Shown here: positions 1 through 39,222 of the stretch, piece after piece
How the letters are laid out: each line of letters begins with the position of its first letter
How positions within the stretch are numbered: the stretch's first letter is position 1
Origin: Microcaldota archaeon
Lineage (GTDB): Archaea; Micrarchaeota; Micrarchaeia; Micrarchaeales; Micrarchaeaceae
Assembly (NCBI GenBank): GCA_028866905.1
Contig: JAGWHI010000007.1
Coordinates: forward strand, 1-39,222
Direction of reading: 5' to 3'
Length of the DNA stretch: 39,222 nt
Position numbers and translations under genes: made by a program
The notes under the pieces: generated by a model
What the model was told of the DNA's origin: nothing
Database searches by the model: none
What the model saw: only the letters and a program-made list of their open reading frames with translations

Positions 1-139
1 TGCAGAATATGTAGTTGGTAAATACCTAATTGTAAATGCCCACGTCCACCTCAGTTTTTATCTTAGACTCTAAATTTTAGTCCAATATACTAAAGTCAAA
101 GTATCAGAAAAGTTTTTATAACTCTCTTTTGAGGTTATA
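1..139. promoter_or_regulatory. AT-rich upstream region of the transporter pair
   Basis: This stretch has no convincing gene. It is much richer in A and T than the following genes. A TATA-like run (tttttataac, about 113-122) lies about 20 bases before the first ATG of the DUF3311 gene. An imperfect inverted repeat (GACT at 66-69, AGTC at 79-82, with TAAA/TTTT between) and a nearby copy, ACTAAAGTC, could bind a regulator. The function is inferred only from position. Confidence 0.4.
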
Positions 140-346
140 ATGGGTGTTGTGATAGTAAGGGCAAAGACCGTGGTCGCTGCCGTACTTTTACTCATACCCT
201 TCGCTGTCTACTTCGACGTCCCGTTCTACAACGTCGTCAGCCCCACATGGGGCGGGCTTCCATTCTACTACTGGTTCCAGCTCGTGATGCTACCGGTATC
301 GGCGATACTGTTCCTAGTGGCCGCGATCCTTATCGACATGAAATAG
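140..346 (+). CDS. Small DUF3311-like membrane protein paired with symporter
   Basis: A 68-residue protein with two predicted membrane helices, about residues 9-26 and 45-66, joined by a short loop rich in aromatic residues and prolines. Size, topology and position match the DUF3311 family, small proteins commonly encoded directly before a sodium:solute symporter and thought to be its accessory subunit. The symporter begins 7 bases after this stop, so the two are almost certainly co-transcribed. The TATA-like element lies slightly close for the ATG at 140, so a GTG at 149 is an alternative start. The assignment rests on size, pattern and neighbour, with no catalytic motif to test. Confidence 0.7.
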   Translation: MGVVIVRAKTVVAAVLLLIPFAVYFDVPFYNVVSPTWGGLPFYYWFQLVMLPVSAILFLVAAILIDMK

Positions 347-353
347 TGGGTTT

Positions 354-1892
354 ATGCTTGTAGACATATTTGGTATAGCGCTCTTCGTCATCCTGTTCGT
401 GGTATTCGCACTCCTTGGATTCTACGGCAGCAGGTTCAGGAAGGGTGAGATGAAGACTCTGACAGGCTGGGGGCTCGGGGGCCGCCTCCTCGGTCCGTAC
501 CTGAGCTGGTTCCTCCTCGGCGCCGACGTCTTCACAGCCTACACCTTCGTTGCTGTGCCGTCCCTTGCGTTTGCCAGCGGCTCTGCCGCCTTCTTCGCAG
601 TCCCATACGTCGCCATAGTCTTCGCAATCGCCATGCTCACCATGCCGAGGCTGTGGAGGATATCCAGGAAGAAGGGCTTTGTCACAGCGTCCGACTTCGT
701 CAAGGCCAGGTTCAACAGCCGCGCGCTGTCCATACTGCTCGCCATAACCGGCGTGGTTGCGATACTGCCCTACATAGCCCTCCAGATAGCAGGCATGCAG
801 GCCGTGCTCATAACCATGCTCTACGGGGTTGCAGACGCCCAGCTTGTGGCTGAGATCGCCCTGGTTGTCTCCTTCATAATACTCGCAGCATTCACCTTCA
901 CGAGCGGCCTCCGCGGCGTCACACTCGGCTCCGTATTCAAGGACATACTCATATTCCTGACAGTTATCGTCGTGATAGTGGCCGTCCTTGCCAACTTCGG
1001 GGGCTTCGGCAGCGCATTCTCCGCAGTGAACGCTGCCAAGGGATCCGCTTCCGCTCCGTACTCATCGCTGCCATCCGCCAGCGTGCCCTCCTTCTTCACA
1101 CTGTTCGTGGGCAGCGCGCTTGCGCTGTACCTGTATCCGCACATAATCAACGGCAGCCTGTCTGCCAACAGCCCCAAGACGCTCAGGAGGAGCCTTGCGG
1201 CCCTGCCTGTCTATTCGATCGGCCTTGGCCTCCTCGCGCTCTTCGGCATACTCATATACGCTGTGCCTGGCGCGCTTAGCATAGTGAAGGCTACCGGCAA
1301 CGGCCTTCTGACAGTGCCTGCGCTCGTTGTGACGACACTGCCTGGCTGGCTAGCAGGCATCTGCCTGCTCGGCATATTCATAGGCGGAATGGTGCCGGCA
1401 GCCCTTATGGCGATAGCCGGAGCCAACCTGATATCAAGGAACATAGTCCGCGAGTTCAAGCCCAAGATGACCGTTGAGGGGGAGACACGCCTTGCCAAAT
1501 GGCTGTCCGCAGCGCTCAAGTTCATAGCGCTTGGCTTCGTGTTCGTGGCCCCGCTCACATACGCCATACAGCTCCAGCTGCTCGGGGGCATCATAATACT
1601 CCAGCTGCTGCCGGCAGTCTTCCTCGGCCTGTACACCAAGAGGCTGGAATGGAAGTCGCTTACCCTTGGCTGGATAGTTGGCCTTGCCACAGGCCTGTAC
1701 CTGGTGCTTGCCGCCAACCACTTCGGCTCCCTTGCCACATCCAGCTTCGGAACCCCGTTCGGGCTTGTCTACATAGGAGTAATCGCCCTGGCAGCCAACG
1801 TGATAGTCTCGGTTGTTGGTTCCCTCATATCCGCCAGGCTGGGATTCTTCAGGAAGAGCCTGATAAAGGAGAGCGAGCTTGTTTCGGCGTGA
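354..1892 (+). CDS. Sodium:solute symporter family permease
   Basis: A 512-residue integral membrane protein with about 13 hydrophobic helices, the usual size and topology of the SSS (SLC5) family, which couples Na+ or H+ entry to uptake of small organic solutes. The N-terminal part has the family pattern of a first helix, a GWGLGGR loop and a helix with a WFLLGADVFTAYTF run. Basic cytoplasmic loops such as RLWRISRKKG follow. The partnership with a DUF3311 protein suggests a monocarboxylate-type carrier, because MctP-like permeases often have that neighbour, but the substrate cannot be read from the sequence. It converges on a winged-helix regulator gene, with only 2 bases between the stops. 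Confidence 0.88.
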   Translation: MLVDIFGIALFVILFVVFALLGFYGSRFRKGEMKTLTGWGLGGRLLGPYLSWFLLGADVFTAYTFVAVPSLAFASGSAAFFAVPYVAIVFAIAMLTMPRLWRISRKKGFVTASDFVKARFNSRALSILLAITGVVAILPYIALQIAGMQAVLITMLYGVADAQLVAEIALVVSFIILAAFTFTSGLRGVTLGSVFKDILIFLTVIVVIVAVLANFGGFGSAFSAVNAAKGSASAPYSSLPSASVPSFFTLFVGSALALYLYPHIINGSLSANSPKTLRRSLAALPVYSIGLGLLALFGILIYAVPGALSIVKATGNGLLTVPALVVTTLPGWLAGICLLGIFIGGMVPAALMAIAGANLISRNIVREFKPKMTVEGETRLAKWLSAALKFIALGFVFVAPLTYAIQLQLLGGIIILQLLPAVFLGLYTKRLEWKSLTLGWIVGLATGLYLVLAANHFGSLATSSFGTPFGLVYIGVIALAANVIVSVVGSLISARLGFFRKSLIKESELVSA

Positions 1893-1894
1893 CC

Positions 1895-2221
1895 TCAGTC
1901 GCTGAACCCAACCCTCAATAGCTCCTTCAGCCTGTCGTAGCGCTGCAGGATTTCCATACCCTTTTGCGTGATTAAGTACTCACGCACGTGTTTCGGATTT
2001 CCTGAATGCCCCTTCTTTCTGACAGACGCCTTCAACTCCAGGAGGCCGTTTGCGGTCAATAACCTTGTCCTCCTAGATGCCGCATCATGAGACAGGTTAG
2101 TGTGCCTGGATATTTCAGAGATTATGCGTGGCGACCTGCATTCCTCAAGTATCGATGCTATGATCTCAAGATTATGCCTGTAGCTCTGGGTCTTCATCTG
2201 GACCAACACCGCTTGGGCCAT
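1895..2221 (-). CDS. Winged-helix transcriptional regulator
   Basis: A 108-residue protein with the pattern of a single archaeal winged helix. A first helix (YRHNLEIIASILEEC) is followed by a helix-turn-helix (ISEISRHTNLSHDAASRRTRLL), a wing with GLLEL and YLITQKG strands, and a C-terminal helix that could dimerise. It resembles small archaeal wHTH proteins of the ArnR/PadR-like kind. A TATA-like sequence (taatttaaaac on this strand, about 2243-2253) lies about 25 bases before the ATG at 2221, which supports leaderless transcription. It might control the convergent transporter operon, but no operator was identified. It is cytoplasmic and DNA-binding by inference from the fold. Confidence 0.75.
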   Translation of the reverse strand: MAQAVLVQMKTQSYRHNLEIIASILEECRSPRIISEISRHTNLSHDAASRRTRLLTANGLLELKASVRKKGHSGNPKHVREYLITQKGMEILQRYDRLKELLRVGFSD

Positions 2222-2275
2222 TTGCTTATCAGAAGTATGTTTTAAATTACCAGTTGTAGAAGATAGAGCTGGCTA

Positions 2276-2770
2276 TTATTTAGAACGCCTTGTACGCCTG
2301 CTATCGTTCAGGCGCCCGCTCATATGGAAGAGCGAGAAGTATGAGACAAGGGCAACGATGAAGCCCAGGCTCATGGTGAAAGAGAGGGTATTATCCTGGA
2401 AGCCGGACAGCAGGAACCCGAATCCGGATACGTATGCAGCCAGTATCGAAATCAGGCCTATGGCTGCGACTATCGAGATGTTGCGCACCTTTGTGAGTAT
2501 TGCGCCTATGAGTATCCAGATGGAGCCGAACAAGAGGCCTACCCCTATGATGAAGTGCCCGAGCAGGAACGGTGTGGTGAATATCGCATTGATGTACGTC
2601 TGGTCGGAGGAGCCTGCCGGTATGCCGGGGAAGGCTACGAAAAGGTTCAGCGTCATCCCGAGTATGAACTGCAGGAGCAGGAACGCAAGGATCGCCATGA
2701 TGCCCCTGCGGAACCATTTCTTGCCGAATATCTCGGATGCGAATGCCATGGTTATCCCATCAGACCGCAT
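2276..2770 (-). CDS. Four-helix membrane protein of unknown function
   Basis: A protein of 164 residues starting at the ATG at 2770 (a TTG just before it is in frame). It has four hydrophobic segments, beginning about residues 24, 70, 96 and 128, and a basic C-terminal tail (RRTRRSK). I do not recognise a named family. The start lies 20 bases after the stop of the ArsB/NhaD-type permease on the same strand, so the two probably form an operon, and this protein may be an accessory to that carrier. An internal ATG at 2749 is an alternative start. No catalytic or metal-binding motif is visible. Confidence 0.7.
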   Translation of the reverse strand: MRSDGITMAFASEIFGKKWFRRGIMAILAFLLLQFILGMTLNLFVAFPGIPAGSSDQTYINAIFTTPFLLGHFIIGVGLLFGSIWILIGAILTKVRNISIVAAIGLISILAAYVSGFGFLLSGFQDNTLSFTMSLGFIVALVSYFSLFHMSGRLNDSRRTRRSK

Positions 2771-2790
2771 CAATATAATCCTTGCCCCTG

Positions 2791-4041
2791 CTAAAACGTC
2801 AGGAATGCCCAGTATACGGCCACGTTTATTGCGGTCAGCACCACGCCCACCTTCGCGAAGTCCAGGAAGGACAATGTAGTGCGGTACCTTTTCTCTGCGC
2901 TCTGGATTATTATCACGTTGCTGGCGGCGCCCAGTATCAGCAGGTTGCCAGCTATGGTGGTGCCCGCGGCCAGGGCTACTGCAGCCGGCACAGATACGCT
3001 GGTGTATGCGAGCAGCTTGAGGTACACCAGGGTCATTGGCACGTTAGAGACCAGCTGGCTGCCCAGAACGCTGATTATCAGTATCGCAGGTATTGAAGCG
3101 ACGCCCAGCCCGGATCCTGCGATGATCCCCTGTAGGAATCCGGACTGCCACACGCTGCCAACCAGGATGAAGAGCGATATGAAGAAGGCTATAGTGGTCC
3201 AGTCTATGTTCCTCACTATCTGAGCCCTCCTTTCGCTGAACAGCACTATTGGCAGGGCTGCTATCACTGCTATGTAGGCCAGGCTGAACGACCACGCAGG
3301 GTTTATGAGCTTGAGCGCTATGTACGCCGCTATGGATATGCCGAGCAGGGCGAGCGACGCCCTGCAGAGCGCCGCCAGCCTCCTGTCCTTCACCTCCACA
3401 CGCGCATGAGCGAGCCTCTTGCCGTGGAATTCCTTCCTGTAGAAGAGCCTTAGCACAATGTAAGCTGCCACAAGGTTTATCAGTGTGGGCACAAGCAGCA
3501 GCGAGTAGAAGCTGGCGAACTGGCTTGGGACCAGACCGCTCGAGGCTATGAGGAGGTTCTGCGGATTCCCTATCGGGCTCGTTACGCTGCCTATAGTAAC
3601 AGCGAAGGCAAGGGTCAGCAGCATGAGCTTCGGGTCTATCCGCTCCCTGACCGCAAAGAGCATCACTATCGGCACGCCTATTATCGCCAGGGTGTCGTTG
3701 AGCAGGAACATCGATGCGAAGCCCATGGAGAAAAGTATGAGGAGCACAAGCGCGTCCACGGACCTGGCCCTCCTGAACACCCTGTAGGCTATGTTCTGGA
3801 TGTAGCCGCTCTCTGTCAGGGCCTCGCCCACTATGAACATCCCTATGAGGAAGAGTATCACGGTCGGGTCTATGTAGGAAATAGCTGCGGGTACGGATAT
3901 CTGGCCTGTGAGCAGCACTGCCGCTGCTCCGCCTAGCACTATCTGCCATATCTGGAGGCGGAACCTTCCCACCTGCCTTACGGCTATCAGTATGAAGGCT
4001 GCGGCGAGCACGACCACAGAAAACGGAACGGACGGGAGCAT
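2791..4041 (-). CDS. ArsB/NhaD-type (ion transporter superfamily) permease
   Basis: A 416-residue integral membrane protein with about 11-12 helices. The family signature SPIGNPQNLLI follows a helix near residue 150, and the C-terminal half repeats the arrangement with NVPMTL and a TTIAGNLLILGAASN motif. This inverted-repeat pattern with a GNPQN/GAASN pair is typical of the ArsB/NhaD permeases (SLC13-like ion transporter superfamily), which export arsenite, exchange Na+/H+, or carry organic anions. The substrate cannot be decided here, and no arsA or arsR lies next to it. It shares a 64-base divergent promoter region with the FAD oxidoreductase gene and probably forms an operon with the downstream four-helix protein. 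Confidence 0.85.
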   Translation of the reverse strand: MLPSVPFSVVVLAAAFILIAVRQVGRFRLQIWQIVLGGAAAVLLTGQISVPAAISYIDPTVILFLIGMFIVGEALTESGYIQNIAYRVFRRARSVDALVLLILFSMGFASMFLLNDTLAIIGVPIVMLFAVRERIDPKLMLLTLAFAVTIGSVTSPIGNPQNLLIASSGLVPSQFASFYSLLLVPTLINLVAAYIVLRLFYRKEFHGKRLAHARVEVKDRRLAALCRASLALLGISIAAYIALKLINPAWSFSLAYIAVIAALPIVLFSERRAQIVRNIDWTTIAFFISLFILVGSVWQSGFLQGIIAGSGLGVASIPAILIISVLGSQLVSNVPMTLVYLKLLAYTSVSVPAAVALAAGTTIAGNLLILGAASNVIIIQSAEKRYRTTLSFLDFAKVGVVLTAINVAVYWAFLTF

Positions 4042-4105
4042 GGTTGATAATGCTATGCAAGCTCTAAAAGCTTATTATGGGATTAAGTAGCAGAATGGCG
4101 GTCCG
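4042..4105. promoter_or_regulatory. Divergent promoter region
   Basis: A 64-base gap between the divergent permease gene and the FAD oxidoreductase gene. The central sequence ctaaaagcttattatggg holds AT-rich boxes usable in both directions: gcttttagagc on the minus strand about 25-30 bases before the ATG at 4041, and gcttattatg on the plus strand about 30 bases before the ATG at 4106. The spacing fits archaeal TATA boxes with short or absent leaders. Confidence 0.5.
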
Positions 4106-5167
4106 ATGTTGAAGGTGCTTGGGGCAGGGCTTTCCGGTCTTACCGCAGCTATAAACCTGCGCAATGCCGGCGTAGACGTCCAGGTATTCGACAGGGTTTC
4201 CTCATCGGGCAGGCGCTTCCTCGGCGACCTCCAGGGGCTTGAGAACTGGACACTGAAGGAGGACGTGCTTGACGAGATCAGGGGCTGCGGCGTCAAGACC
4301 GATTTCTTCGTAAAGGGGTTTGACCGCCTTACGATAACTAACGGCGATGAGGAGCTCTCCTTCAGGGGCTCCAGGCCCTACTTCTACCTTGTGAAGAGGG
4401 GATCTTTCGAGGGCAGCCTTGACAGCTCGCTCATGGGCCAGGCAAGGGACCTCGGCATAAGGATAAACTACAACAGCAGGCTGCCTGAGAAGGCTGCCGA
4501 TGTGGTTTGCACAGGGCCTGACTACAGGAGCGCTGTGGCGCAGGACCTTGGCACGGTATTCGAGACTGATGCTGACGATACGGCTGTGCTGCTGTTAAAC
4601 GACAGCGCGGCCTTCAGGGGCTACTCCTACCTGCTTGTCGCAGACGGGTACGGCTGCCTCTGCAGCGTGGTCTTCGGAGACCGGTCGCGCCTTAACGGCT
4701 GCTACCAGAAGACCGCGGAGTTCTTCAGGGATCGCTATGGCATACGGCCCAGGAATCCGCACAGGTGCGGCGGCATCGGCGGTTTCTCCATGGTCCCGAG
4801 ATCGGCTGATGGCAAAAGGCTCTACGCAGGCGAGGCCGCAGGGCTACAGGACTTCCTCTGGGGCTTCGGGATAAGGAGCGCGATAGTGTCGGGATTCCTC
4901 GCCGCAAGAAGCATAGTGGGCGGTATGGACTACCCCAGACTGATAGAAAAAAGGTTCGGCGGCTTTCTGAAAGCGTCTGTGGTAAACCGGTTCCTCTGGG
5001 AGAGGTATGGAAGCGGCAACTACTCCAAGGTGCTCGGCATGCTCAAATCCAGCAAGGACCTGAACAGCACGCTGCACCGGGCATACAACTTCTCAGTGGC
5101 GCACAGGCTGCTGCTAGGGAAAGCCAGGAGGTCCATGAGGGCCATTTACAGCCATTCGGGGCTTTGA
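4106..5167 (+). CDS. FAD-dependent oxidoreductase, geranylgeranyl-reductase-like
   Basis: A 353-residue flavoprotein. The N-terminus carries a Rossmann dinucleotide-binding motif (GAGLSGLTAAINLRNAG, residues about 6-22) ending in the ribose-binding acid of VFDR. A second FAD motif, LYAGEAAGLQDFLWGFGIR near residue 235, corresponds to the GDA...G.GI motif of the p-hydroxybenzoate hydroxylase/geranylgeranyl reductase fold. Archaeal members often saturate isoprenoid lipid chains, but many relatives have unknown substrates and this one is shorter than classic geranylgeranyl reductases (about 390-450 residues). It stands alone on its strand and converges on the secreted-repeat protein gene. The FAD fold is well supported; the lipid role is inference. 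Confidence 0.78.
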   Translation: MLKVLGAGLSGLTAAINLRNAGVDVQVFDRVSSSGRRFLGDLQGLENWTLKEDVLDEIRGCGVKTDFFVKGFDRLTITNGDEELSFRGSRPYFYLVKRGSFEGSLDSSLMGQARDLGIRINYNSRLPEKAADVVCTGPDYRSAVAQDLGTVFETDADDTAVLLLNDSAAFRGYSYLLVADGYGCLCSVVFGDRSRLNGCYQKTAEFFRDRYGIRPRNPHRCGGIGGFSMVPRSADGKRLYAGEAAGLQDFLWGFGIRSAIVSGFLAARSIVGGMDYPRLIEKRFGGFLKASVVNRFLWERYGSGNYSKVLGMLKSSKDLNSTLHRAYNFSVAHRLLLGKARRSMRAIYSHSGL

Positions 5168-5168
5168 G

Positions 5169-5714
5169 CTACTTCGTCGCCACCACGAATCCGCTCACGT
5201 TCTGGCCGTTCGTCTGGCCTGCTGCGCCGTCCCCTCCGAACAGGTACAGCGGCCAGCCGTTGTACGCTAGCTGCTTTGTCCCGTCATTCCTCATTATGGT
5301 TGTGAACGAGGATGCGCTCAGACCGCTCGGCAGCACCAGGCTTGCGGTGTAGAACGGAGGCCACGCGCTCGCGCAACCGCCGTTGCAGTTGCTCTTGCCG
5401 CTGTTCTGGACGTCGCTTGAGTACGTGTAGAGCGTGAACCCGCTGGCGTTGGCCAGGTATGTGCCGAGCGTCGAGCTGGTTTCGAGCGTTACGGTATCCT
5501 TTGCCTGGGAGGTGCTGTTCGTCTTGGCCGTGGTCGTTGAGTTTGCAGTGGTGCTGCCTGGCGACCCTACCGTGCCGTACGGGCTTGACGCCTGCACTGT
5601 GGTGTAGCTGGGCGAGCTGTATTTCGGCGCGCTGCCGTAGCCCACAGCGTAAAAGCCGACCACAGCTATTATGATTATTGCTACTACAGCGACCAATATC
5701 GTGTTCGTTTTCAT
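5169..5714 (-). CDS. Membrane-anchored secreted-repeat (PF03640/COG4315-like) protein
   Basis: A 181-residue exported protein. Residues about 7-27 form a hydrophobic signal anchor, followed by a Ser/Thr-rich, probably glycosylated spacer (about 30-75). The domain from about residue 75 has the hallmarks of the secreted-repeat/COG4315 family: a FTLYTYSSD strand, the CNGGCASAWPPF cysteine-tryptophan motif, and LAYNGWPLYLFGGD. The function of the family is unknown. The two cysteines could bind metal or form a disulfide. The gene follows a small two-helix membrane protein by 10 bases on the same strand, suggesting an operon. It acts outside the membrane by inference. Confidence 0.82.
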   Translation of the reverse strand: MKTNTILVAVVAIIIIAVVGFYAVGYGSAPKYSSPSYTTVQASSPYGTVGSPGSTTANSTTTAKTNSTSQAKDTVTLETSSTLGTYLANASGFTLYTYSSDVQNSGKSNCNGGCASAWPPFYTASLVLPSGLSASSFTTIMRNDGTKQLAYNGWPLYLFGGDGAAGQTNGQNVSGFVVATK

Positions 5715-5724
5715 GTTCCCACCA

Positions 5725-5913
5725 TCACTTCCTCTTCATTAAGCTCCAGTCCAGGTACAGCCAGATTAGGTCGGCCACGAGTATTATGGCCCCGAGGGCT
5801 AGCCACAGCTTGTCGTAGTAGCTGGTGTACGTCCAGTAAATGTCAGCCACCAGTATTATCACGCCCATGAGCAGGGCGAGCATGGATTTGGTATTGGACT
5901 TCATCCCAGGCAC
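5725..5913 (-). CDS. Small two-helix membrane protein
   Basis: A protein of up to 62 residues, mostly two hydrophobic helices that resemble each other (VIILVADIYW and AIILVADLIW), which suggests an internal duplication, with a basic end (LMKRK). No family is recognised. The upstream start is a GTG at 5913; an ATG at 5904 is in frame and removes three residues. An AT-rich box near 5935-5945 on this strand could be the promoter and fits a nearly leaderless GTG start. It is followed after 10 bases by the secreted-repeat protein gene, so they are likely co-transcribed. Confidence 0.65.
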   Translation of the reverse strand: MPGMKSNTKSMLALLMGVIILVADIYWTYTSYYDKLWLALGAIILVADLIWLYLDWSLMKRK

Positions 5914-5990
5914 CTGTATGGTATTGGGAGCAAGTAATAAAAATACGCGTGGGCCGTCAGGCGGATGCCTGGCCTCTGGACTGCAACCCT

Positions 5991-5999
5991 CTATATACC
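5991..5999 (+). promoter_or_regulatory. TATA box of the NAC gene
   Basis: The sequence ctatatacc lies about 30 bases before the ATG at 6027. Archaeal transcription usually begins about 25 bases after the TATA box, which puts the start at or just before that ATG. This decides between 6027 and a longer in-frame reading that begins at 5949 upstream of the box. Confidence 0.6.
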
Positions 6000-6026
6000 T
6001 TTCAGACCAAAGCTTATCCGATACGG

Positions 6027-6374
6027 ATGATGCCGAACATAGACCCGAGGGCCATGAAGGCGATGATGGCCAAGATGGGGATAAAGACCACGGAGATAGA
6101 CGCCAGCCGCATAGTCATAGAGTGCCCGGACCGCGAGATCGTAATCGAGAGCCCGCAGGTCACGATGATAGAGGCGCAGGGTACGGTCAGCTTCCAGGTC
6201 GCCGGCCACGTGACGGAGCGCCAGAAGGACGTCTCCGTAGAGATAACGGATGATGACATCAGGCTTGTCAGCGAGAAGACTGGAGTAAGCGACCTCGACA
6301 GGGTCAGGAAGGCGCTTGAGGAATCGAAGGGCGACATAGCCCAGGCGATAGTGGCGCTTACCGAAGGCTCCTGA
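6027..6374 (+). CDS. nac: Nascent polypeptide-associated complex protein (archaeal NAC)
   Basis: A 115-residue protein that matches the single archaeal NAC subunit, a homodimeric chaperone that binds ribosomes and nascent chains near the exit tunnel. It begins PNIDPRAMKAMMAKMGIK, as archaeal NACs do. A beta-barrel NAC domain (about residues 20-70, with VIECPDREIVIESPQVTMI) follows, and it ends in a UBA domain (about 75-115: VSEKTGVSDLDRVRKAL..GDIAQAIVAL). The start at 6027 is preferred over 5949 because a TATA box lies between them. The gene is monocistronic and meets the DUF424 gene end to end, with no bases between the stops. Confidence 0.93.
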   Translation: MMPNIDPRAMKAMMAKMGIKTTEIDASRIVIECPDREIVIESPQVTMIEAQGTVSFQVAGHVTERQKDVSVEITDDDIRLVSEKTGVSDLDRVRKALEESKGDIAQAIVALTEGS

Positions 6375-6689
6375 TCAGATTATCTTGTAGGCGTGCGCGT
6401 ACGGCACGCCGGATATGCGCTTCACGTTGTCCTTGTGTATTAGCGATACCGCCATCGCGATGCCTACAGACTCCTTGCCAACTATGTTGGCCGAGTATAT
6501 CTCCCCGAGGTGCTCCTCCAGCCTCTTGCTTGCCTGGTTCTGGTTGAGCAGGTCGCCCTTGTAGAAAGAGGCGTACGACTTCACGTCAATCGTTACGTCG
6601 CCCTCCTCGAGCACGGAGTCTATCAGCTCCTTGTCGCACATCCCTATGACGCTGCCGTGCTCCGACTTGTGCACCTTCAAGTAGATCAT
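6375..6689 (-). CDS. DUF424 family protein
   Basis: A 104-residue protein of the archaeal DUF424/COG2412 family. It has the usual start (MIYLKVHKSEHGSVIGMCD), a central TIDVKSYASFYKGDLL strand-helix segment and a C-terminal NIVGKESVGIAMAV...V...GVPYAHAY ending. The family is widespread in archaea and of unknown function, often near translation genes. It starts 4 bases after the stop of the family-2 glycosyltransferase on the same strand, so it is probably the second gene of that operon. There are no membrane segments, so it is cytoplasmic. Confidence 0.9.
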   Translation of the reverse strand: MIYLKVHKSEHGSVIGMCDKELIDSVLEEGDVTIDVKSYASFYKGDLLNQNQASKRLEEHLGEIYSANIVGKESVGIAMAVSLIHKDNVKRISGVPYAHAYKII

Positions 6690-6693
6690 GCGC

Positions 6694-8232
6694 TCAGCCG
6701 TATTTGTAGAGCAGGACCGTTGTCAGCGAGTACATGATCCCGTACGCGAACAGCCAGACGCCGCCGGTCAGGTTGTTTATCACTATCGCAACGTAGCCGA
6801 GTATGAACAGGAACGCTGAGAACGCCACCTCCATCTTCGTGTTCAGCAGCGAGAACGCCAGGTTGCTCTTCTCTGTCTTCGTCCTGTTCCAGTGTATGCC
6901 CGGCTCCTTCTTGAGCACAGCGGCAACCGCTGCCTTCGCCCTTACTATAGCGAGAGCGAAGTTGAGCGCGAAGACCATGAAGCCCTTGGATATCGACTTG
7001 AAGTAGAACTTGGTAAGCATGACCGGAACGAGCAGGGACAGTATGAACGCGGCAGCGCCGAACACCTCCAGATATCCGACTATCGATGTTCCTGTCACGA
7101 ACTGCTGCAGGGTGACGTGGAGTATCGGTATGGACGAGAACACTATAAGCACCGACACGAGCGTGAACAGCAGGAGCATGACAGACAGGTAGTTGAGGCC
7201 GAAGCCGTGTATCCTGTAGTCCATGTTCGACAGCGCAGACAGGCTCTCCAGCTTCTTGGAGTTCCGCATGAAGTAGCCGAGGAACTGGGTGTCGCCGTAG
7301 TTGTAGCGCCACTGCTGCTTTATCAGCGACGTAAAGGTGAGTATCGGCCTTCCGAGCGCGTATATCTTCGGCACGTACAGGCTCTTGTACCTGCCCTTGT
7401 AGGCGTCGAAGCTGAAGAATGTGTCCTCTATCACGTATTCTGGGAAGCCGCCGAGCTTGTCCAGTATCGACCTCCTTATTATGCCGCACGAGCCGGCGAA
7501 GATCGCAGTGTTGTTGAGCGCCCTTGACGGCTGTATGAACTTGAAGAAGAACGCATCGAAGAGCGCGACCGAATCGGAGAAGAAAGTCCCCTTGTGGTAA
7601 CTCTTCTCGGTCTGCAGGTAGGAGAGTTTCCCGTCCTGGAAGTACGGGAGCAGCTCCATCAGGAAGTTACGGTCGGTGAGCATCTCGTCTGAATCGAAGA
7701 TCGCTATGAACTCCTCCTTCGACACCTTGAGCATGTTGTTGAGCGCGCCGGCCTTGTATCCCTGCCTGGTGTCCCTGTGCAGGAATGCTATGCCGTGCCT
7801 CTTGGCGAAAGCCCTCAGGCTCTCCACAATCTCCGGATTTGTCGAATCGTCGAGGAAGTAGAACTTGACCTTGCTGCGCGGATAGTTCATCTTCATCAGG
7901 CCGAGCGCGTTCCTCTTAACCTCTTCCGGATCCTCGTTGTATATCGGGACCGCGACCGCGACTGACGGCAGCCTGCCGATCGGCTTCAGCCCCTCCTCTA
8001 CCTGGCTTATGTACCTGGAGTAGAAGTACGACCTGTAGTAATACATTGCGGCGAAGCCGTTGAACAGCGCGGCCACTATGGAAAGCAGCAGGAAGAAGCA
8101 TCCGACCACCAGCATGTACGTGTCGGTGGCAACCATGAATATGTATATCGAGAACCCGAGGCCGGCGACAGCGAGGATGCAGAAGAGGATTACGGTAAAT
8201 AGCCTTAACGCCAGTTCCCTTGTTGGTTTCAT
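6694..8232 (-). CDS. Membrane glycosyltransferase family 2 (processive, BcsA-like)
   Basis: A 512-residue protein with two N-terminal membrane helices (about residues 10-65), a cytoplasmic GT-A domain and four or more C-terminal helices. The GT2 motifs are present: DDST at 128-131 (nucleotide), DSD at 180-182 (metal-binding DxD), VIED ending at 270 (catalytic base) and QQWRY at 306-310, the Q-x-x-R-W-like motif of processive synthases such as cellulose and hyaluronan synthase. It probably polymerises and exports a surface polysaccharide; the sugar is unknown. The start at 8232 is chosen because the upstream ATG at 8301 overlaps a TATA-like box (cttaaatg). DUF424 follows in the same operon. 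Confidence 0.9.
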   Translation of the reverse strand: MKPTRELALRLFTVILFCILAVAGLGFSIYIFMVATDTYMLVVGCFFLLLSIVAALFNGFAAMYYYRSYFYSRYISQVEEGLKPIGRLPSVAVAVPIYNEDPEEVKRNALGLMKMNYPRSKVKFYFLDDSTNPEIVESLRAFAKRHGIAFLHRDTRQGYKAGALNNMLKVSKEEFIAIFDSDEMLTDRNFLMELLPYFQDGKLSYLQTEKSYHKGTFFSDSVALFDAFFFKFIQPSRALNNTAIFAGSCGIIRRSILDKLGGFPEYVIEDTFFSFDAYKGRYKSLYVPKIYALGRPILTFTSLIKQQWRYNYGDTQFLGYFMRNSKKLESLSALSNMDYRIHGFGLNYLSVMLLLFTLVSVLIVFSSIPILHVTLQQFVTGTSIVGYLEVFGAAAFILSLLVPVMLTKFYFKSISKGFMVFALNFALAIVRAKAAVAAVLKKEPGIHWNRTKTEKSNLAFSLLNTKMEVAFSAFLFILGYVAIVINNLTGGVWLFAYGIMYSLTTVLLYKYG

Positions 8233-8343
8233 GCTAACCGCTATAATGTCGTCGAAATGGCCGGGCGCTTGCGCCGGTAATTGGATTAGGAACATAAACA
8301 TTTAAGGCTTTGGCTTTTTGCGGAAGCGCAGTCGGAGAAGGGG

Positions 8344-8350
8344 TTAAATA
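8344..8350 (+). promoter_or_regulatory. TATA box of tRNA-Ser
   Basis: The sequence ttaaata ends 25 bases before the first base of the mature tRNA, the expected spacing for an archaeal TATA box. Confidence 0.6.
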
Positions 8351-8375
8351 CCAATTGGCACAATTATTGGTCTGT

Positions 8376-8459
8376 GCCAGGGTGGCGGAATCCGGTAACG
8401 CGCCAGACTCGAGATCTGGTTTCCGCAAGGAAGTTAGGGTTCAAATCCCTACCCTGGCG
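8376..8459 (+). tRNA. tRNA-Ser (anticodon CGA)
   Basis: An 84-nucleotide class II tRNA. The acceptor stem pairs GCCAGGG (8376-8382) with CCCTGGC (8452-8458), followed by discriminator G at 8459; CCA is not encoded. The D arm carries the A-box TGGCGGAATCCGGTA. The anticodon stem CCAGA/TCTGG encloses loop CTCGAGA, giving anticodon CGA, which reads UCG. A long variable arm and a T arm (TAGGG TTCAAAT CCCTA) are present, and the G discriminator with the long variable arm both fit serine. There is no intron. A pyrimidine-rich run (cttccttctttt, about 8460-8472) just after it may serve as terminator. Confidence 0.97.
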
Positions 8460-8470
8460 CTTCCTTCTTT

Positions 8471-8992
8471 TCAGCGCTTCTCGGGCTCCCAGCCTATCGC
8501 CTTCTCGTTCTCGACAAGTATCTGGAAGAGCGAGTGCATCTCGGATATCGCGATGCGGTCCGGGGCTATCCCTATCGACCTGACTATCTTCGCTATCGCG
8601 TCGTCGGTGGGCTGCTTTCCCATGGCCACCAGCAGGTAGTGGGCGTATATGTAGATCAGATGGCTCCTTATGCCTGCCTTGAGCACCGCGTCTATAAGCT
8701 CGACCTTGGGCTCCACGGCCATCGCCCTGAGCACATCGGACATGTTCTGCGTGTTTATCTCACGGCCAGCGAAGCTCAGGAAGCCGGCAACATAGAGGTA
8801 CGGCATTATCCCCTTCCTTATTCGTCCCTTGATGCCCTTGTCCTCGAGTGCGCGCTTAAGGCCGTAGTTCACTATGCTGGTCGATGAATCCGCTATCGCG
8901 CCTACTATTGCGACGAGCGAATCGTACCCCGCCTGCGAGGCTGTGGCCTCGTCGATCTCACGCTCGAGAACCGCAGGATCCAAAGCAGCCAT
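8471..8992 (-). CDS. Tandem ribosomal P1/L12-type dimerisation-domain protein (novel arrangement)
   Basis: A 173-residue, mostly helical protein with no named family that I recognise. Residues about 63-108 closely resemble the N-terminal domain of archaeal L12 (P1): YLYVAGFLSFAGREINTQN..VLRAMAVEP against the usual YxYAALLLxxxGKEINxEN..VLxAAGVEP. Residues about 112-160 repeat it: IYIYAHYLLVAMGKQPTDD..KIVRSIGIAP. The preceding 60 residues are a separate helical region. The hinge and acidic GFGLF-type tail that recruits elongation factors are absent; the protein ends GWEPEKR. In normal L12 this domain forms homodimers on stalk protein P0, so one chain here could mimic a dimer. A box reading gtatataaag near 9014-9025 fits a leaderless ATG at 8992. 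The function is inference only. Confidence 0.72.
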   Translation of the reverse strand: MAALDPAVLEREIDEATASQAGYDSLVAIVGAIADSSTSIVNYGLKRALEDKGIKGRIRKGIMPYLYVAGFLSFAGREINTQNMSDVLRAMAVEPKVELIDAVLKAGIRSHLIYIYAHYLLVAMGKQPTDDAIAKIVRSIGIAPDRIAISEMHSLFQILVENEKAIGWEPEKR

Positions 8993-9011
8993 CCCAACCC
9001 ATAGACCAGCT

Positions 9012-9026
9012 CATCAGGGCTTTATA
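9012..9026 (-). promoter_or_regulatory. TATA box of the P1/L12-like gene
   Basis: On the minus strand the sequence reads aaggtatataaagcc, centred near 9019, about 27 bases before the ATG at 8992. The gap between this gene and the divergent AbrB gene (8993-9134) contains both promoters and nothing else recognisable. Confidence 0.6.
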
Positions 9027-9092
9027 TACCTTATTGAAACCTGGTACTCACATCGCCTTTTGCACTTGCATTACATTCTAGGAGCCGCGATT

Positions 9093-9128
9093 GTTTAATT
9101 GTAAAGTATATATACTAAACAATTAAAC
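9093..9128. promoter_or_regulatory. 36-bp palindrome enclosing TATA box (putative AbrB operator)
   Basis: Perfect 10-base arms GTTTAATTGT (9093-9102) and ACAATTAAAC (9119-9128) flank a central perfect palindrome AGTATATATACT (9105-9116), all sharing one centre at 9110/9111. Only the AA pairs at 9103-9104 and 9117-9118 break symmetry. The central part is the TATA box for the gene starting at 9135. Because the box lies between symmetric arms, a dimeric regulator bound here would block the basal transcription factors. Autoregulation by the AbrB-type product is the simplest reading. Confidence 0.7.
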
Positions 9129-9134
9129 TGTGGG

Positions 9135-9401
9135 ATGGTTATGACAGACGAGGGTGTAAGGATAACAATCGGCAGGAAGCTTGTTAAGAGATATGGGAGG
9201 CGGTTCTTTGTTGTTCCCACAGAAAGGGACATAGTTTTAGTGCCAGTTCCAAAAGATCCCGTGGGGGAGCTAGGAAGGATAGGCAAAGAAGCAGGTCTGG
9301 ATAAATTTTCCATGAAGCAGATCAGAAAGTTTATATTAGAGGAAGCGAGTAAGGAGGCCCGATCAACAATCAGATTAGCATCTAGAGCAGGCCGGCCATA
9401 A
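9135..9401 (+). CDS. AbrB/SpoVT-type DNA-binding regulator
   Basis: An 88-residue protein with an N-terminal swapped-hairpin AbrB-like segment (VRITIGRKLVKRYGRRFFVVP, then IVLVPVPKDP) and a C-terminal helical tail (GLDKFSMKQIRKFILEEASKEA), as in archaeal AbrB regulators and MazE/VapB-type antitoxins. The cytoplasmic dimer would bind palindromic DNA. The start could be ATG 9135 or ATG 9141; the TATA box centred at 9110 favours a leaderless 9135 start. No toxin gene follows: the next gene, truD, is on the opposite strand. It is therefore either an orphan antitoxin-like protein or a self-regulated transcription factor. The gene is more AT-rich than its neighbours, which hints at acquisition. Confidence 0.8.
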   Translation: MVMTDEGVRITIGRKLVKRYGRRFFVVPTERDIVLVPVPKDPVGELGRIGKEAGLDKFSMKQIRKFILEEASKEARSTIRLASRAGRP

Positions 9402-9419
9402 AGCGCATATGGATCGATG

Positions 9420-10646
9420 TTAGCCCTTGATGAACTCTTCCATCAGCACTGTAGCGTACGAGCCGGCGGGCAGTGAGAAGCCCAGTTTCGATATGCCGGC
9501 TTCGTGCGCGTGGGAGAAATCCCTGAATGGCGCCAACATCGCCCTGTACGAGCCCTTCGCGTTCAGCTCCGGCATCGATGGGACCTTGAACGACTCCCTT
9601 GTAAGGCCCATGGAGTCCAGCAGCGCTACCTCCTCGTTGCTCAGCTCGGCGGTGTCGTATCCCACGATGCGCGCCACCGGAATGCTTTCCTTGTCGGAAT
9701 CTGGCTCGAAGCTGTGCACTGTGGACAGGTCAGGGAATCCGAAGTTGTCCGGGTTGCAGACGATGTCCACCCCGCCGGGCCCGGTCTTGCCCTGCTTCAC
9801 CCTGGTTGCAAGTTCCTCGTTGAATATGTGCGCCTCTACGGAGTGCACGAACATCAGGGTTAGCGACCTGGGCAGCTTCCTTATCGCGTTGGCGAAGTCG
9901 GTCGGTATCCTGGAAAGGTGCTCTATCACAAGCCGCTCGTACTTGAGGTGCCTGGGGAAGTAATCAAGCGCAGCCTTGAAATCACGCTCGTCAGCCAGCC
10001 TCTTCCTTGCGGCTATGGACTCCCCGTTCGTCTCCAGGTTGGTGTTGGTCAGGAAGTCCATCACAGCGCGCTCGAAATCGCCGGCGAGTATGGCAACGCC
10101 TATCTGCACGTTGTTGTCCCTGAAGCCGAACCTCTGGGACCCGAAGTAGTTGGGAAACGCTCCCCTCAGCTCGCCCGCTATGTCGTCTATCCTCTGCGGG
10201 TCGGACACGTCGCGCACGCTTATCGTGAACCTGTTGCCCAGCAGGTCGCCCATCCTAACACCTTTCTCGCTCTGCCATGCGCCGTTTACGCTTATGTCCT
10301 TTATGTGGACGCGCTCCAGCTCCTCGCTCTTCACCCCGTATATGCTGCACAGCTGCGTGGACACGGAGGTGCGGTCCTTGGTGCCAGCGAAAGCGGTAGA
10401 CTTTATCCCGCGCCTGAGCCTGCGGGCGATCTCCCTGAGAGCCTGCGATGTGTTCCAGTTTGTCTTCTGCAGCACGAAGACCGAGAACTTTCCCTCGGGG
10501 CTCGACTCCATGTTCAGGTCCGAGTTGGTGTAGCGCTTGCCGGCCTCCAGCACCACCCCGCTCTCGGTTATCTCCTCTACGATGAAGTCGTGGGCATCCT
10601 GCTTTATGGTTCCGGAAACGGGTTCAAGCCTTGACAGACGCTGCAT
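9420..10646 (-). CDS. truD: tRNA pseudouridine synthase TruD
   Basis: A 408-residue TruD/Pus7 family enzyme, which converts uridine 13 in the D arm of tRNAs to pseudouridine. Family motifs are present in order: an N-terminal DFIVEEI segment, the FVLQKTNWNT strand, AGTKDRTSVSTQ with the catalytic aspartate (near residue 87), the NYFGSQRFGF motif near residue 165, and the archaeal-length insertion domain before the C-terminal SLPAGSYATVLMEEF strand. Its ATG follows directly after the stop of the upstream GT-C gene with no spacer, so they are co-transcribed although functionally unrelated. It is cytoplasmic. Confidence 0.95.
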   Translation of the reverse strand: MQRLSRLEPVSGTIKQDAHDFIVEEITESGVVLEAGKRYTNSDLNMESSPEGKFSVFVLQKTNWNTSQALREIARRLRRGIKSTAFAGTKDRTSVSTQLCSIYGVKSEELERVHIKDISVNGAWQSEKGVRMGDLLGNRFTISVRDVSDPQRIDDIAGELRGAFPNYFGSQRFGFRDNNVQIGVAILAGDFERAVMDFLTNTNLETNGESIAARKRLADERDFKAALDYFPRHLKYERLVIEHLSRIPTDFANAIRKLPRSLTLMFVHSVEAHIFNEELATRVKQGKTGPGGVDIVCNPDNFGFPDLSTVHSFEPDSDKESIPVARIVGYDTAELSNEEVALLDSMGLTRESFKVPSMPELNAKGSYRAMLAPFRDFSHAHEAGISKLGFSLPAGSYATVLMEEFIKG

Positions 10647-12296
10647 TCATGTCACCGGGTTGTAGTAGAGCTTGCCCTCCATGTACTGCGACGCGCCCTC
10701 GGCCACGGGGTCAACAGGGCCAGGATACTGCGGGTCGAGCACGAGCTGCCACTGCGGGCAGTACCTTGACGGGTCTGGCGTGTAGTTGAGGTTGAACACC
10801 GTGAAGTACTTCGGTATTATTATGTACGAGCCGGCGGGGATGTCGGAGCAGTTCTTTATGCCGTCATAAGCGTACACCCTGCTCAGGTTGTTGAAGCCTA
10901 TGTACATCAGCACGTTGGAGAAGGTGCCGGTGAAGTATATCTTTGTCGTGTTCGGCAGCTGCGACAGGTAGTTCCCTATCTGCACCTGGGTGTATATCTG
11001 GTGCATCAGTATGTTGTGCCAGAAGAGCGTTATCATCAGGCCGGTGGATGCGAGCAGGATTATGGCGAACACCGATATTCCAATGGCGGAATACTTGAAG
11101 GCCGCCAGCTTCGATTCGTACGCCCTGGCCATGGCCATAGCCAGGCAGAGTGCGAGCGGAACAGCTATGAGGGTCAGGAACCTGTCAAGCCTGTGCGAGA
11201 GTATGTAGTTGAACGGCGACAGGCCGACGTGCATCGGGCCGAATTCGAGGTAGAGCAGCCCGAACACGAACCAGAACACCGCGATATACGCGCGGCGCTC
11301 CCACTTTATGGCGAGGAACGCTACCGCTATGACCAGCGCGTAGAAGTAGAAGCCCGTCTTGCCGTAGTTGAATATGTTGATGCCGGCGACAAGGTTGGAG
11401 ATGCTGCCTGAAGCGAGCGAGCCCAGGATGTTGTACGTGAACATTGTCTGCGGGTAGAAGTTAAGGTCCTGGTTCACGGACGGGGTGGTGTTGGGCTGGC
11501 CCACTGCGCTGAAGTACTGGGAGTTGAGTGTGAATGTGATCAGCGGATTGCCGGAATATGCGTAGTTGAATACCGCGAGGAGAGCCAGCGCCACTGCGAC
11601 GCCGATGGGGAAGTATAGCAGGTCCCTTTCCAGCTTTATCTTCCCGCGGACGATTTCCACTATGAAGAAGAGGACCACTATGGGTATGAGTATGAATCCC
11701 TCCGGGGTGGTGAGCGGGCCCGCTATCAAGGATGCACCCAATGCAGCGTACCACCACTTCGATTTGCCCTTTACCGCATACACAAGGCAGAGCATCGCCA
11801 GGGCGTTGATGAACATCATCGGTATGTCGTCGCTTATGGTCGTGCCCAGTATCGCGGTGAGCGGGAACATCGCGAGCAGGAACGCTGCCATCAGGCCCGC
11901 GTACTCGCTGTAGAGCTCCCTGCCTATCAGGAAGGCTATGAGGACCGTGAGCGTGAAGGATATTATGTCCCACATCGAGCTGGCCAGTATGTTGATCCCG
12001 AACGAGTAGAAGAACGCTATCGGGAATATCTGCAGCGGCCTGATGCTGAATATGTACGAGTTCTCGGCGTATGTCCCGTGCACCACCTGCGAGGCAAGGC
12101 CCACATAGGTGTTGTCGTCGCCGAAGAAGGACGGCCCTCCGACAAGCGCCACAGAAGAGATGAATGTGTATGCCACTATGGCCAGAAGCACGAGCTTTAC
12201 CATGAACTCCCTGTCCATTGCGAACTTCGGCTTCGCCGGATGGTGCGCATGGTGCGCAGCGCCATGGGTGTGGTGGTGGGTATGGGCCTCTGCCAT
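10647..12296 (-). CDS. GT-C fold membrane glycosyltransferase with His-rich N-terminus
   Basis: A 549-residue polytopic protein of the PMT/ArnT-like GT-C superfamily, which moves sugars from lipid-phosphate donors on the outer face of the membrane. The first external loop has the DD motif (GDDNTY, residues 59-64), and a second conserved region (TTISDDIPMMF) follows near residue 155. About 11 membrane helices precede a C-terminal extracellular domain (about 440-549) with N-glycosylation sequons. The first 19 residues hold nine histidines (HTHHHTHGAAHHAHH), predicted cytoplasmic. A box cttaaatag near 12318-12326 on this strand is about 25 bases from the ATG, so the mRNA is probably leaderless. 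The acceptor is unknown; the window's adhesins are plausible. Confidence 0.82.
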   Translation of the reverse strand: MAEAHTHHHTHGAAHHAHHPAKPKFAMDREFMVKLVLLAIVAYTFISSVALVGGPSFFGDDNTYVGLASQVVHGTYAENSYIFSIRPLQIFPIAFFYSFGINILASSMWDIISFTLTVLIAFLIGRELYSEYAGLMAAFLLAMFPLTAILGTTISDDIPMMFINALAMLCLVYAVKGKSKWWYAALGASLIAGPLTTPEGFILIPIVVLFFIVEIVRGKIKLERDLLYFPIGVAVALALLAVFNYAYSGNPLITFTLNSQYFSAVGQPNTTPSVNQDLNFYPQTMFTYNILGSLASGSISNLVAGINIFNYGKTGFYFYALVIAVAFLAIKWERRAYIAVFWFVFGLLYLEFGPMHVGLSPFNYILSHRLDRFLTLIAVPLALCLAMAMARAYESKLAAFKYSAIGISVFAIILLASTGLMITLFWHNILMHQIYTQVQIGNYLSQLPNTTKIYFTGTFSNVLMYIGFNNLSRVYAYDGIKNCSDIPAGSYIIIPKYFTVFNLNYTPDPSRYCPQWQLVLDPQYPGPVDPVAEGASQYMEGKLYYNPVT

Positions 12297-12368
12297 CGGA
12301 ATCGGTTAGTCATTTGCTATTTAAGGTTTAATTACCCTTCTAAAAGCGGGAATTTCAGAGCTGTATCT
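12297..12368. promoter_or_regulatory. Divergent promoter, GT-C gene and FkbM gene
   Basis: Two AT-rich boxes with archaeal spacing: ctatttaagg (12318-12327, read on the minus strand) for the GT-C gene starting at 12296, and cttctaaaag (12338-12347) for the methyltransferase ATG at 12369. An in-frame upstream reading of the methyltransferase through this region begins inside the oppositely coded GT-C gene and is therefore unlikely. Confidence 0.5.
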
Positions 12369-13238
12369 ATGGACGGTTCAAACATAAGGCTCCGGGATTA
12401 TTTTTCGCTGATACCGAACAACATCAGGCTGCTTTCGGGATTAGCGCGCAGGCTGGGCCTTATGAACGCGCTTGCTGTGGTCGCATTCAAGGCCGCGGGA
12501 CGGGAGGTTGTCAGGCTGCGCGATTGCAGCAACATAAAAGTGGCAGAAAACGAGATAACCACATCGTTCATGGGAAGGAAGGTCAGCCTGCTTCTCGACA
12601 GGGAGAACGAGAGGAACAGGTTCAAGACCTTCGGAGAGGTGTATGAGCAGTTCGTAGGCGGCCATTACGATGCAGATGTCAGGGGAAAGACCGTGGTTGA
12701 CATAGGCGCGAGCATAGGCGACACTGCTGTGTACTTCGCCCTTCGCGGTGCAAGGATGGTGTACGCGTTCGAGCCCTACCCATACTCGTGCAGCATTGCA
12801 AAGAGGAATATCGGCAGGAACGGGGTCGGCAAAAGGGTAAAGCTGATCAATGCTGGGGGCTCTTCCAGGAGCGGTAGCGTCATTGTAGACCCGAAATTCA
12901 GGAACACGGTTGATGACAAGCTGCGAAGTTTCCCTTCCGGAGTAAGGGTGCCTCTCTATCCCCTCGATGAGATATGCAGGATTGCGAAAGACGATGACGC
13001 GGTGCTCAAGATAGACTGCGAGGGCTGCGAATACGAGATAATACTGAATAGCTCGAACAAGACGCTGCGGAAGTTCTCCACTATAATGCTCGAATACCAC
13101 AACGGATACGTTGATTTGGAGAGGAAACTTGTGGATGCAGGGTTTGAGGTCTCGCACACAGGGCCGGCGTTCGTGTATGATTCTGCAGCGGATGGCGGTT
13201 TCCTATATCTGGGAGACATCAGGGCAAGGAGAAGGTGA
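12369..13238 (+). CDS. FkbM family SAM-dependent methyltransferase
   Basis: A 289-residue protein with a class I methyltransferase core typical of the FkbM family. The SAM-binding motif I is VVDIGASIGDTAVYFALRGA, followed by YAFEPYPYSCSIAKRNI (the acidic ribose-binding residue region), a PLDEI segment and the family's LKIDCEGCEYEIIL motif and IMLEYH. FkbM enzymes O-methylate sugars or other hydroxyls, and many archaeal members sit with surface-glycan genes, as here beside a GT-C transferase. The start at ATG 12369 is supported by an AT-rich box 25-30 bases upstream. The stop lies 4 bases before the CYTH gene ATG, with a GGTGA ribosome-binding sequence across the junction, so the two are co-translated. 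Confidence 0.87.
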   Translation: MDGSNIRLRDYFSLIPNNIRLLSGLARRLGLMNALAVVAFKAAGREVVRLRDCSNIKVAENEITTSFMGRKVSLLLDRENERNRFKTFGEVYEQFVGGHYDADVRGKTVVDIGASIGDTAVYFALRGARMVYAFEPYPYSCSIAKRNIGRNGVGKRVKLINAGGSSRSGSVIVDPKFRNTVDDKLRSFPSGVRVPLYPLDEICRIAKDDDAVLKIDCEGCEYEIILNSSNKTLRKFSTIMLEYHNGYVDLERKLVDAGFEVSHTGPAFVYDSAADGGFLYLGDIRARRR

Positions 13239-13242
13239 GATT

Positions 13243-13812
13243 ATGCCCAAAGAGATCGAGTTCAAGATAATAGGCATCGACGTGAAGGAGGCCGAATCGC
13301 GACTCAGAAAGCTTGGCGCAAGATTCGTGGGAAGGCATAACTACAGGAGGGTGGTGTTCAGGCTGCCGCCGGATGGGGCGAAGATGAAATGGCTGAGGAT
13401 CAGGACGGACGGCGATAGATGCACACTGACCATGAAGGTGTATTGGGGGAAGGGAGGCATAACGGACGTTGACGAATACGAGACCGATATCGACGACTTT
13501 TACGGCGCGGCAAGGATAATGTCTCGCCTCCTGAAGGACCCATTCTATTCTGAGAGCAGAAGAATAGAGTACAGGCTTGGGGACACAATGATCACCTTGG
13601 ACAAATGGCCGCGAATACCGTGGCTGATGGAGATAGAGGGCAGGAACGAATCCGGAATCAAGAGCGTGTACAGGAGGTTGGGGATTGCGGGCAAGCCCGT
13701 CGGGAACGTGCCAATAACAAAGGTGTATCCGCTCTACGGCATGGATTACAAAACGATTGCCGACTCGGGAAGGAAGAAACTCGAGAGGGTATTGGCGACA
13801 GAAAAACGTTGA
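13243..13812 (+). CDS. CYTH domain protein (class IV adenylate cyclase/thiamine triphosphatase-like)
   Basis: A 189-residue protein with the CYTH signature ExExK (E4, E6, K8: KEIEFKI), several basic pairs in the triphosphate tunnel (RIRTDG, LTMKVYWGK), and the acidic strand motif DEYETDI and LMEIEG. CYTH enzymes hydrolyse or cyclise triphosphate compounds in a metal-dependent tunnel; archaeal members are annotated as class IV adenylate cyclase or organic triphosphatase, and the sequence does not decide which. The ATG at 13243 begins 4 bases after the methyltransferase stop and is preceded by GGTGA. A longer reading from 13111 would overlap the preceding gene by 128 bases. Confidence 0.87.
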   Translation: MPKEIEFKIIGIDVKEAESRLRKLGARFVGRHNYRRVVFRLPPDGAKMKWLRIRTDGDRCTLTMKVYWGKGGITDVDEYETDIDDFYGAARIMSRLLKDPFYSESRRIEYRLGDTMITLDKWPRIPWLMEIEGRNESGIKSVYRRLGIAGKPVGNVPITKVYPLYGMDYKTIADSGRKKLERVLATEKR

Positions 13813-13863
13813 TAAACGTAGGACCTCGCTCTTTTTAAATCGCTGCATTCGCCCTGCTCTAAC

Positions 13864-14487
13864 ATGGCCAGCGAGGTTTTCAAGATCCCTAACCAGAACG
13901 CCGCAAGGCAGGGGGGCAGGGAGTCCACTATAATAATGATAAAGCCTGAGGAGGTTCAGGCGGGCAGGGCTTGGCTGATAACAGACCACATACGCAGGTT
14001 CTGCGACGAGAACGGCCTTGAGGCGTACAGGGCGCCGGTCATGCTGACAAGGGAGATACTGGAGAGGCACTACTTCGGGCGGGGAGAGAAATATGTCAAG
14101 GCAACGGGGGTTAAGGTGGCCGGCACCTTGGAGAAGGAGGGCGTCAAGTGCACAAGGAGCGACATCGAATTGGGGGAGCGGATGCTGAGGAACATTGTGG
14201 ACGGCTACACCGACAAGGAGGCACACCTGATAGTGGTGCGCGGCCATGATGCAATACAGAAGGTCAGGTCGATAAAGGGGAGCACCACGCCATCGGAATC
14301 AGAGCCAGGTACCATAAGGAAGAAGTTCGACACCGGGATGAAGCTCTACGAGGCTATAGCGAACGGCACCCCAATGAGGAACATCGTGCACATACCCGAC
14401 AATGCGGAGGAGGCGGACCACGACCTGCTGGTGTTCTCGCCTTTGATAGACAGGTTGGAGAGGCTGGCCATTTTGGAAAGGGTCTGA
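13864..14487 (+). CDS. ndk: Nucleoside diphosphate kinase with insertions
   Basis: A 207-residue NDP kinase, which exchanges phosphate between nucleoside di- and triphosphates through a phosphohistidine. Conserved blocks are STIIMIKPEEV (start strand), a G-x-T-x-P-x-E-x-x-PGTIR motif (GSTTPSESEPGTIR) and NIVHIPDN with the catalytic histidine at about position 176. Normal enzymes are about 150 residues. The extra length comes from insertions around residues 75-100 and between the PGTIR motif and the catalytic histidine (FDTGMKLYEAIANGTPMR). A box ctttttaaatc (about 13830-13840) lies about 28 bases before the ATG. The usual HGSD after the active-site histidine reads HIPD, so the active-site loop differs. 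Confidence 0.88.
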   Translation: MASEVFKIPNQNAARQGGRESTIIMIKPEEVQAGRAWLITDHIRRFCDENGLEAYRAPVMLTREILERHYFGRGEKYVKATGVKVAGTLEKEGVKCTRSDIELGERMLRNIVDGYTDKEAHLIVVRGHDAIQKVRSIKGSTTPSESEPGTIRKKFDTGMKLYEAIANGTPMRNIVHIPDNAEEADHDLLVFSPLIDRLERLAILERV

Positions 14488-14506
14488 ATCTTACTGCCCG
14501 ATGTTG

Positions 14507-16690
14507 CTATGGAGTGCAGCTGCCTATCGAGTTAATCGCTATAATCACGATTCCTGAGCCTCCAGCACCGCCGCCGTTGTTCGCCCCGCCGCCACCGCCA
14601 CCGCCGCCCGTATTAGGAGTAGCTGAACTTCCGCCAGCAAAGTATCCGCCGGCCCCTCCGCCGCCCAGGCCGCCTGCTCCGGCGGACCCTGCCCCGCTGT
14701 TCGAATTCCCACCGCCACCGCCGCCGGCATAGTATTGCGTGCTGCCGGAGATAGTGCTTGACAGTCCGGCGCCGCCGGGTCCCCCATTACCCACCCCGTT
14801 GAAGAACCCTGTGCCACCTACAGCACCGGCCCCTCCGCCACCGCCGCCGGAACGTATGTCGGTACTGGCCCCACCGTTGTTGCCCTGCCCGACGATTCCC
14901 GATGCCCCGTTGCCACCGCCGTTGGCAGCGCCGCCGCCGGAGCCTCCAGGGTAAGGCCCGATGCCGCAGCATCCGGAGCCTCCTCCGCCGCCGACTGATG
15001 TTATTGTACTAAACACACTGTTGGAGCCATCGCCGCCGCCGGCACCACAGCAGCCTGCCGCTGCTCCCCCTGCGCCTACTGTTACTGTATATGCTCCAGG
15101 GCTAATCGCGAGGTTGTCGTTTTCCTGGAATCCACCGCCGCCACCGCCGCCGGCAGCAGATGTTCCGCCGCCACCGCCGCCTCCCGCAACAACAAGTGCC
15201 GCAACATAGCCATTAGTCCCGGAATATGTAAACGTCCCGTTGGCCGTAAATGTGAATATCTGATTTCCAGAGGCAAAGCTTACCGACCCACCGGTCGTGG
15301 ATCCGGAACATGGGATTGTCGTAGTTGAAGTAGTGGTAGAAGTGGAAGTCGAAGTTGTTGAAGTACTGGTAGAGGTTGTCGTAGTTGTAGTGGTGCTGTA
15401 GAAGCCGGCAGTTTCTGTCGCAGGAGCTGTTATGATAAAGGTGTTCGATGCCGATGCACCGGCGTATGGGCTGCCGGTCCACCCGTTGAAGAACCAGCCG
15501 GGGTTGGTTAGTTCGTTTATAGTGACCGCGTTGCCGCTGTTGAACCATCCGTTGCCGGGACTTGCAGTGCCTCCGAATGACGGGTTTGCCGATTCTGAGA
15601 GGTGGTATTGGGTAATGGGCAGTATCACTACGGTTGTATTGCCATTGACGTTTATTATCCCACACTGGTTGGTGTATGTGACACCCCCTATCACGATGCT
15701 GTTGAAGACATATTGGGTGTTACCGTTCGAGCATGCGGGGGATATTATGCAGTAGTTGTGCGACGATCCTGTAGCGAACGACAACTGCGACGTAAGCTGC
15801 GCATAGTCGTAGTTTGTTCCGTCTATTGTTATTATTGGGGACGTGCCGCAGACGCTGCCGGAATAGCTCGGAAGCCCGAAACCTATGTACGACACAGGGA
15901 GGAAGTCGAGTGTGATGTTGGCAAGTGTACCGGAATAGTTTGCGGTCACGATGACATTTCCGACAATCGTGCTGTTGATGTACGAAAGAGCGATGCCTGT
16001 GGTGTTCGACCTGACAGGGTTCGGCGATAACGTATATCCCGAATGGTTAGTTGTAAGGTTCACTGTGGCCGCATTCAGCGGATAACCAAGGAGCTTCACA
16101 TGCACGAAGAGCGCATCCTTCTGGTTGTTAGCCGGCGGCCTCAGTGTGTTGGCTGTTATGGAAAGAGTCACGTTAGGATTCACCACTGGCTGCGCATGGC
16201 CGACGAAACTGCCCAAGAATGTTTGGTATGGCGCGGCTGCGCAAGAGGCCGCTGAGTTTGGTATATTCACAAGCCCGCAGTACTTCGCCTTAAGATATAC
16301 ATTTCCCGAAACGAGAGCACCCAAGGTCGTCGTTATCGGAAGGTTTAGTATACAGATTATCGATCCGCCTGCCAGAACGAAGTTTGGTTTGCATGCATTG
16401 CCTGTCGAGTTCGTGCCGTTCACGTTAGAGTATATAGTCGGGCTCTCGATCGGATACTCCTGGATGTTGGTGAGGTAGAACGCCACCACGGTCTGGTGGG
16501 TGGTTATGTTTGTTCCCAGAACCATGTCATTGCAGTACGCCCCTTGCACGAAGTTGCAGGACGACGAAGTGACCTGGCCTGGGGAGTTTATGTAGGCGTA
16601 GAGCAGGACTGCCGCAACAGCGATTATAACAAGAGCCCAGCCGTAGGTGACCAGATACTCGAGGGCTGACTGCTGGCGCATCAGGCTCAT
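14507..16690 (-). CDS. Pilin-anchored adhesin 1: constant stalk, Ser/Thr linker, Gly-rich tip
   Basis: A 727-residue surface protein. It begins with an archaeal class III (type IV pilin-like) signal: RQ then QSALEYLVTYGWA, with Q7 as +1 and E11 as +5, and a hydrophobic stretch to about residue 34. An extracellular region rich in N-glycosylation sequons and cysteines follows to about 356. An InlB B-repeat-like domain (about 358-428, with WFFNGWTG) is followed by a Thr/Ser linker (about 429-460) and a glycine-rich domain (about 461-727). That last domain has VVAGGGGGGG and YTVTVGAGG motifs like those of phage and bacterial glycine-rich tip domains. Residues 1-430 nearly match the protein at 26722-28995. 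An AT-rich box near 16716-16728 fits a leaderless ATG at 16690. Confidence 0.85.
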   Translation of the reverse strand: MSLMRQQSALEYLVTYGWALVIIAVAAVLLYAYINSPGQVTSSSCNFVQGAYCNDMVLGTNITTHQTVVAFYLTNIQEYPIESPTIYSNVNGTNSTGNACKPNFVLAGGSIICILNLPITTTLGALVSGNVYLKAKYCGLVNIPNSAASCAAAPYQTFLGSFVGHAQPVVNPNVTLSITANTLRPPANNQKDALFVHVKLLGYPLNAATVNLTTNHSGYTLSPNPVRSNTTGIALSYINSTIVGNVIVTANYSGTLANITLDFLPVSYIGFGLPSYSGSVCGTSPIITIDGTNYDYAQLTSQLSFATGSSHNYCIISPACSNGNTQYVFNSIVIGGVTYTNQCGIINVNGNTTVVILPITQYHLSESANPSFGGTASPGNGWFNSGNAVTINELTNPGWFFNGWTGSPYAGASASNTFIITAPATETAGFYSTTTTTTTSTSTSTTSTSTSTTTSTTTIPCSGSTTGGSVSFASGNQIFTFTANGTFTYSGTNGYVAALVVAGGGGGGGTSAAGGGGGGGFQENDNLAISPGAYTVTVGAGGAAAGCCGAGGGDGSNSVFSTITSVGGGGGSGCCGIGPYPGGSGGGAANGGGNGASGIVGQGNNGGASTDIRSGGGGGGAGAVGGTGFFNGVGNGGPGGAGLSSTISGSTQYYAGGGGGGNSNSGAGSAGAGGLGGGGAGGYFAGGSSATPNTGGGGGGGGANNGGGAGGSGIVIIAINSIGSCTP
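15310..15408 (-). repeat. Low-complexity Thr/Ser linker repeat in adhesin 1
   Basis: Short GTN and GAN triplets on the plus strand repeat in tandem, such as gtagaagtggaagtcgaagt, coding Thr and Ser runs on the minus strand. The repeat separates the conserved N-terminal part from the unshared glycine-rich end, and a similar tract lies at the same place in the second adhesin gene (27598-27712). Confidence 0.75.
15409..16690 (-). repeat. Duplicated adhesin N-terminal module, copy 1
   Basis: This segment matches 27713-28995 along its whole length. By eye the DNA is about 85-90% identical, with most differences at third codon positions. The encoded residues about 262-356 differ at only one position between copies. 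The match ends at the Thr/Ser linker. Confidence 0.85.
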
Positions 16691-16728
16691 TGTAATCCTT
16701 GCTTACTTCTAATAGAACTATTAAATCC

Positions 16729-17124
16729 CTAATCCTTGCCGCCTGCCCTTATCCAGCTCCTGTGCAGGCCATCCTGGACGCCGTTTGCGAAATCGAGATA
16801 CTTCTGCGTCGAGCTGTTGGACCTTCCCCTTGCCTCGTCCTCCTGCGCTATCAGCCGCTCGGCGCCCTCCGGGACGAGCTCCCTTATTATCCTAGCGAGA
16901 TGCCCGAAGTGCTGGTGCCTCAGCAGCATGTAGTCGTTGAGCACTATGATGTCGCCCTCCTTGATCAGCCGGTCTATCCCGAAGGCTACGTAGTTCTCCA
17001 GCTTGATCAGGTCGTCCACCTTCCTCCTCAGCGCGAGGTCGTTGAAGCTGCCTCCCCTGATTAGTTCCCTTACCGCTTCCGTCCTGGCGGCCTCGTATTT
17101 CGCGGCATGTCCCTGTGTCTGCAC
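16729..17124 (-). CDS. Unknown soluble, charged helical protein
   Basis: A 131-residue protein, from a GTG at 17124, that I do not recognise. It is rich in Arg, Glu and Leu with predicted helices throughout (EAARTEAVREL, LRRKVDDLIKLENYV, HLARIIRELVPEGAERLIAQEDEARGR) and has no membrane segments. The GTG is chosen because a box ctttaaacc (17145-17153 on the minus strand) lies about 25 bases upstream, giving a leaderless message. A GTG at 17139 and an ATG at 17214 are alternatives, but both precede the predicted transcription start. It lies between the adhesin and the 23S gene, alone on its strand section. Its function is unknown. Confidence 0.6.
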   Translation of the reverse strand: MQTQGHAAKYEAARTEAVRELIRGGSFNDLALRRKVDDLIKLENYVAFGIDRLIKEGDIIVLNDYMLLRHQHFGHLARIIRELVPEGAERLIAQEDEARGRSNSSTQKYLDFANGVQDGLHRSWIRAGGKD

Positions 17125-17382
17125 GCCAGATCCATGCACGTCCCGGTTTAAAGCGCTGCCGTGCGAACAGGCTAACCTATTTAAAGCTTCGTGGCATAAT
17201 ATACTCCGGTGCAAATTTATGTACGGCTTCAGCTTCTAGTGGCACCCATGTTTTGAGAGCTGTTTTTCTGTGAAAGGCGCTTGATGAAGAGCATAATCCT
17301 AGAATGCGTAATCTGCCGTCGTAATCGTGATATCGTGCGCTTGCATGATTGATTGAGTGGGAGAGGTTTCTAACATCAAAGT
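17125..17382 (+). promoter_or_regulatory. 23S rRNA promoter and leader region
   Basis: A gap of about 258 bases. Candidate plus-strand TATA boxes are ctatttaaag (17178-17187), cataatatac (17195-17204) and caaatttatg (17212-17221), which would leave a leader of about 140-180 bases before the 23S. I see no tRNA or 16S in it. A 74-codon reading on the minus strand (17177-17401) runs into the rRNA and has no family resemblance, so it is not taken as a gene. Confidence 0.4.
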
Positions 17383-20234
17383 AAGGTTTCACCAAAACCA
17401 CCTAGGGAATGGCTAGGCTGCAGCAGCGATGACGGTCGTGGCAAGCTGCGATAAGCCCGGGGTAGCCGCAGGTCAGGCGTTGAACCCGGGATCACCGAAT
17501 CACGCCGGGTAAAACCGGCGAGCACACGCGGGGAACTGAAATATCTTAGTACCCGCAGGAAAAGAAATCATTAGAGATGCGGCTAGTAAAGCGATTGAAG
17601 GCCGCACAGGGCAAACCGAATCCCTGCTTGCAAAAGCAGCGGAGATGTGGTGCATGTTTCATCCATTGGAGGATCCGAAGGCGCTGGAAAGCGCCGCCAC
17701 AGAGAGTGACAGCCTCGTAGGTAAAATCCAGTGGAGATGATTGCGAGAGAGTAGTTCTGCCTGGGAACGCAGAACGAACACGGGGGCATTAAACTCCAAC
17801 CCTAAATATTGACTGCAGACCGATAGCGAACAAGTAGCGCGAGCGAAAGCTGAAAAGCACTCACACGTGTGAGAGTGAAATAGATCTGAAACTAGGTGGT
17901 GACATGAAGGTAAGGCGCGGAAGTTATGAAGCATTGGGAAGCGGGAATTCGAGAGGATTCAGCGACCGATGTGGAACAGTGTCTTATCATTCTTCTTGAA
18001 GCAAGAGCCAGGGAGTGTATGGGTGTGGCGAGACGGAAGTCGCAGCGAAAGCGAGTGCGCGCAACATGTGAGGCGCCCGGTACGAAAGTGCCGCAGTCAC
18101 ATCCATCCGACCCGAAGCCTTTGTGAACTACGCGTGACCAGGACGAAGCTAGGCTAACGCCTGGTGGAGGTCCGCCACCTGTCATGGCATGTCCTGTTGG
18201 GTGAGTTACGGGTAGCGGCGATATACCATTCGAACAAGGCAATAGCGGGTCCCCTCTGAAGTATCTTTAGGATAGCTTTGGGCGAGCTTGCGCGTGCGGT
18301 AGAGCTACCGACAGAGTGCAAGGGGTCGAAAGGCCTCACACTCTTATCAAACTCCGAATGCATGCGCTGCGTAGACCCCAAGAGTCGGCGAGGCTGGGTA
18401 AGCTAGCCCCGCGAGACTGCAAAGATAGTGACTAAGGTTAAGGTCCCCAAATCCTAATTGAGTGTATCGAAGGCGGGGAGTACCACAGACAGCTGGGAGG
18501 TAGGCTCAGAAGCAGCCATCCTTTAAAAAACGCGTAATAGCGTACCAGTAGAGGTATTCCTTTCCGAAAATATACGGGGCTAAATTAGGTACCGATACCT
18601 TAGAGTCAGCAATGACTGGTAAGAGGGCGTTCGGCGCGCCTAGAAGCATGCGCGAAAGCACATGTGGAGCGCGCTGTAGGGAATATCCTGGTATTAGTAA
18701 CATCATATATTGGTGAGAATCCAATACACCGAAAGAACACGGTTTTCTTCGCAACGCTCGTCAGCGGAGAGTTAGGCGATCCTAAGCTGCAGGCCAATCA
18801 CCATGCAGCAAAAGGGAAGCTGGTTAATATTCCAGCCCCATACATGTAGGCGCGGCGACGCAAGGCAAATTTCTGACGCCTGGGGATATGTCCGCAAGAA
18901 AGTGCAAAGGGCTATGGAGTCTCGTTATGAGGAGAAGTAGCTAAATGAACTGCCGGACTGAGTTCCTGGGCCCGTGAAAAGGGAATCTGCAACGATCATG
19001 TATGCCCGTACCTAGAACTAGTACAAGTGTTTCTAGCTGAAAAGGCTAAGGTGTGACGGAATAACCAAGGTTAGGGAAATCGGCCAATTAGTGGCGTAAG
19101 GTAACGAGAAGCCATGTCTGCGTATCGGATGCGCAGATAGCATTAACAAGGGGACAACGACTGTTTATCAAAAACACAACTCACCGCAAAGCGGAAACGC
19201 TAAGTACAGTGGGTGACGCCTGCTCACCGCCAGTACGTGAACACCTGTTTCAACAGGAATAAGCGCTGGCAAAGAGCGGGAGTAACTCTGACTCTCTTGA
19301 GGTAGCGTAATACCTCGTCACTTAATAGGTGACTTGCATGAATGGCGTAACGATTGTCCCACTGTCCCAACCTTGGATCCGGTGAACTTACTGCGCGGTG
19401 AATATGCCGCGATCCCTCTGTGGGAAATGAAGTCTCCATGAAGCTTAACTACAGCCTGCGGTTGCTGTACGATGGGTTATACATAGCGTAATTGGGAGCG
19501 TCGATGCGTTCGCTGCGGCGGGCGCGGAGCGACAATGTAACACCAATTTTAACCTGTTGCCCGGCTAACCCGAAAGGGGACAGCTACAGGTGGGTAGTTA
19601 GACTGGACGGTTGCTTTCGATAAGGAAACGAAAGTGACCAAAGCTCAGCTTAGGCGGTTTGGGAAACCGCTGGTAAGCACAAAGGCAAATGCTGGGCTGA
19701 CTGTATGCTGAAAAGCGTGGCATGCAGATACGAAAGTAGGGCTTAACGAACGTTGGTAGCCCTTTTAATGGGGCTCCAAGCTGTCAAACAAGTTACTCTG
19801 GAGGTAACCGATTCGTCGCCGGTGAGAGTTCGCATCGACCTGGCGGATTGATACATCGATATGGGCCTATGTTATCCTGGTGGTGCACAAGCCACCAAGG
19901 GTTGGACTGCTCGTCCATTAAAAACATACACGAGCTGAGTTCAGTACGTCGCGAGACAGTACGGTAATATCTACAGGGGGTGTTAGTGCCAGAGGATAAG
20001 ATCCCCTTAATACGAGAGGAACTGGGGATCGGCGCCTCTAGTGTACCGGTTGTGAATGCATTGCCGGGTAGCCACGCGCCAAACGGATAAGTCCTGAAAG
20101 CATCTAAGGACGAAGCTGTACCCGAAACGAGGCACTAGGGCGGTCGCAATAGACGACTTTGATAGGACGGGTGCGTAAGCAGAGAGCGCAAGCGATCTGC
20201 GAACATTCCGTTACTAAAGCCTGATTGAAACCTT
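17383..20234 (+). rRNA. rrl: 23S ribosomal RNA, stand-alone
   Basis: A full-length 23S rRNA of about 2.83 kb. The 5' domain has the conserved GCAAGCTGCGATAAGCCCGG. The GTPase-associated centre (AGCAGCCATCCTTTAAAAAACGCGTAATAGC, about 18510-18540), the domain V core and the sarcin-ricin loop (TACGAGAGGAAC, 20011-20022) are all present in order. Mature ends are not exact: AAGGTTTCA (17383-17391) pairs with TGAAACCTT (20226-20234), which marks the terminal or processing stem. No intron-sized insertion is evident. Protein genes lie on both sides, so no 16S or 5S gene is linked. Many normally invariant positions are changed, which suggests a fast-evolving lineage. Confidence 0.96.
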
Positions 20235-20279
20235 CTTTTAATTGTGTTAGAATCTCCCCACTCATTTTTTCTGTTTTTA
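20233..20279 (+). terminator. T-rich terminator after 23S
   Basis: Runs of T (cttctttta at about 20232-20240, then cattttttctgttttt at about 20263-20278) follow the 3' stem of the rRNA. Archaeal RNA polymerase commonly stops at such tracts. The vapC gene on the other strand ends 38 bases further on. Confidence 0.6.
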
Positions 20280-20316
20280 ACCAGACCCAGCGTGAGCTTT
20301 TGTCCGCGGCTATAAT

Positions 20317-20688
20317 CTACTTTACTACGCTTATCTTGCCGCTATCTATATTCCCAAAAGCCTTGTCTTCTGTAAAGAGGATCTCGTCGTTAGCCAGAGC
20401 GATAGCCGCTATAAGCAGATCCATTTCGTCTATCGACTTGCCGACTTTCCTTAGCTCCTGCCATAACTCTGCGGCTTTGGACGAAGCCGCATCGTCGAAT
20501 GGGTAAATCTTCATCTGGTCGAGGAGGGATGCCAGTTTTGGTTCGCGAGGAAACTTCTTGAGCAGTTCGTACTTGTTTATGGAAGTAATCGCAATCTCGC
20601 CACTTTCTGATAGCCTCTCGACCATCCATCCAGTCTTATCCCTGCCGTGAAGGTAGTCTATGAGAATATTTGTGTCCAATATGGCCAT
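20317..20688 (-). CDS. vapC: VapC-type PIN domain toxin
   Basis: A 123-residue PIN-domain ribonuclease. The acidic metal-binding residues are D5 (ILDTNILID), E41 (NKYELLK), D90 (EMDLLIAA) and D108 (FTEDKAF), in the usual order and spacing. VapC toxins cleave RNA, often initiator tRNA or the sarcin-ricin loop, when not held by VapB. The ATG lies one base after the vapB stop on the same strand, the classic antitoxin-then-toxin operon. It sits directly downstream of the 23S gene on the opposite strand. Its target cannot be deduced from the sequence. Confidence 0.92.
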   Translation of the reverse strand: MAILDTNILIDYLHGRDKTGWMVERLSESGEIAITSINKYELLKKFPREPKLASLLDQMKIYPFDDAASSKAAELWQELRKVGKSIDEMDLLIAAIALANDEILFTEDKAFGNIDSGKISVVK

Positions 20689-20689
20689 G

Positions 20690-20905
20690 TTACCCCCTGG
20701 AACTGCCGAACTTGCGGCGTTCCGCAGCGATTTCCTTTTTTATCTTGTTTATGTCCTCCCTGTCTTTCCATATGCCGAAGTACGATTTGATATCGACTGG
20801 GGCCCTCTCCATAAGCTCCTCTATCTCAGAGGAGAACGAGCGCTTACCCTTCATCTTCTTAAGGCGTTCATATACCACATCAGTAACCGCTATCAGTTTT
20901 GCCAT
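20690..20905 (-). CDS. vapB: VapB-type antitoxin
   Basis: A 71-residue protein of the archaeal VapB family (PF02697-like). The N-terminus (KLIAVTDVVYERLKKMKG) forms the DNA-binding ribbon-helix region, SFSSEIEELMER continues it, and the charged C-terminal tail (IKKEIAAERRKF) would wrap around VapC. It would neutralise VapC and, with it, repress the operon. A palindromic AT-rich promoter lies directly upstream (20911-20928). The stop TAA is separated from the vapC ATG by one base. Confidence 0.9.
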   Translation of the reverse strand: MAKLIAVTDVVYERLKKMKGKRSFSSEIEELMERAPVDIKSYFGIWKDREDINKIKKEIAAERRKFGSSRG

Positions 20906-20910
20906 AATGA

Positions 20911-20928
20911 ATTTATATTAATATAAAT
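20911..20928. promoter_or_regulatory. Palindromic vapBC promoter/operator
   Basis: The 18-base sequence ATTTATATTAATATAAAT is a perfect palindrome 6 bases upstream of the vapB ATG. A further ATAAATAT copy continues to about 20936, where the TATA box is likely to be (minus strand, about 25 bases before the ATG). Such symmetric sites are usual for autoregulation by VapB/VapBC. Confidence 0.6.
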
Positions 20929-20958
20929 ATAAATATCTTACGGTGATGTTGGCCGACC

Positions 20959-21459
20959 TTACCCTGGGTTGATCTCTATCCTTGCGTTGGCTATCGTCAC
21001 GTTGGGGTATGTCTCAAGCACATACAGCCCGCCGTTGCACACGCTGGCCGTAGACTCCGCCTGGCCCTGATAGTCGTAAACCTCGCTGAACGTAGAGTTG
21101 AACCATATCTGCTGGAGGTTCATCGGCGTGTTCTTCATCCACATGCATATGCCTGGGTTCTGCGTGCCTGACGTGGCGTTCACCCTGTTGTTGAAGTCGA
21201 ACAGCTCTCCTATGCACGCCCTGCCCTGCTTGCCGCAGAAGAAGACGCTCCTGTTCATAAGCCCCACCTCCTGCAGGTCCGTTGTGTTGGCATATAGCGC
21301 CTCCCCGTGGAGTAGCACCACGTTCGACTGGTTGAGCACTGTCACGTACACCAGGCCAGGAGTCCTGTCGTTAGCGGATGCGTTCTGTCCCGAGGCTACC
21401 ACAGCGAGTATGAAGACTACGAAGATTATGGCGCCTGCCAGATAGACGACCGGCCGCAT
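20959..21459 (-). CDS. Membrane-anchored DUF192 protein
   Basis: A 166-residue protein with a signal anchor at residues about 5-23, then a DUF192/COG1430 domain. Its hallmark motifs are GLMNRSVFF (family GLM.R...) and CMWMKNTPMNLQQIWFN (family FWMKNT..PLDIIFI). The family forms a small beta-barrel of unknown function, usually exported. Here it would lie outside the membrane, with five cysteines and several N-glycosylation sequons. A box tctaaatac at about 21470 on this strand precedes the ATG by little more than 10-20 bases, so the start is not certain. Confidence 0.87.
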   Translation of the reverse strand: MRPVVYLAGAIIFVVFILAVVASGQNASANDRTPGLVYVTVLNQSNVVLLHGEALYANTTDLQEVGLMNRSVFFCGKQGRACIGELFDFNNRVNATSGTQNPGICMWMKNTPMNLQQIWFNSTFSEVYDYQGQAESTASVCNGGLYVLETYPNVTIANARIEINPG

Positions 21460-21575
21460 CCTATCGGTAGTATTTAGAGGGAAACCTTAATAGGCGAGCG
21501 GGAAGGGGCAGGCAAAGATTAAAATATCTCGATATCCTGATATCCGATTGAAGATAAGTGTGTGGGTTGGTTTAC

Positions 21576-22076
21576 ATGAGGAAATCGGAATTGAACGTTA
21601 AGGAAGGAGGCGCGGTAGTAGTCAGGGCTTCGACGGACCTGGAGGTAGAGGAGCTGCTGGAGCGCGCCAGGGAGATATCCGCAGAGGACGGGGTCATACA
21701 GCTCTTCGACGCGGACAAGGTGGTCAACAAGACCCACCTTATCGGCGCTTTCGTGAACGCCGCGAGGACCATGGAAAGCGACGAGAACATAGCCAAGGAC
21801 CACGCGCTGGAGATGCTGCTCTTCGCGGGCATGACCAGGCAGATCGGCGACGCGATAAAGGGGGTGGGCGCCAAGGACGCCAGGGATTTCGTGGTGTTCG
21901 CGGACTCGCCAGCCACTTTCAGGAAGCTCTCCAAGCACCTCAAGGATTACGAGGACTTCAGGCCCAGCAGGGCCGAGCAGGCCAAGAGGGCGAGGAGGCA
22001 CTTCGGGATAAAGGATGCCGACAACATCGGTGCGCAGATGCTCCAGAAGATGGCGGTTACCAGATTAATCGACTGA
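21576..22076 (+). CDS. cgi121: KEOPS complex subunit Cgi121
   Basis: A 166-residue protein from the ATG at 21576 (a GTG at 21558 is in frame). It matches Cgi121/TPRKB, the KEOPS subunit that binds the Bud32 kinase and recruits the CCA end of tRNA for t6A37 synthesis. Family motifs are VIQLFDADKVVNKTHLIGAF, the N-terminal-facing NAARTM, and HALEMLLFAGMTRQIGDAI. The attaaaatatc box at about 21518-21528 supports a short leader. Its last 12 bases overlap the 3' end of the convergent XPF-type nuclease gene. No other KEOPS gene is in the window. Confidence 0.93.
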   Translation: MRKSELNVKEGGAVVVRASTDLEVEELLERAREISAEDGVIQLFDADKVVNKTHLIGAFVNAARTMESDENIAKDHALEMLLFAGMTRQIGDAIKGVGAKDARDFVVFADSPATFRKLSKHLKDYEDFRPSRAEQAKRARRHFGIKDADNIGAQMLQKMAVTRLID

Positions 22077-22718
22077 TTCGCCCGAGTAGCGCTCATTGAG
22101 CGTCTCGAATATGCGCTCCGCCTTCTTCTTGCCTATCTTCTCTATCTTCATCAGGTCTTCTGGCGTAGCGTTGGCCAGGCCCTTTAGGCTGCCGAAGTGC
22201 TTTAGCAGCGACCTTGCCAGCACCATCCCCACGCCCGGCAGGTTCGCTACCATGTACTCCTGGTACTGCGAGGTCGTGTAGGCGCGCAGCCCGCCCTTTG
22301 CCGAAGGTTCCCTCTTGTGGCCGTCCTGCTCGTGCTTCGCCAGGCTGGATATTATCTCTGCAGTCTCCTCCTGGCTGCCCGAGAGGAGCACCTCTATGCC
22401 ATAGTCTATGTAAAGCGTGGCTATAGTGCCTATTATCACGCGCCTGTGCAGCCTGAAGAGCTCGCTGTCGCCCTCAAGGATTATTATCGGGCTCTGGTAG
22501 TGCTGCTTGAGACGCTCCGCCTGGTCGAACAGCCTGCCGGATATTATCGAGCTCTCGAAGTCGCTCACGGTCTTGCGCTCTATGCACACCCTGTCCGATA
22601 TCAGGTAATCGCCTATCGGCAGCGTCTGCATCACAACGTTTAGCTGGTGCTCGTGCAGATGCTCGGGCAGGTGCGACGCCCTCTCCCTCTGGTCCACTAC
22701 GACCTTTAATTCCTTCAT
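22065..22718 (-). CDS. xpf: XPF/ERCC4-type structure-specific endonuclease (short form)
   Basis: A 217-residue nuclease with an ERCC4 catalytic domain and a tandem helix-hairpin-helix domain. Catalytic residues are visible: D9 and E12 (VVDQRE), D37 (PIGDYL) and E47-R48-K49 (IERKTVSDF). The C-terminal HhH pair reads LPGVGMVLARSLLKHFG and IEKIGKKKAERI (about residues 159-200). It lacks the helicase part found in Hef, so it is the short crenarchaeal-type XPF, which usually works as a dimer with PCNA on branched or flap DNA. No C-terminal PCNA-binding motif is obvious. The ATG is 4 bases after the stop of the GT-C gene, so they share a transcript. Confidence 0.94.
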   Translation of the reverse strand: MKELKVVVDQRERASHLPEHLHEHQLNVVMQTLPIGDYLISDRVCIERKTVSDFESSIISGRLFDQAERLKQHYQSPIIILEGDSELFRLHRRVIIGTIATLYIDYGIEVLLSGSQEETAEIISSLAKHEQDGHKREPSAKGGLRAYTTSQYQEYMVANLPGVGMVLARSLLKHFGSLKGLANATPEDLMKIEKIGKKKAERIFETLNERYSGESVD

Positions 22719-22722
22719 CCAC

Positions 22723-25122
22723 TTACTTCGCTCTTTTTATCGTGATGTTGGTTATTCCGACTGCGCCGGTCTGGGTGTTGTTGGACAGGAAGTAGTATAT
22801 GTTGCCGACAGGGCCGGATTCCATGGTCACGTTTACCGAATACCTGCGCAGCGCAGGGGCCACATATATGGTTGCAAGCCTGTAAGCCTGCGTCGAGGAG
22901 ACAGGCTGCTCTATCACCAGGGTCTGGTTGCCGCTCTGGAACCTGTTCAGCGAGTCGAAGGATATCGCATCGAAGCTTATGGTCGCATTGATAGTTCCAG
23001 ACTGCCCTGAAGACGCCCTGGATATTGCGTCGGTAGTGTTCCGGTACGGCGCGTAGACCTTTATCGCCCCTGGCGGCGCGGATACCCAGAGCTGGGTCTG
23101 CGTCCCGTTTATCGGCAGCGTTGTGCTCGACCATTCGGTTATGAGCGGATAGGCAACGAAGCTCTTGAACACCGAGTTCTCTATAGCGTTCGCGGTGCTG
23201 AATGCCGCGGTGGCGTTGTCGTTGTAGATCGGTTGCCCGAACGTCTTGTACAGGTATGAGCCGAGCGCGTTAAGCGCGTTGCTGCTGAATGCGAACTTGT
23301 CCACTGTTATGAACTCGGTCTGGTAGCCGTAGAGCAGCAGTATCGTCTGGTTGGTGTAGTTCTCGTTTATGGGGGACGAATAGGATATGTTGTTGTATTC
23401 AAGGGACGCCGACTGCACTGTGAGCGGTATGTTGTATATCGAGAGCTCCTGGGTGCTGTTCATCCTGGTCACGTATCCGCCGATTATCGGCCTGTGGGAT
23501 GCCGTGGTGTAGTATGTGGCTATCGCAGGGAACAGGTAGGGCTGCGGGCTGTATATGTTGGGCACTGCAGGCAGCTCCAGCACAGTGAAGTTGCCCGGTA
23601 TCGTTGTGTTTGACAGCGCCTTGTAGAACGGCGGTATCTGCGCAGGCGAGATCGCTGCGAGCAGCTGGGCGTTCGATACCGGCAATCCGTTGCTCTCTAT
23701 CAGGAAGAGCAGGGATATGAATGAAAGCGCCGCGACCTTGGCGACCATCTGCGGCTGCGATTTTATCCTCTCGAACGCGAACTTTATTCCGAAGGCGGCC
23801 AGCAGGGAGGTGAACATTGCGAACACCAGGTCGAACCTGCCTGGCTCCCTGAGGACGTTGAGCCCGGGTATCACATGGTAAAGCGCGTAGAGGGCGGGTA
23901 TCCCTGTGATGCTGCCGCCCAGCTGGACCACAGGGCCGAGGCAGAGCCATCCGAAGAGCAGGAGTATGGGCACCCAGACACGGACGTCTGCCCAGCCTTT
24001 GTAGGCCGCGAACACTGCGAGTATTATGACCACGAAGCCGATGTATGACGACGTCTCAGCCGAATCCAGGTTGTATATCTGCGCGTACGACGGGGAGACG
24101 CCGCTGAACACGCCATTGTAGAGCGTGGGCAATATGAACGACAGCACGTTGTCGCTCCACAGCGCGTTGTACTGCGCGGTGTTGAGGCTGTTGGTCACGT
24201 TGGCATTGGCAGGGTTGGCCGCGGCCTGCAGCATAGGTATGAGGCCAGGCGAGCCCAATACCAGGACTATTACAGCTGAAACGGCTATGCCTATCCACAG
24301 GTTCTTTGAGAGCACCAGATGGCGCCTCTCCTTTGATATGTAGAACACGACCAGCACCGACAGTAGCAGGACGAGCAGCATTATCGACTGCTCGACAGTG
24401 CCCATGAATGCGGACAGCAGGAATGATACCGCAAGCCCGAACGCGCTCAGGTATGTGCGCTCGTTGTTGAGCATTTTGAGGAAGAAGTACAGCGCGACTG
24501 GGACCCAAGCTATCATTATGAAGTGCATGTGGCTGTACGACTGCGATATGTGGAACGAGCTGAACGTGAACGCAAGCCCTGCGAAGAACGCCGCGTACTT
24601 GTCCTTGACCAGGTAATCTGCAAGTATGAACATGCCGAGGCCCGACGCGAAGAACCCGATGAAGAATATAATGTTGTATGCGAACGGTATGCCGCCGGCC
24701 TGGAATGGCACGCTGAGCAGCGACAGCACGGGCGAGAACGTCTGGTATATCAGGCTGGCCCCGACCGGCGCGAACAGCAGGTTGGTGTACCATATGCTCG
24801 TGTGCAGGTTGAACGTGGAGTAGCCGACCCACCATATGTTCCACAGGTTCTGGTAGGTGTCTCCGCCTGACCCAGGCGCTGCGGTGGTTATGTTGGCGGT
24901 TATGGGCCAGAACATTATGAGCGCTATTATGAAATATGCGACAGATGCCGCTATGTGCGGATAATAATTCGCGATGTTGAGGCCACTCTTAGGGTGGTGC
25001 GCGTGCGCGTGGTGCTGCGCCTCGGCAGGCTGCGCGTGTTCGTGAGGATGCGTATGCTCCTGGTGCTGGTGGTGCTCCGGATGGGTCTCTGTATGGGTGT
25101 GGTGTTGGTTTTCTTCAGCCAT
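22723..25122 (-). CDS. Large GT-C-like membrane protein with His-rich N-terminus
   Basis: A 799-residue polytopic protein. The first 43 residues contain 16 histidines with Glu, Gln and Thr and are predicted to be cytoplasmic. The first helix (about 56-75) leads to GGDTYQNLWNIWW with D88, the position of the GT-C catalytic aspartate, followed by about 11 more helices up to about residue 465. A large extracellular domain (about 470-799) carries many N-glycosylation sequons and beta-rich segments. The layout resembles YfhO/PMT-like GT-C transferases, with lipid-linked sugar as donor, but no exact family was recognised. It heads an operon with the XPF gene. An upstream gcatttaag box (about 25173) and GGTG before the ATG suggest a short leader. 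Confidence 0.75.
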   Translation of the reverse strand: MAEENQHHTHTETHPEHHQHQEHTHPHEHAQPAEAQHHAHAHHPKSGLNIANYYPHIAASVAYFIIALIMFWPITANITTAAPGSGGDTYQNLWNIWWVGYSTFNLHTSIWYTNLLFAPVGASLIYQTFSPVLSLLSVPFQAGGIPFAYNIIFFIGFFASGLGMFILADYLVKDKYAAFFAGLAFTFSSFHISQSYSHMHFIMIAWVPVALYFFLKMLNNERTYLSAFGLAVSFLLSAFMGTVEQSIMLLVLLLSVLVVFYISKERRHLVLSKNLWIGIAVSAVIVLVLGSPGLIPMLQAAANPANANVTNSLNTAQYNALWSDNVLSFILPTLYNGVFSGVSPSYAQIYNLDSAETSSYIGFVVIILAVFAAYKGWADVRVWVPILLLFGWLCLGPVVQLGGSITGIPALYALYHVIPGLNVLREPGRFDLVFAMFTSLLAAFGIKFAFERIKSQPQMVAKVAALSFISLLFLIESNGLPVSNAQLLAAISPAQIPPFYKALSNTTIPGNFTVLELPAVPNIYSPQPYLFPAIATYYTTASHRPIIGGYVTRMNSTQELSIYNIPLTVQSASLEYNNISYSSPINENYTNQTILLLYGYQTEFITVDKFAFSSNALNALGSYLYKTFGQPIYNDNATAAFSTANAIENSVFKSFVAYPLITEWSSTTLPINGTQTQLWVSAPPGAIKVYAPYRNTTDAISRASSGQSGTINATISFDAISFDSLNRFQSGNQTLVIEQPVSSTQAYRLATIYVAPALRRYSVNVTMESGPVGNIYYFLSNNTQTGAVGITNITIKRAK

Positions 25123-25149
25123 TAATGCACCTGAGCAGGAGCAACAGTC

Positions 25150-25212
25150 GTTAGCCTTTATGAACGAGCATTCTTAAATGCCTTTGCGATTGAGAGATAT
25201 CCTTGTGAGCTT
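25150..25212. promoter_or_regulatory. Shared divergent promoter of two GT-C genes
   Basis: The near-symmetric element CATTCTTAAATG (about 25169-25180) reads as a TATA-like box on both strands: gcatttaagaatg toward the 799-residue gene and ttcttaaatgcc toward the 492-residue gene. It would start transcription about 25 bases away on each side, giving leaders of about 10-30 bases. Confidence 0.5.
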
Positions 25213-26691
25213 TTGGCGAAAAAGAGGGGACATAGGAGGGATCCGCTTGGGATCCTGCTCGCGGCGCTTCTGGTGATCCTCCCGATCGCGATCTTCTATA
25301 CCATCATCACGTACGCAGGCCCGTCTTGGGATATAATAGCGCGTTACCTGAACGGCAGGACGTTCGACAGCTTCCTGACGCACGGCATAAGCGCGCAGGC
25401 CGCATTCCTGGGCGAATTCACAAACAACGCGCTCTACTATTTCGAGCCTTACAGGGAGCCGCTCAGCACGCCGATATTCGCGATACTTACGCCGCTCTTC
25501 CATAACCCTATACTCCCGTACATTATAGTCGTATACGCGCTCTACCTGCTGTCCGCAAGGGTGCTGTTCAAAGAGCTTAAGATAGACTGGCTGATTGGGC
25601 TTGCAGGGATAACTAACACCTTCCTCGTGTTCTTCCTTTTCGTTCCGAACGGCGGGGAGGGGCTAGCGGCGATTTTCATCTTCCTCGGGCTGGCCTTCCT
25701 CCTTAGGAAGAGCCCGTTGTCCGGGTTGTTTTTCGGACTTGCAGGAATCGCGAAGTATCCGGCGCTGATACTGCTGCCGCTGGTGCTGTTCCTGAAAGAT
25801 AAGAAGCTGATCGCCTTGGCGATACTGCTCGAGCTGCTGCCTGTGCTCGCCTGGGGGCTGATCGACTATGCGGTATATGGCGTGCCTTTCTACAGTTACT
25901 CCCAATCAATATCTGATTCCAACACCGCAGCAATGCCAACTGGAGTATATGCATCCTCAGTTGTTGGGGTAATTGCATTTCCACTCGCTTTCACGGCAGC
26001 CGCAGCTCTGTTTTTTGCCGCGAAGCGCTGCCGCTTCAGGCTTAGGCTGGATTATGCTCAAAAGGTTTTGATTGCGTTTGTAGCCCTCTCTGGACTTGGC
26101 TACGCCGCAATACTGCCGCACAACGATCCGGTTACGCAAATGAGATACGGATTCCTGTTCTCGCTTGCGCTTCTCGTGGCCGCAGTGGTGTTATTATGCC
26201 GCGCTACGAAGGATATGTGGTGGCCCAGATATGCGGTTGCTGCGGCGATGTCTGTCGCACTGCTGGCAAGCCTGTTTTATACGTATTCCACTTCCAACAC
26301 CGTGCCAGTTGCCTACTATAACCCTGACTTCAATGCCAGCATCTACTCGCACGCCTATTCAGAACTGGCGGGGCTCGGCTTTGCAGGGTGCAGGTTCGTA
26401 TCGAACGCGTGGGTGCCCATGGTATACGCGGGATACGACGCCTATTCGCCATTCATCGCGTATGGGAACGGCGCGCTCACCCCGATCGCCGAACGGCTGC
26501 TGAACTCCAGCGGAAACGGCGTAAACTACACCGACTACCTGAAAGAGGAGCTGAGCTACCCGATAGTGGTATTTGCGCATATAGGCGTGCCGGAATCGGA
26601 GATACTGAACCTAAACAGCTCAAGGCTTGCCTATAGCGATGCGAATATGTCCATCTATCTCCCGACAGACGCCGGCTGCTATAGGGATTAA
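25213..26691 (+). CDS. GT-C/GT87-like membrane mannosyltransferase
   Basis: A 492-residue polytopic protein with an N-terminal basic tail, a first helix at about residues 13-34, then AGPSWDIIARYLNG with D40 at the GT-C catalytic position. The EPYREPLSTPIFAIL motif in the next loop is typical of GT87/PIG-M-like enzymes, which use polyprenyl-phosphate mannose. About 10 further helices and a C-terminal extracellular part (about 365-492) with N-glycosylation sequons follow. The start is TTG at 25213; no in-frame ATG or GTG precedes it after the promoter. It diverges from the 799-residue GT-C gene. Codons between about 25895 and 26110 are more AT-rich than the rest. Confidence 0.76.
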   Translation: MAKKRGHRRDPLGILLAALLVILPIAIFYTIITYAGPSWDIIARYLNGRTFDSFLTHGISAQAAFLGEFTNNALYYFEPYREPLSTPIFAILTPLFHNPILPYIIVVYALYLLSARVLFKELKIDWLIGLAGITNTFLVFFLFVPNGGEGLAAIFIFLGLAFLLRKSPLSGLFFGLAGIAKYPALILLPLVLFLKDKKLIALAILLELLPVLAWGLIDYAVYGVPFYSYSQSISDSNTAAMPTGVYASSVVGVIAFPLAFTAAAALFFAAKRCRFRLRLDYAQKVLIAFVALSGLGYAAILPHNDPVTQMRYGFLFSLALLVAAVVLLCRATKDMWWPRYAVAAAMSVALLASLFYTYSTSNTVPVAYYNPDFNASIYSHAYSELAGLGFAGCRFVSNAWVPMVYAGYDAYSPFIAYGNGALTPIAERLLNSSGNGVNYTDYLKEELSYPIVVFAHIGVPESEILNLNSSRLAYSDANMSIYLPTDAGCYRD

Positions 26692-26721
26692 CAGAATAGT
26701 AAGTGCCGTGCCGCACACGGA

Positions 26722-28995
26722 CTAGTGGGCCCATACTTTTTCTATCAACGTGCCGGTAGATGGGGCGAATGTACCGGAGCATCCATTACCACCAACGCCA
26801 GAGCTGCCTGCTCCACCACATGCTCCGCCAGCCCCGGCGGCGCCATTGCTTCCGCTGTCTCCTGCATATCCGCCGCCGCCTCCTCCTCCGCCCGAATCGC
26901 CTCCGCCGTTACCTCCGGCGTTGACACCGCATGACAGAGGCACGGTAGGGTAGTATCCGCCTGGACCTCCAGAGTAATAAGCAGTGCCTAAAGTGATGCT
27001 GTTTGAATAGCCTATCATTATTGTTCCTCCGTCGCCCCCGGAACCCGCACCGCCGCCTCCGCCGCTTGAATAGCAGCCGTTTCCTGTAGAGCCAGCGCCA
27101 CCAGGGAAACCGCTGGCGTTGAGTATGCCCTGATTGTCAAATACACCGGAATAAATCTCCACTATTCCGCCTCCTTTGCCCCCGGAACCGCCGCTTACTC
27201 CGGGGCCTTCACATACTGCAGCGAATCCGCCGCCTCCGCCGCCATTGCCCCCGGCGCCCGCCTGAAGTGTCTGGCTTAGGAAGTGGCTTGTCCTGCTGAC
27301 ACCGGATGAGCCAAGTTTACCGGGACCCGCGTTATAGTCTATTGGAGCATTGCAGTTGCCACCAAATAGTTCGTATCCTCCGGGGCCACCTGGTCCGCCA
27401 GCGCCGCCTGAATATGTATCTGTGACTGTACCGAAATTATAGAACGACACATTACCTTGCATATAGTTCCCGTACTCGTTCACAACCACACCGCTCTCTA
27501 TAAGGACCATGTTGGATGCGATGGGGGCGCTACTAAGCTCTGTATTTTGGGTATAGATTATGTCACCTTGGTAGTTCCCGCCAGGGGGATTGAAAGTCTG
27601 GGTTATTGTTGAAGTAGAGGTGCTTGTCGAAGTGGAAGTGCTGGTTGACGTTGATGTGGTTGTTGAGGTGCTTGTCGAAGTGGATGTCGTAGTGGTTGTC
27701 GTTGTGCTGTAGAAGCCGGCGGTCTCTGTCGATGGGGATGTTATGGTGAAGGTGTTGGATATCGCCGAGCCTGCGTATGGGCTGCCTGTCCATCCGTTGA
27801 AGAACCAGCCGACATTCGGCAGCGCGTTTATCGTGACTGTGTTGCCGCTGTTGAACCACTGGCTGCCAGGGCTGAACGTCCCCCCGAATGACGGGTTTGC
27901 AGATTCCGACAGGTGGTACTGGGTAGTTGGCAGTATCACCACTGTGGTGTTGCCGTTGACGTTTATGATTCCGCACTGGTTGGTGTATGTCACGCCCCCT
28001 ATCACGATGCTGTTGAAGACATATTGGGTGTTGCCGTTGGAGCATGCAGGGGATATTATGCAGTAGTTGTGCGACGACCCTGTTGCAAACGACAGCTGCG
28101 AAGTGAGCTGCGCATAGTCGTAGTTGGTGCCGTCTATCGTTATTATCGGGGATGTTCCGCAGACGCTGCCGGAATAGCTTGGGAGCCCGAAACCTATGTA
28201 GGACACAGGCAGGAAGTCTAGTGTGATGTTGGCGTATGTCCCCGAATAATTGGCTGTGACTATGACATTCCCTACTGTGGTGCCGTTGATGTACGACAGC
28301 GCAATGCCTGTGGTGTTCGACCTGACAGGGTTCGGCGATACGGTGTAGCCGGAATTGTTTGTTGTAAGATTTACAGTCGCTGCATTCAGAGGATACCCCA
28401 GCAGTTTTACATGGACGAAGAGCGCATCCTTCTGGTTGTTGGCCGGAGGCCTCAAAGTGTTTGCAGTTATGGAGAGCGTAACATTGGGGTTGACCACGGG
28501 TTCAGCATGCCCTACGAAGCTGCCGAGGAAGGTCTGGTACGGGGCGGCTGCGCACGACGCAGCCGAATTCGGTATGTTGACAAGTCCGCAGTACTTCGCC
28601 TTAAGGTAGACGTTCCCCGATACCAGGGCGCCGAGGGTTGTCGTGACCGGCAGGTTGAGTATGCAAATGATGGAGCCGCCCGCCAGTACGAAGTTCGGCT
28701 TGCACGCATTGCCCGTCGAGTTTGTCCCGTTAACGTTTGCGTATATGGTCGGGCTCTCTATCGGGTACTCCTGGACGTTTGTAAGGTAAAACGCAACCAC
28801 TGTCTGGTGGGTTGTGATGTTCGTCCCCAGTACCATGTCGTTGCAGTACGCGCCCTGCACGAAGCTGCAGGACGATGATGTCACCTGGCTGGGGGAGTTT
28901 ATGTAGGCGTAGAGCAGCACTGCAGCTATTGCTATTATGACGAGCGCCCAACTGTAGGTGACCAGATATTCAAGTGCGGACTGCTGCCTTATCAC
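26722..28995 (-). CDS. Pilin-anchored adhesin 2: same stalk, different Gly-rich tip
   Basis: A 757-residue paralogue of the protein at 14507-16690. It has the same class III signal (MIRQ, then QSALEYLVTYSWA, Q5 as +1 and E9 as +5), an almost identical extracellular stalk to about residue 356, an InlB-like repeat domain (about 357-428) that is more diverged, and a longer Thr/Ser linker (about 428-466). The C-terminus (about 467-757) is unrelated in its first half (GDIIYTQNTELSSAPIASNM, a beta-solenoid-like stretch) and then glycine-rich with several cysteines, ending LIEKVWAH. A box atttataaaag (about 29014-29024, minus strand) is about 24 bases before the ATG, fitting a leaderless message. 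It is probably a surface fibre or adhesin. Confidence 0.85.
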   Translation of the reverse strand: MIRQQSALEYLVTYSWALVIIAIAAVLLYAYINSPSQVTSSSCSFVQGAYCNDMVLGTNITTHQTVVAFYLTNVQEYPIESPTIYANVNGTNSTGNACKPNFVLAGGSIICILNLPVTTTLGALVSGNVYLKAKYCGLVNIPNSAASCAAAPYQTFLGSFVGHAEPVVNPNVTLSITANTLRPPANNQKDALFVHVKLLGYPLNAATVNLTTNNSGYTVSPNPVRSNTTGIALSYINGTTVGNVIVTANYSGTYANITLDFLPVSYIGFGLPSYSGSVCGTSPIITIDGTNYDYAQLTSQLSFATGSSHNYCIISPACSNGNTQYVFNSIVIGGVTYTNQCGIINVNGNTTVVILPTTQYHLSESANPSFGGTFSPGSQWFNSGNTVTINALPNVGWFFNGWTGSPYAGSAISNTFTITSPSTETAGFYSTTTTTTTSTSTSTSTTTSTSTSTSTSTSTSTSTITQTFNPPGGNYQGDIIYTQNTELSSAPIASNMVLIESGVVVNEYGNYMQGNVSFYNFGTVTDTYSGGAGGPGGPGGYELFGGNCNAPIDYNAGPGKLGSSGVSRTSHFLSQTLQAGAGGNGGGGGGFAAVCEGPGVSGGSGGKGGGIVEIYSGVFDNQGILNASGFPGGAGSTGNGCYSSGGGGGAGSGGDGGTIMIGYSNSITLGTAYYSGGPGGYYPTVPLSCGVNAGGNGGGDSGGGGGGGGYAGDSGSNGAAGAGGACGGAGSSGVGGNGCSGTFAPSTGTLIEKVWAH
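27598..27712 (-). repeat. Low-complexity Thr/Ser linker repeat in adhesin 2
   Basis: Tandem GTN/GAN triplets on the plus strand (such as gaagtggaagtgctggttga) code for alternating Ser and Thr on the minus strand. The tract is about 15 bases longer than the one in adhesin 1, as expected if its length varies by slippage or unequal exchange. Confidence 0.75.
27713..28995 (-). repeat. Duplicated adhesin N-terminal module, copy 2
   Basis: This is the second copy of the module at 15409-16690, in the same orientation about 12.3 kb away. Orientation and high similarity would allow recombination that deletes or exchanges the material between the copies, including the 23S gene. Confidence 0.85.
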
Positions 28996-29183
28996 AGATA
29001 GATTTGTCCTGTGGCTTTTATAAATGTATTAACAAATGGTGGGAAGTATGGCGTCCGTGCCTACATGAAACCGCTGCAGACAATGTCGGAATAAGGCACA
29101 GCTGGTGTTTTGATTTGCCTGGCTAAAGGCGCGCTTCTACGGGAATTGAAACGCTTTAATAGTCCTGCGTTGATTATCTACCT
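28996..29183. promoter_or_regulatory. Divergent intergenic region, adhesin 2 and reductase
   Basis: This 188-base gap holds the adhesin 2 box (atttataaaag, minus strand) and the box gctttaatag (29152-29161) about 25 bases before the reductase ATG at 29184. I see no gene or RNA in the middle part (about 29040-29140). Confidence 0.5.
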
Positions 29184-29693
29184 ATGAAGGTAATCCTCTA
29201 CATGGCGGTGAGCGCCAACGGGATGATAGCGAAGCTCGACGACGACACCGGCTGGATATCCAGGAAGGAGTGGGATAGCTACAGCGCTATAGCGAGGAAG
29301 GCGGGCAACATCGTTGTCGGGCGCAGGACCTACAGCATACTGACCAAGCAGCCTGAATTCAAGGAGCTCAAAGGGGTAAAGCTCGTGGCGGTGTCGAAGA
29401 AGCACTCCCTGAGAATGGTAGACAGGGACCATTCGATTGCGGTCTCGCCAAAGGCTGCACTGCGGCTCCTTAAGGGATTCAGCAAAGTGGTTGTCGCAGG
29501 CGGGGGGATACTTAACAAATCGTTCATGAAGGAGAACCTTATCGACGAGGTATACCTTGACGTTGAACCGATAATCCTTGGCAAAGGGATAAAGCTCTTC
29601 TCCGATGCGGACTTTTCTGCTAAGCTAGAGCTGGTCGGGACAAGGAAGATCTCGGACAATGAGATACAGCTGCACTATAGGGTTAAGAAGTAG
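29184..29693 (+). CDS. RibD C-terminal/dihydrofolate reductase-like reductase
   Basis: A 169-residue NAD(P)H-dependent reductase of the DHFR/RibD C-terminal superfamily. It starts MKVILYMAVSANGMIAK, has NIVVGRRTYSIL (the VxGRxTY block), a VVVAGGGILNKSFM nucleotide-binding loop, and IDEVYLDVEPIILGKGIKLF. Related proteins reduce dihydrofolate or the ribosylamino-pyrimidine intermediate of riboflavin synthesis; archaeal riboflavin reductases are usually somewhat longer, and this one cannot be assigned to either with confidence. The box gctttaatag about 25 bases upstream supports a leaderless ATG. The DPM1-like gene begins 5 bases after its stop. Confidence 0.86.
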   Translation: MKVILYMAVSANGMIAKLDDDTGWISRKEWDSYSAIARKAGNIVVGRRTYSILTKQPEFKELKGVKLVAVSKKHSLRMVDRDHSIAVSPKAALRLLKGFSKVVVAGGGILNKSFMKENLIDEVYLDVEPIILGKGIKLFSDADFSAKLELVGTRKISDNEIQLHYRVKK

Positions 29694-29698
29694 AGAGC

Positions 29699-30403
29699 AT
29701 GCCCTCGCCTTTTTCCGATCTGAGCGTAATAATACCCGTTATGAACGAGAAGGGCACCATAGCCGGGCTCATCGGCGCGCTCAGGAAGCTTTACGCTGGT
29801 GCGACCATAATAGTCGCAGACGACGGCTCGACGGACGGGACAAGGGGCATAGTGAAGGCGATCTCCGAAGCCGACCGGAATGTCCTTTTCCTTGACAGGC
29901 GTAAGAGGAATGTCAAGGGCCTGACGGCCAGCGTCGTGGATTCCGCGCTCAGGACGCTTACGGAAAAGATTGTGGTCATGGATGGGGACCTCCAGCACCC
30001 GCCCGAGGTAGTCGGCGACATATACGGGCTGCTGGATGCCAACGACATAGTGGTTGGGGTCAGGACCAGCGTGAAGGACTGGGGCGTCCACCGCAAGGTG
30101 ATATCCAAGACCATGGCGTATATCGCCTATGCGACATTCAAGGCCAGGGGCAGGCCGACCACCAACGATATAATGTCGGGATTCTTCGGAATCAGGGCCG
30201 GCCTTTTCAAGAGGATAGCGCTTTCGCACAGGGAGTCCTTCGTCCACACGGGCTACAAGGTACTGCTCGACATACTCAGGCTCGCGCCAGCGAACGTACG
30301 AATCGGGGAGGTGTACTATTCCACCTTCCACCTAAGGAGGAGCGGCACGTCGAAGCTCAACTACAAGAGGATAGTGGACACTGTGGTCTCCACTTTCAGG
30401 TGA
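29699..30403 (+). CDS. Family 2 glycosyltransferase, dolichol-phosphate mannose synthase-like
   Basis: A 234-residue soluble GT-A glycosyltransferase. It has VIIPVMNEKGTI, VADDGSTDGT (donor-binding DDGS), VVMDGDLQHPPE (the DGDLQHPPE metal/acceptor motif of DPM synthases) and FKRIALSHRESFVH. It lacks the C-terminal membrane helices of longer GT2 proteins, like the short DPM1 type. It would load mannose or another sugar onto polyprenyl phosphate at the inner face of the membrane, making the donor used by the GT-C transferases in this window. It is co-transcribed with the reductase, and its stop TGA overlaps an ATG in front of the thpR gene. Confidence 0.9.
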   Translation: MPSPFSDLSVIIPVMNEKGTIAGLIGALRKLYAGATIIVADDGSTDGTRGIVKAISEADRNVLFLDRRKRNVKGLTASVVDSALRTLTEKIVVMDGDLQHPPEVVGDIYGLLDANDIVVGVRTSVKDWGVHRKVISKTMAYIAYATFKARGRPTTNDIMSGFFGIRAGLFKRIALSHRESFVHTGYKVLLDILRLAPANVRIGEVYYSTFHLRRSGTSKLNYKRIVDTVVSTFR

Positions 30404-30407
30404 TGCG

Positions 30408-30959
30408 CTGGAGACCAAGAGGCTCTTCATTGCGATAGACATCCCAGAAGGGATAAAGGAGAGGATATCATCTGCAGCGAAAGGCCTCGGCGATATCGGG
30501 ATCAGGCTTGTCGGCAGGGAAAACCTGCACATAACGCTGCTGTTCCTCGGTGAGGTTGACGCATCGAAAGTCTCAGCGCTGGAGAGGATAATGGATGGGG
30601 TTCAGCACGGGAAATTCGCCATATCCCTCGATGGGATGGGCAGCTTCTCGGAGCGGTTCCCGCGCGTGGTGTTCGTAAATCTCTCCGATGGCGCGGCCGA
30701 TGCGGCGCGGATTGCGCGCTACCTGAAGGATGAAGCCGGCAGGATCGGAGTGCGGACCGAAGACAGGGAGTTCTCGGCGCACCTTACGATAGGCAGGGCG
30801 AAGCACACGATGGATGCAGACAGGATTCTCGAGTTCATAAAGTCGGCCGCTGACGTCGAATTCGGTTCTTTCGAATGCGACAGGATAGCGCTTTTGGAGA
30901 GCAAAATCACGGAGGCCGGGCCGGAATACACCGAGCTCCACTCGAAGATCCTCGGCTGA
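30408..30959 (+). CDS. thpR: RNA 2',3'-cyclic phosphodiesterase ThpR (LigT), no ATG in frame
   Basis: The frame encodes a complete 2H-family phosphodiesterase of about 183 residues: KRLFIAIDIPEG start, HITL (from LHITLLFLGEV) and HLTI (from AHLTIGRAKHT) as the two catalytic H-x-T-x motifs. ThpR opens 2',3'-cyclic phosphates on RNA and tRNA fragments. No ATG, GTG or TTG precedes KRLF in this frame; the frame is closed by TAG at 30372. A CTG at 30408 is the nearest possible start. The ATG at 30403, overlapping the upstream TGA, is one base out of frame and meets a stop after 11 codons. One extra G after that ATG would give MALETKRLF. This may be a rare start, an indel, or a sequence error. Confidence 0.8.
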   Translation: METKRLFIAIDIPEGIKERISSAAKGLGDIGIRLVGRENLHITLLFLGEVDASKVSALERIMDGVQHGKFAISLDGMGSFSERFPRVVFVNLSDGAADAARIARYLKDEAGRIGVRTEDREFSAHLTIGRAKHTMDADRILEFIKSAADVEFGSFECDRIALLESKITEAGPEYTELHSKILG

Positions 30960-31547
30960 TCACTTAGTTATCTTTAGCTCCCTTGCGAACTGCTCCTCTG
31001 TCATCTGGTTTGCGCGCTCGCTCGGCTTGTAGAGCCTGTTTTCCGTTAGGATATCGAAGGTGGTGCCTGTCTTCAGGTCAATGGCGACATTCCTCCTCTC
31101 GCTGCCGAACAGGTCTGCCTCGAACAGCGTTGCCCTGCCGGAGCCCAGAAGGTCTACCACGTCGCCCAGGCCCTCGAAATGCTGGCCGTTCTGGAGGCCT
31201 ATGACCCTCGCCTCGAAGTTTGCGCCCTTTGCGGACTTCATGAAGAGTCCCATCTCGCTGGACTTGCTGTCTCCGGAGAGGAGCCTTGCGGCGTAGTATC
31301 GCCTCTTGTTGACGTCGTATAGCGTAACGAACAGGTCGAAGGTCATTGATTTGACTGCGACATACCTTGGGCCGCCGAATTCGTCGTATGCGCCGGAAAC
31401 GGACTGGCCGTAGTCCAGGGTCGCGGCTCCGTCGTCATCAAGCTTTACCGCAGAGAGGTTCGGCCTCTTCTTGTACATCTGGAGGTACCTGGCTGCGCCA
31501 AAGCCCTCTGCCTTGGAATCCCTCTTCAGAACAGCCTCCAAGCCCAC
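30960..31547 (-). CDS. Unknown protein, 195 residues
   Basis: A 195-residue soluble protein that I do not recognise. It has an even mix of strands and helices (TFDLFVTLYDVNKRRYYAARLL, NFEARVIGLQNGQHF, ATLFEADLFGSERRNVAIDL) and ends in a basic tail. No catalytic motif or membrane segment is visible. It starts with GTG at 31547, and a box catatattag (about 31569-31580 on this strand) lies about 25-28 bases upstream, so the message would be leaderless. Its stop abuts the thpR stop with no gap. The reading is supported by length, start and promoter, not by homology. Confidence 0.65.
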   Translation of the reverse strand: MGLEAVLKRDSKAEGFGAARYLQMYKKRPNLSAVKLDDDGAATLDYGQSVSGAYDEFGGPRYVAVKSMTFDLFVTLYDVNKRRYYAARLLSGDSKSSEMGLFMKSAKGANFEARVIGLQNGQHFEGLGDVVDLLGSGRATLFEADLFGSERRNVAIDLKTGTTFDILTENRLYKPSERANQMTEEQFARELKITK

Positions 31548-31631
31548 CCTCTCACCCAGACTTTACGCCGCTAATATATGGGCACGGATAGCCTTTTTAA
31601 GCTGTTGGTGGGCAATACTATACCGAGAGAG

Positions 31632-32852
31632 ATGAGGGAAAGACTGCTCGTGCTCGCCGTCGACATAGACAACGACCTTTACAGGAAGACAAAGATAACG
31701 GGCCCTGTGATAGGCCGCGCCGCCAACCTCAGCGCAGCCGCCAAGCTGGCGCTCAAGGACCCGCAGGACACCGACGGCAACGTTATGTTCGAGGCGGTCA
31801 GGAAATACGACGAGCTGAAGGACGACGGCTACAAGGTGATAGTCGCGACCATAACGGGCGCGGAGAAGGAGGGCTACACCGCAGACGCAGAGCTCGCGAG
31901 GCAGATTGACATGCTGCTCGGCAAGTACCGCGCCGACGCCTGCGTGCTTGTCACGGACGGAGCGAGCGACAACCGAGTACTCCCTGTGCTAAAGACCCGC
32001 ATAAAGGTGAACAGCGTGGACATAGTCAAGGTCAAGCAGGCCGAGGCATTCGAGAACACTTACTTCACCATAATGGAGAAGCTGAAGGAGCCGCACTACG
32101 CCAGGCTTGTTTTCGGCATACCCGCTGTGCTCCTGCTGCTCTTCGCCATAAGCTACGCGCTCAACTTCGGATGGCAGCCGCCTGTGGCGCTGATCGGCCT
32201 TTACCTGATAACGAAGGGCTTCGGCCTGGAGGAGGCGCTAATCAACTCGTTCCGCGGCTTCGGCTTCAGCATAGACAGGCTGAGCTTCATATTCTACGTC
32301 AGCTCGCTGATATTCTTCATCATAGCTATAGTCGTCGGGTACGGCAACTACACAAACATAATCGCCACGACGCAGAACGGCCTTACCGTGGCGTCGTTCG
32401 CGCTCGAGGGATTCCTGATATTCTTCCCCGTCAGCCTTGTGATGTACCTGATCGGGAGGACGATGGACCTGGAGAACAAGCGCATGCGCTACCGCGCCAT
32501 AAACCAGGGCACTTACGTAGGCTACGGCATGGTGACCCTGGCGCTCCTCTACTTCCTTTCGGCGTGGTTCATAGGCCAGATATTCTTCTGGCAGTTCCTC
32601 ATCTACAGCATACTATCGCTGGTTGCGGGCTACCTCATATCCAGGTTCAGCATGCTGCTCAAGAGGCGCGCGATAAACAGGGCGCGCATAAAGGAGAAGC
32701 ACGTGGTAAACGACATAGGCACGTACATAGGCAAGGTGGTCAAGATAGACCCTACGCGCGGCATATTCTTCATCAAGACGGACTACGGCAGCGTCATCAC
32801 GTATGACGTCGACCGCATAACCAACATATCCGACAGGATAATGGTGAGATGA
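31632..32852 (+). CDS. DUF373 family membrane protein
   Basis: A 406-residue archaeal DUF373 (COG2237) protein. The N-terminal soluble domain (about residues 1-165) begins ERLLVLAVDIDNDLYRKT, with GRAANLSAAAKLALKDPQDTD and CVLVTDGASDNRVLP, motifs that resemble a Rossmann-like nucleotide domain. About seven membrane helices follow (about 170-355), then a small C-terminal domain (KVVKIDPTRGIFFIKTDYG). The function is unknown. The family's usual start supports the ATG at 31632 rather than 31578, and a gcctttttaag box (about 31591-31601) lies between the two. Its TGA overlaps the ATG of the TPR gene (ATGA), so they are translationally coupled. Confidence 0.9.
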   Translation: MRERLLVLAVDIDNDLYRKTKITGPVIGRAANLSAAAKLALKDPQDTDGNVMFEAVRKYDELKDDGYKVIVATITGAEKEGYTADAELARQIDMLLGKYRADACVLVTDGASDNRVLPVLKTRIKVNSVDIVKVKQAEAFENTYFTIMEKLKEPHYARLVFGIPAVLLLLFAISYALNFGWQPPVALIGLYLITKGFGLEEALINSFRGFGFSIDRLSFIFYVSSLIFFIIAIVVGYGNYTNIIATTQNGLTVASFALEGFLIFFPVSLVMYLIGRTMDLENKRMRYRAINQGTYVGYGMVTLALLYFLSAWFIGQIFFWQFLIYSILSLVAGYLISRFSMLLKRRAINRARIKEKHVVNDIGTYIGKVVKIDPTRGIFFIKTDYGSVITYDVDRITNISDRIMVR

Positions 32853-33652
32853 TGGCCGCCTTGGCTGCCAGCTTGGCCCAGATAAGGAAGCACATAGACG
32901 AGGGCAACAAGTCATTCGATAGGGGCGACTTTAGGGACTCAAAGTCTCACTTCTCCAAGGCGATAGCTGCCTTAGACAAAACCGCGCCCGGGGGGTTGGA
33001 TGTCCTGCGCGCAGACGCGTACAACGGAATGGGACATACGCTTCGTTCGCTTGGGGAGTTCGACAGGTCTTTGGATTTCCAAAAGAGGGCCCTCAGCCTC
33101 TACAGACAGATATCCAGGCACTACGAATCCCAGTTCAGGCCGAAGCTCGCCAAGGCGTTGCATTTCACTGCAGACGTGCTTTATGACGTCGGGAAGAAGA
33201 ACGAATCGCTGGCGCATTACAGGGAAGAGCTGGGGATCGCGAGGAAGCTCTACGCTGAAAACAGCAAAAAGCACCTCAAGATCATGGTTTACGCGCTTAA
33301 CGGCACTGCGATAAGGCTTGCCGACACTAAAGGCGATTTCCGGGGCGCGCTTGCCTACATAAACGAATCCCTGAGGCTGCAGAGGGTCGCATTCAGGACA
33401 TCGAAGGAGGAGCGCAAGAACTACCCGAACATGTCATGGTCGCATAACATAAAGGGCATAACGCTGCTCAAGAAAGGCGATGCCGATGGCGCCATAAAGG
33501 AGCTGGAGGCGGCGCTGGAGATGCGCAGGATAATAGCCAGGCAGAACCCGAGGTACACTGCGGCGCTCGCGGGGACGCTATCCTGGCTCAGCGAGGCGTA
33601 CTGCGCCAAGGCGGAGGGCAGGCACTCGAAATTGCTGCGGCGCGTGTCGTGA
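32849..33652 (+). CDS. Tetratricopeptide repeat protein
   Basis: A 267-residue protein of helical pairs with TPR spacing. Examples are HIDEGNKSFDRGDFRDSKSHFSKAIAAL, AYNGMGHTLRSLGEFDRSLDFQKRALSLY, LHFTADVLYDVGKKNESLAHYREELGIA and IKGITLLKKGDADGAIKELEAALEM. That gives five to six repeats forming a superhelix for protein binding. There is no membrane segment or enzyme domain. The first ATG overlaps the DUF373 stop, so it is probably the partner of that membrane protein. It lies directly before the ribosomal protein operon, with 46 bases between its stop and the first candidate start of rnp1, so readthrough is possible. Confidence 0.82.
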   Translation: MMAALAASLAQIRKHIDEGNKSFDRGDFRDSKSHFSKAIAALDKTAPGGLDVLRADAYNGMGHTLRSLGEFDRSLDFQKRALSLYRQISRHYESQFRPKLAKALHFTADVLYDVGKKNESLAHYREELGIARKLYAENSKKHLKIMVYALNGTAIRLADTKGDFRGALAYINESLRLQRVAFRTSKEERKNYPNMSWSHNIKGITLLKKGDADGAIKELEAALEMRRIIARQNPRYTAALAGTLSWLSEAYCAKAEGRHSKLLRRVS

Positions 33653-33684
33653 ATGCCGTTACTGCCGATAACACCCCCAAAGAC

Positions 33685-33698
33685 AAAGGTTTATATTC
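33685..33698 (+). promoter_or_regulatory. TATA/ribosome-binding signal before rnp1
   Basis: The sequence aaaggtttatattc combines an AAGGT ribosome-binding-like stretch and a TATA-like tttatatt just before the GTG at 33699. A promoter here would start transcription near 33720, downstream of the GTG. Either the GTG is translated from a longer message coming from the TPR gene, or the true start is further in. Confidence 0.45.
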
Positions 33699-33992
33699 GT
33701 GCCGACATATAACAATAAGAGTATTGTACTTCAGGAGTTGATTGGACTCGAGGCCGAAGTGCTCAATTCGAGCGATCGGCACCAGATCGGCATAAAAGGC
33801 AAGGTTGTCGACGAGTCCAAGAATACGCTCTCGATATACGTCGACGGAAAGTTGAAGCGCATCATCAAGAAGAACTCTGTTTTCAGATTCTCTGTTGGAA
33901 AGCGACGCTTTGTCGTCGATGGCGAAGAGATCAACTTCAGGCCGTACGAAAGAATCGAGCGGGGCCTGAAGTTCTACAAACTCCGGGCTTGA
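33699..33992 (+). CDS. rnp1: Ribonuclease P protein component 1 (Rpp29/Pop4)
   Basis: A protein of up to 97 residues matching archaeal Rpp29, the RNase P subunit that partners Rpp21 and binds the RNA specificity domain. The key block is IGIKGKVVDESKNTLSIYVDGK with the Sm-like fold, followed by KRIIKKNSVFRF and NFRPYERIERGL. It leads the ribosomal operon, as in many archaea. The start at GTG 33699 is uncertain because a TATA-like box directly precedes it; homology begins near VLQELIGL (about residue 10), so a shorter form is possible. Confidence 0.88.
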   Translation: MPTYNNKSIVLQELIGLEAEVLNSSDRHQIGIKGKVVDESKNTLSIYVDGKLKRIIKKNSVFRFSVGKRRFVVDGEEINFRPYERIERGLKFYKLRA

Positions 33993-34010
33993 AACCCAAG
34001 GTATGATCGT

Positions 34011-34304
34011 ATGGAATGCCAAGACCCAAAGTGCCCAATCCACGGGAACGTCAAGACGCACGGCTACGAGATAGAGGGAGTCGTGGTCAGCGACAAGGCG
34101 CAGAAGACCGCCATAGTGGAGCACGCGTACACGACGTTCCTTGGCAAGTACGAGAGGTCGCTAAGAAAGACATCCAGGATCGCGGCCTACAACCCCGACT
34201 GCATAAAGGCGAGGGCTGGCGACAGGGTGGTCATAGTGGGCACGAGGAGGCTCAGCAAGACCAAGTCCTTCGCAGTGACCAAGGTAATAAAGCGAGGCGA
34301 ATGA
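34011..34304 (+). CDS. rps17: 30S ribosomal protein S17
   Basis: A 97-residue archaeal S17. The N-terminus (CQDPKCPIHG) and the OB-fold body (EGVVVSDKAQKTAIVEHAYT..KYERSLRKTSRIAAYNP) with GDRVVIVGTRRLSKTKSF match the family. It binds 16S rRNA helices of the body of the small subunit. An AAGGT sequence (33998-34002) precedes the ATG. L14 follows with one base between the genes. Confidence 0.97.
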   Translation: MECQDPKCPIHGNVKTHGYEIEGVVVSDKAQKTAIVEHAYTTFLGKYERSLRKTSRIAAYNPDCIKARAGDRVVIVGTRRLSKTKSFAVTKVIKRGE

Positions 34305-34305
34305 G

Positions 34306-34704
34306 ATGAAGGGAATAGCAACCAAGATATCGAAATCCCTGATTCCGGGCTCCGTGCTGACGTGCGCGGACAACAGCGGCGCCAAGCGACTCATGATAAT
34401 CAACAAGATAGGAAAGGCGGGAAGGCACGGCAGGCTCGCGTCGTCGGGGATCGGCGACATAATAATGGCGAGCGTGAAGAGCGGCAACCCGCAGTACATA
34501 AAGAAGAAGGTCAGGTGCGTGATAATCCGCCAGAGGCAGCCGATAAGGAGGTCCAATGGCATGCGCGTCCGCTTCGAGGACAACGCAGCGATACTTATCA
34601 ACGACGCCAACCTGCCGGTAGGCACGGAGGTCAAGGGCGCCATGGCCCGCGAGGTCGTCGAGAGGTATGTCAAGCTGGCAGGCATAGCATCGAGGGTGGT
34701 ATGA
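34306..34704 (+). CDS. rpl14: 50S ribosomal protein L14
   Basis: A 132-residue L14. It has VLTCADNSGAKRLMIINK, an RRSNGMRVRFEDNAAILIND segment and GTEVKGAMAREVVERY, all standard. It lies at the subunit interface of the large subunit, near the factor-binding region. The stop TGA overlaps the L24 ATG (ATGA). Confidence 0.97.
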   Translation: MKGIATKISKSLIPGSVLTCADNSGAKRLMIINKIGKAGRHGRLASSGIGDIIMASVKSGNPQYIKKKVRCVIIRQRQPIRRSNGMRVRFEDNAAILINDANLPVGTEVKGAMAREVVERYVKLAGIASRVV

Positions 34705-35174
34705 TGGTAACTGGAAGCAAACCGAGGACGCAGAGGCTTTTCAGGTACACAGCGCCGCTCCATGTTAGGCAGCATTTCCTGCACGCGCACATAGACAAGT
34801 CGCTCAGGGAGAAGCTCAAGCTCAAGAGGCGCGCCACATCGATAGTGAAGGGCGACACAGTGAGGATAATGGCAGGCGCTAAGAGGGGCACCACGGGCAA
34901 GGTCACGATGGTAAACCTCAGGAGCGGGCGCATAGTGATAGACGCGCTGAAGAGGAAGAACGCGAAGGGCAAGGAGCAGAACCTGTCGATTTACGCCAGC
35001 AACGTTTACATAACCGAGTTCAACGCCGAGGACAAGCTGAGGGCGCAGAAGCTCGGTATAAAGGTCGAAAAGGCCGCGGCTCCCAAGGCCGAAACGAAAG
35101 CTGAAAAGACGGAGGACAAGCCCCAGCAGGCTGCGCACGCGCACACCCACGGCGAAACAGCAGCCAAGATGTGA
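34701..35174 (+). CDS. rpl24: 50S ribosomal protein L24 with His-containing C-terminal extension
   Basis: A 157-residue archaeal L24 (L26e type). It starts TGSKPRTQRLFRYTAPLHVRQ, has the KOW motif VKGDTVRIMAGAKRGTTGKV and YASNVYITEFN. Archaeal L24 is usually about 120 residues. Here a Lys/Ala/Glu-rich tail with AHAHTHGE adds about 35. The ATG at 34701 overlaps the L14 stop; ATG 34704 is an alternative one codon later. It is a primary binder of 23S domain I. Confidence 0.95.
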   Translation: MMVTGSKPRTQRLFRYTAPLHVRQHFLHAHIDKSLREKLKLKRRATSIVKGDTVRIMAGAKRGTTGKVTMVNLRSGRIVIDALKRKNAKGKEQNLSIYASNVYITEFNAEDKLRAQKLGIKVEKAAAPKAETKAEKTEDKPQQAAHAHTHGETAAKM

Positions 35175-35179
35175 TACTT

Positions 35180-35857
35180 ATGGCAAGACATGGAAATTCG
35201 AGGCATTTGAACGGCATGAACGCGCCGCAGTACTACGCGCTCCACAGGAAGGAGCAGTTCTACGTGTCGAAGCCCAGGGCCGGCAGGCACACGGCATCCA
35301 CAAGCATGCCGCTGTCGCTCCTGCTGAAGAAGATAGAGGTGGTGCGCACCAGCGGAGAGGCGGAGCGCATACTGCTCGACGGCAAGGTGATGGTCAACGG
35401 CAGGGTGGTGAAGGACCCGAAGTATGCAGTCGGCCTGAACGACCTGGTCGAGATCCCGGACGCGGAGAAATCGTTCAGCGTCAGCGTGGACGAGATGGCG
35501 CACTTCGCAGCGATGGAGGCGGACAAGGACTACAAGCACATTTACAAGGTGGTCGGCAAGTACAAGACTTCCGGCGGAAAGGTAATGGTCAGGCTGCACG
35601 ACGGCACGTCCGTCGCGTCGGACGGCAAGGTGAACGTCAACGACTCGGTAGTGCTGGGCAAGGAGCGCAAGATCGAGAAGGTGCTGCACCTGAAGGAGGG
35701 ATCGTCGTGCTTCGTAATGGCTGGCGTCCACGTCGGCGCTTCCGGCAGCATAAAGCAGCTCAAGGAGGGCTCGATGAGCAGGCCGAGGTCCGTGCTTGTG
35801 GACCAGGGCAACGGCTCTTTCGAGACGATAGTCAACAACATAATAATAGTCGGTTAG
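35180..35857 (+). CDS. rps4e: 30S ribosomal protein S4e
   Basis: A 225-residue S4e, an archaeal/eukaryotic-type protein. The N-terminus (ARHGNSRHLNGMNAP) and the S4 RNA-binding domain (SLLLKKIEVVRTSGEAERILLDGKVMVNGRVV) are followed by a KOW domain (FVMAGVHVGASGSI). The start is ATG 35180; a GTG at 35171 is in frame but adds only three residues. The L5 ATG comes one base after the stop. Confidence 0.96.
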   Translation: MARHGNSRHLNGMNAPQYYALHRKEQFYVSKPRAGRHTASTSMPLSLLLKKIEVVRTSGEAERILLDGKVMVNGRVVKDPKYAVGLNDLVEIPDAEKSFSVSVDEMAHFAAMEADKDYKHIYKVVGKYKTSGGKVMVRLHDGTSVASDGKVNVNDSVVLGKERKIEKVLHLKEGSSCFVMAGVHVGASGSIKQLKEGSMSRPRSVLVDQGNGSFETIVNNIIIVG

Positions 35858-35858
35858 G

Positions 35859-36368
35859 ATGGACAACAAGATGCGCGAAGTGAGGCTCGAGAAGCTCGTG
35901 GTCAACATAGGGAGCGGCAGCGAGCAGGGCCCCCAGGAGAACGCGAGGAAGCTTCTCACGCTCATAACCGGAAGGAACCCGGCCAACGAGATATCGAGGA
36001 CGAGGAACCCCTCGTTCCACATAGCCAAGGGCCAGAAGATAGGCGCGTACGTTACTGTCCGCGGCGACGAGGCCAAGAAGCTGCTCGCGCGCCTGCTCGG
36101 CGCTGTAAGCAACAGGATAAAGGAGTCGTCGATAACCGACAACTCCGTAAGCTTCGGCATTCGCGAGTACATAGACATCAACGGCGTAAAGTACGACCCG
36201 AAGATAGGCATGCTCGGGATGAACGTCAACATGTCGTTCGGCAGGCCCGGCAGGAGGATATCGCTAAGGAAGAGGGCGCGCGGCAGGGTATCCGACGGCC
36301 ACAGGATAGTCACCAAGGAGGAGATAAAGGAGTACCTGAAGCACAACTTCAAGGTGGAGAGCGTTTGA
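35859..36368 (+). CDS. rpl5: 50S ribosomal protein L5
   Basis: A 169-residue L5, which binds 5S rRNA and contacts P-site tRNA. Its blocks are LEKLVVNIGSGSEQGPQENARKLL, ITGRNPANEISRTRNPSFHIAKGQKIGAYVTVRG, and FGIREYIDINGVKYDPKIGMLGMNV. It is followed by S14 after a 9-base gap. The 5S rRNA gene it serves is not in this window. Confidence 0.96.
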   Translation: MDNKMREVRLEKLVVNIGSGSEQGPQENARKLLTLITGRNPANEISRTRNPSFHIAKGQKIGAYVTVRGDEAKKLLARLLGAVSNRIKESSITDNSVSFGIREYIDINGVKYDPKIGMLGMNVNMSFGRPGRRISLRKRARGRVSDGHRIVTKEEIKEYLKHNFKVESV

Positions 36369-36376
36369 GTGAGCAC

Positions 36377-36535
36377 ATGATGGTTAAACCTGAGGAAAAA
36401 TTCAAGGGCAAGGGATTGCGCAAGTGCAGGATCTGCGGCAGCGCGCGCGCGGTCATCAGGTCGCACAGGCTCCAGATATGCAGGAGGTGCTTCAGGGAGG
36501 TAGCCGCAGACATAGGATTCAAGAAGTACGGTTGA
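36377..36535 (+). CDS. rps14: 30S ribosomal protein S14 (zinc-binding type)
   Basis: A 52-residue S14 with two Cys pairs that bind zinc: CRIC and, 17 residues on, CRRC. It ends in FKKYG, as archaeal S14 does. ATG 36377 is used; a second ATG at 36380 is one codon later. It lies between L5 and S8, the expected place. Confidence 0.95.
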   Translation: MMVKPEEKFKGKGLRKCRICGSARAVIRSHRLQICRRCFREVAADIGFKKYG

Positions 36536-36539
36536 TTTT

Positions 36540-36920
36540 ATGGACAGATTCGCTGACGCTATAAACATGATAAAGACGAACGAGCGCATAGGCAGGGAGG
36601 CCTGCACCATATACTCGACAAAGCTGGTCAAGGCTGTGCTCGAGGTTATGAAGCGCGAATCGTACATACAGGGATTCGAGCCGTACAGGGAGCGCCAGAT
36701 GGAGATGCTCAAGGTCAGGCTTTCGAACAAGATAAACGGCATCGGCGTGATAAAGCCGAGGTACTCGATATCGAAGGACGACATCCAGAAGTACGAGACC
36801 AGGTACATACCCAGCCGTGACTTCGGCATACTTATAATGACCACCCCGCAGGGAGTAATGACCAACAGGGAGGCCAGGGAGAAGGGCGTGGGAGGAAGGC
36901 TCCTCGCATACGTGTATTAG
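36540..36920 (+). CDS. rps8: 30S ribosomal protein S8
   Basis: A 126-residue S8. It begins DRFADAINMIKTNERIGR, contains VLEVMKRESYIQGFE and YIPSRDFGILIMTTPQGVMTNREA, and ends GGRLLAYVY. It binds the central domain of 16S rRNA. The ATG is 4 bases after the S14 stop. Confidence 0.97.
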   Translation: MDRFADAINMIKTNERIGREACTIYSTKLVKAVLEVMKRESYIQGFEPYRERQMEMLKVRLSNKINGIGVIKPRYSISKDDIQKYETRYIPSRDFGILIMTTPQGVMTNREAREKGVGGRLLAYVY

Positions 36921-36927
36921 TGAGATT

Positions 36928-37452
36928 ATGACCAGCGTCGAAGTGCCGAGCGGAGTGACCATCGAGATAAAGGATGGCACAATCACCGTCAAGGGGAGCG
37001 CAGGCGCGAACACTAGGAGGTTCAACGACGCAATGCTAAAGGTATCGAAGGAAGGCGCGAACGTCAACATCGAGGCGGTCATGGGAACGCCGCTCGCGAG
37101 GAAGGCGGTGAAGGCGGAGGGAGCTCTGGCCAAGGAGATAAGGAACGACATAGCTGGAGCCCAGAAGCCTTTCGAGATAAACATGCAGACCGTTTCGGCG
37201 CACTTCCCGATGGCCCTGGAGGTCAAGGGCGACACGCTCATAATAAAGAACGTGCTCGGCGAGAGGGCGCCAAGGAAGGCGCACATAGTCGGACACACCA
37301 AGGTAGAGGCGAAGGGGCAGGCCGTCAGGATACACGGACCCAGCCACGACGACGTCTCCCAGACGGCGGCGAACATAAGGATGGCGTGCCGGGTCAGGAG
37401 GAAAGACACCAGGGTGTTCCAGGACGGGATATACTACGCATTGGAGGCATGA
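36928..37452 (+). CDS. rpl6: 50S ribosomal protein L6
   Basis: A 174-residue L6 with two alpha/beta domains: VEVPSGVTIEIKDGTITVKG at the start and LGERAPRKAHIVGHTKVEAKGQAVRI further on. It lies near the sarcin-ricin loop and stalk base. The stop TGA overlaps the L32e ATG. Confidence 0.97.
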   Translation: MTSVEVPSGVTIEIKDGTITVKGSAGANTRRFNDAMLKVSKEGANVNIEAVMGTPLARKAVKAEGALAKEIRNDIAGAQKPFEINMQTVSAHFPMALEVKGDTLIIKNVLGERAPRKAHIVGHTKVEAKGQAVRIHGPSHDDVSQTAANIRMACRVRRKDTRVFQDGIYYALEA

Positions 37453-37826
37453 TGATCATGAAGATTGCAAAGAGGGGACACCCGAAATTCAACGTGCCGA
37501 ACTTCGGAACGAAGAAGAGGAGCAGGGTCCCCGAGAGATGGCGCAAGCAGCGCGGGATCGACAACAAGAAGCGCATAAAGAAGAGCTTCATGGGCGCAGA
37601 GCCTACGATAGGGTACGGCAACCCCGCCGAGATAAGGGGGATACGCGCGAACGGCAGGCGCATAGTGATAGTCAACAACATAAAGGAGGTCGAGGCTGCG
37701 GCTTCGGCGAAGGACAGGAACATCGACATAACGATAGGACACGCGGTCTCCAGGAGGAAGCGCGTGGGCATAACCAAGGCAGCAGAGGGCAAGGGCTTCA
37801 AAGTTACCAACGGAGTGAGAGCATGA
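37449..37826 (+). CDS. rpl32e: 50S ribosomal protein L32e
   Basis: A 125-residue L32e; PKFNVPNFGTKKRSRVPERW then KQRGIDNKKRIK and the KRVGITKAAEGKGFKV end match the family. The ATG at 37449 overlaps the L6 stop; in-frame ATGs at 37452 and 37458 would remove one or three residues. It is Lys/Arg-rich, as expected for rRNA binding. Confidence 0.94.
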   Translation: MMIMKIAKRGHPKFNVPNFGTKKRSRVPERWRKQRGIDNKKRIKKSFMGAEPTIGYGNPAEIRGIRANGRRIVIVNNIKEVEAAASAKDRNIDITIGHAVSRRKRVGITKAAEGKGFKVTNGVRA

Positions 37827-38296
37827 GCATAAAGCTTACTAAGAGGATCGCCGCCGACATCATGGGCAGGGGGCTCAGCAGCATAAGGATAAAGGAGGGC
37901 GCGAGCGCAGAGGCGCAGAAGGCGATAACTAGGTCGGACGTCCGCGAACTCGTCAAGAACGGCTCCATTTACGCAATAAAGGAGAAGGAGAACCTCAGCC
38001 TGCACTCGCAGATGCTGCGCGAGAAGCGCATGAAGGGACGACGCCGCGGACAGGGCAAGAGGCGCGGTTCCATCAAGGCCAGGGGCGCGATGCCGTACAG
38101 GCAGAAGATAAGGGCGCAGAGGCGCGTGCTTGCTGAGCTGAAGGCCGGCAAGGAGATCGACAACATCACGTTCAAGAAGTTCTACGCGCTCGTCAAGGGA
38201 GGCATATTCCCGAGCAAGCAGTCGCTGCTGTTCAGGCTGAAGACCGACGGGGTCAAGCTCGACGACGCCAGGATGGAGAAGCTAAGGCATGTGTGA
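37823..38296 (+). CDS. rpl19e: 50S ribosomal protein L19e
   Basis: A 157-residue L19e with LTKRIAADIMGRGLSSIRI, the hallmark KRMKGRRRGQGKRRGSIKAR basic stretch and the C-terminal YALVKGGIFPSKQSLLFRL. The ATG overlaps the L32e stop (ATGA). In archaea it contacts the small subunit through a long helix. Confidence 0.96.
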   Translation: MSIKLTKRIAADIMGRGLSSIRIKEGASAEAQKAITRSDVRELVKNGSIYAIKEKENLSLHSQMLREKRMKGRRRGQGKRRGSIKARGAMPYRQKIRAQRRVLAELKAGKEIDNITFKKFYALVKGGIFPSKQSLLFRLKTDGVKLDDARMEKLRHV

Positions 38297-38301
38297 CATT
38301 C

Positions 38302-38853
38302 ATGAGGAGATTCATAAGGGCAAGGAGGGCATCGGCGCTCACGGACTACGGGCGAAGGATAGCGCTGCTCAAGTCCAACCTGCCAAGAGTTGTAGTGAGG
38401 AAGAGCAACAGGAACATAGTCGCCCAGATAGTCAGGTACGAGCCAACTGGCGACAAGGTCGTTGTGACCGCAAGGTCCAGCGAGCTCGCTGCCATGGGAT
38501 GGCCGGTGCACAGCAACACCCCGACGGCGTATTTGACTGGCATGATGCTCGCGAAGAGGGCGAAGGGGATGTCCGAGGAGCTGGTGCTCGACACAGGGCT
38601 GTACAAGCCGACAAAATCGTCGATAATATTCGCTGCGGCCAAGGGAGCGATCGACGGCGGCCTCAAGATAAAGGGCAACATCCAGTTCGACGAGAAGCGC
38701 ATAACCGGAAGCCATATAGTCGCTTACGCAGATTCTATTAAGTCGGATTCAGCCAGATACAGCAAGCAGTTCTCCGGATACCTGAAGGTGAAGGCGGACC
38801 CCACGGCGATAGCTGCGAGGTTCGACGAAGTCAAGAAGAAGATATCGAGTTAG
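38302..38853 (+). CDS. rpl18: 50S ribosomal protein L18
   Basis: A 183-residue archaeal L18, a 5S rRNA binding protein. Its motifs are YGRRIALLKSNLPRVVVRKSNRN, NTPTAYLTGMMLAKRAKG and LKIKGNIQFDEKRITGSHI. The ATG at 38302 is preferred; a GTG at 38293 is in frame and adds three residues, overlapping the L19e stop. Confidence 0.95.
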   Translation: MRRFIRARRASALTDYGRRIALLKSNLPRVVVRKSNRNIVAQIVRYEPTGDKVVVTARSSELAAMGWPVHSNTPTAYLTGMMLAKRAKGMSEELVLDTGLYKPTKSSIIFAAAKGAIDGGLKIKGNIQFDEKRITGSHIVAYADSIKSDSARYSKQFSGYLKVKADPTAIAARFDEVKKKISS

Positions 38854-38860
38854 TGATGTT

Positions 38861-39222
38861 TTGTACAGACCGAGACGTAATGATGACGAGGAAAGGAAGC
38901 CGACCTTCAACATAGAGGCTTGGGAGCCCAAGACCGACCTTGGCAGGAAGGTCAAGGCCCGCGAGATAACCTCGCTGGAGGAGATATTCCACGAGAGCAG
39001 GAGGATAGAGGAGCCCGAGATAGTCGAGGCGCTGCTCCCGAACCTCAAGAGCGACGTCATAGAGATAACCAGCGTGCAGCGAATGACCAAGAACAACAGG
39101 AAGCAGAAGTTCAAGGTGGTCGCTGTAGTAGGTGACCAGATGGGCCATGTGGGCATAGGGTCCGGCAAGAACGTCGAGGTCAAGGCGGCAATAGACAGCG
39201 CGATAGTCGACGCCAAGAGGAA
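38861..39222 (+). CDS. rps5: 30S ribosomal protein S5, N-terminal part (cut by window end)
   Basis: The first 120 codons of archaeal S5, open to the end of the window. WEPKTDLGRKVKAREITSLE, EEPEIVEALLPNLKSDVIEI, VQRMTKNNRKQKFKVVAVVG and GHVGIGSGKNVEVKAAI match the family; the last is the S5 N-terminal double-stranded RNA-binding fold. The only suitable start in frame is TTG at 38861, 7 bases after the L18 stop and preceded by GTGATG. The C-terminal part lies beyond the window. Confidence 0.94.
   Translation, partial: MYRPRRNDDEERKPTFNIEAWEPKTDLGRKVKAREITSLEEIFHESRRIEEPEIVEALLPNLKSDVIEITSVQRMTKNNRKQKFKVVAVVGDQMGHVGIGSGKNVEVKAAIDSAIVDAKR

Follow-up and report, generated by a model that had tools for sequence, protein, structure and literature searches.

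Two ribosomal stalk N-domains in a single chain: a protein family from one order of Micrarchaeota

The archaeal ribosomal stalk protein P1/L12 (NCBIfam TIGR03685; PDB 3a1y) combines a helical N-terminal domain with a hinge and an acidic tail, and the ordinary L12 gene occupies its position in the L1–P0–L12 operon. In eukaryotes, the P1 and P2 N-domains (PDB 2lbf, 4beh) lie on two separate chains that carry factor-binding tails and dimerize through an interface formed by helices 1, 2 and 4 (PMC4379515, PMC3794596). The micrarchaeal protein described here, P0001, has helices 1–3 of the archaeal N-domain twice. Compared with P1/L12, it has two units per chain and an extra long N-terminal helix, it lacks helix 4, the hinge and the acidic tail, and its gene lies outside the stalk operon. 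It resembles the eukaryotic P1–P2 pair in the fold of the unit and in bringing two related units together, but does so in one chain and without helix 4. A further system enters through relatives of P0001: archaeal KaiC-like ATPase modules (PF06745), which have been proposed as signal-transduction hubs (Makarova et al. 2017, as cited in PMC6393860). One clade of the family (clade B) has genes in operon with pairs of KaiC genes, whereas the clade of P0001 (clade A) has no such linkage. In the openly accessible literature, we found no description of tandem stalk-N proteins, of a P1/L12 N-domain outside the ribosomal stalk, or of a stalk-N adaptor partner of KaiC-like modules. The family is named in none of Pfam, PHROGs, PADLOC and NCBIfam, the last giving ribosomal P1 only. 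As far as we could check, therefore, the domain is known while the tandem architecture and its context have not been described before, in line with the first-pass annotation of this DNA, which knew of no protein with such an arrangement.

The window, that is, the whole stretch of 39,222 nucleotides analysed, belongs to a genome that totals 0.89 Mb over 31 contigs. P0001 (173 amino acids) is encoded at 8471–8992 on the minus strand; its coordinates had been given correctly at first pass, with the strand left unstated. The coding sequence has an ATG start and homologues, and homologous pairs of the family are under purifying selection (dN/dS about 0.06–0.33). All parts lie on the minus strand: a long N-terminal helix (residues 6–50; 8843–8977), unit 1 (residues 63–107; 8672–8806), unit 2 (residues 112–160; 8513–8659) and a short C-terminal end (residues 166–173; 8474–8497) that is modelled with low confidence. 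This is the layout of the tandem stalk-N family of one Micrarchaeota order, a long N-terminal helix and two stalk-N units in about 150–175 residues. The protein terminates in VENEKAIGWEPEKR, with hinge, acidic tail and C-terminal LF motif all missing, so that the absence of an acidic tail claimed earlier is borne out. A candidate archaeal TATA box, TATATAAA (9021–9028, minus strand), recognized from sequence only and located 29–36 nucleotides 5' of the ATG, suggests that P0001 may have its own promoter and a leader that is short or absent.

The same-strand neighbours of P0001 encode TruD and a family 2 glycosyltransferase. Upstream, on the opposite strand, an 88-residue open reading frame (9135–9401, plus strand) is without a significant Pfam match and may, judged by eye, encode a small DNA-binding or antitoxin-type protein; a tRNA-Ser (CGA; 8376–8460, plus strand) is convergent with the end of P0001. 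No operon accounting for P0001 was found around it, nor any KaiC gene in the window, and the gene stands outside the L1–P0–L12 operon and away from ribosomal genes. Farther along, 14507–16690 (minus strand) encodes a large surface-type protein that begins like a class III signal peptide and contains a glycine-rich domain, and proteins with such starts recur near members of the family. Beyond the window, gene starts come from a simple longest-ORF caller. The presence of class III signal-peptide proteins, of a Hef-type helicase and of a T2SSE-type ATPase near some members mostly reflected synteny between related genomes or, by a rough estimate, did not exceed background.

P0001 consists of two L12/P1 stalk N-domain units in a single chain, as the first-pass annotation had proposed, and this is confirmed by concordant HMM, profile–profile, PDB-sequence and fold evidence. 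NCBIfam ribo_P1_arch (TIGR03685) matched P0001 at E 6e-8 with 32.9 bits, far below the curated equivalog cut-off of 100 bits, and matched 21 of 26 homologues independently; a Pfam search of P0001 returned no match. From the order's own L12 proteins, we built an HMM of 18 N-terminal domains; it scored 47.7 bits on P0001, with domains at residues 63–96 and 114–147, and detected both halves in P0001 and in nearly all homologues; shuffled family sequences (n = 6,200) reached at most 9.3 bits. This test was then widened to 968 proteins from the collected loci: the 100 members of the family all scored 10.7–67.1 bits, and the best of the 868 others 7.1. By hhalign, residues 60–106 matched L12 at 98.1% and residues 108–157 at 97.8%, and the halves matched each other at 98.0%, so that each half has the L12 similarity claimed for it. 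A search of the family profile against all PDB sequences had archaeal P1 as its first hit (3a1y, 2.2e-8), followed by eukaryotic P2 chains, which aligned at profile positions 114–158. A small, all-helical protein with a sporadic distribution might be a decayed or functionless duplicate of L12, or owe its likeness to chance among short helical repeats. We regard this as highly improbable and already contradicted by scores far above those of shuffles and of the 868 unrelated proteins, by the fixed architecture of about 100 homologues, and by the dN/dS of 0.06–0.33.

The AlphaFold2 model of P0001, built with 26 homologues, has a mean pLDDT of 90.5 and places a high-confidence helix at residues 6–50 ahead of two three-helix units, helix 4 of the P1 domain being missing from both. 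The original domain picture thus stands as to two L12-type units, with three helices each rather than four and with an N-terminal helix that it had missed. Foldseek aligned one unit to 3a1y_A with a probability of 1.00, an rmsd of 0.6 Å over 43 columns and 42% identity, at an E-value of 0.7; whole models matched nothing over their full length, and none of their E-values fell below 0.001, and the 3a1y match therefore backs the unit and not the whole of P0001. The suggested P1-like fold is thus predicted at the level of the unit. A clade B model likewise matches 3a1y_A (probability 0.97, rmsd 0.8 over 42), and clade B proteins have the same fold and two-unit architecture as P0001. With hhalign, the N-terminal helix showed detectable similarity neither to L12 nor to the P0 spine; given a probability of 0.3%, the idea that it mimics the spine was rejected. 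Since helix 4 belongs to the P1/P2 interface and is missing here, a P1-type pseudo-dimer is no more than a putative arrangement of the two units. Entropy in clade A is lowest in the helix-1 segments of both units.

To survey for the same layout elsewhere, we searched the genomes of 99 relatives and then 301 of the phylum. The tandem stalk-N homologues collected, about 100 with a fixed architecture, all come from one Micrarchaeota order, in both of its families; other members of the class reach L12-level scores only. When 84,980 species genomes were scanned with a pattern-based method, relatives turned up in Micrarchaeota-labelled contigs, in one Marsarchaeota-labelled MAG and in one 'uncultured archaeon'; the related contigs labelled Candidatus Micrarchaeota were all metagenome-assembled. 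Viral contigs and plasmids yielded no relative and PHROGs gave no match to P0001, so a viral or plasmid origin was rejected; a defence system was rejected for lack of a PADLOC match. The genome of P0001 encodes a second paralogue, P0002 (in L002; 34% identical), and keeps a normal L12 gene immediately following those for L1 and P0 (L003). Ordinary L12 is also kept in the 17 other genomes that we read, so the stalk role is already filled.

A tree of 92 units divides the family into clade A (37 rows, including P0001 and P0002) and clade B (55 rows), each with 99% support. Clade A genes are mostly single copy and sporadic (about 22 of the 99 relatives), have no conserved neighbours, and encode proteins whose sequences resemble L12 more closely than those of clade B do, scoring top on the L12 profile. 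Clade B genes are numerous in G061, G073, G228, G221, G246 and G227, with tandem runs of up to seven; G061 and G073 have about ten paralogues and double-length proteins of four units, a copy number unlike that of a stalk component. This expansion to about ten paralogues occurs in genomes of about 1 Mb. One locus (L084:9945–16333) has seven head-to-tail clade B genes, the majority of double length, and after them sugar-nucleotide-type genes.

Archaeal P0 usually has a C-terminal GLxALFG-type motif in common with P1. All 20 P0 proteins read from the order (L145, L126–L144) end soon after the spine helices without such a motif, and the tail is missing alike where clade A was detected and where it was not (20 genomes compared). 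P0 truncation as a change compensating for clade A was therefore rejected; nothing here points to co-evolution with P0001 or supports a co-evolved stalk role. These comparisons bear on the ribosome-directed function suggested by the first-pass annotation, in which P0001 would act as a tail-less stalk mimic, replacing an L12 dimer on the P0 spine and lowering factor recruitment, whether for capping, hibernation or storage. The factor-binding tail is indeed missing, both units retain the L12 helix-1 pattern, and a mostly single-copy, sporadic gene is what an accessory regulator could look like; the closeness of clade A to L12 keeps the ribosome a live rival for P0001. We nevertheless consider this function rather unlikely, since both units lack helix 4, which contributes to the P1/P2 interface, and since the sister clade sits in a KaiC rather than a ribosomal context; the distance of P0001 from ribosomal genes, the uniform P0 and the growth of the family, which reaches about ten copies in certain genomes, also speak against it.

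The ATPases encoded beside clade B genes belong to the KaiC family (confirmed as PF06745). Two KaiC genes followed by a clade B gene, touching or closely spaced, are the prevailing order, and such runs occur in G004, G007, G008, G032, G051, G080, G088, G209 and G245; a KaiC gene is immediately beside the clade B gene in G073, G082 and G227 and nearby in G041 and G221. Several genera, from both families, share the arrangement. Among the 99 relatives, at least two KaiC genes were present in 16 of 16 clade B genomes and in 15 of the 83 remaining genomes (Fisher p 2.7e-10), and a clade B gene lay within 1 kb of a KaiC gene in 9 of 16 genomes against about 1.4% expected per genome (p 2.5e-13); relatives are not independent, so both p-values overstate the association. 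The paired KaiCs fall into two separate clades, as a rule with one of each per operon. Such a two-clade pair beside a clade B gene can be seen at L109:5817–7773, where the KaiC genes occupy 5817–7282 and the clade B gene 7282–7773, and also in L096, L107, L108, L110, L111, L113, L123 and L125. KaiC pairs without a clade B gene exist in G016 and G024.

For clade A the same comparison was negative: KaiC was present in 17 of 22 genomes with clade A and 66 of 77 without (p 0.34; 99 relatives), and no clade A gene was found co-localized with KaiC. A link between clade A and KaiC was therefore rejected, and a role with KaiC cannot be assumed for P0001 merely from its sister clade. In most genomes, a lone KaiC gene precedes a gene for a protein of about 360 residues with one likely membrane helix (L106:8305–10122, L120:5365–8605, L117:2124–5421); the L120 and L117 loci additionally encode a protein of about 465 residues, and the lone-KaiC locus is distinct from the KaiC pair. 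Clade A might work with this lone KaiC, given that its sister clade is found in KaiC operons and that the genome of P0001 carries such a gene on another contig (L106:8305–9051). We think this quite doubtful: besides the lack of co-localization, 5 of the 22 clade A genomes (G017, G040, G072, G031, G044), including three with a completeness of 90% or more, gave no KaiC match.

On balance, we lean towards P0001 being the clade A member of an order-specific family in which the stalk N-domain has been exapted as a non-ribosomal adaptor, with clade B the partner of KaiC pairs. Duplication and fusion of the N-terminal domain of the ribosomal stalk protein most likely gave rise to the family, with the loss of helix 4, the hinge and the factor-binding tail and the gain of the long N-terminal helix. 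The two units and the long helix would together make one helical platform, whose conserved working surface would be the two helix-1 segments, PYxYAAGFLSFAGREI and SHLxYxYAYYxLLAxG, available for binding a non-ribosomal protein. Clade B most likely binds or couples the KaiC ATPase pair in signalling. P0001 and the rest of clade A would serve as adaptors in a similar way; their partner need not be a KaiC, since clade A occurs in genomes without any detected KaiC of this type. Weighing against this adaptor role are the position of P0001 away from KaiC and the missing KaiC association of clade A, the greater closeness of clade A to L12, which would fit a retained ribosomal contact, and the KaiC pairs that occur without clade B. 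A more far-reaching variant, to which we give only slight credence, would make the stalk domain the coupling subunit of a two-KaiC switch while clade A still touches the ribosome, the family linking KaiC signalling to translation in these reduced archaea.

Whether a tail-less double stalk domain contacts the ribosome can be put to a direct test with small soluble proteins such as these. For archaeal KaiC-like ATPases, clade B supplies a concrete candidate as partner. If the adaptor role of the family is correct, a core ribosomal domain would clearly have been turned into an adaptor within one archaeal order and linked by operon to pairs of KaiC ATPases.
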